Below, one piece after another: positions 1-64,000 of a DNA stretch of 64,000 bases (positions are counted from its first letter, which is position 1; every line of letters starts with the position of its first letter). The position numbers were made by a program, and so were the translations under genes. Source of the DNA: Streptomyces vinaceus (GTDB lineage: Bacteria; Actinomycetota; Actinomycetes; Streptomycetales; Streptomycetaceae); assembly GCF_008704935.1 (NCBI RefSeq), contig NZ_CP023692.1, forward strand, positions 2,799,001-2,863,000, read 5' to 3'. The notes under the pieces were generated by a model. It was not told where the DNA came from. It saw nothing but the letters and a program-made list of their open reading frames with translations, and ran no database searches.

Positions 1-1086
1 CGCGACCCCTCGCACGACATCTCCCTCAGCGTCACCTGCTACCGCCAGGTCTTCGACGAGGTCGCGGACGTCGTGACGGAGGGCGCGCGGGTCGTCGTCC
101 TGGCCAAGCCCGAGTGGTACGCGCCGCGCGGGCAGCTCTCGCTGCGGGCGACGGAGATACGGCCCGTCGGCATCGGCGAGCTGCTCGCCCGGCTGGAGAA
201 GCTCAAGCGCTCGCTCGCCTCGGAGGGCCTGTTCGCGCCGGACCGCAAGAAGCCGCTGCCCTTCCTGCCCCAGCTCATCGGGCTGGTGGTCGGGCGGGCC
301 TCGGCGGCCGAGCGGGACGTACTGGAGAACGCCCGGCGGCGCTGGCCGGCGGTCCGCTTCGAGGTGCGCAACGTCGCGGTCCAGGGGGTGAACGCGGTGC
401 CCCAGGTGATCCGGGCGGTCAAGGAGCTCGACGCCCTCGACGAGGTCGACGTGATCATCGTGGCGCGCGGCGGGGGCAGCGTGGAGGACCTGCTGCCGTT
501 CTCCGACGAGGAGGTCGTACGCACGGTCGCGGCGGCCCGTACGCCCGTGGTCTCGGCGATCGGGCACGAGCCCGACTCCCCGCTGCTGGACCTCGTCGCG
601 GACCTGCGGGCCTCCACCCCCACGGACGCGGCGAAGAAGGTGGTCCCGGACGTGGGCGAGGAGCTGGAGCGGGTACGCCAGCTCCAGGGCCGGGGGCTGC
701 GGGCCGTGCGCGGGCTGCTCGACCGGGAGGAGCGCGGGCTCGCGCACGCACTGGCCCGGCCGGTCTTCGTCCATCCCCAGCGGATGGTGGAGACGCGCGA
801 GGCGGAGCTGGAGGCCCTGCTGGGGCGGACCCGGCGGACGCTGGGGCACCTGCTGGACCGGGCGGATTCGGAGCTGGCGCACACCCTGGCCCGGGTGGTG
901 GCGCTCTCCCCGGCGGCGACGCTGGAGCGGGGGTACGCCGTGCTCCAGCGGGCGGACGGGCACGTGGTGCGCTCGCCGGAGGAGGTGTCCGGGGACGAGG
1001 TGCTGCGGGCGCGGGTCGCGCAGGGCGAGTTCTGCGTACGGGTGGATTCGATGGACGACGACACGGACAAGGCGGGACGGGAATGA
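1..1086 (+). CDS. xseA: Exodeoxyribonuclease VII large subunit (5' end outside window)
   Basis: This is the catalytic subunit of exonuclease VII, which degrades single-stranded DNA into oligonucleotides together with XseB. The frame is open from the first base, so the start codon and most of the N-terminal OB-fold lie upstream. About 361 residues are visible, beginning [10 protein letters not shown]. The core carries the family pattern: [22 protein letters not shown], then the glycine-rich [13 protein letters not shown] and [12 protein letters not shown]. The middle and C-terminal part is a long helical arm rich in Arg, Leu and Glu. The stop overlaps the xseB start by ATGA, so the two subunits are translationally coupled. 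Confidence 0.95.
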
Positions 1087-1337
1087 CGGAAACCGATACC
1101 TCGTTGGGGTACGAGCAGGCCCGGGACGAGCTCATCGAGGTCGTCCGCAAGCTGGAGGCCGGCGGCACCTCGCTGGAGGACTCGCTCGCGCTCTGGGAGC
1201 GCGGGGAAGAACTCGCCCAGGTCTGCCGGCGCTGGCTGGAGGGCGCCCGCGCCCGGCTCGACTCGGCGCTGGCGGCCCGGGAGGCGGGGGCCGACGGCGG
1301 CGGGACGAGCGGCGAGAGCGACGGGCGGGACGCCTGA
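1083..1337 (+). CDS. xseB: Exodeoxyribonuclease VII small subunit
   Basis: The 84-residue product is the small helical subunit that binds the XseA arm. It shows the family signature: [54 protein letters not shown]. The ATG overlaps the xseA stop codon (ATGA), which fixes this start. The C-terminal 20 residues are a Gly/Ser/Asp-rich tail outside the conserved fold. Length and context are normal for the family. Confidence 0.95.
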
Positions 1338-1381
1338 GCAGCCCGTCAAACGTGATGTGAGTCATCCTCCAGCAGATTTAG

Positions 1382-1411
1382 TTGAAAGTTCTACCACTTT
1401 CGGCTTAGAGT
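1382..1411 (+). promoter_or_regulatory. Candidate promoter with an internal inverted repeat, upstream of the nitroreductase gene
   Basis: TTGAAA (1382-1387) and TAGAGT (1406-1411) are separated by 18 bp and resemble a vegetative promoter. An inverted repeat GAAAGT-N6-ACTTTC (1384-1401) fills the -35 and spacer, where a repressor could block RNA polymerase. No regulator gene adjoins it in the window. Confidence 0.45.
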
Positions 1412-1455
1412 CGGGGCATCGCTTCACCTCCGCATGTATGGAAGAAGGCTTTCCG

Positions 1456-2046
1456 ATGTCTCTCGTTCTCGACTCCGCCGCCCAGGACCTGCTGTTCCGC
1501 GAGGCCCGCACCGCCAACTCGTTCTCCGACGAGCCGGTGACCGAGGAGCAGGTCCAGGCGATCTACGACCTGGTGAAGTTCGGCCCGACCGCTTTCAACG
1601 GCACCCCGCTGCGCATCACCCTGGTCCGTTCCCCCGAGGCACGCGAGCGCCTGGTGAAGCACATGGCCGAGGGCAACCAGGCCAAGACCGCCGCCGCGCC
1701 GCTCGTCGCGATCCTCTCCGCGGACAACGAGTTCCACGAGGAGCTGCCGCGCCTGCTGCCGCACTTCCCGCCGGCCAAGGACATGTTCTTCTCCGAGCGC
1801 CCGGTGCGTGAGCAGTCCGCGCTGGTGAACGCAGCCCTTCAGGCCGCCTACTTCATCGTGGGCGTCCGCGCCGCCGGCCTGGCCGCGGGCCCGATGACCG
1901 GCGCCGACCTCGCCGGCATCCAGAAGGAGTTCCTGGACGCCGACCACACCCCGATCATGGTCGTCAACATCGGCAAGCCGGGCGAGGCCGCCTGGTTCGA
2001 CCGCTCCCCGCGCCTGAGCTTCGACGAGGTCATCACCACCGTCTGA
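1456..2046 (+). CDS. Malonic semialdehyde reductase (RutE/HadB-type nitroreductase family)
   Basis: This is a flavin-dependent reductase of the nitroreductase fold. By family it is expected to reduce malonic semialdehyde to 3-hydroxypropionate, the RutE role in pyrimidine breakdown, or to detoxify similar aldehydes. The ATG at 1456 gives 196 residues, the length I recall for E. coli RutE. Typical segments are RTANSFSDEPVTEEQVQAIYDLVKFGPTAFNGTPLR near the N-terminus and the substrate-loop region PAKDMFFSERPVREQS. An in-frame upstream extension to 1357 would run through the promoter, so I reject it. No other rut genes are nearby, so the physiological substrate is uncertain. Confidence 0.8.
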   Translation: MSLVLDSAAQDLLFREARTANSFSDEPVTEEQVQAIYDLVKFGPTAFNGTPLRITLVRSPEARERLVKHMAEGNQAKTAAAPLVAILSADNEFHEELPRLLPHFPPAKDMFFSERPVREQSALVNAALQAAYFIVGVRAAGLAAGPMTGADLAGIQKEFLDADHTPIMVVNIGKPGEAAWFDRSPRLSFDEVITTV

Positions 2047-2070
2047 GGCCGGGTCCGGCACGCGTACGCA

Positions 2071-2107
2071 GAAGGCCGCTCCCCCGGGGTTCCGGGGAGC
2101 GGCCTTC
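2071..2107. terminator. Terminator hairpin between converging genes
   Basis: GAAGGCCGCTCCCC (2071-2084) pairs perfectly with 2094-2107 across a 9-nt loop, giving a 14-bp GC-rich stem. It sits 25 bp after the nitroreductase stop and about 80 bp past the end of the converging DUF4245 gene, so it may serve both directions. There is no clear T-tract, as is usual in Streptomyces. Confidence 0.8.
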
Positions 2108-2187
2108 TCGTATGCCACGGGGACCTTGCGTCACTGCCTCACGGCGTCTCAGTGCCTCACGGCTCACTGCCTCACGGCGTCACGACG

Positions 2188-2739
2188 TCACTGCTGCGCG
2201 CCCTGCTTGAACTCCAGCGCCGCCACCATCGCACCCAGGTCCTCGAAGGAGGCCGTACCGGTCACGACCGTGGCGTAGCCCTGCTCCTGCCGGACGAGGG
2301 CGTCGTACTTCTCGCCCTCCCAGCGCTCCCACACCAGGTCGCCGATCTGCTGCGTCTGCCCGGTCGGCTCGGCCTTCTGGGTGACGGAGGCCAGGTGCTT
2401 GGCCGAGGCGTCGCTGGACTGCTCGATCGCGACGTACTGGCCCTTCGGGTCCAGGAACCCCAGGTGCCAGGCGTTCCCCGCCTTGCGGTCGTACGTCACC
2501 GAGGTCGCCCGCCACTGCGCGGGGAGCCCCACGGGCGCCGCCACCGGATACGGCGCCGCGCGCCGGGCGGTGATCGTCTCCACCCGGTAGTCGACCACGT
2601 GTGTCGGATCGGCCTTCTCGTCATGTGGGATGAAGATGTAGATCCCCGCCACGACGACACCGATCACCGCCAGCGACCGGACCATGTCCCAGACCGTCTG
2701 CTTGCCCTTCATACCTGCCACGCCACCATCGTCCCCCAT
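2188..2739 (-). CDS. DUF4245 domain membrane-anchored protein
   Basis: The product has up to 183 residues and one N-terminal membrane anchor (VRSLAVIGVVVAGIYIFI), followed by an extracytoplasmic DUF4245 domain. Conserved stretches include GLPAQWRATSV and the ending TASFEDLGAMVAALE. Its function is unknown; members are widespread in actinobacteria. Two ATG codons compete: 2739 and 2712 (MKGKQTVWDM). Neither has a convincing ribosome site, and the second would remove a poorly conserved nonapeptide. It is transcribed away from glpX, with about 200 bp shared upstream. Confidence 0.75.
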   Translation of the reverse strand: MGDDGGVAGMKGKQTVWDMVRSLAVIGVVVAGIYIFIPHDEKADPTHVVDYRVETITARRAAPYPVAAPVGLPAQWRATSVTYDRKAGNAWHLGFLDPKGQYVAIEQSSDASAKHLASVTQKAEPTGQTQQIGDLVWERWEGEKYDALVRQEQGYATVVTGTASFEDLGAMVAALEFKQGAQQ

Positions 2740-2936
2740 GACCGGGAGTGATCTCCGCCGGGGTCGGCGCGTCGCCCGCCCGGGGCCGCGAGCCGTTCCG
2801 CAAGATGTCCGCTCACGCCAAACGCCTGACCGGTATTCCGCTCATACGTGACCCGGTCTGCTCAATTTGTCGACGTACCGATAGAGTTCCAGCACCCTCA
2901 CTTCCCGGCCGTCGCCGTACAGAAAGGTGCGCTCCG

Positions 2937-3968
2937 ATGACCGAGCACAACCTGCCGCCCCAGCTCGAAGTCTCTCCGGAGGCCCCCGACCGCAACCTGG
3001 CCCTGGAACTCGTCCGGGTGACCGAGGCCGCCGCCATGGCCGCGGGCCGGTGGGTCGGGCGCGGCGACAAGCTCGGCGCCGACGGCGCCGCGGTCAACGC
3101 GATGCGGACCCTGATCTCCACCGTCTCGATGAACGGCGTCGTCGTCATCGGCGAGGGCGAGAAGGACGAAGCCCCGATGCTGTTCAACGGCGAGCGCGTC
3201 GGCGACGGCACCGGTGCCGAGGTGGACATCGCGGTCGACCCGATCGACGGCACCACCCTGAACGCCAAGGGCATGCCGAACGCCATCGCCGTTCTGGCCG
3301 CCGCCGACCGCGGCACCATGTTCGACCCGTCCGCGGTCTTCTACATGGAGAAGCTGGTCACCGGCCCCGAGGCCGCCGACTTCGTCGACATCAACGCCCC
3401 GGTCTCGGTCAACATCCGCCGCGTCGCCAAGGCCAAGAGGATGGCCGTCGAGGACGTCACGGTGATCATCCTGGACCGCCCCCGCCACGAGGGCATCGTC
3501 AAGGAGATCCGCGAGACGGGCGCGCGCATCAAGTTCATCTCGGACGGCGACGTCGCGGGCTCGGTCATGGCCGTCCGCGAGGGCACCGGCGTGGACCTGC
3601 TCCTCGGCATCGGCGGCACCCCCGAGGGCATCATCTCGGCCTGCGCCATCAAGTGCCTCGGCGGCACGATCCAGGGCAAGCTGTGGCCGAAGGACGAGGC
3701 GGAGCGCCAGAAGGCCATCGACGCCGGCCACGACCTGGACCGGGTCCTGCACACCAACGACCTGGTCTCCGGCGAGAACGTCTTCTTCGTCGCCACCGGC
3801 ATCACGGACGGCGAGCTTCTGCGCGGCGTGCACTACCGCTCGGAGACCGCGACCACGTCCTCGCTGGTCATGCGCTCGAAGTCCGGCACGATCCGGCAGA
3901 TCGACTCGACCCACCGGCTGTCGAAGCTGCGCGCGTACAGCGCGATCGACTTCGACCGCGCCCAGTAG
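2937..3968 (+). CDS. glpX: Class II fructose-1,6-bisphosphatase
   Basis: It hydrolyses fructose 1,6-bisphosphate to fructose 6-phosphate in gluconeogenesis, using divalent metal. The 343-residue protein shows the metal and substrate motifs of the GlpX family: [11 protein letters not shown] around residue 75, [12 protein letters not shown] around residue 100, SDGDVAG, and [20 protein letters not shown]. The ATG at 2937 follows a GAAAGG ribosome site; the longer open frame upstream has no family similarity. It is a single-gene unit closed by a strong hairpin. This is normally the main FBPase of actinobacteria. Confidence 0.95.
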
Positions 3969-3997
3969 GAAGCCTGCGAACAGGGCAGCAGGTACGG

Positions 3998-4040
3998 CGA
4001 GAGGGGCGCCCACCGCGTGCGGCGGTGGGCGCCCCTCTCG
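3998..4040. terminator. Strong bidirectional terminator hairpin
   Basis: A 19-bp perfect stem pairs 3998-4016 with 4022-4040 around a 5-nt loop. It lies 30 bp after glpX and about 20 bp beyond the end of the converging WhiB-like gene, so it probably terminates both. Confidence 0.9.
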
Positions 4041-4058
4041 CTCTCGTACGTACGGGAC

Positions 4059-4457
4059 TCAGCCCGCGGCGGCTATGGACCCGGCCCCGGGCGCTTGGCG
4101 CAGCTCCGCCGCGCGGCGCCTGCGGCGGGCCAGCACCACGCGGCGCTCGGCCGCGGTGAGACCGCCCCACACCCCGTACGGCTCGGGCTGGAGCAGTGCG
4201 TGCTCGCGGCAGGCGACCATGACCGGGCAGCGCGCGCAGACCCGCTTCGCGGCCTCCTCGCGGGAGAGCCGGGCCGCCGTGGGCTCCTTGGAGGGGGCGA
4301 AGAACAGCCCCGCCTCGTCCCGGCGGCACACCGCCTCCGCGTGCCATGGGCCGTCATCTTCCCTCGCCGGCACCCGCGGCTTCGGTACGGCGGCCGGACG
4401 CGCCTGAAGGCTCGGTACGGCGGCTACCTGCAGGGACTGATGCGGCGGATGCGGCAC
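4059..4457 (-). CDS. wblI: WhiB-like iron-sulfur transcriptional regulator
   Basis: This is a 132-residue member of the actinobacterial Wbl family, which bind a [4Fe-4S] cluster and usually act through the principal sigma factor. The four cluster cysteines are visible as C44, C74, C77 and C83 (C-X29-C-X2-C-X5-C), followed by the G[VI]WGG turn (GVWGG, about residues 95-99) and a basic Arg-rich tail. The GTG at 4457 has AGGAG a few bases upstream. The symbol rests on its position beside glpX, which I recall as the context of wblI in S. coelicolor; another Wbl paralogue cannot be excluded. The first 40 residues are Pro/Ala-rich and probably disordered. Confidence 0.85.
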   Translation of the reverse strand: MPHPPHQSLQVAAVPSLQARPAAVPKPRVPAREDDGPWHAEAVCRRDEAGLFFAPSKEPTAARLSREEAAKRVCARCPVMVACREHALLQPEPYGVWGGLTAAERRVVLARRRRRAAELRQAPGAGSIAAAG

Positions 4458-4665
4458 GGCCTACTCCTGACGACGTATACGCAAGCGAGAGACGATGCAC
4501 CTGTCCCTACCCGCTGTGCGCGCCCCTAAGCACTGCGTGGACCGAGGGCGCCACCCCGCCGAACTTCGACCGAAAGGCGACGCCGGCATGCGTCCGCGCA
4601 CGCCCGCGCACGCCCGCGCGCGGGCCCGTTCACGCCCGGCGCCCCCGCACCCCTGAGCCCCCTCG

Positions 4666-5265
4666 TCACGCGTCCGGGGGCGTCCAGCCGGGCCGGCGGC
4701 CGAGGAAGGCGAGCAGCGAGGCGACCGGGTCGCCGGCCGCGCCGGGGGCGATCGGCAGCGCCGGGCCGTACGCGAAGCCGCGCAAGGGCTCGGCGAGCAC
4801 CTGCGCAGCCGGGCGCAGGGCCGCGGCGAGGGCCGGGGTCAGCGGGGAGGGCAGGCCGGTGGCGACGGCGATGTCCCAGGCGTGGACGGCGGCGTCGAGC
4901 GCGGCCGCGCCGACGGCGGTCTCGGCGGGGAGGCTGAACGGGGGCAGCGGGACGGCGACCTCGGGCGTACCGGGCGCGACGCCGGCGAAGGCCCCGGCAG
5001 CGGCTTCGAGGGCCGGCTCCAGCAGCTGCGCGGGGGCGCCGGCCAGGGTGTCGGAGGGTGCGAACGGGTCCTCGGCCGGTCCGGGACCGCCGGTCAGGCG
5101 GGCGGCGTAGGCGAGCTGGTCGCCGGCCGCGTGCCGGAGCACTTGGCCGGCATTCCACCGTTCGCAGGGGGTCGGGCGGCCCCAGCCGTCGGCGGGCACC
5201 GCGTCCGCGACGGAGCGCAGCGCCGCGTGGGCGTGATCGAGCAGGTCCCACCCGGATGCGGTCAT
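4666..5265 (-). CDS. TIGR03086-type DinB/maleylpyruvate isomerase fold metal-binding protein
   Basis: The 199-residue protein fits the actinobacterial branch of the DinB-like four-helix bundle family, often mycothiol-dependent enzymes. Visible marks are the N-terminal RPTPCERWNAGQVLRHAAGDQLAY segment with the first metal-binding His, and DAAVHAWDIAVATG with the second. The ATG at 5265 starts MTASGWDLLDHAHAAL, the usual family N-terminus. The reaction and substrate are unknown. It stands alone between the WhiB-like gene and the DUF1707 gene and reads in the same direction. Confidence 0.75.
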   Translation of the reverse strand: MTASGWDLLDHAHAALRSVADAVPADGWGRPTPCERWNAGQVLRHAAGDQLAYAARLTGGPGPAEDPFAPSDTLAGAPAQLLEPALEAAAGAFAGVAPGTPEVAVPLPPFSLPAETAVGAAALDAAVHAWDIAVATGLPSPLTPALAAALRPAAQVLAEPLRGFAYGPALPIAPGAAGDPVASLLAFLGRRPGWTPPDA

Positions 5266-5333
5266 GGGCCGATCGTAGGACGGGCCCGGCATGCTCCGCG
5301 GGGCACGGCGCGGGGCACGGCGAAAGACACGCC

Positions 5334-6023
5334 CTAGCTCTGGAGGCGCTTGCGCAGCTTGAGTGCCAGGTCGACGAGGCGGGCGCCCAGCTTGGGCCGG
5401 GCCTCGATGTTGCCGAGCAGGGCGAAGCCGCGGATGATCACGACCGGCGCGCTCGGGTCGGTGGTCTCGGCGCGGCCCTCGCCGTGCACCTCGAAGTTGC
5501 CGAGGACGCCGCTGCCGTAGCCGCGGAGCGTCACGTTCTCCGGGACCGTGATCTCGACGTTCCCGAGGACGCTCGTCACCTCGATCTCGGTGACCTGCTG
5601 CTCGAAGACGGCCTCGGTCAGGTCGATGGTGACGTCGCCGAGGACCGAGACCACGCGGGTGTGCGGGCCCGGCCGCCAGCGGCCCTTGCGGGTGGAGCTG
5701 CTGCACACGGCGACCACGGTCTCCGAGACCGGCGCCCGGCCGGTGGCGGTCGGGCCGGGGTGCTGCCGCCCGTACGCGGGCGCCGCGGCGGGGCCGCCGG
5801 GCGCCGGGAGGTCCCGTACGAGCACCTCCAGCTCGCCGACGGTCTTCACGGTGTACAGCGAGTCCAGCCGCTCGGAGTGCTCGTCGGCGGTGAGCCGGCC
5901 CTCGGCGAGGGCATCGGCCAGGATGTGCGCGATCCGGTCGCGATCGGCATCGGAGGCCCGCAGTTCGGCGGGGGCGGCGGCAGGCGCGGCAGGCTTCTTT
6001 TCCAGGTCCACGTCAGCCAGCAT
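5334..6023 (-). CDS. DUF1707 protein with LiaF-like C-terminal repeats
   Basis: The 229-residue protein has an N-terminal DUF1707 helix bundle (about residues 21-73: LRASDADRDRIAHILADAL...). A Pro/Gly linker leads to a beta-rich domain with four similar strands carrying VLGD/VLGN/LLGN near residues 127, 152, 173 and 202. This resembles the LiaF/DUF2154 cell-wall-stress sensing fold. No membrane segment is visible, so it may bind a membrane partner. The ATG at 6023 has no Shine-Dalgarno sequence and lies only 8 bp from a palindrome, which suggests a leaderless or tightly controlled transcript. Its function is unproven. Confidence 0.75.
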   Translation of the reverse strand: MLADVDLEKKPAAPAAAPAELRASDADRDRIAHILADALAEGRLTADEHSERLDSLYTVKTVGELEVLVRDLPAPGGPAAAPAYGRQHPGPTATGRAPVSETVVAVCSSSTRKGRWRPGPHTRVVSVLGDVTIDLTEAVFEQQVTEIEVTSVLGNVEITVPENVTLRGYGSGVLGNFEVHGEGRAETTDPSAPVVIIRGFALLGNIEARPKLGARLVDLALKLRKRLQS

Positions 6024-6024
6024 A

Positions 6025-6047
6025 GCGATACGCGATAGATCGCGATA
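6025..6047. promoter_or_regulatory. CGCGAT palindrome and GCGATA repeats before the DUF1707 gene
   Basis: GCGATA occurs three times (6025, 6032, 6042), and CGCGAT-AG-ATCGCG (6031-6044) is a perfect 14-bp inverted repeat. It occupies the position where a ribosome site would normally lie for the minus-strand gene starting at 6023, and it could be an operator. Confidence 0.5.
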
Positions 6048-6058
6048 GTCGCCCGCAG

Positions 6059-6080
6059 TTGACAGTGAGCCTTACCTCAC
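6059..6080 (+). promoter_or_regulatory. TTGACA -35-like box overlapping an iron-box-like inverted repeat
   Basis: TTGACA (6059-6064) is followed by GTGAGCCTTACCTCAC (6065-6080), an inverted repeat with GTGAG arms. On the minus strand, 6079-6061 reads TGAGGTAAGGCTCACTGTC. This agrees with the DmdR1/IdeR iron-box core (AGGTTAGGCTCAC) at all but one position; the outer bases fit poorly. It sits about 110 bp before the class I fumarase and about 40 bp before the DUF1707 gene. Confidence 0.35.
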
Positions 6081-6171
6081 AGACGCGGCCCGGCACGGAG
6101 GTCCTACGCTGGATAGCCGCGCTGCCAAATGGTCGTCAGCGCCGTCTGCCGAGTGAGGAACGACTGCCGTC

Positions 6172-7839
<1,668 letters not shown>

Positions 7840-7865
7840 CCGGCGGGGCGCGATCGCCCCACCAC

Positions 7866-7900
7866 GGCGGGCCCCGGGACGATCACCCCCGGGGCCCGCC
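7866..7900. terminator. Terminator hairpin after class I fumarase
   Basis: GGCGGGCCCCGGG (7866-7878) pairs perfectly with 7888-7900 across a 9-nt loop. The stop codon of the small minus-strand remnant (7883-7885) falls within this loop, so the hairpin may be read from both sides. Confidence 0.8.
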
Positions 7901-8069
7901 GCGCAGCAGTTCCGCCTCCACCGGGGTCGCCTCCAGGCCGTCCTCCCGCGCCGCGCGCAGTTGCGAAAGCGTGAACCCGGCGCAGCCGGCCGGCGACGAC
8001 GTGCTGCCACGCCTCGAACCGGCACGAGCCGCACGGTTCGCAGTGGAGCATCACCGTGTGTTCAGCCAT
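7883..8069 (-). pseudogene. Small cysteine-rich protein gene split by a frameshift
   Basis: From the ATG at 8069 the frame reads MAEHTVMLHCEPCGSCRFEAWQHVVAGR, a sensible small zinc-ribbon-like start with CxxCxxC. It then dissolves into Gly/Arg-rich sequence typical of a wrong frame. The +1 frame picks up at about 7990 with AGFTLSQLRAAREDGLEATPVEAELLRGGPRG and stops at 7883. The interval is 187 bp, one base off a multiple of three. The likely shift point is the GCCGGCCGGC tract near 7985-7995. It is either a sequencing indel in a GC-rich repeat or a recent pseudogene of about 62 codons. Confidence 0.55.
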
Positions 8070-8121
8070 CCGCGCAGCATCCCGTACCGGGACGGTCACC
8101 GCATCCGGATAACGTCGGGGC

Positions 8122-8883
8122 ATGAGTTCACTCGCCACCGCCCGCGATGTACGGGTCATCGCCCACCGGGGAGCCTCGCACGAGCACCCCGAGCACACCC
8201 TCGCCGCCTACCGCCAGGCCATCGACGACGGCGCCGACGCGCTGGAGTGCGACGTACGGCTGAGTGCCGACGGGCGGCTCGTGTGCGTGCACGACCGGCG
8301 GGTCGAGCGGACCTCCGACGGGCGCGGGGTCGTCTCCGCCATGACGTACGAGGAGCTGGCCGGGCTCGACTTCGGCGGCTGGAAGGGCGAGGCGCACCGC
8401 GGGGCGCAGGTGCTGCTCTTCGAGGACCTGCTCAAGGAGGCGCTGGCCGCCGACCGGCCCGTCGGGCTGGCCGTCGAGACCAAGCACCCCACCCGCGCCG
8501 GCGGCCGGCTGGAGGCCGAGCTCGTACGGGTGCTCAAGGAGCACGGGCTCGCCGACGGCTCCGACGGCCGGGTCGAGGTGATGAGCTTCTCCCGCAACGC
8601 CCTGGTGCGGCTGAACCGGCTGGCTCCCGGGCTGCCCGCGGTGTACCTCATCGAGCGGCGGCTGCGGCCGGTGCGGCCGCCGTTCGCCGGGCACGCCGGT
8701 CCCGGTATCGACCTGGTGCGCAGGGACCCGGGGCTGGTGGCGCGGCTGAAGGCCAAGGGGCTGCGCGTGCGCGTCTGGACGGTCGACGAGCCGGAGGACG
8801 TCGAGCTGTGCGTGCGGCTGGGCGTGGACACCTTGATCACCAATCGGCCGCGCGAGGTGCGTGAGCATCTGCGCCGGCTGTGA
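8122..8883 (+). CDS. Glycerophosphodiester phosphodiesterase
   Basis: It hydrolyses glycerophosphodiesters to an alcohol and glycerol 3-phosphate, a step in phospholipid head-group recycling. The 253-residue TIM-barrel protein has the GDPD motifs: VIAHRGASHEHPEHTLAAY (catalytic HRG), ALECDVRLSADGRLVCVHD (metal-binding E and D, second catalytic His), and the C-terminal KGLRVRVWTVDEPEDVELCVRLGVDTLITNRP. No signal peptide is present, so it is probably cytoplasmic, like UgpQ. It converges with the lectin-lipase gene across a shared hairpin. Confidence 0.9.
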   Translation: MSSLATARDVRVIAHRGASHEHPEHTLAAYRQAIDDGADALECDVRLSADGRLVCVHDRRVERTSDGRGVVSAMTYEELAGLDFGGWKGEAHRGAQVLLFEDLLKEALAADRPVGLAVETKHPTRAGGRLEAELVRVLKEHGLADGSDGRVEVMSFSRNALVRLNRLAPGLPAVYLIERRLRPVRPPFAGHAGPGIDLVRRDPGLVARLKAKGLRVRVWTVDEPEDVELCVRLGVDTLITNRPREVREHLRRL

Positions 8884-8904
8884 GCCCTGCCGAGGACGTG
8901 GAGG

Positions 8905-8933
8905 ACACCCGGTCGGCGCGGCCGACCGGGTGT
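8905..8933. terminator. Bidirectional terminator hairpin
   Basis: ACACCCGGTCGGC (8905-8917) pairs perfectly with 8921-8933 around a GCG triloop. It lies between two converging stop codons. Confidence 0.85.
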
Positions 8934-8957
8934 GGGGGGCCGGGTGGTGCGGGGCGG

Positions 8958-10493
8958 TTACGCGAAGCGCTGCGTCGCCGCGCCGTTGCAGGTCTGCAGG
9001 CGCAGCTGGTCGTGGGCGGCGGCCACGGTCAGGCACATGCCCGGGGCGGCGGCGGGCCGCAGGGTGGCGCCGTCGCGGACCCACTGCTGGTTGGCGCCGC
9101 CGTGGCAGTTCCAGAGGATCAGGCCGGTCCCCGCGCCGTAGTTGGCGCCCGGGGCGTCCAGGCAGCGGTCGTGGGTGAGTTCGACGTGGACGGACTTGCG
9201 CGCGGAGTCGTACCACCAGCCCTGGTTGCGGCCGCCGTGGCAGTCCCAGCCGATGACCTTGGTGTCGTTGGCGCTGGAGCCGCCGTTGGAGTCGAGGCAG
9301 TTGCCGGTCGCCTCGTTCTTCAGCGGCGCGTAGAGGGAGTCCCAGGCTCCGGCCTGGAGTACGGGCGTGCCCGTGCTCGCCGGGTCGGCGCAGGAGGCCT
9401 CGCGCAGGCCCGAGGCGAAGAGTTGCGTGAGGCAGGACGCGAACGCGCCGTGGCCCCGGTAGTTGGGGTGGAAGGATTGGCGGGCGGTGTTCTCGTCCCA
9501 CGGGAAGTGGTCCCCGAGGTCCAGGTAGAGGCCGCGGGCCCAGGTGTCCTCCATGCACACCTCGTGGCCCTGGAAGAGCCGCGAGTTGTCCAGGTACACG
9601 GCCCCCGAGGCCAGCGCCGCCGCGCGCATGCCCTTCTCGAAGGTGGGCACCGCGTAGTTGCGGCCCCAGGCGGCGTCGGAGTCGTAGCCGGCGCAGCCTC
9701 CGGGCAGCTTGCCGGGGAAGTTCGGGTTGTCGTAGAAGTCGGGGCCGATGGGGCTGGGGTAGCCCATCACGACGAGCTTGTAGTCGGAGTCGGCGTAGCC
9801 CGCGTCGCGCATGACCGTCTTGAGGTCGGCGACCGTCGCCTCGACCTTGGGCTTCAGGCCGTCCACGCGCGACTGCCAGCCCGGCCCGTACTTGGGCTCG
9901 CAGGTGCCCTGGCTGAGCACCCAGCGGGTCACGCAGTCGGTCATGACCGGGCCGAACTGGAGGTCGTCGTTGGCGCCGGCGACCAGCAGCACCATCTTGA
10001 TCTTCGTGTTGCGCGCCTTGACGGCCAGGCTGTCGCTCTGCACCAGCTCGTCGGCGTACTGCTTGCTGCCGCCGATCCGGATGTTGCCGGTGTACCCGCC
10101 GGAGCAGGCGACGTTGAAGGTCAGGTCGGCCGGGATGCCGGTGCGGTGGATCGCGGAGTCCGGCGAGCGGTGGCACTGGTTGTTCGGGGTGTTGGTCGCC
10201 GGGTCGTAGTTGCCGACGCCCTCGCCCGAAATCTCGCTGTCCCCGAGCGAGATCAGGCCTGTCTTGCGTTCGTTCAGCGGGCGGATCGCCGGGTCGCCGT
10301 AGATCTGGGTGGCCTCCGCCGCGCGGATGGCCTCCAGCTCGGGCGAGAGCGGGGTGGCGGTCGCGCCGGACGCGGCGGAAGTGGCTGCCTGGGCCATGGG
10401 GGTGATGGCGGTGACGCCCCCGAGGGCGGCCGCGATCGCCGCGGCGGCGGCGACGGTAGATCTGAGCCCGGGTCTCGTACGTACACGTGTCAT
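8958..10493 (-). CDS. Secreted SGNH-family hydrolase with C-terminal ricin-type beta-trefoil lectin domain
   Basis: The 511-residue secreted protein starts at ATG 10493, behind a GGGGAG ribosome site. A signal peptide (about residues 1-36, ending PMAQA) precedes an SGNH/GDSL esterase domain. That domain has ISLGDSEISGEG (nucleophile Ser, block I), LLVAGANDDLQFG (block III Asn) and SFHPNYRGHGAF (catalytic His). The last 130 residues form a ricin-type trefoil with repeated C-L-D and Q-x-W elements (NQGWWYD, NQQWVRD, TQRFA), which should bind carbohydrate. Several Cys pairs suggest disulfides. It is probably an extracellular esterase acting on acylated polysaccharide or lipid. Confidence 0.85.
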   Translation of the reverse strand: MTRVRTRPGLRSTVAAAAAIAAALGGVTAITPMAQAATSAASGATATPLSPELEAIRAAEATQIYGDPAIRPLNERKTGLISLGDSEISGEGVGNYDPATNTPNNQCHRSPDSAIHRTGIPADLTFNVACSGGYTGNIRIGGSKQYADELVQSDSLAVKARNTKIKMVLLVAGANDDLQFGPVMTDCVTRWVLSQGTCEPKYGPGWQSRVDGLKPKVEATVADLKTVMRDAGYADSDYKLVVMGYPSPIGPDFYDNPNFPGKLPGGCAGYDSDAAWGRNYAVPTFEKGMRAAALASGAVYLDNSRLFQGHEVCMEDTWARGLYLDLGDHFPWDENTARQSFHPNYRGHGAFASCLTQLFASGLREASCADPASTGTPVLQAGAWDSLYAPLKNEATGNCLDSNGGSSANDTKVIGWDCHGGRNQGWWYDSARKSVHVELTHDRCLDAPGANYGAGTGLILWNCHGGANQQWVRDGATLRPAAAPGMCLTVAAAHDQLRLQTCNGAATQRFA

Positions 10494-10571
10494 GAACGCT
10501 CCCCTGTCGGTGTTACCCACGGTATTTACTGGCCGGTAGGGGACTTGGGAACACTTCGAACAAGACAATTG

Positions 10572-10585
10572 CTCAACTTTTTGAG
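10572..10585 (+). promoter_or_regulatory. Short inverted repeat overlapping the fumC ribosome site
   Basis: CTCAA-CTTT-TTGAG (10572-10585) can form a 5-bp hairpin whose 3' arm runs into the GAGGAGG Shine-Dalgarno sequence (10583-10589). It may modulate initiation or be an operator half-site pair. Confidence 0.3.
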
Positions 10586-10597
10586 GAGGCAGTGAAC

Positions 10598-12001
10598 ATG
10601 ACCGACGATCAGAATCAGGTCGCCCACCGGATCGAGCACGACTCGATGGGCGAGGTACGGGTCCCCGCGCACGCCAAATGGCGGGCCCAGACCCAACGGG
10701 CGGTGGAGAACTTCCCCATCTCCGGGCAGCGCCTGGAGCGCGCCCACATCGAGGCGCTCGCCCTCGTCAAGGCCGCGGCCGCCGCGGTCAACGCGAAGCT
10801 GGGCGTGGTGGACGAGGACATCGCCGACGCGATCCGCTCCGCCGCCTCCGAGGTGGCCGAGGGCCGCTGGGACGAGCACTTCCCGGTCGACGTGTTCCAG
10901 ACCGGCTCCGGGACCTCGTCCAACATGAACGCCAACGAGGTCATCGCCACCCTGGCCGGTGAGCGGCTCGGCCGCGAGGTCCACCCCAACGACCACGTCA
11001 ACGCCTCGCAGAGCTCCAACGACGTGTTTCCGTCGTCCATCCACATCGCCGCGACCGCCGCCGTCACCCGCGAGCTGATCCCGGCCCTGGAGCACCTCGC
11101 CGCCGCCCTGGAGCGCAAGGCCGCCGAGTTCGCGGACGTGGTCAAGGCGGGCCGCACCCACCTGATGGACGCCACTCCGGTGACCCTGGGCCAGGAGTTC
11201 GGCGGGTACGCCGCCCAGGTGCGCTACGGCGTCGAGCGGCTGCGCGCGGCCCTGCCCCGGCTGGCCGAACTTCCGCTGGGCGGGACCGCCGTGGGCACCG
11301 GGATCAACACCCCGCCGGGGTTCTCCGCCGCCGTGATCGCCGAAGTGGCCGCCGCGACCGGGCTGCCGCTGACCGAGGCCCGCAACCACTTCGAGGCCCA
11401 GGGTGCGCGGGACGCGCTGGTGGAGACCTCCGGGATGCTCCGTACGATCGCCGTCTCCCTGACCAAGATCTCCAACGATCTGCGCTGGATGGCCTCGGGG
11501 CCGCGCACGGGATTGGCCGAAATTAATCTGCCCGATCTCCAGCCGGGCTCGTCGATCATGCCCGGGAAGGTCAATCCGGTGGTGCCGGAGGCCGTACTGA
11601 TGGTCGCCGCACAGGTGACCGGGAACGACACGACCGTCGCCGTCGCCGGCGCGGCCGGCAATTTCGAGCTCAATGTGATGCTCCCGGTGATGGCGAAGAA
11701 CCTCCTGGAATCGATCCGGCTGCTCGGCAACGCGAGCCGCCTGCTGGCCGACCGCACGGTCGACGGGATCACCGCGAACGCGGCCCGGGCCAGGGAGTTC
11801 GCCGAGTCCTCCCCCTCCGTGGTGACCCCGCTGAACCGGTACATCGGCTATGAGGAGGCGGCCAAGGTCGCCAAGAAGTCCCTCGCCGAACGGAAGACGA
11901 TCAGGGAGGTCGTCCTGGAGGGCGGGTACGTCGAACGCGGCGACCTGACGCTGGAACAGCTGGACGAGGCCCTCGACGTCCTGCGGATGACCCGGCCCTG
12001 A
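10598..12001 (+). CDS. fumC: Class II fumarate hydratase, iron-independent
   Basis: It carries out reversible hydration of fumarate without an iron-sulfur cluster. The 467-residue protein has the aspartase/fumarase signatures [39 protein letters not shown] and the catalytic loop [23 protein letters not shown] at 10583-10589 lies 8 nt from ATG 10598 but only 2 nt from the in-frame GTG at 10592, so I place the start at the ATG. Class II enzymes commonly back up the [4Fe-4S] class when iron is scarce or oxidants are high. Only two genes separate it from the class I enzyme. Confidence 0.95.
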
Positions 12002-12104
12002 AAACGTCACTCCACGAGGGCCGGATTCGGTCGTTTCCCGTCCCCGCGCACCTCCGTGACCTGCAACGCAGCGGGCGCGGGGGGCCCCGCCCTAAGATCT
12101 GCGC

Positions 12105-12800
12105 ATGACAGGTACCGGAGGCCGCGGGGGCGGCGACGCGCAGGGCACCCGCTGGCGGCCGGGCGAGCAGGTCCTGTGGCGCTACCGCGACCACGCCCCG
12201 GGGCTGAAGGGCGCGGTCCACATCTGCCGCCCCGTGACAGTGGTGCAGGACACCGCCGACCTGCTGGCGGTGTGGATGGCCCCCGGCACCGAGTGCGTCA
12301 AGCCGGTGCTGGCCGACGGCACCCCCGTCCACGAGGAGCCGCTCGCCACCCGGTACACCGCGCCGCGCACCACCGTGCGCTCGCGCTGGTTCGGCGCCGG
12401 CGTGCTCAAGCTCGCCCGGCCCGCGGACCCGTGGTCGGTGTGGCTGTTCTGGGACCACGGCTGGCGGTTCAAGAGCTGGTACGTGAACCTGGAGGAGCCG
12501 CGGACCAAGTGGTCCGGCGGGGTCGACTCCGTGGACCACTTCCTGGACATCTCCGTCTACCCGGACCGTACGTGGAAGTGGCGCGACGAGGACGAGTTCG
12601 CGCAGGCGCAGCGCTCCGGTCTGATGGACGCGGACCAGGCCCGCCAGGTGCGGGCGGCGGGGCGGGCGGCGGTGGACCTGATCAAGGCGTGGGGAGCGCC
12701 CTTCTCGGACGGCTGGCAGGACTGGCGGCCGGATCCCGCCTGGGGAGTTCCGGCCCTGCCCGAGGACTGGGACCGCACCCCGGCGCATATGACCTCATGA
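12105..12800 (+). CDS. DUF402 domain protein
   Basis: The 231-residue soluble protein carries a DUF402 domain. Visible features are the N-terminal RWRPGEQVLWRYRDHA, the central VLKLARPADPWSVWLFWDHGWRFKSWYVNLEEP and the acidic stretch DHFLDISVYPDRTWKWRDEDEF, which carries probable metal ligands. Some DUF402 relatives are nucleoside diphosphate phosphatases or phosphonate-ester hydrolases (FomD). The substrate here is not known. It follows fumC by 103 bp in the same direction and may be cotranscribed. Confidence 0.75.
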   Translation: MTGTGGRGGGDAQGTRWRPGEQVLWRYRDHAPGLKGAVHICRPVTVVQDTADLLAVWMAPGTECVKPVLADGTPVHEEPLATRYTAPRTTVRSRWFGAGVLKLARPADPWSVWLFWDHGWRFKSWYVNLEEPRTKWSGGVDSVDHFLDISVYPDRTWKWRDEDEFAQAQRSGLMDADQARQVRAAGRAAVDLIKAWGAPFSDGWQDWRPDPAWGVPALPEDWDRTPAHMTS

Positions 12801-13054
12801 GACCCTTGATGCGCCCCCGGGGTCCAACCGTAAGATCTCCCTCCGCAAGGGTCGCGCGCGGGAGGTGCACGGGGCCCCGAATCCGTAAATGTCGTGCCGT
12901 ACGCGGGACTTGACCGGAGGTCAAATCAGAGCGAGAGGTAACGAGCGGGACGCGGAACCGCGGGGCGGTGGTGTCCCCGCCGCTGAGCGGGTATACCGCG
13001 ACTGACCGAGTTGAGTGCAGCGCACATCGAGCGCAAACGGACGGAATTCCACGC

Positions 13055-15406
13055 GTGACGGAGTACCCCACCTCGCAGGAGGGCCCGCAGCCTGCCGCGG
13101 CCGCCGCGACACCGGCGCCGGGCGGCCCCGGCATGCCTGCCGCCCCCGGCGGTTGCGCGGAGGAACTGGGCCACGGCAAGGCCCCCGTCCCGGCGGCCGA
13201 GGCCGTACGCGGCTCCGCCGCGCCCGGCGACGACCCGGTCCACTCGGACGTCCCGCGCCCGCGCGGCGAGGGCGTACCCGCGACCCCGCAGGACGGTACG
13301 CCCCGTCCGGCGCGCGGCCGCGCCCGCGGTACGGCGGCCCAGGGCGCGGCCGGCCGCCGCGGCCGCGACGGGGAGGCGGCGCGCAACGCCGCGCACGGGG
13401 CGCCCGCCCACGGCGAGGAGCCGGCCGACGTGTCCGCAGGACGGGCCCACGGGGCCCGCGGCGCGGGGGCCGAGGGCCTCCCGGCGGCGGTACCGGGCGC
13501 CTCCCGCCCCCGCGAGGCCCTGGCCGGAGCCGGCCCCGCCGGACAAGGCGGCGGCGCGGACGCGGCCGCCCCGGCGGCGTACGGGATCCAGGGCGCCGGT
13601 GCCGGCGAGGGCGCGGTCGGCGCGGCCGGGCCGGGGCCCGACGGCGGAGTGGCCCGGCGCGAGGGCGACCGGCTGCGGTTCGTCGGCGCCGCCACCCGGC
13701 GCATCGCCCGCGGCATCGACCTCGACGAGATCGTCCTCGGCCTGTGCCGGGCCACCGTGCCCACCTTCTCCGACGCCATCCTCGTCTACCTGCGGGACCC
13801 CCTCCCGGTCGGCGACGAGCGCCCCGTCGGCCCGGTCGTTTTAAGGCTGCGCCGCACCGACCGGCTCCGGCCGATCGACGACCTGACCGGAGCGGAGGGC
13901 GCCGGGGCCGCGGGGGGCGCCGGCGAGCTCGACTTCAGCCAGCTGCCGCTGGTCGGCCCGCAGGGTGACCTGCCCGCGGCCGAGCTCTGCGAGATCCGCC
14001 CCGGCGGCGCCCTCGCCGAGGTCCTGCGCGGCGTACGGCCCGTCTTCGGCTCCGCCGCCGGGGCCAAGGACGCGCTGCCGGAGCTGCTCGGCTCGGAGCA
14101 CCCCGTACCGCGCGGCCAGCGGGCCATCCTCGCGCCGCTGCGCGGCCGCCGCCGGGTCATCGGCTCGGCGGTGTTCCTGCGCAGCCCCGAGCGGCCCGCG
14201 TTCGAGCAGAACGACCTCCTGGTCGCCGCCCAGCTGGCCACGCACACCGCGCTCGGCATCGACAAGGCGGTCCTGTACGGCCGCGAGGCGTACATCGCGG
14301 ACGAGCTCCAGCGCACGATGCTGCCCGACAGCCTCCCCCAGCCCACCGGGGTCCGGCTCGCCTCCCGCTACCTGCCGGCCGCCGAGACGGCCCGGGTGGG
14401 CGGCGACTGGTACGACGCGATACCGCTGCCCGGCAGCCGCGTCGCACTCGTCGTCGGCGACGTCATGGGCCACTCCATGACCTCCGCCGCGATCATGGGC
14501 CAGCTCCGCACCACCGCCCAGACCCTGGCGCAGCTGGACCTGCCGCCCGCCGAGGTCCTGCACCACCTGGACGAGCAGGCCCAGCGCCTGGGCTCCGACC
14601 GGATGGCCACCTGCCTGTACGCGGTCTACGACCCCGTCTCGCACCGGATCACCATCGCCAACGCCGGCCACCCGCCGCCCGTCCTCCTGCACCTGGGCGG
14701 CCGCGCCGAGGTGCTCCGCGTACCCCCCGGCGCCCCCATCGGCGTCGGCGGCGTGGACTTCGAGGCGGTGGAGCTGGACGCGCCCGCCGGGGCCACCCTG
14801 CTGCTCTACACGGACGGCCTGGTGGAGTCGCGGCTGCGCGACGTGTGGACCGGCATCGAGCAGCTGCGCGAGCGCCTGGCCACCACGGCGCAGCTGACCG
14901 GCCTGGACCATCCGCCGCCGCTGGAGGCGCTCTGCGACGACGTCCTCGACATGCTCGGCCCGGGCGACCGGGACGACGACATCGCGCTGCTCGCGGCCCG
15001 CTTCGACGGGATCGCGCCGAGCGACGTCGCGTACTGGTTCCTGGACCCGGAGGAGACCGCTCCCGGGCGGGCCCGCCGCTTCGCCCGCCGGGCGCTGACC
15101 CGGTGGGGTCTGGAGGAGCTCCAGGACTCCCTGGAGCTCCTGGTCAGCGAGGTGGTCACGAACGCCGTGCGGTACGCCGAACGGCCCGTGACCCTGCGCC
15201 TGTTGCGCACGGACGTGCTGCGCTGCGAGGTCGGCGACGACTCCCCGCAGCTGCCGCGCCAGCGCCGGGCGCGGGAGACCGACGAGGGCGGCCGCGGGCT
15301 GTTCCTGGTCAACCGGATGGCCCGTCGCTGGGGCGCGACCCGGCTGAGCAGCGGAAAGGTGGTCTGGTTCGAGCTCCCGCTGCCGGGGCCGCCCGATCGC
15401 CGCTGA
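13055..15406 (+). CDS. GAF-SpoIIE phosphatase with C-terminal anti-sigma-type ATPase domain (TTA codon)
   Basis: The domain order is a Pro/Ala/Gly-rich, probably disordered N-terminus of about 200 residues, a GAF-like sensor (about 210-410), a PP2C/SpoIIE serine phosphatase (about 415-650: RVGGDWYDAIPLPGSRVALVVGDVMGH, ending DRDDDIALLAARF), and a GHKL ATPase like RsbW (ELLVSEVVTNAVRYAERPV, DEGGRGLFLVNRMARRW). Such proteins work in partner-switching control of sigma factors. The GTG at 13055 (VTEYPTSQEG) is my preferred start; a GTG at 12968 is possible. Leucine codon 13841-13843 in the GAF region is TTA, which in Streptomyces is read only by the bldA tRNA. Expression should therefore be developmentally limited. 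Confidence 0.85.
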   Translation: MTEYPTSQEGPQPAAAAATPAPGGPGMPAAPGGCAEELGHGKAPVPAAEAVRGSAAPGDDPVHSDVPRPRGEGVPATPQDGTPRPARGRARGTAAQGAAGRRGRDGEAARNAAHGAPAHGEEPADVSAGRAHGARGAGAEGLPAAVPGASRPREALAGAGPAGQGGGADAAAPAAYGIQGAGAGEGAVGAAGPGPDGGVARREGDRLRFVGAATRRIARGIDLDEIVLGLCRATVPTFSDAILVYLRDPLPVGDERPVGPVVLRLRRTDRLRPIDDLTGAEGAGAAGGAGELDFSQLPLVGPQGDLPAAELCEIRPGGALAEVLRGVRPVFGSAAGAKDALPELLGSEHPVPRGQRAILAPLRGRRRVIGSAVFLRSPERPAFEQNDLLVAAQLATHTALGIDKAVLYGREAYIADELQRTMLPDSLPQPTGVRLASRYLPAAETARVGGDWYDAIPLPGSRVALVVGDVMGHSMTSAAIMGQLRTTAQTLAQLDLPPAEVLHHLDEQAQRLGSDRMATCLYAVYDPVSHRITIANAGHPPPVLLHLGGRAEVLRVPPGAPIGVGGVDFEAVELDAPAGATLLLYTDGLVESRLRDVWTGIEQLRERLATTAQLTGLDHPPPLEALCDDVLDMLGPGDRDDDIALLAARFDGIAPSDVAYWFLDPEETAPGRARRFARRALTRWGLEELQDSLELLVSEVVTNAVRYAERPVTLRLLRTDVLRCEVGDDSPQLPRQRRARETDEGGRGLFLVNRMARRWGATRLSSGKVVWFELPLPGPPDRR

Positions 15407-15423
15407 CCGACCCGGTGATACGA

Positions 15424-15463
15424 CACCGCCGCCCCGCAGCGTGGATGCTGCGGGGCGGCGGTG
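15424..15463. terminator. Bidirectional terminator hairpin
   Basis: CACCGCCGCCCCGCAGC (15424-15440) pairs perfectly with 15447-15463 around GTGGAT. It lies 18 bp after the phosphatase gene and beyond the end of the converging penicillin-binding protein gene. Confidence 0.9.
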
Positions 15464-15474
15464 CGTTCGGGGCC

Positions 15475-15546
15475 GTACGGGCGCCACGGGCGCCACGGGC
15501 GCTACGGGCGCTACGGGCGCCAAGGGCGCTACGGGCGCCGCGGGCG
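15475..15546 (-). repeat. Eight-unit 9-bp tandem repeat directly after the PBP stop codon
   Basis: On the minus strand, eight consecutive 9-mers of consensus CGCCCGTRG follow the PBP stop at 15547-15549. The stop TAG is itself the end of a unit-like sequence, and units 2, 4 and 5 contain further in-frame TAG triplets. In another frame the repeat would encode Val-Ala-Pro. Confidence 0.85.
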
Positions 15547-17787
15547 CTACGGGATCGTGATCGGCGGGCTCTTCGTCGGGTCCGGGCTCTTCGTCGGGTC
15601 CGGGCTCTTGGTCGGGTCCGGGCTCTTGGTCGCGCTCTTGGTCGGGTCCGGCGACCCCTTGCCGGGATCCGGGGTGTTCTTCGACGGCGAGACCGGCGCC
15701 GACGGCGTGTTGGCGGAGGAGGAGCTCGACGAGGACGGGGAGCTGCTGCGGCTCGGCGCCTGCGAGGCGCCCATCTTCGCCTCGGAGAGGTCGAACTCGC
15801 CGGTGTCCACGCCCTTGAGCGCGGCCAGCGTGTACGCCTTCCAGATCTCGGCCGGGAAGCTGGAACCACCCGCTCGGCCACCGCCGGCGGTACCGGTCAG
15901 GGTGACCTGCTTGGCCGTTCCGGGCTCCTCGCCGAACATCGCGACGACGGTGACCAGTTCCGGCGTGTACGCGGTGAACCAGGCGGCGACGTTGGACTCG
16001 GTGGTACCGGTCTTGCCGGCGGCCTCGTACGCGGAGCTCTTGACGGCCTTGCCGGAACCGTCCTGGACGACGCCGGTGAGCACCTTGGTCACCGTGTCGG
16101 CGGTCTGGCGGGTGATGGCCTGGCCGCCCACGGACTCGACCGGCTTGAACTCGCGGGTGGCGTGCTTGGCGGCCTTGATGATCGTCGGCGTGGTCTTCTT
16201 GCCGTGGTTGTCGAAGGTGGCGTAGACGGCCGCCATCTCCAGCGTGTTGGCGCTCATGGTGCCGAGCGACATGGCCGGCTTGTCGGCCGGCCAGCCGTCG
16301 CGGTCCTTCATGCCGAGCTGCAGCGCCGTCTTCTTCACGTTCGGCGGGCCCACGTCCACGATCATCTGGGCGTAGACGGAGTTCACGGAGGAGTTGGTGG
16401 CGGCCTGGACGGTCAGGAAGGGGTCGCCGTAGTTCAGGTTGTCCTGGTTCTGCGGGGCGAACGGGGTGTCGCTGCCCACGACCGGGCGCTTGCTGGTGCC
16501 GTCGTAGAGCGCGTTCGGCGTGATCGGCTTGCCGTCGTGCGTCGTGGACTTGTTCTCCAGCGCGGAGGCGAGCACGATCGGCTTGAAGGTCGAGCCGGGC
16601 TGGAAGTCCTGGCGCAGGGCGTTGCTCGCCCAGTGGTCGGAGAGCCCGGTGCCGCCGTACATCGCGACGACCGCGCCGGTCTTCGGGTCCACGGAGGTGG
16701 CGCCGGCCTGCACGCTCGCGTCGACGGGGCGGTCCTTGCGGTTGAGCTGGGACTCCAGCTCGTCCTGGACGGCCTTCTCCAGCGCGGCCTGCTTCTTCGG
16801 GTCGATGTTGAGGGTGATCTCCCAGCCACCGGCCTGCAGTTCCTGGGTGGTCATGTTGGTCTGCCTGCGCAGTTCCGCGTCCGCGGCCTGCTTCAGGTAG
16901 CCCTTCTGGCCCTCCATGCCGGGGGCGGCCTTCGGCTTGATCGGCATCGGGAGCTGGAGCTGCTTGCGCTTCTCCGGGTCGAGCGCCTTCATCTCGACCA
17001 TGTTGTCGAGCACGCCGTTGAAGCGGATCTTGACCAGGCGGGTGCCGTTGGGGCCCGCGGTGGCGAGGTCGTAGTCGCTGGGCGCCTGGAGGACGGCGGC
17101 GAGGTACGCGCCCTGCTCCAGGGTCAGCTTGTCGACGTCGACGCCGTAGTAGGCCTGGGCGGCGGCCTGGATGCCGTACGCACCGCGCCCGAAGTAGCTG
17201 GTGTTCAGGTAGCCGGCGAGGATGTCCGGCTTCTCCATGCGCTGGTCGACCTTGAGGGAGATCACGAGCTCCTTGAGCTTGCGCGTCGCCGTCTGGTCCT
17301 GGTTCAGGTAGAAGTTCTTGACGTACTGCTGGGTGATCGTCGAACCGCCGGCCTTGCCCTTGCCGGTGACCGTGTTGAACAGGCCTCGGGCGATGCCGAG
17401 GAAGTCGACGCCCTGGTCCTGGTAGAAGGACTTGTTCTCGATGGCGATGAAGCCGGTCTGAACGTCCTTGGGCACCCGGCTGAGCGGCACGATCTCGCGG
17501 TTCATCTTGCCGTCGCGCGCCATGATCGAGCCGTCCGCGTACTTGTAGACGTTGCTCTGCGTGATGGCGTCGGCGTTCGGGTCGGGCTCGTCCACGTAGA
17601 AGTAGAGGGCGACGAGTGCGCCCATGCCGAGCAGGATGATCCCGAAGAAGGCCCCGAGGATCTTCTTCCATGTGAAGAAGCGACGTATACCGGTCCGCTC
17701 GCCGGCGCGCCCCTTCCCGGTGGCGCGCCCGCGCGGCGCCCGTCGCGTACTGCGCTGCTGCGCCTTACGCGCTTCTGCTCGGCCCAT
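15547..17787 (-). CDS. Bifunctional class A penicillin-binding protein
   Basis: The 746-residue membrane-anchored enzyme polymerises and cross-links peptidoglycan. A basic cytoplasmic N-terminus precedes one TM helix (ILGAFFGIILLGMGALVALYFY). The GT51 transglycosylase domain follows (FIAIENKSFYQDQGVD, GGSTITQQYVKNFYL). The transpeptidase domain has GSTFKPIV (SxxK), a TNSSVNS region (SxN) and GKTGTTESN (KTG). The C-terminus is low-complexity: a Ser run, then repeated DPTKSP units ending KSPPITIP. The 3' end of the gene is two minisatellites in series, so the tail length probably varies between strains. Confidence 0.92.
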   Translation of the reverse strand: MGRAEARKAQQRSTRRAPRGRATGKGRAGERTGIRRFFTWKKILGAFFGIILLGMGALVALYFYVDEPDPNADAITQSNVYKYADGSIMARDGKMNREIVPLSRVPKDVQTGFIAIENKSFYQDQGVDFLGIARGLFNTVTGKGKAGGSTITQQYVKNFYLNQDQTATRKLKELVISLKVDQRMEKPDILAGYLNTSYFGRGAYGIQAAAQAYYGVDVDKLTLEQGAYLAAVLQAPSDYDLATAGPNGTRLVKIRFNGVLDNMVEMKALDPEKRKQLQLPMPIKPKAAPGMEGQKGYLKQAADAELRRQTNMTTQELQAGGWEITLNIDPKKQAALEKAVQDELESQLNRKDRPVDASVQAGATSVDPKTGAVVAMYGGTGLSDHWASNALRQDFQPGSTFKPIVLASALENKSTTHDGKPITPNALYDGTSKRPVVGSDTPFAPQNQDNLNYGDPFLTVQAATNSSVNSVYAQMIVDVGPPNVKKTALQLGMKDRDGWPADKPAMSLGTMSANTLEMAAVYATFDNHGKKTTPTIIKAAKHATREFKPVESVGGQAITRQTADTVTKVLTGVVQDGSGKAVKSSAYEAAGKTGTTESNVAAWFTAYTPELVTVVAMFGEEPGTAKQVTLTGTAGGGRAGGSSFPAEIWKAYTLAALKGVDTGEFDLSEAKMGASQAPSRSSSPSSSSSSSANTPSAPVSPSKNTPDPGKGSPDPTKSATKSPDPTKSPDPTKSPDPTKSPPITIP
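15566..15650 (-). repeat. 18-bp tandem repeat encoding the SPDPTK tail of the PBP
   Basis: At least four near-identical 18-bp units (15566-15583, 15584-15601, 15602-15619, then a partly degenerate region) encode the SPDPTK repeats at the C-terminus of the penicillin-binding protein. The unit is a multiple of three, so unit number can change without a frameshift. Confidence 0.85.
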
Positions 17788-17855
17788 CGCTCCCGCTCCG
17801 CTCGATTACCCCCCCGACGTCAGCTCAGAAAGCTAACACCGCAGGTTGTGACAAA

Positions 17856-17875
17856 GGTTGGCCAACCATGGCCAA
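17856..17875. promoter_or_regulatory. GGTTGGCCAACC palindrome and overlapping TTGGCC/GGCCAA repeat
   Basis: A perfect 12-bp palindrome (17856-17867) overlaps an inverted repeat TTGGCC-N6-GGCCAA (17858-17875). It lies about 70 bp upstream of the PBP start in the divergent PBP/SPFH intergenic region, a plausible regulator site. Confidence 0.4.
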
Positions 17876-17960
17876 TATCGGTCAATTCGGACGTGAGAAT
17901 CAGCACCCACATCCAAGGGAACCGACGCGCGACACGCCCGCAGGGTTGCCGTGGGCCAAA

Positions 17961-17976
17961 AAAGTGATATCACTTT
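17961..17976. promoter_or_regulatory. Perfect 16-bp palindrome upstream of the SPFH-RHH operon
   Basis: AAAGTGATATCACTTT is a perfect 16-bp palindrome about 45 bp before the SPFH gene and is strikingly AT-rich for this genome. The operon's second gene encodes a ribbon-helix-helix protein, a class that typically binds such palindromes and autoregulates. Confidence 0.65.
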
Positions 17977-18018
17977 GCTAAGCGGCCCGACCGGCCGCGA
18001 CCAGGCGAATGGGGGCAG

Positions 18019-18930
18019 ATGATGACGAACGCGACTGCTGCGGCAGGGGACGTACGGGAGTTCACGGCGCGCAGCCTGGGAGGTGGACTGGCCCTGCTGC
18101 TGGGGCTGTTGGGGGTCGTGGCCGGCGCCGGACTGATCGCGACGGGCGCGGCTTCGGACGCCTCCGCCGCGCACGTGCTCCTGATCGTGCTCGGCATCCT
18201 CCTCATCGTCGCCTCGGCCTTCGCGATGAGCGGGCTGAACATGGTGGCGCCGGGCGAGGCCCGGGTGGTCCAGCTGTTCGGCCGGTACCGGGGGACGGTC
18301 CGTACGGACGGCCTGCGTTGGGTCAACCCGCTGACCTCGCGGGAGAAGATCTCCACCCGGGTCCGCAACCACGAGACGGCCGTCCTGAAGGTCAACGACG
18401 CGTACGGCAACCCGATCGAGCTGGCGGCCGTCGTGGTGTGGCGGGTGGAGGACACCGCGCGGGCGACGTTCGAGGTGGAGGACTTCACCCAGTTCGTCGA
18501 GACCCAGACCGAGGCGGCGGTGCGGCACATCGCGATCGAGTACCCGTACGACGCCCACGACGAGGGCGGGCTCTCGCTGCGCGGCAACGCCGAGGAAATC
18601 ACCGAGAAGCTGGCGCTCGAACTGCACGCACGGGTGGAGGCGGCCGGCGTCCGGATCATAGAGTCCCGCTTCACGCATCTCGCGTACGCTCCGGAGATCG
18701 CCTCCGCGATGCTCCAGCGCCAGCAGGCGGGCGCGGTCGTGGCGGCCCGCAAGCAGATCGTGGAAGGGGCGGTGGGCATGGTCGAACTGGCCCTGACCCG
18801 GCTGGCGGAGCAGGACATCGTGGACCTGGACCCGGAGCGCAAGGCCGCCATGGTGTCGAACCTGATGGTGGTCCTGTGCGGCGACCGGGCCGCCCAGCCG
18901 GTCGTCAACACGGGCACGCTCTACCAGTGA
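18019..18930 (+). CDS. SPFH/Band 7 (stomatin-prohibitin family) membrane protein
   Basis: The 303-residue protein has two N-terminal membrane segments (about 20-45 and 50-72) followed by a Band 7 domain ([45 protein letters not shown]...). A C-terminal helix-rich region contains [30 protein letters not shown] proteins assemble into membrane-domain scaffolds. ATG at 18019 and 18022 are both possible; a GGGGG ribosome site at about 18010 slightly favours 18022. Its stop overlaps the start of the ribbon-helix-helix gene (GTGA), so the two are coupled. Confidence 0.85.
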
Positions 18931-19202
18931 GCCCCGCCGGCGAGCCGCAGGACCCGGAGGCGGCCGAGGGCCGGGAGCGCCCGGCCGCCCGGCCGGGGCG
19001 GCAGGCGCGCAAGCAGGTGCTGCTGCGGCTCGACCCGCAGGTGTACGACGCGCTCGCGCGCTGGGCGGGCGAGGAACTGCGCAGCGCCAACGCGCAGATC
19101 GAGTTCCTGCTGCGGCGGGCCCTGTCCGAGGCCGGCCGCCTCCCGGGCGGGGCGGCCCCGATCCCGCCCCGCGGCCGCCCCCGCGTCCCGCCCGAGTCCT
19201 AG
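18927..19202 (+). CDS. Ribbon-helix-helix (Arc/HicB-like) DNA-binding protein coupled to the SPFH gene
   Basis: The 91-residue product starts at GTG 18927, overlapping the SPFH stop. After a charged, Pro-rich N-terminus comes a short RHH-type core: RKQVLLRLDPQVYDALARWAGEELRSANAQIEFLLRRALSEAG. This reads as a beta-strand with alternating residues followed by two helices. The C-terminal tail is Pro/Arg-rich. It probably binds DNA as a dimer; the 16-bp palindrome at 17961 is the obvious candidate site. A toxin partner like that of HicAB is not present. Confidence 0.75.
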   Translation: MSPAGEPQDPEAAEGRERPAARPGRQARKQVLLRLDPQVYDALARWAGEELRSANAQIEFLLRRALSEAGRLPGGAAPIPPRGRPRVPPES

Positions 19203-19245
19203 GCCGTGCCTTTCGGACGACCGGGCCGGGGTGGTTCAGGACCGC

Positions 19246-20814
19246 TCAGGACCGGCTCAGGAGGACGAACCCGCCCTCCTGGGCCACCTCCCGGTACCCG
19301 CTCGCCCGGGCCCCGGCGAGGGCGAGGGACTCGTCCCTCGCGGACAGCGGCCAGCGCCGCTGCTGCGGCACCTGGGTGTCCACCACGATCCACTCGGGAT
19401 CCGGGCGGCCGGCGGGCCAGCCGTACAGGCTGACGCTCGTCCGGTCGGACAGGTGCGGCACCAGTCCGTCCGAGGCCTGCACCGTGGCCCCGTCCGGGAT
19501 CAGGCCCATCACCCGGTGCGCCGCCGCGATCCGCGGATCGGCCCGCCAGGTGTCCGGATGCGCCACCTGCGCCAGGGAGTACACCGGCAGCAGCAGCGCG
19601 CAGACCCCGGCTGCGCCCGCCAGGTAGCGGCGCAGGCCGGCGCCGGTGGTCCCGCGCCGGCCCAGGGCGTCGACGAAGGCGGCGAAGACGATCGGCATCA
19701 GCGTGAGCGAGTAGTGGTAGCCGGTCCCCCAGTGGGCCGTGTAGTCCGAGACGCCCCGCCACACCAGCGTGGGCACGGCGACCAGGACCAGCGGCGAGCG
19801 CAGCGCGAGGAACAGGGTCGGCGCCAGCACCAGCACCAGCGTCGTCACCTTGGTCTCGGGGGTGACGAGTCCGATCGTGAGCTTGCGCAGCACCTCCCCG
19901 AGGCCGCCGCCCGCCCCGCCCCCGGGTCCGCCCGTGGAACCGCCCAGGAACGAGGCGTAGAAGTACGAGCCGCTCGGACTGAGCGCCGGCAGTACCACCA
20001 GCACCACCAGCAGCGTCCACACCAGACCGACCGCCGCGACCGCGATCCCGAGCCGCCGCCCCCGCCAGATGCCGCGCCAGTTGCCGCGCCCGATGCCGCG
20101 CCAGTTGCCGCGCAGGCCGCGCAGCCCGACCTCCCCGCCGCCGCGCCAGGCGATGAGCAGGCCGATCACCGCCACCGTGAGCCCCATGTCCTCCTTGACC
20201 AGCACCAGCGGCAGCGCCCAGCAGGCGGCGGCGCGCAGCCGCCCCTCGCCGAGCGCGGCCAGCGCGCACGTGAGGAGCGGGACGGCGAAGGCCCATTCGT
20301 GGAAGTCGAACCCGACCCCGTTCGCGATGCCCCAGGAGAGCCCGTAGCAGAGCGCGAGCACCAGGGCGGCGGTGGAGCCGAGTGACCGGCGCGCCCACTG
20401 GGCCAGCGGCAGGACGCTTGCGGCGACCAGCGCGGCCTGCGCCACGAGCAGGGTCCGCGCCGACGGCCACAGCCAGTACAGGGGCGCCAGCAGGGCGAGC
20501 ACCGGGGAGAAGTGGTCCCCGAGGACCGGGAAGTCCGGCCCCTTGACCTCGGAGACGGGCAGGTGGCCCTCCGCGTAGGAGCGGACGGCCTGCTCGAAGA
20601 TCGCCAGGTCGAAGCTGTGCGACAGCAGCCGCTCGTGGGTGCGCAGCGACACCAGCATGTAGAGGAGGAACAGCCCCGAGGCCGTGGCCCACATCCACCA
20701 GGCGGGGCCCGCCCCCGCCCCGGGGGAATCGGCGGACGGCTGCCCGGCCGTCCGCGCGGGCGCACCCGACTGCTGGGGCGGGAGCGCGGCGACGTCGGTG
20801 GGGGGTGCGTGCAT
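19246..20814 (-). CDS. DUF2079 polytopic membrane protein
   Basis: The 522-residue protein has about 10-12 predicted TM helices and belongs to DUF2079, a group related to GT-C glycosyltransferases. Visible segments are SFDLAIFEQAVRSYAEGHLPVSEVKGPDFPVLGDHFSPVLALLAPLYWLWPS near the N-terminus, with acidic residues in the first extracytoplasmic loop, and a soluble C-terminal part (GWPAGRPDPEWIVVDTQVP). A short basic repeat (GNWRGIGRGNWRGIWRGRR) encoded by repeated DNA around 20070-20120 sits in a cytoplasmic loop. It may transfer a lipid-linked sugar, but no substrate can be assigned. Confidence 0.8.
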   Translation of the reverse strand: MHAPPTDVAALPPQQSGAPARTAGQPSADSPGAGAGPAWWMWATASGLFLLYMLVSLRTHERLLSHSFDLAIFEQAVRSYAEGHLPVSEVKGPDFPVLGDHFSPVLALLAPLYWLWPSARTLLVAQAALVAASVLPLAQWARRSLGSTAALVLALCYGLSWGIANGVGFDFHEWAFAVPLLTCALAALGEGRLRAAACWALPLVLVKEDMGLTVAVIGLLIAWRGGGEVGLRGLRGNWRGIGRGNWRGIWRGRRLGIAVAAVGLVWTLLVVLVVLPALSPSGSYFYASFLGGSTGGPGGGAGGGLGEVLRKLTIGLVTPETKVTTLVLVLAPTLFLALRSPLVLVAVPTLVWRGVSDYTAHWGTGYHYSLTLMPIVFAAFVDALGRRGTTGAGLRRYLAGAAGVCALLLPVYSLAQVAHPDTWRADPRIAAAHRVMGLIPDGATVQASDGLVPHLSDRTSVSLYGWPAGRPDPEWIVVDTQVPQQRRWPLSARDESLALAGARASGYREVAQEGGFVLLSRS

Positions 20815-20831
20815 GGCGCGCCTTTCGGGAG

Positions 20832-20853
20832 CTTCCGGGAACCTTCCGGGAAC
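20832..20853 (-). repeat. 11-bp tandem repeat in the DUF2079 leader
   Basis: CTTCCGGGAAC occurs twice head-to-tail (20832-20842, 20843-20853), with a degenerate third unit toward the start codon at 20814. It may be an operator or part of a leader hairpin. Confidence 0.4.
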
Positions 20854-20987
20854 GGGGGCGTTCGCCTTTCGCCGTTCGCCCTCAAAGTGCCAGCCGCCCC
20901 CGGGCCGGGCCCCGAACCGTGGCGCTCGGGACGAAAGTCCCTACGAATGGCCGCTCGGGCAGGCCGAAAGTCATCTCTACACCATGG

Positions 20988-21020
20988 GTATACATCGAGC
21001 GTATACACCCGCTGTATAGT
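20988..21020 (+). promoter_or_regulatory. padR promoter with GTATAC operator-like repeats
   Basis: GTATAC occurs at 20988-20993 and 21001-21006, and TATACA-N5-TGTATA spans 21002-21018. The last arm overlaps a good -10 box TATAGT (21015-21020), and the ATG begins only 7 bp after it. PadR proteins commonly bind ATAC/GTAT dyads, so this looks like an autoregulatory operator on a leaderless promoter. Confidence 0.65.
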
Positions 21021-21027
21021 CCTCGGC

Positions 21028-21552
21028 ATGTCCATCGGTCACACGCTCCTCGGCCTCCTTGAGGCCGGTCCACGCCACGGTTACGACCTCAAGCGCGCCT
21101 TCGACGAGAAGTTCGGCCACGACCGGCCGCTCGCCTACGGGCAGGTCTACTCGACCATGTCCCGCCTCCTGAAGAACGGCCTCGTCGAGGTCGAGGGGAT
21201 AGAGAGCGGCGGCGGCCCCGACCGCAAGCGGTACGCCATCACCGACGCCGGCATCACCGACGTCGACCACTGGCTCGCCCAGCCCGAGAAGCCCGAGCCG
21301 TACCTCCAGTCGACCCTCTACACCAAGGTCGTCCTCGCCCTGCTCACCGGCCGCGGCGCCGCCGACCTGCTGGACACCCAGCGGGCCGAGCACCTGCGGC
21401 TCATGCGCATCCTGACCCAGCGCAAGCGCAAGGGCGACCTCGCCGACCAGCTGGTCTGCGACCACGCCCTGTTCCACCTCGAAGCGGATCTGCGGTGGCT
21501 GGAACTGACCGCTGCCCGTCTCGACCAGCTCGCCCGGGAGGTACGCCGATGA
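21028..21552 (+). CDS. PadR-family transcriptional regulator
   Basis: The 174-residue protein has an N-terminal winged helix (LLGLLEAGPRHGYDLKRAFDEKF, then YGQVYSTMSRLLKNGLVEVEG with the wing GPDRKRYAITDAG). The C-terminal helical dimerisation domain is of the Vir-type PadR class. There is no Shine-Dalgarno sequence before ATG 21028, and the -10 box lies 7 bp upstream, so the mRNA is probably leaderless. The gene overlaps the next by ATGA. It most likely represses its own operon, encoding an ABC exporter, until a ligand is sensed. Confidence 0.88.
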   Translation: MSIGHTLLGLLEAGPRHGYDLKRAFDEKFGHDRPLAYGQVYSTMSRLLKNGLVEVEGIESGGGPDRKRYAITDAGITDVDHWLAQPEKPEPYLQSTLYTKVVLALLTGRGAADLLDTQRAEHLRLMRILTQRKRKGDLADQLVCDHALFHLEADLRWLELTAARLDQLAREVRR

Positions 21553-22244
21553 CCACGACGCCCCCGGCCGGCACCCTGCTCTGCGCCACCGGCCTGCGCA
21601 AGACGTACGGGTCCACCGCCGCGCTCGACGGCGCGGACTTCTCCATCCACCCCGGCGAGGTCGTCGCCGTCATGGGCCCCTCCGGATCCGGCAAGTCGAC
21701 GCTCCTGCACTGCCTCGCCGGGATCGTCCCGCCCGACTCCGGCACCATCACGTACGCGGGCCGCGAGCTGTCGGCCATGAACGACGCCGAGCGCAGCGCC
21801 CTGCGCCGCGGCGAGTTCGGCTTCGTGTTCCAGTTCGGCCAGCTCGTCCCCGAGCTGACCTGCGTGGAGAACGTCGCCCTGCCGCTGCGGCTGACCGGTG
21901 TGAAGCGCAAGCAGGCCGAGCGCACCGCCCTGGAGTGGATGGCCCGTCTGGAGGTCGCCGAGCTCGGGCGCAAGCGCCCCGGCGAGGTCTCCGGCGGGCA
22001 GGGGCAGCGCGTCGCCGTCGCCCGCGCCCTCGTCACCGGCCCCCGGGTCCTGTTCGCGGACGAGCCCACGGGCGCCCTCGACTCCCTCAACGGCGAGCTC
22101 GTCATGCAGCTGCTGACCGAGGCCGCCCGGTCCGCGAACGCCGCCGTCGTCCTCGTCACGCACGAGACCCGCGTGGCCGCGTACTCCGACCGCGAGATCG
22201 TCGTGCGCGACGGCAGGTCCCGCGACATGGAGCGCGCCGTATGA
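21549..22244 (+). CDS. ABC transporter ATP-binding protein (MacB/LolD-like)
   Basis: The 231-residue ATPase subunit shows Walker A (GPSGSGKST, about residues 43-51), Q-loop (FVFQFGQLVPELT), signature VSGGQGQRVAVARAL, Walker B VLFADEPTGALDS and the H-loop His (LVTHE). The signature has GQGQR rather than the usual GQQQR. It overlaps both the padR gene and the FtsX-like permease by ATGA, so three proteins are made from one coupled operon. Its class works with FtsX-type permeases to export lipids, peptides or antibiotics. Confidence 0.92.
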   Translation: MTTTPPAGTLLCATGLRKTYGSTAALDGADFSIHPGEVVAVMGPSGSGKSTLLHCLAGIVPPDSGTITYAGRELSAMNDAERSALRRGEFGFVFQFGQLVPELTCVENVALPLRLTGVKRKQAERTALEWMARLEVAELGRKRPGEVSGGQGQRVAVARALVTGPRVLFADEPTGALDSLNGELVMQLLTEAARSANAAVVLVTHETRVAAYSDREIVVRDGRSRDMERAV

Positions 22245-24601
22245 ACCAGGGCGTCCTCCGGGTCTGGGCCCGCGATCTGGCCCTCGGCGCCCGCTTCGCC
22301 TTCGGCGGCGGCCGCGAGGGCTGGACCCGCACCCTGCTGACCGGCCTGGGCGTGGGCCTCGGCGTCGCGCTGCTGCTGGTCACCAGCGCGGTGCCGAGCG
22401 CCCTGTCCGCCCGCGACGGGCGCGGCGCGGCCCGCTCGGTGACCTTCGTCCCCGAGGCCGAGCGGCCGGGTCCGGGCACCGTGCTCACCGCCGGCGCGGA
22501 CCAGTCGTACCGCTCGTACGGGGTCGACGGCCTGCTCGTGCAGCCCGAGGGGGCCTCGGCCCCGCTGCCGCCCGGCCTGAAGGAGTACCCGGGTCCGGGC
22601 GAACTGGCCGTCTCCCCCGCGCTCGACGCACTGATGAAGACCTCCGAGGGCACGCTCCTGCGCGAACGCCTCGACGGGCGGATCGTCTCGGTCATCGGCG
22701 AGGCGGGCCTGGTCGGCCCGGGCGACCTCTACTTCTACGAGGGCACCGACCGGCTCTCGCGGTACGCGGCCGACCCCGCCACCGCCTCGTACGTCCACCG
22801 GGTCGGCGGTTTCGGAGCGGAGCAGGAGAAGCGGCCCCTCGACCCGGTCCTCGCGCTCCTCGTGGTGCTGGTCTTCGTCGCCCTGCTGATGCCGGTCGCC
22901 GTCTTCATCGCGGCCGCCGTCCGCTTCGGCGGCGACCGCCGCGACCGCCGGCTCGCCGCCCTGCGCCTGGTCGGTGCCGACGCCCGGACGGTGCGCCGGA
23001 TCGCGGCGGGCGAGGCCCTCGCCGGATCGCTGATCGGCCTGGTCCTCGGTACGGGCTTCTTCTTCCTCGCCCGGCAGCTCGCCCCGGCCGTCGACCTGTA
23101 CCAGCGCAGCGTCTTCCCCGCCGATCTGGACCCGGCCCCCTGGCTCGCCGCCCTCGTCGCCGTCGCGGTGCCCGCCGCGGCCGTCGCCGTGACCCTGCTC
23201 GCGCTGCGCGGCGTGGTCATCGAGCCGCTGGGCGTGGTCCGTACGGCCACCCCGCGCCGGCGCCGGATCTGGTGGCGCCTGCTGTTCCCGCTGGCCGGCG
23301 CCGGCCTGATGGTCCCGATGGCGGGCCGCGGCAACGACGGCGGGCGGTTCAACACCTACCAGGTCTCCGCGGGCGTGGTCCTGCTGCTGATCGGCGTCAC
23401 CGCCCTGCTCCCCTGGGTGCTGGAACGTTTCGTCGGCCGGCTCGGCGGCACCGGCCCGGTCTCCTGGCAACTGGCCGTCCGCAGGCTCCAGGTCGCGAGC
23501 GGCACCGGTGCGCGCCTGGTCAACGGCATCGCGGTCGCGGTGGCCGGCGCCATCGCCCTCCAGATGCTCTTCGCCGGTACCTCCGCCCTCTACACCGAGA
23601 GCACGGGCCAGGACCCGGAGCGGGCCTCGGTCTCGATCCTGACCCGCGGCAACGACCCCGCCCGGACCGAGGCCCTGGCGGCGAAGATCGCCACCACCGA
23701 GGGGGTCACGAAGGTCCTCCCGCTGCGCTCGACCTCGGCCTCGCCGGCCCCGGAGGCCGAGGGCCCCTCCGTCACGCTCACCATCGGAACCTGCTCCGCC
23801 CTGGCCGAGCTGGGCACCCTGCCCTCCTGCAAGGACGGCGACGTCTTCGTGCTGCCCGCCTCCGCCGACCGCGACCGCTACGGCAGCCTCGCCGCCAAGG
23901 CCGGTGACAAGCTGTTCGCCGGGAACGTCCACGGCAACACCGACGGCCCGGCGGCCGTCCCGTGGACCGTGCCCGCCGGCGCACCGACGGTGGCCCCCCG
24001 CAAGGACCCGAACGGCAGTCTGCGCGACGGTCTGCTGGTCACGCCCGCGGCCGCACCCCAGGGCCTCGGCGACTTCCAGTCCACGCAGATCTACGTCCAG
24101 CTCGACCCGAAGGCACCGGACGCGATCGAACGGGTGCGGACGGCCTCGTACAAGGCCGAGCCGCTGGCCGTGCCCATGACCCTTCAGCCGACCTCCACCG
24201 ACGACCGCTTCGCCTCCATCCGCACCGGCCTGTTCGTCGGGGCCGCCTGCGTGCTCCTGCTGATCGGCGCGAGTCTGCTGGTCTCGCAGCTGGAGCAGCT
24301 GCGCGAGCGCAAGAAGCTGCTGGCCGCCCTGGTCGCCTTCGGTACGAAGCGCTCCCCGCTCAGCCTGTCGGTGCTGTGGCAGACCGCCATCCCGATCGGC
24401 CTGGGCCTGGGCCTGGCCACCGTGGTCGGGCTGACCCTGGGCACCGTGCTGATGCGGATGGCCGCCGTACCCGTGCGCGTCGACTGGATCTCGGTCGCCT
24501 CGATGATCGGCGTCGGCGCGGGAGTGGCCGTCGCGGTGACCCTGCTCAGCCTTCCGCCGCTGCTGCGGCTGATGCGCCCGGACGGGCTGCGCACGGAGTA
24601 G
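22241..24601 (+). CDS. FtsX-like ABC transporter permease
   Basis: The 786-residue permease has the duplicated FtsX topology. One TM lies near the N-terminus (LLTGLGVGLGVALLLVTSAV), then an extracytoplasmic region of about 180 residues. A TM block follows (PVLALLVVLVFVALLMPVAVFIAAAVRFGGDRRDRRLAALRLVGADARTVRRI...), then further TMs, a second extracytoplasmic domain (about 480-650), and a final FtsX block (LFVGAACVLLLIGASLLVSQLEQLRERKKLLAALVAFGT). It starts at ATG 22241, overlapping the ATPase stop, and ends 12 bp from the converging oxyR. Drug or envelope-stress efflux is likely, but the substrate is unknown. Confidence 0.9.
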   Translation: MNQGVLRVWARDLALGARFAFGGGREGWTRTLLTGLGVGLGVALLLVTSAVPSALSARDGRGAARSVTFVPEAERPGPGTVLTAGADQSYRSYGVDGLLVQPEGASAPLPPGLKEYPGPGELAVSPALDALMKTSEGTLLRERLDGRIVSVIGEAGLVGPGDLYFYEGTDRLSRYAADPATASYVHRVGGFGAEQEKRPLDPVLALLVVLVFVALLMPVAVFIAAAVRFGGDRRDRRLAALRLVGADARTVRRIAAGEALAGSLIGLVLGTGFFFLARQLAPAVDLYQRSVFPADLDPAPWLAALVAVAVPAAAVAVTLLALRGVVIEPLGVVRTATPRRRRIWWRLLFPLAGAGLMVPMAGRGNDGGRFNTYQVSAGVVLLLIGVTALLPWVLERFVGRLGGTGPVSWQLAVRRLQVASGTGARLVNGIAVAVAGAIALQMLFAGTSALYTESTGQDPERASVSILTRGNDPARTEALAAKIATTEGVTKVLPLRSTSASPAPEAEGPSVTLTIGTCSALAELGTLPSCKDGDVFVLPASADRDRYGSLAAKAGDKLFAGNVHGNTDGPAAVPWTVPAGAPTVAPRKDPNGSLRDGLLVTPAAAPQGLGDFQSTQIYVQLDPKAPDAIERVRTASYKAEPLAVPMTLQPTSTDDRFASIRTGLFVGAACVLLLIGASLLVSQLEQLRERKKLLAALVAFGTKRSPLSLSVLWQTAIPIGLGLGLATVVGLTLGTVLMRMAAVPVRVDWISVASMIGVGAGVAVAVTLLSLPPLLRLMRPDGLRTE

Positions 24602-24613
24602 CGCCGGGCCCGC

Positions 24614-25561
24614 CTACTCGGCCGGCCACACCGGGAGCGGGCGTACGGCCTCGCGCAGTGCGCCCGCGATGGCCCGGAACTCCTCCTGGCGGGCCGTGCC
24701 CGTCCGCATGGCCAGCGCGATCCGCCGCGAGGGCGCCGGCTCGGCGAAGTACCCGGTGGCCAGGTACTCGTTGCGGGCGGTCTCCAGCCGCAGCGCGGTG
24801 CGCGGCAGCAGGGTCACGCCCAGTCCGCCGGCGACCAGCTGGACGAGGGTGGACAGCCCGGCGGCGGTGGTGGTGACGGCCGCCCCGTCGGGCCGGCCCG
24901 CCTCGCGGCAGATGTCCAGGGCCTGGTCGCGCAGGCAGTGCCCCTCGTCGAGCAGCAGCAGCCGCAGGCCCCGCAGTTCCTCGCGCGGGATGTCCCGGCG
25001 CCCGGCGAGCGGGTGCTCCCTGGGGGCGAGGAGGACGAAGTCCTCGTCGAAGACGGGCAGTTCGGTGACGCCGGGCACTCCGAGCGGCACCGCGAGCAGC
25101 AGCAGGTCGAGCCGGCCGCCGGCCAGTCCGTCCAGCAGCGAGGAGGTCTGCTCCTCGTGTACCTGGAGGTCCATCCGGGGGTAGCGGCGGTGGAACAGCC
25201 CGAGCACGGTCGGCAGCAGGTACGGGGCCACCGTGGGGATCACCCCCAGCCGCAGGATCCCGGTGAAGGGGGCCCGTACGGCCTCGGCCTCCTCCAGCAG
25301 CCCGCCCATGGCGTCGAGGACCGTCTTGGCCCGGGCCGCGATCCGCTCGCCCGCCGGGGAGAGCAGGACCTTGCGGGTGGTGCGCTCCAGCAGCTGGACG
25401 CCGAGGGCCTCCTCCAGCGCGGAGACGGCGCCCGAGAGGGCGGGCTGGCTCATGCCGATGGCCGCGGCGGCGTCCCGGAAGTGCAGGTGTTCGGCGACGG
25501 CGGCGAACGCGCGCAGCTGCGCGAGCGTCGCCTGCTTCGCTCCCCTGTTGCCGACGACCAC
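24614..25561 (-). CDS. oxyR: Hydrogen-peroxide sensor OxyR (LysR family)
   Basis: The 315-residue regulator has an N-terminal LysR helix-turn-helix (LAQLRAFAAVAEHLHFRDAAAAIGMSQPALSGAVSALEEALGVQLLERT). Its effector domain contains LLDEGHCLRDQALDICREAG. The two cysteines, 9 residues apart (about C209 and C218), correspond to the peroxide-sensing pair C199/C208 of E. coli OxyR. The GTG at 25561 has GGAGGT 8 nt upstream, which decides against the in-frame ATG at 25588. It diverges from ahpC, its usual target, and probably also regulates itself. Confidence 0.93.
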   Translation of the reverse strand: MVVGNRGAKQATLAQLRAFAAVAEHLHFRDAAAAIGMSQPALSGAVSALEEALGVQLLERTTRKVLLSPAGERIAARAKTVLDAMGGLLEEAEAVRAPFTGILRLGVIPTVAPYLLPTVLGLFHRRYPRMDLQVHEEQTSSLLDGLAGGRLDLLLLAVPLGVPGVTELPVFDEDFVLLAPREHPLAGRRDIPREELRGLRLLLLDEGHCLRDQALDICREAGRPDGAAVTTTAAGLSTLVQLVAGGLGVTLLPRTALRLETARNEYLATGYFAEPAPSRRIALAMRTGTARQEEFRAIAGALREAVRPLPVWPAE

Positions 25562-25688
25562 TGACAGGTACCTCCGATCACCCGCCATCAGACTAGCCCG
25601 GGGTCTCGTGCCGGCGTCTCGCTGACGGAGTCCTGCTGAAAGCTGCCGCCGAACCGATCACCCTGCGTCGCTTCCTGTCCATACGAGG

Positions 25689-25746
25689 GCATTGATAAGG
25701 AAGCCTGATCAGCGCGACCACCGTTTGCGATTTCCGCGATCAATGC
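25689..25746. promoter_or_regulatory. oxyR-ahpC control region with long-spaced inverted repeat
   Basis: GCATTGAT (25689-25696) and ATCAATGC (25739-25746) are perfect inverted 8-mers with centres 50 bp apart, about five helical turns. They could be two contact points of an OxyR tetramer. The direct repeat GCGATttccGCGAT lies just inside the second arm. Confidence 0.4.
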
Positions 25747-25783
25747 TGCTTGTGCCAGCATGTGAGACACGTCCAACCCCTCA

Positions 25784-25812
25784 GGGAAAGCCCCAAAAGG
25801 GACCACTTTCCC
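25784..25812 (+). promoter_or_regulatory. Leader hairpin before ahpC
   Basis: GGGAAAG (25784-25790) pairs with CTTTCCC (25806-25812), and CCC/GGG around AAAA can extend the stem inside. It lies 8 bp before the AGGAGA ribosome site, in the ahpC 5' leader, and may stabilise the mRNA or affect translation. Confidence 0.4.
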
Positions 25813-25830
25813 TTCTCGCAAGGAGAGCAC

Positions 25831-26385
25831 GTGCTCACTGTCGGTGACAAGTTCCCCACCTACGATCTGACCGCTTGCGTCTCGCTCGAAGCCGGCAGCG
25901 AGTTCGCCCAGATCGACCACAAGACCTACGAGGGCAAGTGGCGCGTGGTGTTCTTCTGGCCGAAGGACTTCACCTTCGTCTGCCCGACCGAGATCGCCGC
26001 CTTCGGCAAGCTGAACGACGAGTTCCAGGACCGCGACGCCCAGATCCTCGGCGTCTCCGGCGACTCCGAGTTCGTCCACCACGCCTGGCGCAAGGACCAC
26101 GCCGACCTGCGTGACCTGCCCTTCCCGATGCTGGCCGACTCCAAGCACGAGCTCATGCAGGCCTGTGGCGTGCAGGGCGAGGACGGCTTCGCGCAGCGCG
26201 CCGTGTTCATCGTCGACCAGAACAACGAGATCCAGTTCACGATGGTGACCGCCGGTTCCGTGGGCCGTAACCCCAAGGAGGTCCTGCGGGTCCTCGACGC
26301 CCTGCAGACCGACGAGCTGTGCCCCTGCAACTGGAACAAGGGCGAGGGCACCCTGGACGCCGGCGCGCTGCTGGCCGGTGAGTGA
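25831..26385 (+). CDS. ahpC: Alkyl hydroperoxide reductase subunit C (peroxiredoxin)
   Basis: This 2-Cys peroxiredoxin reduces organic peroxides, hydrogen peroxide and peroxynitrite, with AhpD as the partner that re-reduces it in actinobacteria. The 184-residue protein has the peroxidatic Cys at C51 in DFTFVCPTEI. A C-terminal CPC pair (C164, C166, DELCPCNW) provides resolving cysteines, the three-Cys pattern of mycobacterial AhpC. The GTG at 25831 follows AGGAGA at 25821. ahpD begins 3 bp after the stop. Control by the divergent OxyR is expected. Confidence 0.95.
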   Translation: MLTVGDKFPTYDLTACVSLEAGSEFAQIDHKTYEGKWRVVFFWPKDFTFVCPTEIAAFGKLNDEFQDRDAQILGVSGDSEFVHHAWRKDHADLRDLPFPMLADSKHELMQACGVQGEDGFAQRAVFIVDQNNEIQFTMVTAGSVGRNPKEVLRVLDALQTDELCPCNWNKGEGTLDAGALLAGE

Positions 26386-26388
26386 CGG

Positions 26389-26937
26389 ATGTCCCTCGAC
26401 TCCCTCAAGTCCGCCATACCGGACTTCGCCAAGGACCTGAAGCTGAACCTCGGCTCGGTCATCGGCAACGCCGACAGCAACGGCACCCTCTCGCAGCAGC
26501 AGCTGTGGGGCACCGTCCTGTCCTGCGCGATCGCCGCCCGCTCCCCGCGCGTCCTGCGTGAGCTGGAGCCGGAGGCGAAGGCGGCCCTGTCGCCGGAGGC
26601 GTACACCGCCGCCAAGTCCGCGGCCGCGATCATGGGGATGAACAACGTCTTCTACCGCACCCGCCACCTGCTCTCCGACCCGGAGTACGGCACGCTGCGG
26701 GCCGGCCTGCGGATGAACGTCATCGGCAACCCGGGCGTGGAGAAGGTCGACTTCGAGCTGTGGTCGCTCGCCGTCTCCGCGATCAACGGCTGCGGCCAGT
26801 GCCTGGACTCGCACGAGCAGGTCCTGCGCAAGGCCGGCGTCGACCGCGAGACGATCCAGGAGGCCTTCAAGGTCGCCTCGGTGATCCAGGCCGTCGCGGT
26901 CACCCTCGACGCCGAGGCCGCCCTCGCCGCCGAGTAG
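26389..26937 (+). CDS. ahpD: Alkyl hydroperoxide reductase AhpD
   Basis: This carboxymuconolactone-decarboxylase-fold protein acts as a dithiol reductant for AhpC. The 182 residues include the active-site motif CGQCLDSH (C135, C138, H142) and E123, corresponding to E118/C130/C133/H137 of M. tuberculosis AhpD. It starts 3 bp after ahpC and shares its transcript. A GC-rich hairpin follows at 26956-26993. Confidence 0.95.
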
Positions 26938-26955
26938 CGGTCCGCGTACGCGCAC

Positions 26956-26993
26956 CAGGGCCCCCGCAGCCGTTCCCGGCCGCGGGGGCCCTG
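26956..26993. terminator. Bidirectional terminator hairpin after ahpD
   Basis: CAGGGCCCCCGC (26956-26967) pairs perfectly with 26982-26993; inner CCG/CGG pairs extend it. It separates ahpD from the converging membrane-protein gene that ends at 26998. Confidence 0.88.
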
Positions 26994-26997
26994 TCGT

Positions 26998-27681
26998 TCA
27001 CTTGCGCAGGGCCGCCATGAGGGTGCGCATGTCCTCGATCATCGCCGCCTCGACGGCGGCCTCGTCCGGCTCCGGGACGTCGGGCCCTCCGTACCACTGG
27101 ACGGTGAGGCTGAAGGCGGCGCCCCCGTCGAGCACTTCGAGCCGTGAGCCGCCGACCCTGCGGGTGAGCAGCGACCGCTCGCCGAGCCCGGGCACCTGCT
27201 CCACCTCGCCGCCCGAACTCGCCATGGCCCCTCTGCCGCCGAGGACGGTGGGTCCGGCGCCGAACTCCGAGCGGGGGTCGGCCTTCTTGTGCAGCTCGAC
27301 CAGCACCTCGGCCTCGTACGACAGGCGGTCGTCGACGTAGGGCGCGCCGTACGAGCAGTACGCCCAGTCGAGCGCGGGGTGCTCCTCGTGGCGCGCGTTG
27401 TCCCCCGCGAGCCGCGTGGTGGAGGCGGAGACCGCGGTCAGCTTCACCTTGCACAGGTCCTCGGCGTGCCGGTACGCGATCCGCGGCGGGCGGTCGCCGA
27501 AACGATCCTGCGCCACCAGGACACCGGCCCATACGGCCGAGGCCGCCACGGCCCCGCCGAGCGCCCATAACCAGGCCGTACGGGGCCTCCGTACGCGCTC
27601 GCGCGGGGCGCCGGGCTCCTCGGCCGCCGTGGCCGGCCCGTCGCCGCCCCACTCCCCCGCGAGCTCAGGCTCGCTGATCAC
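26998..27681 (-). CDS. Single-pass membrane protein of unknown function (TTA codon)
   Basis: The 227-residue protein has an acidic, Pro-rich cytoplasmic N-terminus, an Arg cluster (RERVRRPRTAW), one TM helix (LWALGGAVAASAVWAGVLVAQ) and an extracytoplasmic domain with two cysteines (EDLCKVKL, AYCSYG). I do not recognise the domain. The Leu in AWLWAL is encoded by TTA (27570-27568), so translation should depend on the bldA tRNA. The ATG at 27681 lies inside the end of the upstream AI-2E-type permease gene (17-bp overlap), so the two are cotranscribed. Confidence 0.7.
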   Translation of the reverse strand: MISEPELAGEWGGDGPATAAEEPGAPRERVRRPRTAWLWALGGAVAASAVWAGVLVAQDRFGDRPPRIAYRHAEDLCKVKLTAVSASTTRLAGDNARHEEHPALDWAYCSYGAPYVDDRLSYEAEVLVELHKKADPRSEFGAGPTVLGGRGAMASSGGEVEQVPGLGERSLLTRRVGGSRLEVLDGGAAFSLTVQWYGGPDVPEPDEAAVEAAMIEDMRTLMAALRK

Positions 27682-29065
27682 GCCCGGCCTCCCGGGCGGC
27701 CTGCTCGACCGCCGTCGAGCCGTGCGGACCCGGGCCGATGGCGGCGGCGCCGTGCAGGAGCTGGTCCCGCGAGTAGGCCCTCAGGTAGACCACCACCGTA
27801 TTGGTGACGGCGACCAGCGGGACCGCCACCACCGCCCCGCCGATGCCCGCCACCATCCCGCCCGCGGCCACCGCCAGCACCACCGCGAGCGGGTGCACCC
27901 GTACCGCCCGGCCCAGGATGAAGGGCTGGAGCACGTGCCCCTCGATCTGCTGCACGGCCAGTACGACCGCCAGCACCATCAGCGCGGTCCACGGCCCCTG
28001 GGTGACCAGGGCGACGACCACCGCGAGGGCGCCGGAGACCACCGCTCCGACGAGCGGGATGAACGCGAAGAGGAAGATGAAGACGGCCAGCGGCACCGCC
28101 ATCGGCACCTTGAGGAAGTAGATGCCGAGGCCGATGAAGATGGCGTCGATCAGTGCGACGAGCACCGTTCCGCGCACGTATGCCGTCAGCGTGCGCCAGG
28201 CGCGCGGACCGGCGCCCGCGACGCCCGGGCGGGCGGCGGCGGGGACCAGGCCGAGCACCCAGGTCCAGATGCGCTTGCCGTCGTAGAGCAGGAACAGCGT
28301 CGAGAACATCGCGAGCAGCATGCCGGTGAGCACCTCGACCAGTACCGTCACGCCCTGGAGGCCGGCGGAGGTGATCTGCTCGGTGTTGGTGCCGATCGTC
28401 TCGCTGAGGTTCTTCGCGATGTCGTTGATCTGCTTCTCGGTCACGTGGAACGGGCTGTCCAGCGCCCAGGTCTTGAGCTCGTTGATGCCCTCGCGGACCC
28501 GGTTGGACAGGTCGTCGAGGTTCTCCATGACCTGCCACACCACGAACCAGCCGACCAGCCCGATGACCACGAACCCGAGGATCGCGGTCACGGCCGTGGC
28601 CAGCCCGCGCGGCAGCCCGAGGCGGCGCAGCCGGACCACGAAGGGCTGGAGCAGTGCGGTGACGAGGAGGGCGGCCGCGAAGGCGAGGACGACCAGCCGG
28701 ACTTCGCTGATCACCTTCATCACGACCCAGAGCATCCCGGCGAGCAGCAGGAGCCGCCAGCTGACCTCGGCGGCGACCCGCATGCCCCACGGCACCACGC
28801 TCACGGGGTCGGGGCGCCCGCGCAGCGCGGGCGGGTGCGGGGTGTGCGCCGGGTGGCCGGCGTGCTCGTCGGCGGGTGTGCCGGGTGCCGGGTCCGGCGC
28901 GCCGGTGCCCGCACCCTCGGGGGCGGCGCCGGGAGCCGCCGTGCCCGGGACCGCGGCCGCGCCGATGCTCTCCGCCTCGACCTCGGCACGGCGCGCCTGG
29001 AGCCGCGCCTCCATACGGCTCAGCCTGTTCCCCAGCCGGCCGAGCCAGCCTGCCCTCTTCACCAT
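27665..29065 (-). CDS. AI-2E family transporter (TqsA/PerM-like)
   Basis: The 466-residue polytopic membrane protein has a cytoplasmic N-terminus with a coiled-coil-like RLSRMEARLQARRAEVEAE and a Pro/Ala/Gly-rich linker. About eight TM helices follow in the family pattern, including VPLAVFIFLFAFIPLVGAVVSGALAVVVALV and VLQPFILGRAVRVHPLAVVLAVAAGG. Members export small molecules or act as cation/proton antiporters; an autoinducer-2 role should not be assumed. ATG 29065 has an AAGGGA ribosome site. It overlaps the TTA-containing gene by 17 bp. Confidence 0.85.
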   Translation of the reverse strand: MVKRAGWLGRLGNRLSRMEARLQARRAEVEAESIGAAAVPGTAAPGAAPEGAGTGAPDPAPGTPADEHAGHPAHTPHPPALRGRPDPVSVVPWGMRVAAEVSWRLLLLAGMLWVVMKVISEVRLVVLAFAAALLVTALLQPFVVRLRRLGLPRGLATAVTAILGFVVIGLVGWFVVWQVMENLDDLSNRVREGINELKTWALDSPFHVTEKQINDIAKNLSETIGTNTEQITSAGLQGVTVLVEVLTGMLLAMFSTLFLLYDGKRIWTWVLGLVPAAARPGVAGAGPRAWRTLTAYVRGTVLVALIDAIFIGLGIYFLKVPMAVPLAVFIFLFAFIPLVGAVVSGALAVVVALVTQGPWTALMVLAVVLAVQQIEGHVLQPFILGRAVRVHPLAVVLAVAAGGMVAGIGGAVVAVPLVAVTNTVVVYLRAYSRDQLLHGAAAIGPGPHGSTAVEQAAREAGRDQRA

Positions 29066-29114
29066 GTGTTTCCCTTCCCCCGCCCGTGTACCCGCCTCGA
29101 AAGACCGTACACGC

Positions 29115-29153
29115 GAGGAGCCCCGCACCGTAGGACGGTGCGGGGCTCCTCGA
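29115..29153 (-). terminator. Terminator after the lytic transglycosylase gene
   Basis: An 18-bp perfect stem pairs 29115-29132 with 29136-29153 around a 3-nt loop. It lies 20 bp after the transglycosylase stop on the minus strand and before the permease gene, so it separates the two units. Confidence 0.9.
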
Positions 29154-29172
29154 AGTTGAGCGGAGGCGGGCT

Positions 29173-29871
29173 CTAGTACCAGCCGTTGGCCTGGTGGAAG
29201 CTCCAGGCGGCGCACGGGCTGTGGTAGCGCTCGTTCATGTAGTTGAGGCCCCACTGGATCTGGGTGGCCGGGTTGGTCCGCCAGTCGTCGGCGACCGAGG
29301 ACATCTTCGAGCCCGGGAGCGCCTGGACCAGACCGTACGCGCCCGAGGACGAGTTCACGGCCTTGTAGTTCCAGGTGGACTCCTCGTTGATGATGTTCGA
29401 GAAGCACTGGAACTGACCGGCCGGGACGATCTGCCGGGCGATCTCCTTGACCTGGGCGACCGTGTAGGAGCTCTGGACCGCGAAGTCGCCGGCGCTGCGG
29501 GCCGCGGAGCGGGAGGCGATCTGCTCCTTCTCCTCGCGGTCCTTCTTCGCCTTCTCGTCGGCGGCCTTCTGCGCTTCGGCCTTCTTGGACTTGGCGTCCT
29601 CGGCGGCCTGGATGCGGGCGGCTTCCTCGGCGACACGCTTGGCGTCGGTGTCCGCGCCCTGGGCGATGGCGTCGGCCTGCTGCGTCAGGGACGCGCTCTG
29701 GACCTGCGCCTGCTCGCCGACCGGGATGTCGGTGAGGAGGGTCGCCCCGGACGCGGTGGTCTCGAGATCGTTCGAGGCGGGGTCGCCAGTGGCAACACCC
29801 ACGACTGCGCCAACGGTGGTGACTGCGGTGGCCGAAGCCACTGCGAATCCCCGGACCGAGATCCGGCTCAC
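29173..29871 (-). CDS. Secreted lytic-transglycosylase-like protein with coiled coil
   Basis: The 232-residue protein starts at GTG 29871 behind GGAAGGA. A signal-type N-terminus (GFAVASATAVTTVGAVVGVATG) precedes a charged Ala/Lys/Glu coiled coil (about 60-110: ADTDAKRVAEEAARIQAAEDAKSKKAEAQKAADEK...). The C-terminal domain has an SLT-like core: IINEESTWNYKAVNSSSGAYGLVQALPGSKM, with Glu as likely catalytic acid, then TNPATQIQWGLNYMNERY and CAAWSFHQANGWY. It probably cleaves peptidoglycan during growth, like small Streptomyces resuscitation- or SLT-type wall hydrolases. The coiled coil may link it to a partner. Confidence 0.82.
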   Translation of the reverse strand: MSRISVRGFAVASATAVTTVGAVVGVATGDPASNDLETTASGATLLTDIPVGEQAQVQSASLTQQADAIAQGADTDAKRVAEEAARIQAAEDAKSKKAEAQKAADEKAKKDREEKEQIASRSAARSAGDFAVQSSYTVAQVKEIARQIVPAGQFQCFSNIINEESTWNYKAVNSSSGAYGLVQALPGSKMSSVADDWRTNPATQIQWGLNYMNERYHSPCAAWSFHQANGWY

Positions 29872-30297
29872 ACGGTGTCCTTCCAGCAGCGTCCGCAGTG
29901 ACCGGGCGGGCGCAATAGTGCCCCTCGACACTGGCCTCCGTGGAACTGTGATCACTGGAAGCGCGGGCCCGTGGGCAACTCCCCTGCGGGGGCTGCCGCG
30001 TGAAGACTCGGGCGGCATACGGCGAACGACTCTGGAGTTGTGGTGCTGCACGTACCGCCCGTTGCAGTAACGGGAGATACACAAGTGCCGTATGCGGGGC
30101 CTGACGGAAAACAGACTCTGCCGGACCCCGACACCGCAAGGCAATTCTCCGTTGCGTGTGAAAGGTCACACCAGGCATGTTGCCGTTGGTTTCCGCAAAG
30201 GGCTGTGCAGCACGACGCCGCCCGGCTAGGCTCTCGTGCCTTTGCCGGGCGGCGCCAACTCACCTTGCCGCTATGGGGTTTTTGCCCCCGTGCGCGG
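29872..30297. other. 426-bp intergenic region between phoH and the transglycosylase gene
   Basis: No convincing gene is present on either strand. Near its phoH end lies the hairpin at 30216-30254. At 30058-30074 there is CCCGTT-GCAGT-AACGGG, an inverted repeat about 190 bp upstream of the transglycosylase start. I looked for the conserved blocks of the cyclic di-AMP (ydaO) riboswitch, common before Streptomyces wall-hydrolase genes, and did not see them. Confidence 0.5.
30216..30254 (-). terminator. Hairpin after phoH
   Basis: CGCCGCCCGGC (30216-30226) pairs with GCCGGGCGGCG (30244-30254), with a smaller AGGC/GCCT stem inside. It lies 44 bp past the end of the PhoH gene on its strand and probably ends that transcript. 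Confidence 0.75.
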
Positions 30298-31614
30298 TTA
30301 CAGCGATTCGAGCATCTCGGTCACCAGCGCGGCGATCGGGGAGCGCTCGGAGCGGTTGAGCGTGACGTGCGCGAAGAGCGGATGCCCCTTCAGCTTCTCA
30401 ACGACGGCGACCACTCCGTCGTACCGGCCGACCCGCAGGTTGTCCCGCTGGGCGACGTCATGGGTCAGAACGACCCGAGAATTCGCACCGATCCGGGACA
30501 GAACGGTCAGAAGGACATTGCGCTCCAGCGACTGCGCCTCGTCCACGATCACGAAGGCGTCGTGCAGCGAGCGCCCGCGGATGTGCGTGAGCGGCAGGAC
30601 CTCCAGCATCCCCCGGTTCAGCACCTCCTCGATGACCTCGCGCCCGGCCACCGCCGAGAGGGTGTCGAAGACCGCCTGCGCCCAGGGGCTCATCTTCTCG
30701 GACGCGTCCCCGGGCAGGTAGCCGAGGTCCTGGCCGCCCACCGCGTACAGCGGCCGGAAGACCATCACCTTCTGGTGCTGCCTGCGCTCCAGCACCGCCT
30801 CCAGGCCCGCGCACAGCGCCAGCGCCGACTTTCCGGTGCCGGCCCGGCCGCCCATGGAGATGATGCCGATCTCCGGGTCGAGCAGGAGGTCCAGGGCGAT
30901 GCGCTGCTCGGCGCTGCGGCCGTGCAGTCCGAAGGCCTCGCGGTCGCCCTTGACGAGCCGTACGTTCCCGTCGGGAGTGACCCGGCCCAGGGCCTTGCCG
31001 CGCTCGGACTGGATGACCAGCCCGGTGTGCACGGGCAGTTCCGCGGCCTCCGGTACGTACAGCCGCTCCTCGGAGTAGAGCAGGTCGACCTGCTCCCCGG
31101 AGAGTGCGAGCTCGCTCATGCCGGTCCAGCCGGCATCGGTGATCGCGAGCTCCGCCCGGTACTCCTCGGCGAGCAGCCCCACGGAGGAGGCCTTGATGCG
31201 CAGCGGGAGATCCTTCGAGACGACCGTGACGTCGTATCCCTCGGCCTGGAGGTTGCGGGCGACCGCGAGGATCCGCGAGTCGTTGTCCCCCAACCGGAAG
31301 CCGGCCGGCAGGACGCCCGGGTCGGAGTGGTTGAGCTCGACACGGAGGGTGCCGCCGAGATCGCCCAACGGGATGGGGGCGTCGAGGCGACCGTAGCGAA
31401 CCCGGAAGTCGTCGAGCAGGCGCAGGGCCTGACGGGCGAAGTAGCCGAGTTCGGGATGGTGCCTCTTTGCCTCCAGCTCGGTGATCACCACGATCGGGAG
31501 CACGACCTCGTGCTCGTCGAAACGCGTGATCGCGTTGGGGTCTGCCAGCAGGACGCTGGTGTCGAGGACGTAGGTCCGCCTGTCGGGCAGGCGGCGCTTT
31601 GTGCTGGTCACCAC
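30298..31614 (-). CDS. PIN-PhoH fusion protein (PhoH2-type RNA helicase/ribonuclease)
   Basis: The 438-residue protein joins an N-terminal PIN nuclease domain (about 14-145: [13 protein letters not shown] with D18, ITELEAK with E46, [11 protein letters not shown]) to a C-terminal PhoH ATPase. The ATPase has Walker [12 protein letters not shown] near residues 255-264 and Walker [12 protein letters not shown]. This is the PhoH2 architecture, for which sequence-dependent RNA unwinding and cleavage are known in mycobacteria. It starts at GTG 31614 or 31611; a GAGGGGG stretch lies a little far upstream. There is no adjacent PhoAT-type antitoxin gene. Confidence 0.88.
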
Positions 31615-31932
31615 GGAAGGACGTACCCCCTCGGAAGAGGTCGGGCCATGAAGACCGGACCGGTCATCGGCACCCCTGCGGGGCCGATTTCCGGCCCTCC
31701 CACTTCGTCCGTGCGAACCGCACGTGCGTCCTGGTGCAAAGGGCCTCCCGGGCGGACGACCCCATGTCGCCCGCTGAGACTCGACACCCGTGGATCGGGC
31801 ATCGACCTGAAAGGGATATTCCCCGATCAGGCCCGGCCATGCCATGGCATATGACGGACGCTCGGTGAATCCCAGGTGAAGGCCTTGCCGGGGGGACGGC
31901 CGGGGCCGAGGGGGCGTCAGCCCGCCCGGCGG
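31615..31932. other. 318-bp intergenic region upstream of phoH
   Basis: I find no gene here. It contains the phoH promoter region and the 12-bp palindrome ATGCCATGGCAT at 31839-31850, close to the end of the prenyltransferase gene. No terminator hairpin stands out. Confidence 0.5.
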
Positions 31933-32694
31933 TCAGGCTCCGTAGCGCCGGTGGCGGGCGGCGTAATCGCGCAGGGCGCGGAGGAAGTCGACCTTGCGGA
32001 AGGCCGGCCAGAAGACCTCGCAGAAGTAGTACTCCGAGTGGGCGCTCTGCCACAGCATGAATCCGGACAGCCGCTGCTCGCCGCTGGTGCGGATCACGAG
32101 GTCCGGGTCGGGCTGGCCGCGCGTGTAGAGGTGCTCGGCGATGTGGTCGATGTCGAGGATCTCGGCGAGCTCTTCGAAGGAGGTGCCCTTCTCCGCGTGC
32201 TCCAGCAGCAGCGAGCGGACCGCGTCGGCGATCTCCTGGCGGCCGCCGTAGCCGACCGCGACGTTGACCAGTATCCCGTCCACGTCATGGGTGGCCTGCT
32301 CGGCCTCCTTGAGCACGGACTGGGTCTGCGCGGGGAGGATGTCGAGGTTGCCCACGTGGTGGACGCGCCAGCGGCCGTCCGAGGCGAGCCCCCGGACGGT
32401 GTTCTCGATGATGTTGAGCAGCGGGCGGAGCTCGACCTCCGGCCGGTCCAGGTTGTCCGTGGACAGCATCCACAGGGTGACGACCTCGACGTCCGTCTCG
32501 GTGCACCAGCCCAGCATCTCGGAGATCTTGTCGGCCCCCGCCTGGTGGCCCTGCTCCGTCGTACCTCCGGACGCCTTCGCCCAGCGCCTGTTCCCGTCCA
32601 GGATCACGCCGATGTGCTTGGGCGACGCGTCATGGTCGAGGCGGCCTTCCACCCGGCGTGCGTAGAGCCTGTACACCAGGTCGCGCAGCTTCAC
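31933..32694 (-). CDS. Isoprenyl transferase (cis-prenyltransferase, UppS family)
   Basis: It condenses isopentenyl diphosphate onto allylic primers to make the polyprenyl diphosphate carrier for cell-wall synthesis. The 253-residue protein has KHIGVILDGNRRWAK (catalytic Asp about D33), the central LWMLSTDNLDRP and the C-terminal signature DLVIRTSGEQRLSGFMLWQSAHSEYYF. The GTG at 32694 (VKLRDLVYRLYARR) follows GGAAG. Streptomycetes usually have more than one such enzyme, so chain length (short Z,E-farnesyl or longer) cannot be told from sequence alone. Confidence 0.9.
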   Translation of the reverse strand: MKLRDLVYRLYARRVEGRLDHDASPKHIGVILDGNRRWAKASGGTTEQGHQAGADKISEMLGWCTETDVEVVTLWMLSTDNLDRPEVELRPLLNIIENTVRGLASDGRWRVHHVGNLDILPAQTQSVLKEAEQATHDVDGILVNVAVGYGGRQEIADAVRSLLLEHAEKGTSFEELAEILDIDHIAEHLYTRGQPDPDLVIRTSGEQRLSGFMLWQSAHSEYYFCEVFWPAFRKVDFLRALRDYAARHRRYGA

Positions 32695-32823
32695 GATCTT
32701 CCAGCCCCTCCGTGCAATGCCCCCGTGCGAATTGCGGTCCCTCCCCCGAGTCCGCCACATTACTGCGCGTTGGGATCGGGTACCCAACTCGGTCTGTCAC
32801 AAGTCCGTGATAGGGAGGACAAC

Positions 32824-33861
32824 GTGACTGATAACAATCCCTATCGGGCAGAGCCCTCGCGCTACGACTCCATGGAGTACCGGCGCACCGGCCACAGCGG
32901 CCTCAAGCTCCCCGCCATCTCCCTCGGCCTCTGGCACAACTTCGGCGACGACAAGTCCCTGGAGTCCCAGCGGGCGATCCTGCGCCGGGCCTTCGACCTC
33001 GGGGTCACCCACTTCGACCTGGCGAACAACTACGGCCCGCCCCCCGGCTCGGCCGAGCTCAACTTCGGGAAGATCTTCGCGCAGGACTTCGCCTCCTACC
33101 GCGATCAGCTGATCCTCTCCACCAAGGCCGGCTACTTCATGCACGAAGGCCCCTACGGCGAGTGGGGCAGCCGCAAGTACCTGATGAGCTCGCTCGACGC
33201 CTCGCTCAAGCGGATGGGCGTGGACTACGTCGACATCTTCTACTCGCACCGCTTCGACCCGCAGACCCCGCTGGAGGAGACCATGGGCGCGCTCGCGTCC
33301 GCGGTCCAGCAGGGCAAGGCGCTGTACGTGGGCGTGTCCTCGTACACGGCCGCACAGACGGCCGAGGCCGCGCGGATCCTGCGCGAGATGGGCGTCCGCC
33401 CGCTCATCCACCAGCCCTCGTACTCCATGATCAACCGCTGGACGGAGGAGGACGGGCTGCTGGACACCCTGGAGGAGGCCGGCATGGGGTGCATCTCCTT
33501 CGCGCCGCTCGCCCAGGGGCTGCTGACCGGCAAGTACCTGAAGGGCATCCCGGAGGACTCCCGGGCCGCCGCGGGCAAGTCCCTCAACCCGGACCTGCTG
33601 TCCGAGGACGTGGTCCGCCGCCTGGCCGGCCTGAACGAGATCGCGGCGCGCCGCGGGCAGTCGCTGGCGCAGCTGGCGCTGAACTGGGTGCTCCGGGACG
33701 AGCGGATGACCTCGGCGCTGATCGGCGCTTCGAGCGTGTCCCAGCTGGAGCAGAACGTGGCCGCGCTGGGCGGTGCGCCGCTCTCCGAGGAGGAGTTGAA
33801 GGAGATCGACTCCTTCGCGGTGTCCACCCCCGGCACGAACATCTGGGCCCAGCGCGGCTGA
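32824..33861 (+). CDS. Aldo/keto reductase (YghZ/GPR-like)
   Basis: This NADPH-dependent reductase is of the AKR superfamily, close to L-glyceraldehyde-3-phosphate reductase YghZ. The 345-residue protein has the tetrad D65, Y70 (FDLANNYGPP), K101 (LSTKAGY) and H142 (YSHRFD), and the C-terminal cofactor segment TSALIGASSVSQLEQNV. The GTG at 32824 follows GGGAGGA. It diverges from the prenyltransferase gene. The 6C RNA gene lies downstream on the opposite strand, an arrangement I recall from S. coelicolor. Confidence 0.9.
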   Translation: MTDNNPYRAEPSRYDSMEYRRTGHSGLKLPAISLGLWHNFGDDKSLESQRAILRRAFDLGVTHFDLANNYGPPPGSAELNFGKIFAQDFASYRDQLILSTKAGYFMHEGPYGEWGSRKYLMSSLDASLKRMGVDYVDIFYSHRFDPQTPLEETMGALASAVQQGKALYVGVSSYTAAQTAEAARILREMGVRPLIHQPSYSMINRWTEEDGLLDTLEEAGMGCISFAPLAQGLLTGKYLKGIPEDSRAAAGKSLNPDLLSEDVVRRLAGLNEIAARRGQSLAQLALNWVLRDERMTSALIGASSVSQLEQNVAALGGAPLSEEELKEIDSFAVSTPGTNIWAQRG

Positions 33862-33892
33862 CCTGCGCTTTTCGGCGTGGGGTGGGGGAAAG

Positions 33893-33958
33893 AAAAAACG
33901 GGCCGGTCCGTGGGGGGGATACGGACCGGCCCGAGGGGGGGGTTCCACCATAACCCTT
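33893..33958 (-). ncRNA. 6C small RNA
   Basis: On the minus strand the sequence reads ...GGGTTATGGTGGAA, a run of eight C (33942-33935), TCGGGCCGGTCCGTAT, a run of seven C (33918-33912), ACGGACCGGCCCG, then TTTTTT (33898-33893). The second C-run is the loop of a perfect 13-bp stem (33899-33911 with 33921-33933), and the T-run makes a textbook terminator, rare in this genome. Two C-runs of at least six around stem-loops define the actinobacterial 6C RNA. A possible promoter is TTGCGC (33987-33982) with TTACGA (33963-33958). The 5' end is approximate. Confidence 0.85.
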
Positions 33959-33992
33959 CGTAAAGCCTGATGCGTGCATCGGCGCAAGATGA

Positions 33993-34733
33993 TTACGCTC
34001 CGAAACCACCCAGCAGCACTCCGGTGAGGGCTCCGGCCGCCATGAAGGGGCCGAACGGGAACGCCGTACGGCGGCCCGCGGAGCCCCGCAGCACAAGGGC
34101 GAGCCCGTACAGGGCGCCGTAGAGGAAGCCGAGGAAGGCTCCGGCGGCCCATACCCCCCAGCCGTACCACCCAATAGTGACCCCGAGCGCGAGCGCGAGC
34201 TTGACGTCGCCGAAGCCCATGCCGGCGGGGTTGAGGAGGAACAGCAGGAGGTACGCCCCCGCGAGCGCGCCGCCGCCGGTCAGCGCCCCGGTCCAGGAGC
34301 CGGCGGCGCCGGGTAGCAGCGCGGCCGCGCCGAGCCCGAGCGCGAGGGCCCCGGCCAGGGGCAGGGTCAGCACGTCGGGCAGCCGCTGTACGGCGAGGTC
34401 CACGAGGGCCAGCAGGAGCAGGACCGGCGCCGCGGCGACGAACACCGCCGCTTCGGGCCGCCCCCCGACGGCCGCCCCCAGCACCCCGCACAGCACCCCG
34501 GCGAGGGTGGCCGTCCCCGCGGGGGCCGTTCCGTACCGGTGGGCTGGGGTTGCGGCCCCGCCGCCGCGGCAGTGCGGCGGGCCCAGCCAGCCGGGAATCG
34601 GGTGGCCCTCGGGGCAGCGGTCCCGCCACCGGGCGTCCGGGTCGACCGACAGCCGGTACGCCGCCCGCGGCAGCAGCAGCCCCGCGGCCGCGCCGTAGGC
34701 GACCGCCGCGGCGGTGATCACGAGCAGACCCAT
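33993..34733 (-). CDS. Prepilin peptidase (A24/TadV-CpaA-like)
   Basis: This membrane aspartic protease cleaves type IV or Flp prepilin leader peptides. The 246-residue protein has about seven TM segments, the first catalytic Asp in LLALVDLAVQRLPD and the GxGD-type motif GMGFGDVKLALALG. A short hydrophilic insert (RWRDRCPEGHPIPGWLGPPHC) has only two cysteines instead of paired CxxC motifs. The start is placed at ATG 34733 (MGLLVITAAAVAYG); the upstream extension lacks a hydrophobic character. It is the best candidate in the window to process the Flp pilin encoded at 45497-45697. Confidence 0.85.
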   Translation of the reverse strand: MGLLVITAAAVAYGAAAGLLLPRAAYRLSVDPDARWRDRCPEGHPIPGWLGPPHCRGGGAATPAHRYGTAPAGTATLAGVLCGVLGAAVGGRPEAAVFVAAAPVLLLLALVDLAVQRLPDVLTLPLAGALALGLGAAALLPGAAGSWTGALTGGGALAGAYLLLFLLNPAGMGFGDVKLALALGVTIGWYGWGVWAAGAFLGFLYGALYGLALVLRGSAGRRTAFPFGPFMAAGALTGVLLGGFGA

Positions 34734-34803
34734 CCGCCGACCGTAGGCGCGCAGTCCCCCGCCCGCATGGGCCCGGGGGCCCAACCGCCCCTACTCTGCC
34801 GCC

Positions 34804-35181
34804 ATGAGCACCAGCAACGGCCTCCTCCGGCTCGGCCCGGACCTGCCGGCGGTACCCCTGGAGATCGCGGACACCTACCGGGCCCGCACCCGGGGGCTCC
34901 TCGGCCGCGACGGCATCCCCGGCGCCGCCCTGCTCCTGACCCCGGCCGGGAGCGTGCACACGTTCCGGATGCGGTTCGCGATCGACGTGGCGTACCTCGA
35001 CCGCCGCCTGCGCGTCATCGCGCTGACCACCATGGCCCCGAACCGCCTGGGGCTGCCCCGACCGCGCTCCCGGCACGTCCTGGAGGCCGAGGCGGGCGCC
35101 ATGGCCGCCTGGGGGCTGCGCGTCGGGACGCAGCTGTCCGTCGAGGGGCCGGCCGGTCCGACCCGTCTCGGCAGCGGCTAG
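34804..35181 (+). CDS. DUF192 family protein
   Basis: The 125-residue soluble protein belongs to DUF192, a small beta-rich family. Characteristic stretches are IADTYRARTRGLLGRDGIPGAALLLTPAGSVHTFRMRFAIDVAYLDRRLRVIALTTMAPNRLGLPRPRSRHVLEAEAGAMAAWGLRVG. Some bacterial relatives are lipoproteins; this one has no signal peptide. It diverges from the prepilin peptidase gene with a 70-bp gap and, in many actinobacteria, sits near tad genes. The biochemical role is unknown. Confidence 0.82.
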   Translation: MSTSNGLLRLGPDLPAVPLEIADTYRARTRGLLGRDGIPGAALLLTPAGSVHTFRMRFAIDVAYLDRRLRVIALTTMAPNRLGLPRPRSRHVLEAEAGAMAAWGLRVGTQLSVEGPAGPTRLGSG

Positions 35182-35240
35182 GCCGTGGGCGGGGACGGCG
35201 GTAGGTTGGGGCGGTTGAGCTGGGGTCTCAGGGGAGCGGC

Positions 35241-35858
35241 ATGACGGAGAACGCGCGGATCAAGGCGCTGGAGCAGATCATGCCGGCGACGCACGGCGCC
35301 GACGAGGACATCGACTGGCCGACCGCCGAAGCCGTTTGGCGCACCCGGTTCCCGGCCGACTTCATCGCCTTCATGGGCCGCTTCGGCGCCGGCTCCATCA
35401 ACGGCGAGGCCAGCATCCTCCTCCCGCTGCCCAAGCCCGGCCTCCAGTGGGACCCGGCCGAGATGGCCGAGGAGACCGCCAACGCCCGCCAGCTCTGGGA
35501 GGCGGAGGGCGGCCGGGCCGCCTTCGGCGTCGACCCCGAGTCGATCATCGCGTGGGGGGTCACCGGCGGCTCCGACATCCTCTGCTGGCTCACGACCGAC
35601 CCCGATCCGGACCGCTGGCCGGTCCTGGTGGCCGGCCGGCACACCGCCGACGCCTTCGCGGTGTACCCGTACGGCATGGCGGAGTTCCTGTACCGGCTCT
35701 GCTCCGACGAGTTCGACGTGAGCCCGGTCAGCATCACCTTCTGGGACGGCGGGCACCTCAGCTTCGTGCACTGGCGCAAGGCCCAGCGGCGCTGGCAGGA
35801 GGGCCGCAACCCCGAGACGGGCGAGCCCGACCCGTACGCGGGCGACTTCGCCGACTGA
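35241..35858 (+). CDS. SMI1/KNR4 family protein
   Basis: The 205-residue soluble protein fits the SMI1/KNR4 (SUKH) fold: an N-terminal helix pair (KALEQIMPATHGADEDIDWPTAEAVWRTRFPADFIAFMGRFGAGSING) followed by beta strands and WGVTGGSDILCWLTTDPDPDRWPVLVAGRH. SUKH proteins are often immunity proteins for polymorphic toxins, but single copies without a toxin, as here, are common in Streptomyces. It starts at ATG 35241 behind a GGGG stretch. Confidence 0.78.
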   Translation: MTENARIKALEQIMPATHGADEDIDWPTAEAVWRTRFPADFIAFMGRFGAGSINGEASILLPLPKPGLQWDPAEMAEETANARQLWEAEGGRAAFGVDPESIIAWGVTGGSDILCWLTTDPDPDRWPVLVAGRHTADAFAVYPYGMAEFLYRLCSDEFDVSPVSITFWDGGHLSFVHWRKAQRRWQEGRNPETGEPDPYAGDFAD

Positions 35859-36160
35859 ACCGGGGCCGCGGCCGCAGCCGGCCCCTGACCTGATCCGGCC
35901 CCTCCACCCGTTCCACCGCCCCAATGGGCCGGAACCGGGCGATTCGGCATGTCTACGCGCGTCCGATTTGTTGATCACATATCGGAAAACACCAGCCGGA
36001 AAAGCCGCACTTGGAGCATTGACCACAAGTTCCGCCCCAATGGAATCAACCGCCCGCGCACAGGAGAGAATTCCGGCCAACGGGCCACGGACGGACACCC
36101 CAGCCCGGAGCAACTCATAAGTAGTAACGGGACTCAAAAGAAATTCAGGGGAATACACCC
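35859..36160. other. 302-bp leader region before the orphan binding protein
   Basis: No gene is seen. GGGGCCG/CGGCCCC (35862-35868 with 35879-35885) may be a weak terminator. The rest is notably AT-richer than its surroundings and carries TTGACC at 36019-36024, a possible -35 box without a clear -10. The binding-protein ribosome site AGGGG precedes GTG 36161. Confidence 0.45.
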
Positions 36161-37447
36161 GTGCAACGAAGAATTTTCGGCCCGAGTGCGACCGCGGTCG
36201 TGCTCGGTCTGCTGATCCCACTGTCCGGATGCGGCGGTTCAGGCAACAGTGCAGGTGACAGCGGTACGCTCCGTCTGGTCGCCGCGGAATACGGGGACAA
36301 CCAGGCCACCAGTTCCAAGGCCTTCTGGGACAAGGTGACGGCGGATTTCACCAAGACGAACCCCGGCATCAAGGTCGAGGTCCAGCTCCTGCCCTGGGCG
36401 GACATCGACCGCGAGGTCTCCCGGATGGTCAAGTCCGGCAATGCGCCGGACATGGCCCTCATGGGCTCGTACTCGGACTTCGCGGCGCAGGACAAGCTCT
36501 ATTCCGCGGACGAACTCCTCTCGGTCACCGCCGAGGCCAACTTCCTCCAGCCGCTGGCCGAGGCCGGCTCGGTCGGCAACACCCTCTACGGCCTGCCGTG
36601 GGTGGCGAGCAGCCGGCTCCTCTTCTACAACCAGGGCCTCTTCAAGCAGGCCGGCGTGAGCGAGCCCAAGACCTGGTCCGACCTGAAGTCCGCCGCCAAG
36701 GCGCTCAAGGAGAAGGGCGTCAAGTACCCGTACGCCCTCCCTCTGGGCCCCGAGGAGGCGCACGCCGAGGCGATGATCTGGGAGCTGAGCAACGGCGGCG
36801 GCTACGCCGACAGCAGCGGCAACTACAACCTGGCCTCCGACCAGAACATCCTGACCTTCCGCTGGCTCAAGGACAACCTGGTCGGCCCCGGCCTGACCGG
36901 GCCCGTCCCGCCGTCCCAGCTCAACCGCGCCGACGCCTTCGCCGCGTTCACCCGCGGCGAGGTCGGCATGCTGAACGGCTACCCGCAGCTCCTGCACGAG
37001 GCGCGTGCCAAGGGCATCGACGTGCGCACCGCGGCCATGCCGGTCGCGGACAACCTCGGTGCCGGGGAGAGCCCGCCGGCCGTGGGCGTCGCCGACTGGA
37101 TGATGGCGTTCAAGCAGCACGGCAAGCGCGTGGAGATCGGCAAGTTCCTGGACTTCGTCTACCAGGACAAGAACCTGACGGACTTCGCGAACCGCTACCA
37201 CTTGCTGCCCTCGACCGTCTCGGCCTCCCGCAACCCCTCCGGCGCCGGCCTCGACAGCAACGACCAGTTCTTCCTGACCGCCCTGCGCGGTGCGCAGTTG
37301 TACCCGGTGAACGACCCGTCGTGGGTGACGGTCAGCGACACCATCAAGCGCAACATCGGGCGCGCCGTGGAACCGAACGGCGACCCGAAGACCGTGCTGG
37401 ACGAGATCGCCGCCACGGCGAACGAGGCGAGCAAGAAGCAGCACTGA
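36161..37447 (+). CDS. Extracellular solute-binding lipoprotein (sugar ABC type, orphan)
   Basis: The 428-residue lipoprotein starts at GTG 36161; its signal peptide ends in the lipobox PLSGC (C24). The mature part is a family-1 sugar-binding fold: KAFWDKVTADFTKTNPGIKVEVQLLPWADIDREVSRMVKSGNAPDMALMGSYSDFAAQ near the N-terminus and YGLPWVASSRLLFYNQGLFKQAG in the hinge region. No permease or ATPase gene adjoins it, so it must share transport components encoded elsewhere, such as a multitask ATPase. Substrate: probably an oligosaccharide; the exact sugar is not determinable. Confidence 0.85.
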   Translation: MQRRIFGPSATAVVLGLLIPLSGCGGSGNSAGDSGTLRLVAAEYGDNQATSSKAFWDKVTADFTKTNPGIKVEVQLLPWADIDREVSRMVKSGNAPDMALMGSYSDFAAQDKLYSADELLSVTAEANFLQPLAEAGSVGNTLYGLPWVASSRLLFYNQGLFKQAGVSEPKTWSDLKSAAKALKEKGVKYPYALPLGPEEAHAEAMIWELSNGGGYADSSGNYNLASDQNILTFRWLKDNLVGPGLTGPVPPSQLNRADAFAAFTRGEVGMLNGYPQLLHEARAKGIDVRTAAMPVADNLGAGESPPAVGVADWMMAFKQHGKRVEIGKFLDFVYQDKNLTDFANRYHLLPSTVSASRNPSGAGLDSNDQFFLTALRGAQLYPVNDPSWVTVSDTIKRNIGRAVEPNGDPKTVLDEIAATANEASKKQH

Positions 37448-37611
37448 CCGCAAGAAACACCGAACTCCAGCTCCGACACAGGACTTTCGACCCTGCCGCA
37501 CCCCATCCCATGCGACAGAATGACTGCGACGGCTCTTGATCCAAGGCCGCGGACCAGTCGCCGCCGACCACCCACAAGGTGTGCGGGGCGGCCGGCCCTC
37601 TCCCCCGTAGC

Positions 37612-37678
37612 CCCGCATCCCCGTGGTCCCGCATCCCCGTGGTCCCGCATCCCCCGTGGCCCCGCATGCCCCGTATCC
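37612..37678. repeat. 16-bp tandem repeat, about four units
   Basis: CCCGCATCCCCGTGGT is repeated exactly at 37612-37627 and 37628-37643, then with one inserted base at 37644-37660, then in a degenerate unit to 37678. It ends 4 bp before the stop of the minus-strand secreted protein and may vary between strains. Confidence 0.8.
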
Positions 37679-37681
37679 GGG

Positions 37682-38308
37682 TCAGACCTTGCCGTTCTCC
37701 GTCGAGAACGCCGTCCGGTACTGCTCGCAGCTGGAGTCCCAGCGCAGCGTGCCCGTGAGCGTCCCGTAGCCCGAGCGCGTGACCGACCACTCCACCGTGT
37801 ACTCACCGGTGTCGCAGGCGACCCGCTTCCCGCCCGGGACCTTGGCACGCCCCGTCGCCGGCCGGTCCGCCAGCTCCTGGTGCACCTCGACGGCCTTGGC
37901 GCGGTCCGAGGCGCGGCGCAGTACGGCGTGCACGACGATCGGGTGCTTGCCGTCCTTCGTGGTCACGGCCTTCTTCACCAGCGTCGAGTCCGACACCGCC
38001 CAGCCGAAGTCGAACGACGGCTGCCACGCGAGGGTCTTGGGGTCGGCGACGCGCCGCTCGTAGTCGGGGGCGCCCGACGGACCGGGGCGGGTGACCGTCT
38101 TGTACTGCACTCCGGGGTAGAAGCGGAACTGCCCTTCCACCTTGTGCATCTCGTCCTTGGTCCACTGCGACTTCATCGCCTTCTCGCCGCCGGACGGGTC
38201 CTGGAGGTACGAGCCGTCCGCGGCGGTGGCGGCCGCCTGGCCGAGGGCGGGGGCGAGGGCCGCCGCGGCGGCGGCGAGGGCGATGGCTGCGGTACGGGTG
38301 CGCTTCAT
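37682..38308 (-). CDS. Secreted protein of unknown function
   Basis: The 208-residue protein has a signal peptide (MKRTRTAAIALAAAAAALAPALGQAAA|TAADG...) and no further TM. The mature domain has two cysteines (KRVACDTGEYTVEW, WDSSCEQYRTAF), probably a disulfide. It contains DYERRVADPKTLAWQPSFDFGWAVSDSTLVKKAVTTKDGKHPIVVHAVLRR. I do not recognise a family. ATG 38308 is preferred because the signal peptide begins there; the upstream 18 codons are hydrophilic. Confidence 0.7.
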   Translation of the reverse strand: MKRTRTAAIALAAAAAALAPALGQAAATAADGSYLQDPSGGEKAMKSQWTKDEMHKVEGQFRFYPGVQYKTVTRPGPSGAPDYERRVADPKTLAWQPSFDFGWAVSDSTLVKKAVTTKDGKHPIVVHAVLRRASDRAKAVEVHQELADRPATGRAKVPGGKRVACDTGEYTVEWSVTRSGYGTLTGTLRWDSSCEQYRTAFSTENGKV

Positions 38309-38396
38309 GCCCGGTCCAACGGGGGCCAGCGGGGGCCGGAACGAGGCCGGGCGCGCTTTCACCCGTACGGGATGGACGTACGGGTGGCGCGTCGGC

Positions 38397-38717
38397 TCAG
38401 GCCTGGGCGGTCTCGAAGCGGGTGACGCGGCCGCCGTCGGTGACGAACCGCCAGGCGGTGCGCATCTCGCCCCAGGTGTCGTTGCGGTAGTCGACGACGA
38501 GGGCGAGGCCGTCGTCGGACTCGCTCGCGACGTCCATGTGCCCGTTGGAGGACCAGATCTCCTTCTCGGCCCACTGGGCGACGTCGCGGTCCGAGCCGTC
38601 GTCGGACATGGTGGCGTCCGGGGCGAGGACGGCGGAGAAGGCCTTCTGGTCGCCGGCGTTGACGGCGGTGACGAAGGCGCGGACGGTGGGGTCGGTCAGC
38701 TCGTTCGGCGCGATCAC
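38397..38717 (-). CDS. SnoaL/NTF2-like protein
   Basis: The 106-residue cone-shaped-fold protein starts at GTG 38717, behind AGGAGG, which rules out the longer frame from 38834. The sequence DPTVRAFVTAVNAGDQKAFSAVLAPDATMSDDGSDRDVAQWAEKEIW matches NTF2-like small proteins of the SnoaL_2 type. These bind small hydrophobic ligands or act as minor isomerases. Nothing nearby suggests a pathway. Function is not assigned. Confidence 0.75.
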   Translation of the reverse strand: MIAPNELTDPTVRAFVTAVNAGDQKAFSAVLAPDATMSDDGSDRDVAQWAEKEIWSSNGHMDVASESDDGLALVVDYRNDTWGEMRTAWRFVTDGGRVTRFETAQA

Positions 38718-38856
38718 GGGGGCCTCCTGGGCGGTCGTACGGGCCGTCGCGCGGCCGGCGTGCGGCCGCCGTACGGGTGGGCTGTGTGCGCGACCAGGGA
38801 ACACCGCGGGCGGCGGCGGGGCGGCGACCTTCACCCGTTCGCCGCCGGACGGCGTG

Positions 38857-39711
38857 TCAGGAGCCGTCCGGGGCCGTGCGGACGGGGAATCCGGTGGGGC
38901 GGCCCTGGTCCTTCAGCCAGGCCAGCACCTGGTCGAGGGCCTCGACGGTCTGGGCGCGGTTGCCGCCGCCGTCATGGAAGAGGACGGTCGGGCCGTTGCC
39001 GATCTCGCTCTTGACGGCCTTGACGATGGCGGCGGCGCCGGGCTTGCCGAAGTCCTTGGTGTCGACGTTCCAGCCGAGCGGGCGCATGCCGTTCTGGGCG
39101 GCGATGCGGCGGCTGTCGGGGGTGAACGCGCCGCCGGGGGCGCGGTAGTACTCCACCTCGGCGCCGCCGCCCGCCGCGTCCTCGATCATCTTCTTCGCCT
39201 CCAGGATCTGCCGCTCCTGGTACGCGACGGGCTTCTTGCCCATGCCCGTGTCGTGGTCCGTGGTGTGGTCGCAGAGCCGGTGGCCGGCGGCGACGACGCG
39301 CTTGACCAGGTCGGGGTGGGCCTTGGCCTGCGGCCCGATCATGCAGAAGGTCGCCTTGACGTCGTGCTTCTTCAGCACGGCGAGGACCTTGGGGGTCCAC
39401 TGGGGGTCCGGGCCGTCGTCGATGGTGATGTTGACGGCGTCGCCTCCGCCCTCGGAGGCGTGGGCTATGTCCTCGGGTATCCGCGACTGCGGCGCGCCGC
39501 CCGCGCCTTGGGCATCGCCGCCCTTCGCCCCGCCGTCGGGGGTCCGGCGTGACGCGTTCTCGTGCGCGGGCTGCCGTCCGGCCCCGGCCCCTTGTCCCGG
39601 GCCGGCGAAGGTCGCCGCGCCCCACACCGTGCCCGCCACCGCTGCGGCTGCCGCCACCACGGCCACCCCGGCCCGGACGCCCTGCTTGTCCCCGCGCGCC
39701 TTGAAGCCCAT
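38857..39711 (-). CDS. Secreted polysaccharide deacetylase (CE4/NodB family)
   Basis: The 284-residue protein has an N-terminal signal-anchor (VRAGVAVVAAAAAVAGTVWGAATFAG) and a low-complexity linker. The NodB domain shows ITIDDGPDP (catalytic and metal Asp), HTTDHDTG (the H-x3-H metal site), YYRAPGGAFTPDS and VLFHDGGGNRAQTV (catalytic His). It should remove acetyl groups from peptidoglycan, chitin oligomers or another glycan. ATG 39711 has a strong GGGAGGGGAC ribosome site. It is monocistronic. Confidence 0.88.
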   Translation of the reverse strand: MGFKARGDKQGVRAGVAVVAAAAAVAGTVWGAATFAGPGQGAGAGRQPAHENASRRTPDGGAKGGDAQGAGGAPQSRIPEDIAHASEGGGDAVNITIDDGPDPQWTPKVLAVLKKHDVKATFCMIGPQAKAHPDLVKRVVAAGHRLCDHTTDHDTGMGKKPVAYQERQILEAKKMIEDAAGGGAEVEYYRAPGGAFTPDSRRIAAQNGMRPLGWNVDTKDFGKPGAAAIVKAVKSEIGNGPTVLFHDGGGNRAQTVEALDQVLAWLKDQGRPTGFPVRTAPDGS

Positions 39712-39935
39712 GAACTGTCCCCTCCCGGTCCGTTCGCGTGTGCGCTCTCCTCTCCATGACGACCCGTGAGGCAGACGGGTTCCCGCCAATTCCCCCATAA
39801 AATCCGAATAACGGGACCTTGGTCCTTGATCCTCCCGATTTGGACCCCATCGGAAACGGGACGGAACCAGATCAACCTCCCCCGCATCACACGCGCTCAC
39901 CCGCCCCGTGGGCCACTGCTTCAGCCCACGAAAAA

Positions 39936-39970
39936 GCCCGGCCCCGGCGGAAGATCCGCCGGGGCCGGGC
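39936..39970 (-). terminator. Terminator after the DHA2 exporter gene
   Basis: A 16-bp perfect stem (39936-39951 with 39955-39970) is followed on the minus strand by five T (39935-39931), an intrinsic terminator for the exporter gene ending at 39992. Confidence 0.9.
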
Positions 39971-39991
39971 CCGTGGTACTGGTGCGGTGCG

Positions 39992-41593
<1,602 letters not shown>

Positions 41594-41613
41594 TTACCCA
41601 CGTGCTCCGGGCC

Positions 41614-41683
41614 CTTACTTGCCGCCCGGCTAGTTGACTACACTGGGGAAGGTAGACCCGCCACTAGCCGGGCGTCAAGTAAG
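41614..41683. promoter_or_regulatory. Paired 21-bp inverted repeats between exporter and TetR genes
   Basis: Positions 41614-41634 and 41663-41683 are inverted copies of one another with a single mismatch (core CGCCCGGCTAGT), separated by 28 bp. Each lies close to one of the two divergent starts, as expected of two operators for the adjacent TetR regulator. Confidence 0.75.
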
Positions 41684-41700
41684 TAGTTTGGGGAGAGCCA

Positions 41701-42278
41701 TGTCCAGCAGCAGTCCGCAGGCGCGCCGCGGCAATACGCGCCAGCGCATCCAGGACATCGCACTGGAGCTCTTCGCCGAGCAGGGGTACGAGAAGACGTC
41801 GCTGCGCGAGATCGCGGAGCGGCTGGAGGTCACGAAGGCGGCGCTTTACTACCACTTCAAGACCAAGGAAGACATCATCATCAGCGTCTTCGAGGACCTG
41901 ACCAGGCCGATCGACGAGCTGATCGAGTGGGCGGAGCAGCAGCCGCGGACGCTGGAGACGAAGCGCGAGGTGCTGCGCCGCTACAGCGAGGCGATGGCGG
42001 CGGGCTCGCCGCTGTACCGCTTCATGCAGGAGAACCAGGCGACGATGCGGGAGCTGAGCATCGGCGAGACGGTGAAGCGGCGGCTCTTCACCCTGGTGGA
42101 GCTGTTGCGCACGGAGGACGGGCCGCTGACGGACCAGGTGCGGTGCGTGAGCGCGCTGTTCACGCTGCACGCGGGGATGATGTTCCTCCAGCACGTGGAG
42201 GGCGACCCGGAGGAGACCCGGCAGGCGGCCCTGGAGGTCGCGACGGACCTGATCACCCAGGCCCACCAGGCGTCCTGA
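41701..42278 (+). CDS. TetR-family regulator of the divergent DHA2 exporter
   Basis: The 192-residue protein has an N-terminal TetR HTH (RQRIQDIALELFAEQGYEKTSLREIAERLEVTKAALYYHFKTKEDIIISVF) and an all-helical ligand domain. ATG 41701 follows GGGGAGAG. Its position opposite the exporter and the paired inverted repeats point to local repression relieved by an exporter substrate. The ligand cannot be predicted. Confidence 0.9.
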
Positions 42279-42527
42279 GGAGGGGGCCGGCGGTCGGGGG
42301 CCGGGGCGGGGCGCGGTTACCTGTCCCCGTCGCCCACGTCGCCCACGTCGTCCACGATGCCCATGAGCGGGGGGCTCATGCACGGTCGGGCTGCGCGGCA
42401 GCTCGGGGCGGCGCGTGGCGAGGCAGCGCGAGCCCGTGCCGCCGCGCCGGGCCTCCTCGCGGGGGAGGTGGCGAGTGCTCGCGCCGACACATACGGCGGT
42501 GCGGGACGCGGCACGCCCGGCGGCGGA

Positions 42528-42953
42528 TCAGGTGAGTCGGCGCTCCTGCGCGGTGATCGGGATGTCGTTGATGCTGGCCTCGCGGCGGCGCATCAGTCCG
42601 TCCCCGTCGAACTCCCACTGCTCGTTGCCGTGGCTGCGCCACCACTGGCCGGAGGCGTCGTGCCACTCGTACTCGAAGCGTACGGAGATGCGGTTGCCGG
42701 TGTACGCCCACAGCTCCTTGCGGAGGCGGTAGTCGAGCTCGCGCTCCCACTTCTCTGCGAGGAACTCGCGGATCTCCTCGCGGCCGCTGAGGAAGCGGTC
42801 GCGATTGCGCCAGAACGAGTTCTCGGTGTACGCGAGGGCGACGCGCTCGGGGTCGCGGCTGTTCCAGGCGTCCTCGGCGGCCTGGACCTTGGCGCGGGCG
42901 GATTCCTCGGTGAAGGGCGGCAGGGGCGGGCGTACGGCGGCGGGGTCGGGCAT
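42528..42953 (-). CDS. DUF1348 (NTF2-like) protein
   Basis: The 141-residue protein belongs to DUF1348, a small family with the NTF2-like fold. Conserved segments are [95 protein letters not shown] and the end [13 protein letters not shown] 42953 follows GAGGAGA. It diverges from a TetR gene across two strong palindromes and is probably its target. Its reaction is unknown. Confidence 0.85.
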
Positions 42954-42978
42954 GGCGGTCTCCTCGGTCGAGGGGGTG

Positions 42979-43017
42979 GAGAACGAACGTTCTCGACCAT
43001 AGAGAACGGCCGTTCTC
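42979..43017. promoter_or_regulatory. Two GAGAACG-CGTTCTC palindromes between DUF1348 and TetR genes
   Basis: GAGAACGAACGTTCTC (42979-42994, perfect 7-bp arms) and GAGAACGGCCGTTCTC (43002-43017, a perfect 16-bp palindrome) have centres 23 bp apart, about two helical turns. They are very probably operators of the TetR protein encoded from 43049. Confidence 0.8.
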
Positions 43018-43048
43018 GAAGCAAGCGGTCCTGGGCTACGCTGCCTTC

Positions 43049-43606
43049 ATGGACGACGAAGAGGCCCGGACCCGGCTGCTGGACGCGGCGGAGGCGCTGT
43101 TCTACGCCGAGGGCATCCAGGCCGTCGGCATGGACCGCATCCGCACGGAGTCCGGCGTCCCGCTCAAGCGGCTCTACAAGGTCTTCCCGGCCAAGGAAGC
43201 CCTGGTCACGGCCTATCTCGACCGCCGCGACCGGCGCTGGACGGCGAGCCTGCGCGGCGCGGTTTCGGGGGCCGCCGATCCGGTCGAGGCGGTCGGGGCG
43301 GTCTTCGAGTGGCTGGCGCGGTGGTTCTCGGAGCCGGACTTCCGGGGCTGCGCGTTCCTGAACGCGTACGGGGAGCTGGGCACCGGCCCCGCCGCGGTGT
43401 TGGACGTCGTACGCCGCCACAAGACGGAGCTGCGGGAACTGCTGGCGGACGCCGCCGGGCCGGGGCGGGGCGACCTGGCGGACCAGCTGCTGATCCTGGT
43501 CGAGGGCGCGACCGTGGTCGCCGCCCTCGACCCCGGCCCGGACCCGGCCCGCCGCGCCGCGGCAGCGGCGGCGACGCTGATGCGGGCGGGGGGCGGACGG
43601 GGTTAG
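43049..43606 (+). CDS. TetR-family regulator of the divergent DUF1348 gene
   Basis: The 185-residue protein has a TetR HTH (ARTRLLDAAEALFYAEGIQAVGMDRIRTESGVPLKRLYKVFPAKEALVTAYL). Its C-terminal domain is of the LmrA/YxaF type (WLARWFSEPDFRGCAFLNAYGELG). No ribosome site precedes ATG 43049, so the transcript may be leaderless. Its TAG stop overlaps the TAA stop of the converging OmpA-domain gene (43603-43606). It likely binds the two palindromes just upstream. Confidence 0.88.
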   Translation: MDDEEARTRLLDAAEALFYAEGIQAVGMDRIRTESGVPLKRLYKVFPAKEALVTAYLDRRDRRWTASLRGAVSGAADPVEAVGAVFEWLARWFSEPDFRGCAFLNAYGELGTGPAAVLDVVRRHKTELRELLADAAGPGRGDLADQLLILVEGATVVAALDPGPDPARRAAAAAATLMRAGGGRG

Positions 43607-44250
43607 CTGCCGCCGGCTGGGGTGGTGCGGGGGAAGGTGATCTCGACCCGGCGGTTCTTCTTGCGGCCTTCCTCGGTGCCGTTGTCGGCGATCGGGTAGT
43701 CCTCGCTGTAGCCGCGGACGTCGTAGACGACGCCGGGGCTGGTGACGGTCTTGGCGAGCTCGGCCTGAACGGCGTCGGCGCGCTGCTTGGAGAGCTCCTT
43801 GCCGTGCTCGTAGCTGCCCTGGTCGTCGGTGAACCCGAAGACCCGGACGCGGGTCGCCTTCTGCGTGTTGATCTCGTTGGCGATGGCCTGTATCCGGGCG
43901 GCGGCCTGGGCGTTGAAGACGGCACTGTTCTCGGGGAAGAGCACCTCGGACTGCAGGGCCATCATGACGGTCTGGTTGGTCTCCTGCCGCCGCTGCTCAC
44001 CCCCGAGGTCCTCGACGACCTCGGCGATGTCCAGCACCTTGACCGGAGCCAGGGTCCCGCCCTGGGGGATCTTCAGGCCGGGCGCGTTGGAATCGATGGG
44101 CACCGGTGCGGCAGCGGAGGGTTCCGTGCCGGGGGGTGCGGACGGCTTCGCGTCGTCGGCGTAGGCGCTGGTCGCACCCAGCACATGGGCACCGGCGATG
44201 ACGAGGCCGGCGACGGCTGTCGCTGCGGAGACGCGGTGGCGTTTATTCAT
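43603..44250 (-). CDS. Secreted OmpA-domain protein at the end of the Tad operon
   Basis: The 215-residue protein has a signal peptide (cleavage near AYADD), a Pro-rich linker and a C-terminal OmpA/MotB-type peptidoglycan-binding domain. That domain runs from LQSEVLFPENSAVFNAQAAARIQAIANEIN to RVRVFGFTDDQGSYEHGKELSKQRADAVQAEL and ends GTEEGRKKNRRVEITF. There is no outer membrane here, so it should bind the cell wall. Its start lies 4 bp after the lipoprotein gene stop, so it is translated with it. In this position it may anchor or guide the pilus through the thick wall. Confidence 0.85.
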   Translation of the reverse strand: MNKRHRVSAATAVAGLVIAGAHVLGATSAYADDAKPSAPPGTEPSAAAPVPIDSNAPGLKIPQGGTLAPVKVLDIAEVVEDLGGEQRRQETNQTVMMALQSEVLFPENSAVFNAQAAARIQAIANEINTQKATRVRVFGFTDDQGSYEHGKELSKQRADAVQAELAKTVTSPGVVYDVRGYSEDYPIADNGTEEGRKKNRRVEITFPRTTPAGGS

Positions 44251-44254
44251 GGGG

Positions 44255-44842
44255 TCACCCGGAGATTTTGATGGTGGCCGTGGCGAAGGTGGGGAGGTTG
44301 AAGTCCACCTGAGTGGTGTTGTTCGGAGGCACCGGGAACTGTGCAAAGAAGGGCACCGTCTGGCCGGCATCGATGACGGTCAGCCCGGTCGTGCACAGAC
44401 ATCTGCCGTCGGTGTCACGCAGCACGTAGTACCGCTTCTTGCCCGCCTTGTCGACCAATGTGACACCCGCGACCGAGGCTCCGCTGCTGTTGAGTTCGTT
44501 GCCCCGCCACGCCGCGGTACTGGCGAAGGCCTGGCTTCCCGTGTTCTTCAACTGGCCGCTGACCGTGAGGAAGCCGCCCGCGTCACGCACCGCCGAGTTG
44601 ATGGTGAGGGTCATGCCGTTCTCACCGTTGACGGTGGCGAGCACTTCGGTCGGCGTGGGCGCGGGGCTGCCGCTCGGCTCCTGCGACCGAGGTGCGGCTC
44701 CCTGGGAGTTCGACGACGGGCTCTGGGCCGCCTTGGGCTTGCTGTCGTCACCCCCTCCGCATCCGGCCATCGTGATCGCCAGAACCGCCACAGACACGGC
44801 GGCCGCTCCCCCGCGGAACTTCGCCGAGTGCCGAATGCTCAT
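44255..44842 (-). CDS. Lipoprotein in the Tad operon, unknown function
   Basis: The 195-residue protein has a signal peptide with lipobox ITMAGC (C28) and a Ser/Pro/Gln-rich linker. An Ig-like beta domain follows: EVLATVNGENGMTLTINSAVRDAGGFLTVSGQLKNTGSQAFASTAAWRGNEL, then a CLC motif (GRCLCTTGLTVIDAGQTVPFFAQF). The fold resembles extracellular DUF4352-like domains. It lies between the TadG-like and OmpA-domain genes, so it is probably an envelope component of the pilus system. Confidence 0.75.
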   Translation of the reverse strand: MSIRHSAKFRGGAAAVSVAVLAITMAGCGGGDDSKPKAAQSPSSNSQGAAPRSQEPSGSPAPTPTEVLATVNGENGMTLTINSAVRDAGGFLTVSGQLKNTGSQAFASTAAWRGNELNSSGASVAGVTLVDKAGKKRYYVLRDTDGRCLCTTGLTVIDAGQTVPFFAQFPVPPNNTTQVDFNLPTFATATIKISG

Positions 44843-44870
44843 CTATGCCGCTTCCTTCTCTCATTCACTG

Positions 44871-45500
44871 TCAATCGACCAAACGCACGTCAAACAGGGT
44901 CCTGGCGATCTTGCGCCAGGGGTCGGGCTTCGAAGGGTCCACCACCAGGTCTTTCCCGCCCTTGCACTTGAACGTCACCGGCAGCGCCGGAGTCGGGCCC
45001 TGGGTGGGCGTCGGGGACGGGGTGGGGGCAGGCGCCGGAGCGGCGTCCAGGGTGCAGCGCGGCTCGATCGCCGCGGTTGCCTTCGCCCGTCCATGCACGC
45101 TGCCGGTACCCGGAACGACGGACTTCCCGACCGTCCCGTTGGTCGTCGCCTCGACCGCGAACCCGCGAGCCCGTGGAGTGCAGGTCGCCGACGCGTCGTT
45201 CTTGGCTGCGAAGCTGCTCGCTTCCGCGCAGGAACCGGTCGAGTCCAGCAGTTCCCCACGAAGGATCCTCTCCCAGTCCTCGGGTTCGAACTTCGCGAAG
45301 TCCACGCCCGGGACCAGGTGGTCTCGGGCGTCCCGCGCGGCTGCGAGGGCGGCCGCGTCGGCGGCACCTTGCGCGTTGCTGCGCGTGAGTGCCGCCTGCC
45401 CGAAGACGAAGAAGGCGAACGCGGCGAAAAGCATCCCCGCCACCAGCACGATGTAGAGGGGGAATGCCTGTCCTCGTTCGTCGAACTTCGCCGAGATCAC
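44871..45500 (-). CDS. TadG-like membrane protein
   Basis: The 209-residue protein starts at GTG 45500, overlapping the Flp pilin stop (GTGA). The N-terminus is the pilus-type helix of TadE/TadG proteins: DERGQAFPLYIVLVAGMLFAAFAFFVFGQAALTRSNAQGAADAAALAAARDAR. The extracytoplasmic part has several cysteines and a Pro-Thr stretch (PAPAPTPSPTPTQGPTPALP) before a C-terminal VTFKCKGGKDLVV. TadG proteins are thought to be pilus-associated or wall-linking factors. Confidence 0.8.
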   Translation of the reverse strand: MISAKFDERGQAFPLYIVLVAGMLFAAFAFFVFGQAALTRSNAQGAADAAALAAARDARDHLVPGVDFAKFEPEDWERILRGELLDSTGSCAEASSFAAKNDASATCTPRARGFAVEATTNGTVGKSVVPGTGSVHGRAKATAAIEPRCTLDAAPAPAPTPSPTPTQGPTPALPVTFKCKGGKDLVVDPSKPDPWRKIARTLFDVRLVD

Positions 45501-45697
45501 CGCCCCGCGGTGACCGCGGTGACCGCTGCGGCGATCCGGTTGGTGATGGCCTGGCCGATGCCCGTGCCCACGATCGCGCCGATGATCACTACGACCACCA
45601 GGATGATGCCCAGGTACTCGAAGGCCGTCTGGCCTCGGTCCTGGGTGGGCTTGGTGGCGTACCGCTTCCGCATCCTCGCCAGGGTGTTCTGCAACAT
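45497..45697 (-). CDS. flp: Flp/type IVb pilin
   Basis: The 66-residue major pilin candidate starts at ATG 45697 behind GGAGGAAA. It has a basic N-terminus (MLQNTLARMRKRYATKPTQDRGQ), then the hydrophobic assembly helix AFEYLGIILVVVVIIGAIVGTGIGQAI. The conserved Glu and Tyr at +5/+6-like positions (FEYLG) follow the likely peptidase cleavage after RGQT or nearby. A 110-bp gap from the response regulator gene is the only sizeable space in the operon, so the pilin may have its own promoter. Confidence 0.88.
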   Translation of the reverse strand: MLQNTLARMRKRYATKPTQDRGQTAFEYLGIILVVVVIIGAIVGTGIGQAITNRIAAAVTAVTAGR

Positions 45698-45807
45698 GGG
45701 GGTTTCCTCCCGGGCCGGTGGCGCTGTTGGTTTGCGGACCGTACGGGGAGTCACCGGTGTTAACCAAGGGTCCCGGGGCCCAATTACGGACCCACTGCGC
45801 ACTCCGT

Positions 45808-46494
45808 CTACCCATGGCCGCCCACTCCTGGACGGGCGGTTCCCAGCCAGCGGGCTATCGCCCCGCTGCGGCTCGTGCTCTGGAGCTTCGCGAAGATGCG
45901 GTTGATGTGGTTCTTCACCGTCTTCTCGCTGATGAAGCAGGTGGCGGCGATCTGCTGGTTGCTCATCCCGGACGCGATCAGATCCATGATCTCAACCTCC
46001 CTCGAACTCAGGCCGAAGAGAACCGAGTTGTGCAGCCGCTCAGGAGAGCGTGTCACATTTCGTTGCGGTTGCGAAGAGGCGCGGAGTTCCGCGAGGAGTG
46101 CGCTCGCCGCCGTCGTCGTGAAGTGGGCACGGCCCTCGCGGACGTCCCGGACCGCCCGGACCAGGTCTTCCGGCGTGAACTCCCCGTGGACCAGGTAGCC
46201 GCCCGCGCCCAGCAGGAGCGCTTCCCGGACCACCTCCGCCTCCTGGCTGTACGTCAGCATCAGTACGGGCGCCAGCTGTACGAGGTGCGGCAGCGCCGAG
46301 ATGCCGTCGACGCCCGGCATGCGCACGTCCAGCAGGATCACGTCCGGGGCGTGGCTGCGGGTCAGGCTCAGGGCCTCGCGGCCGTCCGCGGCCTGGGCCA
46401 CCACCTCCATGTCCTGGGCCGTCTCCAGGAGCGACGCCAGGCCCGCCCGTACGACCGGGTTGTCGTCCGCGATCAGGACGCGGAGCGCGGTCAC
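45808..46494 (-). CDS. NarL/LuxR-family response regulator in the Tad operon
   Basis: The 228-residue regulator has an N-terminal receiver (acidic D10-D11, phosphoacceptor D56 in VILLDVRMPGVDG) and a C-terminal LuxR HTH (LSSREVEIMDLIASGMSNQQIAATCFISEKTVKNHINRIFAKL). The GTG at 46494 overlaps the kinase stop, so the pair is coupled. It sits upstream of the pilin gene, which suggests control of pilin expression. The gap before flp is where it could bind. Confidence 0.9.
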   Translation of the reverse strand: MTALRVLIADDNPVVRAGLASLLETAQDMEVVAQAADGREALSLTRSHAPDVILLDVRMPGVDGISALPHLVQLAPVLMLTYSQEAEVVREALLLGAGGYLVHGEFTPEDLVRAVRDVREGRAHFTTTAASALLAELRASSQPQRNVTRSPERLHNSVLFGLSSREVEIMDLIASGMSNQQIAATCFISEKTVKNHINRIFAKLQSTSRSGAIARWLGTARPGVGGHG

Positions 46495-47765
46495 GGGCCC
46501 CCCTCCCCCGTGGCCTCCGGGAGCGGGAGGTACAAGGCCACCGTCGTCCCGGGGCCGGGCCGTCGGGCCGCGACCGTCAGCCGGGCGCCGATCGCCTCCG
46601 CGCGTTCCTCCATGCCGAGCAGGCCGTAGCGGCCCGGGACGTGCCGGGCGTCCGGCGGGAGGCCGCGTCCGTCGTCCTCGACCGTCAGGGTGAGCTCCCG
46701 TCCGCTCGCCCGCGCCGTGACCGTCACCCGGGAGGCTCCCGCGTGGCGCCGGGCGTTCTCCAGGGCCTCCGAGGTGATCGACAGGATGTGGTGGGCGGTC
46801 CCGGCGGGAACCTCCGGAAGAGCGCCCCGCACCCGCAGCTCCGCGTCCGCGCCGGCCAGGCGGCGCAGTGCGGCCGGCAGGGAGAGCCCCGCGCCCTCCC
46901 CCCGCAGCTCCGTCAGCAGGTCCCGCGACTGCGCCGCCGCCGCGCGGGCCGCGCCCGAGAGGAAGAACGCCTGGCGGCGCACGGTCGCCGGGTCCGAGGT
47001 GCGGGCCAGGGCGTCCGCCGCCAGGGCCAGGCCGTGCAGGGTCTTCGCCACCGAGTCGTGCATCTCGCGGGCCAGGTGGTCACGTTCGGCGCGTACCGCC
47101 TCGGCCACCGCGAGCCGGGCCCGCGCCTCCGTCAGGGCCTGGCCGGCCGCGCCGAAGCGGAAGAGGAGGTCCCGCAGCGAGGCGCCGGCCGCGCCCGCCA
47201 GCAGGCACAGCGCGGGCAGCGTCGGGCCGCCGGCGAGGGCGGCCACGGCCACCGCCGCCGTCGCCGCGTACACCGCCGAGCCGCGCCACCCGTGGACCAG
47301 CCCGGCCAGCAGCGGAGTGCAGAGCACGGCGAAGCCGAGCGGGGACTGCGGCCTCGCCGTGACCAGCAGCAGCCCGCAGCACCCCAGGTCCGGGGCCAGC
47401 AGCCAGCGGTGGCGCAGCAGCAGCGGCCCGAAGCGCTCCCAGTCGCGGAAGAGCACGTACGAGAGCATGAAGGTGAGCAGGACCGCGCAGCCGACGAGGT
47501 ACTTCGGCCCGCCGTCCGCCGTGCCGGCCAGCGCCAGCGGCGCGCCCAGGCCGATCATCACCATCCGGAACGCGAACACCCGGCGGCACAGCGCCCGGAG
47601 CGCATGGGACTGGAGAGCCGGGGACTGAAGTGCCGGGGGCTGGAGAGCCGGGGGCTGGAGAGCCGGGGACTGGAGTGCCGGGGAGGGCTCCCCCGACTCC
47701 CCCGCCTTCCCCGCCTTCTTTCCGCGTACGGACAGCCCCGCCAGGGGGACGTGGAGGACCGCCAT
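46491..47765 (-). CDS. Sensor histidine kinase (HisKA_3) in the Tad operon
   Basis: The 424-residue kinase has a low-complexity N-terminus with repeated PALQS/PALQP pentapeptides (about 28-55), five or six TM segments (about 66-195), then the dimerisation domain (LAREMHDSVAKTLHGLALAADAL, phospho-His about H236) and a GHKL ATPase (SEALENARRHAGASRV, VEDDGRGLPP, GLLGMEERAEAIG). No large extracellular sensor is seen, so it may sense membrane or intramembrane cues. It overlaps the response regulator and follows TadC by 3 bp. Confidence 0.9.
   Translation of the reverse strand: MAVLHVPLAGLSVRGKKAGKAGESGEPSPALQSPALQPPALQPPALQSPALQSHALRALCRRVFAFRMVMIGLGAPLALAGTADGGPKYLVGCAVLLTFMLSYVLFRDWERFGPLLLRHRWLLAPDLGCCGLLLVTARPQSPLGFAVLCTPLLAGLVHGWRGSAVYAATAAVAVAALAGGPTLPALCLLAGAAGASLRDLLFRFGAAGQALTEARARLAVAEAVRAERDHLAREMHDSVAKTLHGLALAADALARTSDPATVRRQAFFLSGAARAAAAQSRDLLTELRGEGAGLSLPAALRRLAGADAELRVRGALPEVPAGTAHHILSITSEALENARRHAGASRVTVTARASGRELTLTVEDDGRGLPPDARHVPGRYGLLGMEERAEAIGARLTVAARRPGPGTTVALYLPLPEATGEGGP
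47608..47682 (-). repeat. 15-bp tandem repeat encoding PALQS units of the kinase
   Basis: Five consecutive 15-bp units (consensus GRCTGGAGAGCCGGG on the plus strand) encode the PALQ[SP] repeats near the kinase N-terminus. Unit loss or gain would keep the frame. Confidence 0.85.
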
Positions 47766-47768
47766 GGT

Positions 47769-48662
47769 TCACCCGCCCCCGAGCAGCGCGCCGAAGTCCA
47801 CGTCCGCGCCGTACACGAAGCCGCACACCAGCAGGATCAGCGTCCCGGGCAGCATGAACATGGTCACCGCGAAGGTGGCCTTGGGGACCGCCCGGGCCGC
47901 CCGCCGGCGGGCGTTCTGGGCGTCCGTACGGCGCATGTCCTCGGCGATCGCGATCAGCGTGTCGACGATCGGCGAGCCCAGCTCCTCGCCCTGCTGGAGC
48001 GCGGTCACGAACTGCGCGACCTGCTCGGAGTCGTTGCGCCGGCGCAGCTCGTCGAAGGCCTGGCGGCGGCTGACGCCCATGTCCATCTGTTGCAGGGTGA
48101 TCCGGATCTCGTCGGACCAGGGGCCCTCGTACTTGGCCGCCACCCGCTCCAGCGCCTGCCGGAAGCCGAGCCCCGCGCTGACCACGACCGCGAGTACGTC
48201 CAGGAAGTCCGGCAGCGTCCGCTCGATGTGGTCGCGCCGGACCCGGATCGCCGACCACAGGCCGACCTCGATCCAGAACAGACCGAACGCGACCATCAGC
48301 AGGGCCGGTACGAGCTGCCCGTTGATCAGCATCGAGAAGGCGCCGAGCGCGCCGAGGAACCCGTACACCGCGCGGCGCGCCGCGTACCGGTCGATGGTCA
48401 GGCCCGCCGGATTGCCCGCCAGGTCGATCTGGCGGCGTTTGCGGGCGACCCGGTTCGGGCCCATCAGGCGCAGGACGAGCGGCGCCCAGCGGATGCCCAG
48501 CCGGTCGACGGCCGATCCGACGGCGGTCGTCCGGGTGGCGCCGACCTCCAGGGCGAGCGCGAGGTCGCTCGGCAGTTTGACCTCGGCGCGGTAGAGGCGG
48601 ATGCCGTGGAACACGCCGAAGACCGATGCGCCCAGCAGTACGGCGAGCAGCAGAGCCGTCAT
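47769..48662 (-). CDS. tadC: TadC-like inner-membrane platform protein (T2SSF)
   Basis: The 297-residue membrane protein has the GspF/T2SSF fold: IERTLPDFLDVLAVVVSAGLGFRQALERVAAKYEGPWSDEIRITLQQMDMGVSRRQAFDELRRRNDSEQVAQFVTALQQGEELGSPIVDTLIAIAEDMR, with TM helices on both sides. Together with TadB it forms the platform on which the TadA ATPase acts. It lies 16 bp after tadB. Confidence 0.88.
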   Translation of the reverse strand: MTALLLAVLLGASVFGVFHGIRLYRAEVKLPSDLALALEVGATRTTAVGSAVDRLGIRWAPLVLRLMGPNRVARKRRQIDLAGNPAGLTIDRYAARRAVYGFLGALGAFSMLINGQLVPALLMVAFGLFWIEVGLWSAIRVRRDHIERTLPDFLDVLAVVVSAGLGFRQALERVAAKYEGPWSDEIRITLQQMDMGVSRRQAFDELRRRNDSEQVAQFVTALQQGEELGSPIVDTLIAIAEDMRRTDAQNARRRAARAVPKATFAVTMFMLPGTLILLVCGFVYGADVDFGALLGGG

Positions 48663-48678
48663 GTGCGTCGTCGCCCCC

Positions 48679-49617
48679 TCATACGTCGATCTTGGAGAGC
48701 CGGCGGATCAGGACGAAGCCCAGCGTGAAGAGCCCGATCGCCACCAGCACGGCCGTCTGGCCGACGAACGCGCCGGTCATCCGGTCCAGCGCGCCCGGCA
48801 TCATCGTGTTGACCAGCAGCAGCGAGCCGAGTCCGATCGCCGGTACCAGGTAGGCCGTCACGGTCACCTGGGAGAGCTGGGTGCGGACCTCGCGCCGCGT
48901 CTCCTTGCGCTGCTCCAGCGTCACGGTCAGGTTGCGCAGGCTGCCGACGATCGCGCCGCCCGCCCGCGCGGACAGCACGAGGGTGGAGACCAGGACGACG
49001 AGCTCGCGCGAGGGCAGCCGTTCGGCGATCTCGCCCAGCGCCTCGTCGATGGAGTGGCCGACGGCGAGGCGGTCGGCCACGCGTGAGAGTTCCTCGCCCG
49101 CCGGTGCCTCCAGCTCCTCCGCCGCTATGGCGATGGCCGTACGCAGGGCCAGCCCGGCCTGGGTGGCGTTGGCGAGGATGCGGGCGAGTTCGGGCAGCTG
49201 GTTGATGAACCGCTCGCTGCGCCGGGCCCGCTGCCAGTTGAGGAAGGCGTCGGCCGCCCACAGGCCGATCAGGGCGGCGACCGGGCCGAAGAACGGGGCC
49301 AGGAAGCTGGCCGCGACCAGCCACACCCCGGCCACCGACAGCAGCACGTAGACGAAGAACTCGCCGGGGGTGAGGTCCAGGCCGGTCACGGCCAGCTTCG
49401 TCTCGATCCGCTTGCCGAGCGCGGTCCGGCGCAGCCGCCGGTCCACCCCGGGGAAGCGGCGCCGGCGGCCCGACCGCTCCGGTGCGCCGTCGGCGGCGAG
49501 GCGCTCGATGAGGGCGGCGCGCTGGGCGCGGCCGGCGGCGTACGCCTGGACGCCCGCGACCACGAGGACGCAGGCCAGCAGGGTGGTGCCGAGGGTGAGG
49601 AGGATCAGTGGGTTCAC
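48679..49617 (-). CDS. tadB: TadB-like platform protein (T2SSF)
   Basis: The 312-residue protein has an N-terminal TM, a basic cytoplasmic region and two central TMs. A T2SSF domain follows (RFINQLPELARILANATQAGLALRTAIAIAAEELEAPAGEELSRVADRLAVGHSIDEALGEIAERLPSRELVVLVSTLVLSARAGG), then C-terminal TMs. The GTG at 49617 overlaps the ATPase stop (GTGA). It pairs with TadC. Confidence 0.88.
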   Translation of the reverse strand: MNPLILLTLGTTLLACVLVVAGVQAYAAGRAQRAALIERLAADGAPERSGRRRRFPGVDRRLRRTALGKRIETKLAVTGLDLTPGEFFVYVLLSVAGVWLVAASFLAPFFGPVAALIGLWAADAFLNWQRARRSERFINQLPELARILANATQAGLALRTAIAIAAEELEAPAGEELSRVADRLAVGHSIDEALGEIAERLPSRELVVLVSTLVLSARAGGAIVGSLRNLTVTLEQRKETRREVRTQLSQVTVTAYLVPAIGLGSLLLVNTMMPGALDRMTGAFVGQTAVLVAIGLFTLGFVLIRRLSKIDV

Positions 49618-50960
49618 AGGACGGTCCGGGTGATGCGGGTGGCGAGCTGGTCGTCGGACATGGCGACCCCGAAGGCCTGCGGGATCGGCTGGTTGTTCAT
49701 GTAGAGGCGGTCCGCGATCCGGCGCGGCAGCGGGAAGTACTCGAAGTACCCGTGCACGCGGCCGTCGGCGCCCATCGGCTGGGCGGCGAAGCGGCAGACG
49801 GTGGTGATGCGGAAGGGTTCACGGCCGTGCGAGTCGAGGATGGCGATCTCGGTGAGGCGGCGCGAGCCGTCGCCGAAGCGGGTCAGCTGGACGACCACGT
49901 TCACGGCGCTGTTGATCTGGTCCTGGAGGGCCTCGAAGGGGACCTCCACCTCGGACATCGAGGCGAGGGTCTGCAGGCGCATGAGCGCGTCCTCGGCGCT
50001 GTTCGCGTGGACGGTGGCCAGGGAGCCGTCGTGGCCGGTGGACATCGCCTGGAGCATGTCGAGGGTCTCGCCGCCGCGGACCTCGCCGACGATGATGCGG
50101 TCGGGGCGCATGCGCAGGGAGTTGCGTACGAGGTCGCGGATGGTGATCCGGCCCTTGCCCTCCACGTTCGCCGGGCGGGATTCGAGGCGGATGACGTGCG
50201 CCTGCTGGAGCTGGAGCTCGGCCGAGTCCTCGATGGTGATGATCCGTTCGCCCTCCGGGATCAGGCCGGAGAGGGCGTTGAGGAGCGTGGTCTTCCCGGT
50301 GCCGGTGGCCCCGGAGACGATGACGTTCATCTTCGCCTGGACCAGCCCGGACAGCAGCAGGAGCATCTGCTCGTCCAGCGAGCCCAGGGCGATCATCTCG
50401 TGCAGGGTGAACGCGCGCGGGAAGCGGCGGATGGTGAGGGTGGCGCCGGTCAGGGACAGCGGCGGGATGATCACGTTGACGCGTTCGCCGCTGGGCAGGC
50501 GGGCGTCGACCATCGGATTGGCCTCGTCCACCCGCCGGTTGACGGTGGAGACGATGCGCTCGATGGTCTGCATCAGCTGCTCGTGCGAGGCGAAGCGCAG
50601 CGGCAGCTGCTCGACGCGGCCGGCGCGCTCGACGAAGATCTGGTCCGGTCCGTTGACCATGATCTCGGAGATCGAGGCGTCTTCGAGGAGCGGTTCGAGC
50701 ACGCCGAGGCCGAGCGCCTCGTCCACGACCCGGCGGATCAGCTGCGCCCGCTCGACGGTGGACAGGACGGGGCCCTCACGGCTGATGATGTGTCCGAGTA
50801 CGCGCTCCAGCCGGGCGCGGCGCTCGGCGGGCGCGAGCGCCGACATCTCGGCGAGGTCGATCTCCTCCAGCAGCTTCGCCCGGTACGCGGAGACCAGCCG
50901 GCCGTCCTCGCGGGGGCTGTGCCGGTCGTCCGGGGTGTTGACACGGGAACGCAGGCTCAT
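49614..50960 (-). CDS. tadA: TadA/CpaF secretion ATPase
   Basis: The 448-residue hexameric ATPase powers assembly of the Flp pilus. It has the CpaF N-terminal domain (VDEALGLGVLEPLLEDASISEIMVNGPDQIFVERAGR) and arginine-rich TLTIRRFPRAFTLHEM. Walker A is GATGTGKTTLLNAL near residue 215, the Asp box ITIEDSAELQL, Walker B RPDRIIVGEVRGGETLDMLQAMSTGHDGS, and the His box ATVHANSAEDAL. It is the most conserved gene of the cluster. Confidence 0.93.
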   Translation of the reverse strand: MSLRSRVNTPDDRHSPREDGRLVSAYRAKLLEEIDLAEMSALAPAERRARLERVLGHIISREGPVLSTVERAQLIRRVVDEALGLGVLEPLLEDASISEIMVNGPDQIFVERAGRVEQLPLRFASHEQLMQTIERIVSTVNRRVDEANPMVDARLPSGERVNVIIPPLSLTGATLTIRRFPRAFTLHEMIALGSLDEQMLLLLSGLVQAKMNVIVSGATGTGKTTLLNALSGLIPEGERIITIEDSAELQLQQAHVIRLESRPANVEGKGRITIRDLVRNSLRMRPDRIIVGEVRGGETLDMLQAMSTGHDGSLATVHANSAEDALMRLQTLASMSEVEVPFEALQDQINSAVNVVVQLTRFGDGSRRLTEIAILDSHGREPFRITTVCRFAAQPMGADGRVHGYFEYFPLPRRIADRLYMNNQPIPQAFGVAMSDDQLATRITRTVL

Positions 50961-50967
50961 GGTGCGC

Positions 50968-51321
50968 TCACCCCTCCGGATCGTCGTTGGGCATGACGGC
51001 CGTGGCCGTGGCCGGGTCGATGGAGAAGCCCGGCACGATGGACCTGATCGGGATGCTGACCTTCGCGGTCACCGCGTCGGAGCTCGACACCACGTCGACG
51101 GTCGCGTCGAGGCCCGAACTGATGGCCGCCGTTCCCGCCGCCGACCCGGCGCCCGGGTTGCGGGCCTCCACCCGGGCGGCGGTGCGCGCGGCGGTCTCGG
51201 CCTGCTGGTGGACGTAGCCCACCCAGCCGAGCTGGATCCCGCAGAGCGCGACGAACAGCAGGATCGGGATGAAGCCGATGTACTCCAGGGCCACTTGGCC
51301 CCGGTCCCGGTCTCGTCTCAC
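50968..51321 (-). CDS. TadE-like pseudopilin (second copy)
   Basis: The 117-residue protein begins MRRDRDRGQVALEYIGFIPILLFVALCGIQLGWVGYVHQQAETAARTAARVEA: a short basic leader and an assembly helix with the Glu typical of TadE pseudopilins (VALEYIG). The C-terminal part is small and beta-rich. The GTG at 51321 lies 1 bp after the stop of the first TadE-like gene. It is expected to be cleaved by the prepilin peptidase. Confidence 0.85.
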   Translation of the reverse strand: MRRDRDRGQVALEYIGFIPILLFVALCGIQLGWVGYVHQQAETAARTAARVEARNPGAGSAAGTAAISSGLDATVDVVSSSDAVTAKVSIPIRSIVPGFSIDPATATAVMPNDDPEG

Positions 51322-51322
51322 C

Positions 51323-51727
51323 TCAGTCCTCCTCTTCCTTCGGGGAGCCGCCCTCGCCCGTGATCGGGATGCCGATGTCGAGGCCCGGGAAGAAGACCGG
51401 GAGGTTGAGCTTTACGGTCGCCTTGTAGACGTCGCCCGCCGCCCCGCACTCCACGCCCATGCTCCAGGCGCCCCCGACGTGCCGCCGGGCCGCGGCGTCA
51501 CACGCCCCGCCGCCGTGCACCGCCCCCACCCGGGCCGCCTCGTCCGCCGCGTTGCCCGCCAGGGAGAACGCGTACCCGATCAGTACGCACTCCCACACCG
51601 CCGCCACGAGCAGCAGGATCAGCGGCACCATGCCGACGAACTCGACCGCCACCTGCCCGCGGTCCCGCCGCCCGGCAGGGGCGCCACGGGCGGCCCCGGC
51701 CCTCCCGGCGGGTCTGCGCGCGGGCAT
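51323..51727 (-). CDS. TadE-like pseudopilin (first copy)
   Basis: The 134-residue protein has an Arg/Ala/Gly-rich leader (MPARRPAGRAGAARGAPAGRRDRGQ) and a pilin-type helix (VAVEFVGMVPLILLLVAAVWECVLIGYAF). Its extracytoplasmic domain has two or three cysteines (GGGACDAAA, GVECGAAG), probably forming a disulfide. It ends in an acidic tail (GSPKEEED). It lies 3 bp after the TadZ gene. Confidence 0.85.
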   Translation of the reverse strand: MPARRPAGRAGAARGAPAGRRDRGQVAVEFVGMVPLILLLVAAVWECVLIGYAFSLAGNAADEAARVGAVHGGGACDAAARRHVGGAWSMGVECGAAGDVYKATVKLNLPVFFPGLDIGIPITGEGGSPKEEED

Positions 51728-51730
51728 CCG

Positions 51731-53008
51731 TCAGCCCTCCCGGCCGCGGCGCAGCCGCGCCACCGGGCCCGCGGCCCGTACGGCCAGGGAAGCGCCCGGG
51801 GCCCCCGCGGCCGCGGCTTCGGGCTCCCCCTCGGACGGGGGTGTCAGCAGGCCGAGTTCGCCGGCCAGCGCCCACAGCGCCTGCTTCACGGTGGAGCGGT
51901 TGTCGAGGTCCTGCACCCGGCCCGCGTCCACCACCGCCTGGAGCTCCTTGAAGGCGGCCGGGACCGGGGTGCGCGTGACCCGCGTCTTGGTGATCTGCCC
52001 GATCAGGGCGGGCTGGATCTCCGTGTGCTTGCTCCAGCGGTTGACCACCATCGTGGTGTCCTCGGCCTTGCGCACCTGGAGCCGCTCCCACATCCGCACC
52101 AGCCGCTTGGCCGCCCGTACGCAGACCACGTCGGGCGTGGTGACGAGGACGGCCACGTCCGCCGTCTCCACGGCGGCCGCGTTCGCGCCGGTCACCTGGG
52201 AGCCGCAGTCGATGACGACGAGCTCGTACCGGCCGCGCAGGGCGCCGACGACGTGCCGGGCGGCGCGCTCGTCCACCTCCTCGCCCCGTTCGCCCTCCGC
52301 CGGGGCCAGCAGCAGCGCGAGGCCCGTGCGGTCCTCGTACACCGCGTCCTGGAGCACGCGCGGGGAGATGTCGTGGATCCCGGCGAGGTCGGCGATCGAG
52401 CGCCGGAACTGCACGTCGAGGTACGAGCCGACGTCGCCGGCCTGGAGGTCCATGTCGACCAGGGCGGTACGCCGCCCCGAGGCGGCCGCGGCCAGCGCGA
52501 ACTGCACGGCGGTGAAGGTGGTGCCGACGCCGCCCTTGGCCCCGGTGACCGTGACCACCTTGCCGCCGGGCCCGGTGAACACGTCGGCCCCCCGCCCCAG
52601 GTGGCGGCGTACGCCCGCGGACCACTGGGCGGCGGCCTGGACGCGGGCGGCGAGCTCCTCGTACGCCAGCGGAAGCCCGATCACACCCCGCGCGCCCGAG
52701 TCCATGGCGGCGGAGAACACCGCGGGCCCGGCGTCCGAGGAGACCAGCACCACGCCCACCGCCGGGAAGCGCAGCGCGACCTCGCGGATGAGGTCGAGCG
52801 CGGGCACCGGCCCGATCCGCTCGTGTACGAGGACCACCTCGGGCAGCTCGTCGATCGACTCGGCGGCCAGCCGCCCCAGGGTGTCGAGCAGGGTCGTGGA
52901 GTCGGGGACCGGGGCGCCCGGCTCGGCGGCCGGGAGCTGGCTGAGGAGGGAGGAGATGGCGCGGGCGGCGTCCGGGTCGGCGGCCGCGGGGAGGATTCGG
53001 GTGGTCAT
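51731..53008 (-). CDS. CpaE/TadZ-like ParA-family ATPase
   Basis: The 425-residue protein has an N-terminal receiver-like domain (about 1-120, VVLVHERIGPVPALDLIREVALRFPAVGVVLVSSDAG, lacking a clear phosphoacceptor). A ParA/MinD-type ATPase follows (VVTVTGAKGGVGTTFTAVQFALAAAASGRRTALVDMDLQAGDVG), here with TT after KGGVG and the signature Lys (AKGG) present. These proteins localise the Tad machinery. The mycobacterial homologue next to tad genes has been linked to septum site control. Confidence 0.88.
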   Translation of the reverse strand: MTTRILPAAADPDAARAISSLLSQLPAAEPGAPVPDSTTLLDTLGRLAAESIDELPEVVLVHERIGPVPALDLIREVALRFPAVGVVLVSSDAGPAVFSAAMDSGARGVIGLPLAYEELAARVQAAAQWSAGVRRHLGRGADVFTGPGGKVVTVTGAKGGVGTTFTAVQFALAAAASGRRTALVDMDLQAGDVGSYLDVQFRRSIADLAGIHDISPRVLQDAVYEDRTGLALLLAPAEGERGEEVDERAARHVVGALRGRYELVVIDCGSQVTGANAAAVETADVAVLVTTPDVVCVRAAKRLVRMWERLQVRKAEDTTMVVNRWSKHTEIQPALIGQITKTRVTRTPVPAAFKELQAVVDAGRVQDLDNRSTVKQALWALAGELGLLTPPSEGEPEAAAAGAPGASLAVRAAGPVARLRRGREG

Positions 53009-53015
53009 CCGGGCC

Positions 53016-53717
53016 TCACTTGTCCCCGTCGAGGGTGTACGTACGGTCGCCCGGGCCGGGCGCGGAGTCGGTGCCGGGGGCCACCAGGGCCAGGCGTACG
53101 TGCTCCGCGAAGGACTCGGCGTACGCGACGCGCTGGGTGTCCTTGGTGTTCAGGGCGAAGGTGATCGGGACCGCCTCGGCGGGGCCCTTCTTGTCGCTGT
53201 CCTTGTCGAGCGCGGTGAGCTTGCCGACGTTCAGGACGCGGGCGTTGGCCACGATGATCACCGAGCGGGAGGGCTCGGTGTCCTTGGCGCCCTTGAAAGT
53301 GGCGATGATGTTGACCTTGGCGCCGGAGTAGATCTTGCCGGCCACGCCGGTGGCCGCGTCGATCATGATCGCGATCTCCTGCTCCCCGGGCTGGAGCTGC
53401 GGTTTGTCGACGAACATGCCCGCCTGGAGCAGGGAGCCCTTGCGCAGGGTGGTGAGCGTGATCTTGTCCTTGAGCTGTCCGAGGTCGGTGACGGCGGTGT
53501 CGGACAGCCAGCGCTTGGGGATGGAGACTTCCTCGAACTGGCCCGCCGACAGCGGGCTGTACGGCGCGATGTCGCCCTTGGCCCGATAGGCGGTGACCTC
53601 GGCCCCGACCTTGGAATTGACGTCGCCGATCACCACGAGGACCCCGCCGAACGCCGCGAGGGCGCACAGGACCGACAGGAGCAGCAGGATGACGCCGCGG
53701 CGCTGGCGTGAGTTCAT
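53016..53717 (-). CDS. CpaB/RcpC-like pilus assembly protein (SAF domain)
   Basis: The 233-residue protein has an N-terminal TM (GVILLLLSVLCALAAFGGVLVVI). An SAF domain follows (VTAYRAKGDIAPYSPLSAGQFEEVSIPKRWLSDTAVTDLGQLKDKITLTTLRKGSLLQAGMF), then a RcpC/CpaB domain (AIMIDAATGVAGKIYSGAKVNIIATF). In diderms it works at the secretin; here, with no outer membrane, it probably acts in the wall or periplasm-like zone. It starts 7 bp or more ahead of TadZ in the same operon. Confidence 0.87.
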   Translation of the reverse strand: MNSRQRRGVILLLLSVLCALAAFGGVLVVIGDVNSKVGAEVTAYRAKGDIAPYSPLSAGQFEEVSIPKRWLSDTAVTDLGQLKDKITLTTLRKGSLLQAGMFVDKPQLQPGEQEIAIMIDAATGVAGKIYSGAKVNIIATFKGAKDTEPSRSVIIVANARVLNVGKLTALDKDSDKKGPAEAVPITFALNTKDTQRVAYAESFAEHVRLALVAPGTDSAPGPGDRTYTLDGDK

Positions 53718-53756
53718 GAGCCGTACTACCTCGCCGTTCTTCGATCGATCAGCCGG

Positions 53757-54674
53757 TCAGTGTCTAGGTCCGGGGACGCCGGCGAAGGCCGGCGGTGTCG
53801 TCCGCTCCCCGCTCCCGGCCGGCGGCGGGGCGGCCAGGGGTGCGGCGCAGAAGCCGCAGCGGTCGCCGATCAGTTCGAGGCCGCACCAGTGGCACTCCTC
53901 ACGGCGGACGGAGGCGACCAGCTGGTAGAGCACGGACGGGTCCGGGATGGCGGCGGCGAACTCGACCAGCTTCGCCGTGGCCCACCACAGGGGCGAGTCG
54001 GCGGGGAGCGGGTTCTCCATCACGCCCTGGACCCGCCAGGCGGGGGCGAGTTCGGCCGCGACCCAGTCGGAGGAGAGCTGGCCGCGCGCGAAGGTCAGGT
54101 GGGTGGCGTACGCCGGGCCCGGCGGCAGCGCGGAACCCCCGGCGTGCGCGCCGCCCCCGCCGGAGCCGGTCAGCCTGGCCAGGTACGGGGTCGGGTGGGC
54201 CAGTACGGCGAACTGCGCGCCCGGCGACCAGGAGCGGGCGTGCGCCTTGAGGCCGACCGGGACCCGGTCCAGTTTGGCGACCGAGCCCAGCAGGGCCCCG
54301 GCGTGGATGTAGTGGGACAGCAACCGGGCGGCGGAGGCGATGACCCCGGGGCTGAAGTCGCAGACGCTGAGCTGGCGCAGCTGACGTACCAGCAGGGCCG
54401 TGGCCAGCGGCGGCAGGTCGATGTCGAGGAGGGCGATCCGGTCGGTCTCCAGGATGGCGCGCACGGTGTGCAGCCGCTGGACGGTGGCGGTCGGCAGCCA
54501 GGGCGGCACGAGGGCCACGAGGTGGCCGTGGCGCTCCAGCAGGGCGCTCGTCTCGGCGAGGGCGCCCGCGAGGTCGAGCTGTCCGGGCGGGTGCAGGACG
54601 ACGGCCGGCGGTGTGTGCCGGTCGGGGGCCGGCAGCACCAGATCGGCGCTGGTGACGGCAATGGCGGTCGGCAC
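53757..54674 (-). CDS. Protein of unknown function with C-terminal zinc ribbon, first gene of the Tad operon
   Basis: The 305-residue protein starts at GTG 54674, behind AGGGGGA. It has no signal peptide or TM. The first 180 residues look like an alpha/beta fold (LVALVPPWLPTATVQRLHTVRAILETDRIALLDIDLPPLATALLVRQLRQLS). A Gly/Ala-rich insertion follows, then a helical part. The C-terminus is a CxxC...CxxC ribbon (CHWCGLELIGDRCGFC). I recognise no family. It leads the Tad operon by 39 bp and is cotranscribed, so it may regulate or assemble the pilus machinery. Confidence 0.7.
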   Translation of the reverse strand: MPTAIAVTSADLVLPAPDRHTPPAVVLHPPGQLDLAGALAETSALLERHGHLVALVPPWLPTATVQRLHTVRAILETDRIALLDIDLPPLATALLVRQLRQLSVCDFSPGVIASAARLLSHYIHAGALLGSVAKLDRVPVGLKAHARSWSPGAQFAVLAHPTPYLARLTGSGGGGAHAGGSALPPGPAYATHLTFARGQLSSDWVAAELAPAWRVQGVMENPLPADSPLWWATAKLVEFAAAIPDPSVLYQLVASVRREECHWCGLELIGDRCGFCAAPLAAPPPAGSGERTTPPAFAGVPGPRH

Positions 54675-55057
54675 GCGAATCCCCCTGTTCACCCCGTACG
54701 CCCCATACGTCGGCGCCGCCGTCGCGTACGCGCACCCCTGCGCGACCGCAAACGATCGGCGCCCTTCCCCCCTTGCCCCAGCACCATATCCGCGTCGTCC
54801 CTGGCAGGGCAGGGCCTTGGGAATTCCCGTACCGGCGGCCCCGGTCACAGGTGGCGGGAAACCCGGACATCCGGGATCGGAGGGCCAATCAATTCAAGCC
54901 ACATTGCAAAGGGTCTTGACAGGGAGATTGGTCTGGACCAACTTGGGCCCCACGCCGCGACGTTCCCTCCGGGCCTCCCCCACCCACGGCCCCGGGTGCG
55001 TTCGTCCACCTGTTCCACCTCCCCCTTCACATCCCCTTCTCCCCCCACGGAGACCAC
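54675..55057. other. 383-bp divergent intergenic region between the Tad operon and the chitinase gene
   Basis: No gene is seen. It should hold the promoter of the whole Tad operon on the minus strand, for which I see no clear boxes, and the chitinase promoter with its DasR site at 54927-54943. Confidence 0.5.
54916..54943 (+). promoter_or_regulatory. Chitinase promoter with DasR (dre) operator
   Basis: TTGACA (54916-54921) is followed by ATTGGTCTGGACCAACT (54927-54943), containing a TTGGTC/GACCAA-type dyad that differs from the dre consensus core TGGTCTAGACCA at one base. It matches the repeat of Streptomyces chitinase promoters bound by the GlcNAc-responsive repressor DasR. The -10 box is not obvious. 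Confidence 0.8.
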
Positions 55058-56752
55058 GTGAACCGCATACGCTCGCTCGCCCTGCTGGGCGCCGCCACCC
55101 TGACCGCGGGCGGCCTGACCGCCCTCGCCGCCGGCACCGCGCAGGCCGCCGACGTCAACGTCGTCCGCAACGGAGGCTTCGAGTCCGGCCTTGCCAACTG
55201 GACCTGCACCTCGGGGAGCGGCTCCGTCGTCTCCTCGCCCGTCCACGGCGGGGCAGCCGCCCTCAAGGGCACTCCGGCGGGCCAGGACAGCGCGCAGTGC
55301 AGCCAGACCGTCACGGTCAAGCCGAACTCGACGTACACGCTCAGCGAGCAGGTGCAGGGCTCGTACGTCTACCTCGGCGTGACCGGGACCGGCACGCAGG
55401 ACGTGTCCACCTGGACCCCCGGCTCGGGCGGCGGCTGGCAGCAGCTCTCCACCACCTTCACCACGGGCCCGAACACCACCCAGGTCACCGTGTGGACGCA
55501 CGGCTGGTACGGGCAGCCGGCCTACGTCGTCGACGACTTCAGCGTCTTCGGCCCGGACGGGGGCGGCGGCACCGACCCCGGCCCGTCCGTCCCCGGCGCC
55601 CCGGGCGGGACCGCTGTTTCCGGCCAGAGCACGAACGGGCTCACCCTTTCGTGGAACGCGGTCAGCGGGGCGACCGGCTATTACGTCTATCAGGACGGCG
55701 TCCGCGTCAAGACCGTGACCGCGTCCCCCGCGCAGCTCACCGGGCTCGCCGCGGCCACCTCGTACTCCTTCCAGGTGAGCGCCTACAACGCGGCCGGCGA
55801 GGGCCCGAAGTCGGCGGCGGTGACCGGTACGACGACCGGCGGGGGCAACCCGGACCCGAACCCCTCGGTGCCCAGGCACGCGCTGACGGGCTACTGGCAG
55901 AACTTCAACAACGGCGCGACCGTCCAGAAGATCTCCGACGTCCCGTCCCAGTACGACATCATCGCGGTCTCCTTCGCCGACGCCACGGCCACGCCCGGCG
56001 CCATCACCTTCAACCTGGACTCGGCGGGCCTCGGCGGCTACACCGTCGCGCAGTTCAAGGCCGACGTCGCCGCGAAGAAGGCGGCCGGCAAGTCCGTCAT
56101 CCTCTCCGTCGGCGGCGAGAAGGGCACCATCTCGGTGAACGACTCGGCCTCCGCGAACAACCTGGCGAACTCGGCGTACGCCCTGATGCAGGAGTACGGC
56201 TTCAGCGGGATCGACATCGACCTGGAGAACGGCCTCAACCCGACCTACATGACGCAGGCGCTGCGCTCCCTGTCCGCCAAGGCGGGCTCCTCGCTCGTCA
56301 TCACGATGGCCCCGCAGACCATCGACATGCAGTCGACGGGGGGCGGCTACTTCAAGACGGCCCTGAACATCAAGGACATCCTGACCGTCGTCAACATGCA
56401 GTACTACAACAGCGGCTCGATGCTCGGCTGCGACGGCAAGGTCTACTCGCAGGGCTCGGTGGACTTCCTCACCGCACTGGCCTGCATCCAGCTGGAGGGC
56501 GGGCTCGACCCCTCGCAGGTGGGCATCGGCGTACCGGCCTCGCCGAGCGGCGCGGGCAGCGGGTACGTCTCCCCGACCATCGTGAACAACGCGCTGGACT
56601 GCCTGGCCAGGGGCACGAACTGCGGGTCCTTCAAGCCGTCGAAGACCTACCCGGGGCTGCGCGGCGCGATGACCTGGTCGACCAACTGGGACGCCAAGGC
56701 GGGTGGCGCTTGGTCCAACTCGGTGGGTCCGAAGGTTCACGCCCTGCCCTAG
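55058..56752 (+). CDS. Secreted GH18 chitinase with carbohydrate-binding and FnIII domains
   Basis: The 564-residue enzyme starts at GTG 55058. The order is signal peptide (to about residue 30, AQAAD), an N-terminal carbohydrate-binding beta-sandwich (NVVRNGGFESGLANWTC...; about 31-165), a Gly-rich linker, an FnIII domain (about 180-265: PGAPGGTAVSGQSTNGLTLSWNAVSGATGYYVYQDG) and the GH18 barrel (about 275-564). The catalytic DxDxE motif is SGIDIDLENG, acid about E390. It hydrolyses chitin. The dre site upstream indicates DasR control by N-acetylglucosamine. Confidence 0.92.
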   Translation: MNRIRSLALLGAATLTAGGLTALAAGTAQAADVNVVRNGGFESGLANWTCTSGSGSVVSSPVHGGAAALKGTPAGQDSAQCSQTVTVKPNSTYTLSEQVQGSYVYLGVTGTGTQDVSTWTPGSGGGWQQLSTTFTTGPNTTQVTVWTHGWYGQPAYVVDDFSVFGPDGGGGTDPGPSVPGAPGGTAVSGQSTNGLTLSWNAVSGATGYYVYQDGVRVKTVTASPAQLTGLAAATSYSFQVSAYNAAGEGPKSAAVTGTTTGGGNPDPNPSVPRHALTGYWQNFNNGATVQKISDVPSQYDIIAVSFADATATPGAITFNLDSAGLGGYTVAQFKADVAAKKAAGKSVILSVGGEKGTISVNDSASANNLANSAYALMQEYGFSGIDIDLENGLNPTYMTQALRSLSAKAGSSLVITMAPQTIDMQSTGGGYFKTALNIKDILTVVNMQYYNSGSMLGCDGKVYSQGSVDFLTALACIQLEGGLDPSQVGIGVPASPSGAGSGYVSPTIVNNALDCLARGTNCGSFKPSKTYPGLRGAMTWSTNWDAKAGGAWSNSVGPKVHALP

Positions 56753-56876
56753 GCGGTACGTGTGGGGGTGGCCGTCCCGGAAATGTGGCCGGTTTGCAGT
56801 TCTTGACCGGGACATGCCATAAGAGCACGCTGTGCGCGTCCGCACGGCTACCCCACACTCCCACCCAGGAGAACGC

Positions 56877-58214
56877 ATGCGGCTCCACACACGACGCAGG
56901 GCCGCCGTCACGGCGGCCCTGCTCGCTCTCGCGCTCGGCGCGCCCGCCTACGGCATGAGCGCGACGGCGGCACCGCCCCCCACCCCCTCGACGGCCACCC
57001 AGGACGAGGCGATCGCCCAGTACGAGGTCAAGGGCCCGGCCACGGCGGCCGAACGAACGGCCCTGCTCCGTACGGGCGTCTCGATCGACGAGGTCGACGC
57101 CCGCTCGGTCGTCGTCAGCGCCGACCCCATGCAGGCCAAGGAGCTGCGGGCGCTGGGCTACAAGCTGACCGCGCTGCCCGGGCCCCCCGACCGCTCCGAG
57201 CGGGGGGTCGCGGCGACCCCGATGGACTTCCCGTCCAAGGACTCGATGTACCACAACTACGCCGAGGCCAACGCGGAGATCGACCAGCGCATCGCGCAGT
57301 ACCCCTCGATCATGAGCAAGAAGGTGATCGGGAAGTCGTACCAGGGCCGGGACATCGTCGCCATCAAGATCAGTGACAACGTCGCGACCGACGAGAACGA
57401 GCCCGAGGTGCTCTTCACGCACCACCAGCACGCCCGCGAGCACCTGACCGTCGAGATGGCGCTCTACCTGCTCAAGGAGTTCGGCTCCAAGTACGGCACC
57501 GACTCGCGGATCACCGACATGGTCAACGGCCGCGAGATCTGGATGGTGCCGGACCTCAACCCGGACGGCGGCGAGTACGACATCGCGACCGGCTCGTACC
57601 GCTCCTGGCGCAAGAACCGGCAGCCGAACGCCGGCTCCTCGTACGTCGGCACCGACCTGAACCGCAACTGGGACTACAAGTGGGGCTGCTGCGGCGGCTC
57701 CAGCAGCAGCAAGAGCTCCGAGACCTACCGCGGCGCGGCCGGCGAGTCGTCCCCCGAGGTGAAGGTGGTCGCGGACTTCGTGCGCAGCCGCGTGATCGGC
57801 GGCAAGCAGCAGATCACCGCCTCGATCGACTTCCACACGTACAGCCAGCTGGTGCTGTGGCCGTTCGGGTGGACGTACAACGACACGGCGCCGGGCCTGA
57901 CCGCGGACGACCTGGCCGTGTACAAGACCATCGGCACGAGCATGGCCCGCAGCAACGGCTACACGCCGGAGCAGTCGAGCGACCTGTACATCACGGACGG
58001 GACGATCGACGACTGGCTGTGGGGCAACCAGAAGATCTTCACGTACACCTTCGAGATGTACCCGTCCGAGTCGGGCAGCGGGGGCGGCTTCTACCCGCCC
58101 GACGAGGTGATCGAGCGCGAGACGTCGCGCAACCGCGACGCCGTGCTGCAGCTGCTGGAGAACGCGGACTGCATGTACCGCTCGATCGGCAAGCAGGCGC
58201 AGTACTGCACGTGA
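56877..58214 (+). CDS. Secreted zinc carboxypeptidase (M14)
   Basis: The 445-residue protein has an N-terminal signal peptide ([20 protein letters not shown]) and a propeptide-like region (about 50-125: [39 protein letters not shown]). The peptidase domain follows, with zinc ligands in [11 protein letters not shown] (HxxE), a second His in [16 protein letters not shown] and the catalytic Glu in YTFEMYPS. Two CC and C-terminal cysteine pairs suggest disulfides. ATG 56877 follows CAGGAGA. It resembles Streptomyces metallocarboxypeptidase T/B types, digesting peptides outside the cell. Confidence 0.9.
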
Positions 58215-58228
58215 TCCGGGACCGGATC

Positions 58229-58257
58229 GGGGCGCCCCACCGCCAGGGGGGCGCCCC
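58229..58257. terminator. Bidirectional terminator hairpin
   Basis: GGGGCGCCCC (58229-58238) pairs with the same palindromic 10-mer at 58248-58257. It lies between the carboxypeptidase gene and the converging RidA gene. Confidence 0.75.
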
Positions 58258-58274
58258 TCGCCGTGCCTACGGCC

Positions 58275-58685
58275 TCATCCGAGGACGGCGAGGGCGTCGA
58301 TCTCGATGAGCAGGCCGGCGGGCAGGCCCACGTAGACCGTGGTGCGGGCGGCCGGGGCCTCCTTCAGGCCCTGCTGCTCGAAGTAGGCGTTGTAGAGCTC
58401 GTTCATCTCGGCGAAGTGACCGGTGTCGGTCAGGTAGACGCGGATCATCATCACGTCGTCCCAGCCCGCGCCGCCGGCCTCCAGTACGGAGCGGACGTTC
58501 TCCAGCGTCTGGAGGGTCTGCTCGCGCAGGGTCGGGCCGGCGGGCGTGGGCGCCTGGCCGTCCACGTGCGGGAGGAAGCCGACCTGGCCGGCGACCTGGA
58601 GGATGTTCCCCTTGCGCACGCCGTGCGAGAAGCGGGCCGGCGGGGTGGTGTGGGTCTCGGGGGTGATGGCGGTCTTCTCGGTCAC
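58275..58685 (-). CDS. RidA-family enamine/imine deaminase
   Basis: The 136-residue YjgF/RidA protein hydrolyses reactive enamine and imine intermediates released by PLP-dependent dehydratases. Visible features: FSHGVRKGNILQVAGQVGFLP, QTLQTLENVRSVLEAGGAGWDDVMMIRVYLTDTGHFAEMNELYNAYF and the substrate-binding Arg/Glu end ARTTVYVGLPAGLLIEIDALAVLG. The GTG at 58685 overlaps the IclR stop (GTGA). Its partner is probably the PLP enzyme encoded divergently at 59601. Confidence 0.9.
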   Translation of the reverse strand: MTEKTAITPETHTTPPARFSHGVRKGNILQVAGQVGFLPHVDGQAPTPAGPTLREQTLQTLENVRSVLEAGGAGWDDVMMIRVYLTDTGHFAEMNELYNAYFEQQGLKEAPAARTTVYVGLPAGLLIEIDALAVLG

Positions 58686-59458
58686 GGGGTGTCCTCGTCG
58701 TGGTGTGGGGCGTGCGGGGAGCCGGAGTACTCCCGGCTGATGGTGTCTGCGGTGCGCCGGACCAGGGGGAGCAGTTCGAGCAGTTCCCCGGCGGTGACGA
58801 CGACGCTGGGCGCCGAGACGGACAGGGCCGCGACGGCCCGCCCGTCCGGCCCGCGCACGGGCGCGCCGAGGCAGTTGACCGACTCCTCGTGGCCGCCGAG
58901 GTCAGTGGCCCAGCCCTGTTCCCGTACGAGGGACAGCTCGCGCAGGAAGGCCTCCGCGTCGGGGGTGGAGCGGGCGGTGTGGCGGGGGTATTCGATGCGC
59001 TCGGCGAGGGCCCGCCGCTCGGCTTCGGGGAGGTCGGCGAGCAGCAGTTTGGCGACGGCGGCGACGGTGAGGGGGACGGGCCGGCCGATGCGGGAGTACA
59101 TGCGGACGGGGTAGCGGCTCTCCACCTTGTCGATGTAGACGACCTCGTCGTCCTGGTGGAGGGCCAGGTGCACGGTGTGGCCGGTGAGGCGGTTGAGCTC
59201 GACCAGGTGGGGGTGGGCGACGGCGCGGACGTCGAGGTTCTCCACGGCCTCGGCGGCGAGCGCGATGAGCTGGGCGCCCAGGCGGTACCGGCCGTCGTTC
59301 TGCTGGCGGTAGACGAAGCCGTGCTCGTGCAGGGTGCGCAGGAGCCGCAGGGCGGTGCTCTTGTGGACGCCGAGCTCCTCGGCGACCTCGCCGAGCCCCG
59401 CCGGACCCCGCGCGAGCAGCGGCAGGATCCGCAGCGCCCGCTCCACCGACTGGCTCAC
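58682..59458 (-). CDS. IclR-family transcriptional regulator
   Basis: The 258-residue regulator has an N-terminal winged HTH (QSVERALRILPLLARGPAGLGEVAEELGVHKSTALRLLRTLHEHGFVYRQQNDGRYRLG) and a C-terminal IclR effector domain (YIDKVESRYPVRMYSRIGRPVPLTVAAVAKLLLADLPE, GWATDLGGHEESVNCLGAPVRGPDGRAVAALSVSAP). The GTG at 59458 follows GGAAGG, excluding a longer frame. It is coupled to RidA and divergent from the D-amino-acid genes, which it likely controls through the GCAAC repeats. Confidence 0.9.
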   Translation of the reverse strand: MSQSVERALRILPLLARGPAGLGEVAEELGVHKSTALRLLRTLHEHGFVYRQQNDGRYRLGAQLIALAAEAVENLDVRAVAHPHLVELNRLTGHTVHLALHQDDEVVYIDKVESRYPVRMYSRIGRPVPLTVAAVAKLLLADLPEAERRALAERIEYPRHTARSTPDAEAFLRELSLVREQGWATDLGGHEESVNCLGAPVRGPDGRAVAALSVSAPSVVVTAGELLELLPLVRRTADTISREYSGSPHAPHHDEDTP

Positions 59459-59558
59459 GCCGTGCCCTTCCCTGCCGCCGTCGCCGTTCGGAACCCGTGC
59501 GCGTGGCCGCCCGTTGACCCCTCGTACGCAGGATGCTAGACAGCAAGCGGCACAACAC

Positions 59559-59584
59559 GCAACGGGCGTTGCAGAGCATGCAAC
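59559..59584. promoter_or_regulatory. Overlapping GCAAC/GTTGC palindromes in the IclR intergenic region
   Basis: GCAACGGGCGTTGC (59559-59572, perfect 6-bp arms) overlaps GTTGCA-N5-TGCAAC (59568-59584). The three alternating half-sites end 16 bp before ATG 59601, overlapping the start of the leader; IclR proteins often bind such TTGC/GCAA dyads. Confidence 0.7.
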
Positions 59585-59600
59585 GCGAGGAGGAATCCGC

Positions 59601-60881
59601 ATGGGCAGCGACGCAGTCCGACGGCTCGCCGACGAACCGCTCGACCACCGGTTCAAGGGGCTGCCGCCCGACGCCCAGCGGGCGGGCCTCACCGTCGGGC
59701 AGCTGGCCGCCGAGAAGCGGGACCTGTACGGCGGCGGGTTCACCACCCCCGTACTGACCCTCGACGCCGAGGCGCTGGAGCACAACCTCACCGCCCTCGG
59801 CGCGTACGCCGCCCGCCACGGCCTCGCCTTCGCGCCCCACGGCAAGACCTGCATGGCCCCGCAGCTCTTCGAGCGCCAGCTGGAGCACGGCGCCTGGGGC
59901 ATCACCGCCGCCGTCCCCCACCAGGCCCGCGTCTACCGCGCCTTCGGGATCCGGCGGATCTTCCTCGCCAACGAGCTCGTCGACCCGGCGGCGCTGCGCT
60001 GGGTGGCCGCCGAGCTCGCCGCCGACCCCGGCTTCCGTTTCGTCTGCTACGTGGACTCGGTGCGCGGGGTCCAGCTGATGGACCGGGCCCTGCGAGGGCA
60101 GCCCCAGGTCGTCGACGTCGTCGTCGAACTCGGGGCCGGCGAGGGCGCCCGCACCGGCGCGCGCACCGACGAGGACTGCCGGGCCGTCGCCGACGCCGTG
60201 GCCGGGGCTGCGACCCTGCGCCTGGTCGGCATCGCCGGGTACGAGGCCGAGGTCCCCGGCGCCGACCCGGAGTCCGTACACGCGTACCTGCGCCGGATGA
60301 CCGCGCTCGCCGTCGAGTTCGACCGGGCCGGGCGGTTCGCCGCCGATCTCGACGAGATCGTCGTCAGCGCCGGCGGCTCCGCCTGGTTCGACGCCGTCGC
60401 CGACGTGTTCGCCGAGCTCCCGGAGCTCTCCCGGCCCGTGCTCAAGCTGCTGCGCTCGGGGGCGTACGTCTCCCACGACCACGGCTGGTACACCCGCCTC
60501 ACCCCCTTCAACCGGGTCCCGGAGGAGGGCGGTCTGCGCCCCGCCTTCCGGCTCTGGACGCAGGTCGTCTCCCGCCCCTCCCCCACGCAGGCCTTCGTCA
60601 ACGCCGGCAAGCGCGACATCGCCTACGACCTCGGCCTGCCCGAGGCCGAGCTGGTGCGCGACGCGCTGACCGGCGAGGAGCGCCCGGCCACCGGGGTCCG
60701 CGTGGTCAAGCTGTCCGACCAGCACGCCTGGCTGGAGACCGACTCCGAACAGGACGTACAGGTCGGGGACTGGGTGGCGCTCGGGATGTCCCACCCGTGC
60801 ACGATCTTCGAGAAGTGGCCGCTGATCCCGGTCGTCGAGGCCGACGGCACGGTCACCGACTACGTCCGCACCTTCTTCTAG
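59601..60881 (+). CDS. PLP-dependent amino acid deaminase (D-serine dehydratase/D-threonine aldolase-like)
   Basis: The 426-residue enzyme has an alanine-racemase-type N-terminal barrel with the PLP lysine in FAPHGKTCMAP (about K82) and a C-terminal D-serine-dehydratase-like domain. That domain carries the metal-binding HxC (GMSHPCTIFEKW). It should deaminate D-serine or a related D-amino acid via an enamine, which RidA would clear. ATG 59601 follows GAGGAGGA. The D-aminoacylase gene follows after 13 bp. Confidence 0.88.
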   Translation: MGSDAVRRLADEPLDHRFKGLPPDAQRAGLTVGQLAAEKRDLYGGGFTTPVLTLDAEALEHNLTALGAYAARHGLAFAPHGKTCMAPQLFERQLEHGAWGITAAVPHQARVYRAFGIRRIFLANELVDPAALRWVAAELAADPGFRFVCYVDSVRGVQLMDRALRGQPQVVDVVVELGAGEGARTGARTDEDCRAVADAVAGAATLRLVGIAGYEAEVPGADPESVHAYLRRMTALAVEFDRAGRFAADLDEIVVSAGGSAWFDAVADVFAELPELSRPVLKLLRSGAYVSHDHGWYTRLTPFNRVPEEGGLRPAFRLWTQVVSRPSPTQAFVNAGKRDIAYDLGLPEAELVRDALTGEERPATGVRVVKLSDQHAWLETDSEQDVQVGDWVALGMSHPCTIFEKWPLIPVVEADGTVTDYVRTFF

Positions 60882-60894
60882 CCGAGCCGGGCAG

Positions 60895-62466
60895 GTGGAC
60901 CTGGTCATCCGCGGGGCCCGCGTCGTCGACGGCACGGGCGGGCCCTCGTACACCGCCGACGTGGGCGTCCACGAGGGCCGCATCGCCGAGATCGGCCGGA
61001 TCCGCTCCGGCGGCCGGCACACCGTCGACGCGTACGGGCTCGCCCTGGCCCCCGGCTTCGTCGACATGCACGCCCACAGCGACCTCGCCCTGCTCCGCGA
61101 TCCGGACCACAGCGCCAAGGCGGCGCAGGGGGTGACCCTCGAAGTCCTCGGCCAGGACGGGCTCTCGTACGCGCCGGTCGACGACCGGACGCTCGCCGAG
61201 GTGCGGGCGGCCGTCACCGGCTGGAACGGCACGGGCGAGGACATCGACTTCGACTGGCGCGACGTGGGCGGGTACCTGGACCGGCTCGACCGCACCGGCA
61301 TCGCCGTCAACGCCGCGTACCTCGTCCCGCAAGGCACCGTCCGCGCGTACGCCCTCGGCTGGGAGGACCGCCCCGCCACCCCCGCCGAGCTCGACCGGAT
61401 GCGGACGCTGGTCGCCGAGGGCCTCGCCCAGGGCGCGGTCGGCATGTCGTCCGGGCTCACCTACACCCCCGGCATGTACGCGTCCGGCGCCGAACTGACC
61501 GGGCTGTGCCGGGTGGTGGGCTCGTACGGGGGCTACTACTGCCCGCACCACCGCTCGTACGGGCGCGGCGCCCTGGCCGCCTACGCCGAGATGGTCGCCC
61601 TGGCCCGGGAGGCCGGCTGCGCGCTGCACCTCGCGCACGCCACCATGAACTTCGCGGAGAACGAGGGCCGGGCGGACGAGCTGCTGGCCCTCCTCGACGA
61701 GGCCCTCGCCGCCGGGGCCGACATCAGCCTCGACTCCTACCCGTACACCCCCGGCTGCACCACCCTCGTGGCGCTGCTGCCGAGTTGGGCCAACGAGGGC
61801 GGTCCGCGGGCCGTGCTGGCCCGGCTGCGCGACGACGCCGAGTCGGAGCGGATCCGGCACGCGCTGGAGGTGACCGGGGCGGACGGCTGCCACGGCGTCC
61901 CCGTCGACTGGTCGACGATCGAGATCGGGGGAACGGCGGACCCGGCGCACGGGGCGTACGTGGGCACGCGGTTGCGGGACTGGGAGAGCGCGCGGCGGCT
62001 GCTGCTGGCGGACCGGCTGGGACCCACGGTCCTCCAGCACGTCGGCCACGAGGAGAACGTCCGGGCGATCATGCGCCACCGGGTGCACACCGGCGGCTCC
62101 GACGGGATCCTCCAGGGCGCGAAACCGCATCCGCGGGCGTACGGGACCTTCCCGCACTACCTCGGCCACTACGTGCGCGAGCTCGGCGTGCTCTCGCTGG
62201 AGGAGTGCGTGGCCCATCTGGCGGGCCGCCCGGCGGCCCGACTGCGGCTGGCGGAGCGGGGGTTGGTGCGGGCCGGGTACCGGGCCGACCTCGTGCTGTT
62301 CGATCCGGACACGGTGGCGGCCGGGGCGACGTACGAGAACCCCCGCGTGCTGCCGAGCGGCATTCCGCACGTGCTGATCGACGGCCGGTTCGTGATGCGG
62401 GACGGGCGCAGGACGGAGGTCCTGGCGGGGCGGTCGGTCCGCAGGACTCCGTACCGGGGCCGTTGA
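60895..62466 (+). CDS. N-acyl-D-amino-acid deacylase (D-aminoacylase, amidohydrolase superfamily)
   Basis: The 523-residue zinc amidohydrolase releases D-amino acids from N-acyl derivatives. It has GFVDMHAHSDLALL (metal HxH, H59/H61), the ligand region LEVLGQDGLSYAPVD, CALHLAHATMNF, VLQHVGHEENVRAIM and GGSDGILQGAKPHPRAYGTFPHYLGHYVRE with the catalytic Asp. The GTG at 60895 has a GGGCAGG-like site overlapping it. It works upstream of the deaminase: free D-amino acid made here is the substrate of the preceding gene product. Confidence 0.9.
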   Translation: MDLVIRGARVVDGTGGPSYTADVGVHEGRIAEIGRIRSGGRHTVDAYGLALAPGFVDMHAHSDLALLRDPDHSAKAAQGVTLEVLGQDGLSYAPVDDRTLAEVRAAVTGWNGTGEDIDFDWRDVGGYLDRLDRTGIAVNAAYLVPQGTVRAYALGWEDRPATPAELDRMRTLVAEGLAQGAVGMSSGLTYTPGMYASGAELTGLCRVVGSYGGYYCPHHRSYGRGALAAYAEMVALAREAGCALHLAHATMNFAENEGRADELLALLDEALAAGADISLDSYPYTPGCTTLVALLPSWANEGGPRAVLARLRDDAESERIRHALEVTGADGCHGVPVDWSTIEIGGTADPAHGAYVGTRLRDWESARRLLLADRLGPTVLQHVGHEENVRAIMRHRVHTGGSDGILQGAKPHPRAYGTFPHYLGHYVRELGVLSLEECVAHLAGRPAARLRLAERGLVRAGYRADLVLFDPDTVAAGATYENPRVLPSGIPHVLIDGRFVMRDGRRTEVLAGRSVRRTPYRGR

Positions 62467-62490
62467 CGGCTTCCGCCTACGATGGGCGGC

Positions 62491-63501
62491 ATGCTCGCCT
62501 TCGTCCCCGCCGCGCTGTTTTTCGTCCTCTTCTGCGTGAGTGTGCGGGAGGACCGCCGGCGCTTCCGGAACGCGGTCCTCCTGGGCCTCACCCTCATGTG
62601 CGGGTCGATCGGCCTGCTGTTCCAGATACCCGGACTGCCGTCCCCACTGGACGCGATCGCGGTCCTGCTGGTGCTGGTCGTGCCGACCCTCGGCACGCTC
62701 GTCCTCGGCGGCTACCTGATCCGCAACGGCCTGACGATGCTCCGCAAGGAGGGCCGCAGTCCGACCAACATGCTGTCCATGGCGGCGGGGCTGGGCATCT
62801 TCGCGCTGATCGCGCTGGTCCTCGGGGTGGCGGGGCGGGGCTCCCGGACCCTGGACACGGTGGTGGCGGGCCTCGTCATGCTCGTCGGTTACGTCTCCTT
62901 CCTCTTCCTCTGCTTCCTCGCCTACGCCTTCCTGTACGGGCGGATCACGGTGCGCGGGGACGTCGACTACGTGGTGATGCTGGGCTCCGGGCTGATCTGC
63001 GGCGAGCGGGTGCCGCCGCTGCTGGCGTCCCGGCTGGAGAAGGGCCGGCAGATCCACGCCGCCCAGGTGGCCCGGGGCGGGCGGACCCCGCTGCTGCTGG
63101 TCTCGGGCGGGCAGGGGTCGGACGAGAAGCTCTCGGAGGCCCGGGCGATGGCCGACTGGCTGATCGCGCGGGGCGTCCCGGAGGAGCAGATCCGGCTGGA
63201 GGACCGCTCGGCCACGACGAAGGAGAACCTCGCCTTCAGCCGCACGATCATGGCCGGTGCGGACCCCGGCTACCGGTGCGTGGTCGTCACCAACAACTTC
63301 CACGCCTTCCGGGCCGCGATGACGGCCCGCGCGGCCGGGGTCAACGGCCAGGTGCTCGGCTCCCCGACGGCCACGTACTACTGGCCGAGCGCCACCCTGC
63401 GCGAGTTCGTCGCGGTGTTCTGGGAGCACAGGACCGTGAACCTGAGCATCTGCGCCGCGATAGCGGCCGTGACGGCCTTGGCGGCGGTCGCCACGGCTTA
63501 G
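62491..63501 (+). CDS. YdcF/SanA-like DUF218 membrane protein
   Basis: The 336-residue protein has about five N-terminal TM helices, then a cytoplasmic or extracytoplasmic DUF218 Rossmann-like domain: DYVVMLGSGLICGERVPPLLASRLEKGRQIHAAQ, LLLVSGGQGSDEKLSEARAMADWLIARGVPEEQIRLEDRSATTKENLAFSR, CVVVTNNFHAFRAAMTARAAG. A C-terminal TM ends it. Relatives (ElyC, SanA) affect cell-envelope polysaccharide or vancomycin tolerance. ATG 62482 (MGGMLAF) is also possible. It follows D-aminoacylase by about 25 bp but is probably functionally separate. Confidence 0.85.
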   Translation: MLAFVPAALFFVLFCVSVREDRRRFRNAVLLGLTLMCGSIGLLFQIPGLPSPLDAIAVLLVLVVPTLGTLVLGGYLIRNGLTMLRKEGRSPTNMLSMAAGLGIFALIALVLGVAGRGSRTLDTVVAGLVMLVGYVSFLFLCFLAYAFLYGRITVRGDVDYVVMLGSGLICGERVPPLLASRLEKGRQIHAAQVARGGRTPLLLVSGGQGSDEKLSEARAMADWLIARGVPEEQIRLEDRSATTKENLAFSRTIMAGADPGYRCVVVTNNFHAFRAAMTARAAGVNGQVLGSPTATYYWPSATLREFVAVFWEHRTVNLSICAAIAAVTALAAVATA

Positions 63502-63526
63502 GCCGTTCAGGCCGTGTCTTCGGGGG

Positions 63527-63898
63527 TGCGGGGCCGCGCGCGGGGGCGGCGGTCCAGTAGCCGACCTCCGCGGACGCGGCTCCGGGGGCGGCGCCCTTGA
63601 GGACGACCTGGCCCAGGATCCGCCCCCCGTCCCCCACGGCCACGGCCTCCCGGCCCGCCCCGGACTACACGACGGCGAAGGCGAAGCGGCTGCCCGTCTC
63701 CCATCCCTCCTGCTGCTCGCGGACCCACCGCGCCGCGCTCGCCTCGTCGCGGACGTCGGCGCGGGCCCAGCGGCGCAGGGCCTCGTCCCGGTACGCCTCC
63801 ACCAGGTCGGCGGCGTCGGACGGCCGCCACCGGCGCAGCAGGAGGGCGGGGGCGGTCGGCGTGGCGGCGGCCTCCAGCCGCGGAACGATCTCGTCCAT
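63527..63898 (-). pseudogene. Decayed GNAT-family acetyltransferase
   Basis: From ATG 63898 the frame reads a normal GNAT start (LLLRRWRPSDAADLVEAYRDEALRRWARADVRDEASAARWVREQQEGWETGSRFAFAVV) and then hits TAG at 63667-63665. The same frame continues beyond it with an equally good GNAT middle (REAVAVGDGGRILGQVVLKGAAPGAASAEVGYWTAAPARG), but the acetyl-CoA-binding second half is missing, replaced by a Pro/Arg-rich run-out into the end of the YdcF gene. It thus has both a nonsense mutation and a 3' truncation, and cannot encode an active enzyme. Confidence 0.75.
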
Positions 63899-63928
63899 GG
63901 GCCGAGGGTAGGGGTCCGAAGTGCGTTC

Positions 63929-64000
63929 ATGGCGATGCCGCCGGAGGATGAGGGGACCGGGGGCCAGGAAACCGGGGGCGATTGCGAGGAGGTATCCCGA
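63929..64000 (+). CDS. Possible 5' end of a gene continuing beyond the window
   Basis: An open frame from ATG 63929 (MAMPPEDEGTGGQETGGD...) runs to the window end without a stop. It diverges from the GNAT remnant. There is no clear ribosome site, and the stretch is too short to recognise a family. Confidence 0.2.
   Translation, partial: MAMPPEDEGTGGQETGGDCEEVSR

Follow-up and report, generated by a model that had tools for sequence, protein, structure and literature searches.

The gene encoding a SpoIIE-type phosphatase in Streptomyces vinaceus contains one in-frame TTA codon that is retained across most of its clade. Orthologues from other lineages present TTA at other places or not at all, and none of those with a recognised start presents two. 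Judging from comparative sequence data, we consider it fairly probable (roughly 0.7) that selection keeps one UUA gate in this gene, with the bldA tRNA as its presumed reader and with its position turning over. This suggests that the place of the rare codon, which probably gates translation by growth phase, is less important than the presence of one.

The window, i.e., the whole stretch of 64,000 nucleotides that was analysed, covers 2.80-2.86 Mb of the 7.67 Mb genome. The features discussed below are the following:

13841 to 13843, forward strand: TTA (Leu263), "site A", retained by 26 of the clade's 29 members
13055 to 15406, forward strand: SpoIIE-type phosphatase gene, stop included, whose GTG start is seen again in orthologues
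13838 to 13840, forward strand: GTT (Val262), rare codon preceding the TTA (GTT in 16 and GTC in 9 of 25 TTA carriers)
13844 to 13846, forward strand: AGG (Arg264), rare codon after the TTA (25 of 25 TTA carriers, 27 of 28 clade members)
13871 to 13873, forward strand: position of "site C", CCG (Pro273) in the window's gene and the place of the TTA in the sister lineage
13055 to 13657, forward strand: variable Ala/Pro/Gly-rich N-terminal stretch, which holds "site B" in the largest Streptomyces lineage sampled
13991 to 14263, forward strand: stretch matching Pfam GAF_2, below the cut-off
14432 to 15004, forward strand: SpoIIE (PP2C-type) phosphatase domain (PF07228, E 2e-54)
15065 to 15367, forward strand: HATPase_c_2 (anti-sigma-kinase-like ATPase) domain (PF13581, E 1.1e-11)

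The sequence-only reading had reported a TTA at site A between rare GTT and AGG codons, and this description is accurate. In frame with the ORF at 12968-15406, the codons at 13838-13846 are GTT, TTA and AGG, and the TTA is codon 263 counted from the GTG at 13055 and the sole in-frame TTA of the gene. Over seven genes of the window, GTT represents 3 of 273 Val codons, AGG 7 of 267 Arg codons and TTA 1 of 339 Leu codons. Although the longest ORF starts at the GTG at 12968, the GTG at 13055, with T-E after it, has a counterpart in the orthologue N-termini inspected, truncated or frameshifted ones being the exceptions. The TTA is thus in frame and downstream of a credible start, as in a TTA-containing gene for which bldA control is predicted. 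In three loci (L002, L025 and L043) the N-terminal frame seems broken in a GC-rich linker, perhaps by assembly errors. The stretch that precedes the GTG start (12968-13054) contains the in-frame SGYTATDRVECSAHRAQTDG, with GGTATACC, and is well preserved in the window's clade; a promoter and an alternative start are candidate readings for it. The neighbours are a fumarase-like gene at 10592-12001, which we take to be a class II fumarase, a DUF402 gene at 12105-12800 and, on the opposite strand, a penicillin-binding-protein (PBP) gene at 15547-17787. TTA was seen in 4 of 54 roughly called ORFs of the window. Besides the phosphatase, a predicted 227-aa protein (26998-27681, reverse strand) has one TTA (codon 38) in an apparent membrane segment, and the TTAs of the ORFs 1357-2046 and 45497-45802 lie upstream of the likelier start, as judged by eye.

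The product of the gene is 783 residues long. Its N-terminus is rich in Ala, Pro and Gly and varies in length; after it come a GAF_2 match (residues 313-403), the SpoIIE phosphatase domain (460-650) and HATPase_c_2 (671-771). The sequence-only reading placed the TTA inside a GAF domain, but the assignment of this domain is weak: the GAF_2 match scores 23.8 bits against a cut-off of 28.6 and, given its extent, residue 263 falls outside the matched stretch. With a mean pLDDT of 45, the AlphaFold model is of low quality, and residue 263 adjoins a short, low-confidence strand in it. Membership in the SpoIIE/PP2C family is indicated by the PF07228 match and by the motifs GGDWYD, YTDG and DDDIAL, which are invariant in 22 aligned sequences and whose conserved acidic residues are presumably metal ligands. 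The candidate feature for partner-switching control of a sigma factor is the HATPase_c_2 domain, which lies inside the phosphatase protein itself. The closest solved relative by sequence is Rv1364c of Mycobacterium tuberculosis (PDB 3ke6; E 1.2e-30, residues 426-708), whose likeness spans the phosphatase region and runs into the beginning of the ATPase region, the N-terminal parts being unmatched.

Orthologues were collected from 80 loci of named genomes and from loci of further genomes. One search matched 146 genomes, of which G097, G137 and G158 were left out, as were second, more distant copies. In a search of 121 genomes, 54 gave no hit at a threshold of 1e-200; all 39 matching genomes from other genera of the family were included. 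Eight loci whose last 1,500 coding bases equalled those of another locus, and likewise L285, were removed before counting. The first set comprises the 215 orthologues left after removing identical loci and the full set comprises 272, of which 240 have a recognised start. The other 32 have a truncated contig, a frameshift or an unmatched start pattern; 14 of them contain one TTA and none contains two. In-frame TTAs upstream of the GTG start were excluded (L026, L035, L044, L049, L054, L057, L063, L083, L098, L099, L303 and L309).

Across the 272 orthologues, the window's codon is TTA in 26, CTG in 219, CTC in 16, TTG in 7, CTA in 2 and TTC in 1, with one gap. TTA at this exact codon was found in the window's clade only (25 of 28 members in the first set, plus L286); outside this clade none of the 272 orthologues presents it, and TTA is elsewhere or absent. 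The exact codon is therefore not widely conserved. The sequence-only reading proposed that orthologues be aligned for conservation of the TTA, and counted its absence from all relatives, together with a normal protein level in a bldA mutant, as evidence against bldA control. Relatives of the window's gene do carry the codon, but conservation stops at the border of the clade, such that the interpretation is supported in part: the TTA is kept and a tRNA-Leu(UAA) gene is present, but the exact codon is specific to a lineage.

The 124 TTAs of the first set are distributed over site A (25), site B (69), site C (29) and one place near the C-terminus (L249). Site B is N-terminal, around codon 40 (range of codons 34-68; exactly codon 43 in 4 of 69 genes), in a stretch that aligns poorly and in which L050 was placed by eye. 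Site C lies ten codons 3' of site A. A hold-out of 18 further orthologues of the same genus yielded eight genes with one TTA (one at site A, three at site C and four at site B), ten with none and none with two. Among the 39 orthologues from other genera, 16 have one TTA, 23 have none and none has two (12 of the 30 with a recognised start have one). The places of these TTAs are different again. One is close to the N-terminus, two are within the phosphatase part and another is in the C-terminal tail; a further three columns, close together in a loop after site C, perhaps represent fewer true sites.

We built a gene tree from 549 core codons, omitting the TTA columns. Site A was found in one clade of 28 members (25 with TTA), site B within a clade of 92 (69 with TTA) and site C within a clade of 68 (29 with TTA). 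Parsimony infers one gain and three losses for site A, and one gain and nine losses for each of sites B and C; at equal costs, site B requires three gains and six losses. When any TTA is scored, we obtained two gains and 19 losses with gains made dearer, and five gains and 16 losses at equal cost. On a tree of three flanking genes (167 loci), the carriers of site A (17 of 18 tips) and of site B (57 of 76) again fall in clades of their own, but carriers of site C are not separate from those of site A. Because the clades of A and C are sisters, inseparable on the flanking genes, and few gains are required when any TTA is scored, A and C may represent one gain that moved. An artefact of the gene tree can be rejected for A and B, whose clades recur on the flanking genes with TTA columns having played no part in the gene tree; the clade of C does not recur. 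We also rejected a codon held in common with the nearby paralogue (G000:C1, 2.77 Mb), whose 879-codon stop-to-stop frame lacks TTA. In the site-A clade, TTA is replaced by CTG in L120 and by CTG and CTA in L011 and L114, respectively; no replacement TTA was seen in these three genes, of which the latter two are 5'-truncated.

Among the 272 orthologues, 148 of 22,285 Leu codons are TTA. In contrast, flanking genes are almost free of TTA: 0 of 6,143 Leu codons for the fumarase-like gene (148 loci), 1 of 2,935 for DUF402 (199 loci), 0 of 6,658 for the PBP gene (146 loci) and 0 of 285 for one further neighbour (9 loci). In the other genera, the fumarase-like gene and DUF402 contain no TTA among 674 (17 loci) and 268 (18 loci) Leu codons, and the PBP control had no match in 19 loci. 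TTA is thus kept among orthologues beyond chance, at the exact window codon only within the window's clade. It is also lost slowly. Within the phosphatase gene, we counted 6.8 codons per parsimony change for TTA versus 1.27 for TTG, 1.11 for CTT and 1.00 for CTA. Among the 18 rare-leucine columns with at least 10 occurrences, the three TTA columns rank highest (13.6, 6.25 and 3.6), followed by a TTG column (2.8). Over 62 conserved Leu columns, in which site A is the only TTA column, the maximum-likelihood loss rate is 2.2 for TTA versus 9.9 for pooled TTG, 15 for CTT and 33 for CTA; sites B and C, fitted alone, yielded 0.9 and 2.4. Two of ten singly fitted TTG or CTT columns have rates similar to those of TTA (2.05 and 2.29), such that the contrast resides in the pooled figures, and the signal of retention rests on about three main gains.

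A first alternative is inertia: a TTA that arose by chance in each lineage, has no effect and has not yet mutated away. It would accommodate the one main origin per site, the 106 of 240 orthologues that manage without TTA and the two single TTG columns that are lost about equally slowly. However, TTA can leave through two synonymous single transitions (to TTG or CTA) and is nonetheless lost slowly, about 4-15 times more slowly at site A than pooled TTG, CTT and CTA of the same gene. With the pooled TTG rate imposed, the fit worsens by 6.0 log units at site A, 21.2 at site B and 6.8 at site C, and the near absence of TTA in flanking genes also speaks against inertia, which we regard as unlikely. 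Retention by selection as a bldA-tRNA-dependent gate is, on these comparisons, the most likely reading. The gate would be dispensable in some groups, since the orthologues without TTA include whole lineages.

The surroundings of the three sites have nothing in common but the TTA. The base that follows it is A at site A (25 of 25), C at site B (68 of 68) and A or G at site C (29 of 29); the next codon is always AGG at site A and a Pro codon at site B. In work on ccaR, the base after the TTA reportedly affected misreading in bldA mutants. The GTT before site A is not conserved, being GTC in 9 of 25 TTA carriers. The AGG is unusually steady, with 32 codons in 6 changes versus 288 in 215 for AGG elsewhere, and of the three clade members now lacking the TTA, two still have it (CTG AGG and CTA AGG) and the third reads CTG AGA; beyond a slow transversion, we offer no explanation for this.

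A second alternative, which we find improbable, is that the rare codon aids folding by slowing the ribosome, the pause falling between domains or inside one and being unrelated to bldA timing. The AGG retained after site A is itself rare. Site A and site C are in the GAF-like part or close to it, and so are the loop sites seen in other genera, as such a pause would predict. Other lineages, however, have the codon near codon 40, within the phosphatase domain or among the final residues, and one folding pause could not serve the same end from such scattered places. Finally, an element in the DNA or RNA (an operator, a promoter inside the gene or a processing site) overlapping the codon at each place is very improbable despite the strong retention of TTAAGG in the window's clade, since TTA alone is common to the three contexts and the synonymous positions near site A are no steadier than elsewhere (8-codon blocks from columns 1150-1157 rank 252-447 of 479), for which reason a conserved nucleotide element around site A was rejected.

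Returning to the single gate, 134 of the 240 orthologues with a recognised start contain one TTA, 106 contain none and none contains two (114, 78 and none, respectively, among the 192 of the first set); this absence of doubles depends on the GTG start, as a start far upstream would give L054, L098 and L099 a second TTA. We simulated independent gain and loss with simple rates on a midpoint-rooted tree, accepting runs in which the TTA tips and sites roughly matched. Zero doubles were obtained in 0 of 227 runs across all tips (median of 8 doubles), in 2 of 511 runs across the tips with a recognised start (median of 7) and in 1 of 600 runs when TTA-tolerant and intolerant lineages were modelled (median of 13). 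As a separate observation, L035, L044, L049, L054, L063 and L083 share a recurrent in-frame TTA slightly fewer than 30 codons upstream of the GTG start, which might represent a 5' element; L049 alone shows, in the same frame, a GTG that lies still further 5'. In one published survey, 92% of the TTA-bearing Streptomyces ORFs hold a single TTA (PMC10327506), such that avoidance of doubles may be general. We tentatively propose, with somewhat less than even odds, that selection holds this gene to exactly one UUA codon, wherever it is placed. If true, each UUA would contribute one fixed dose of delay in translation, mobile along the gene with a conserved regulatory effect; its movement would resemble the turnover of transcription-factor sites in promoters, and TTA-free lineages would have switched to another mode of control.

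The genome encodes the tRNA that such a gate would need. Of 69 tRNA matches to RF00005, ten long ones were read by ARAGORN and one is a bldA-type tRNA-Leu(UAA) gene (G000:C1:4483676, anticodon taa). Under our proposal the TTA would be a translational gate: UUA would be read efficiently only when this tRNA is charged and abundant, and the phosphatase would consequently be made mainly when tRNA-Leu(UAA) is available. Selection would act on the gene having one UUA, whichever leucine it encodes; TTA would have arisen at different codons in different lineages and been retained there, a second TTA being avoided. We infer that the bldA tRNA would limit the level of the phosphatase, that its production would be late and that a sigma-factor cascade would be its target. 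The phosphatase is a likely component of the bldA programme.

A conserved TTA in this phosphatase gene has probably been listed before, without comment. In the parts of PMC10327506 that bear on it, 11 TTA positions are listed as conserved, and one of them belongs to the S. coelicolor SpoIIE family phosphatase FQ762_RS26065, where it occupies nt 127-129 (codon 43). This gene is probably the S. coelicolor orthologue of the window's phosphatase, and its codon 43, lying inside the range of site B, fits that site. Its locus-tag number would interpolate to about SCO5046, near SCO5040, using SCO numbers for adpA and for the phosphatase neighbourhood that we assume to be correct. In the literature consulted, SCO5040 appears in one table row, as an orphan kinase. 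It is not among rows SCO4395 to SCO5203 of the table of frequent TTA genes in PMC4255298, and the main text of PMC2000904, on the effects of bldA, contains neither "SCO504" nor "SpoIIE" nor "phosphatase". Unlike our analysis, PMC10327506 scores one position and, in the parts relevant here, does not mention sites A, C and others or the lack of doubles in this gene; the gap between its figures of 18 and 11, the latter being the conserved positions, suggests that TTA positions vary in some genes. In the open-licence literature consulted, we found no description of the window's own site, the other sites, the positional turnover or the pattern of one TTA per gene.

Whether bldA and TTA codons form a true regulatory device, as opposed to the wiring of other networks, is an ongoing debate (PMC3814723), and a gene whose TTA shifts in place, is retained and shows no doubling is a natural case in which to test dosage and independence of position. 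The phosphatase gene resembles adpA of the bldA-adpA switch in being a Streptomyces regulatory gene with one internal TTA read, presumably in our case, by the bldA tRNA. According to the sections of PMC4255298 on this gene, however, adpA is the only gene with a TTA in all streptomycetes analysed there and its TTA lies between its two domains, whereas the place of the phosphatase TTA varies by lineage and the codon is often absent. The amf (SapB) clusters provide a closer parallel: there, TTA is found in either ramR or ramC, kept somewhere with its place shifting between lineages (PMC4255298, same sections). The difference is that TTA moves between the genes of a cluster in amf, but between the codons of one gene in the phosphatase.
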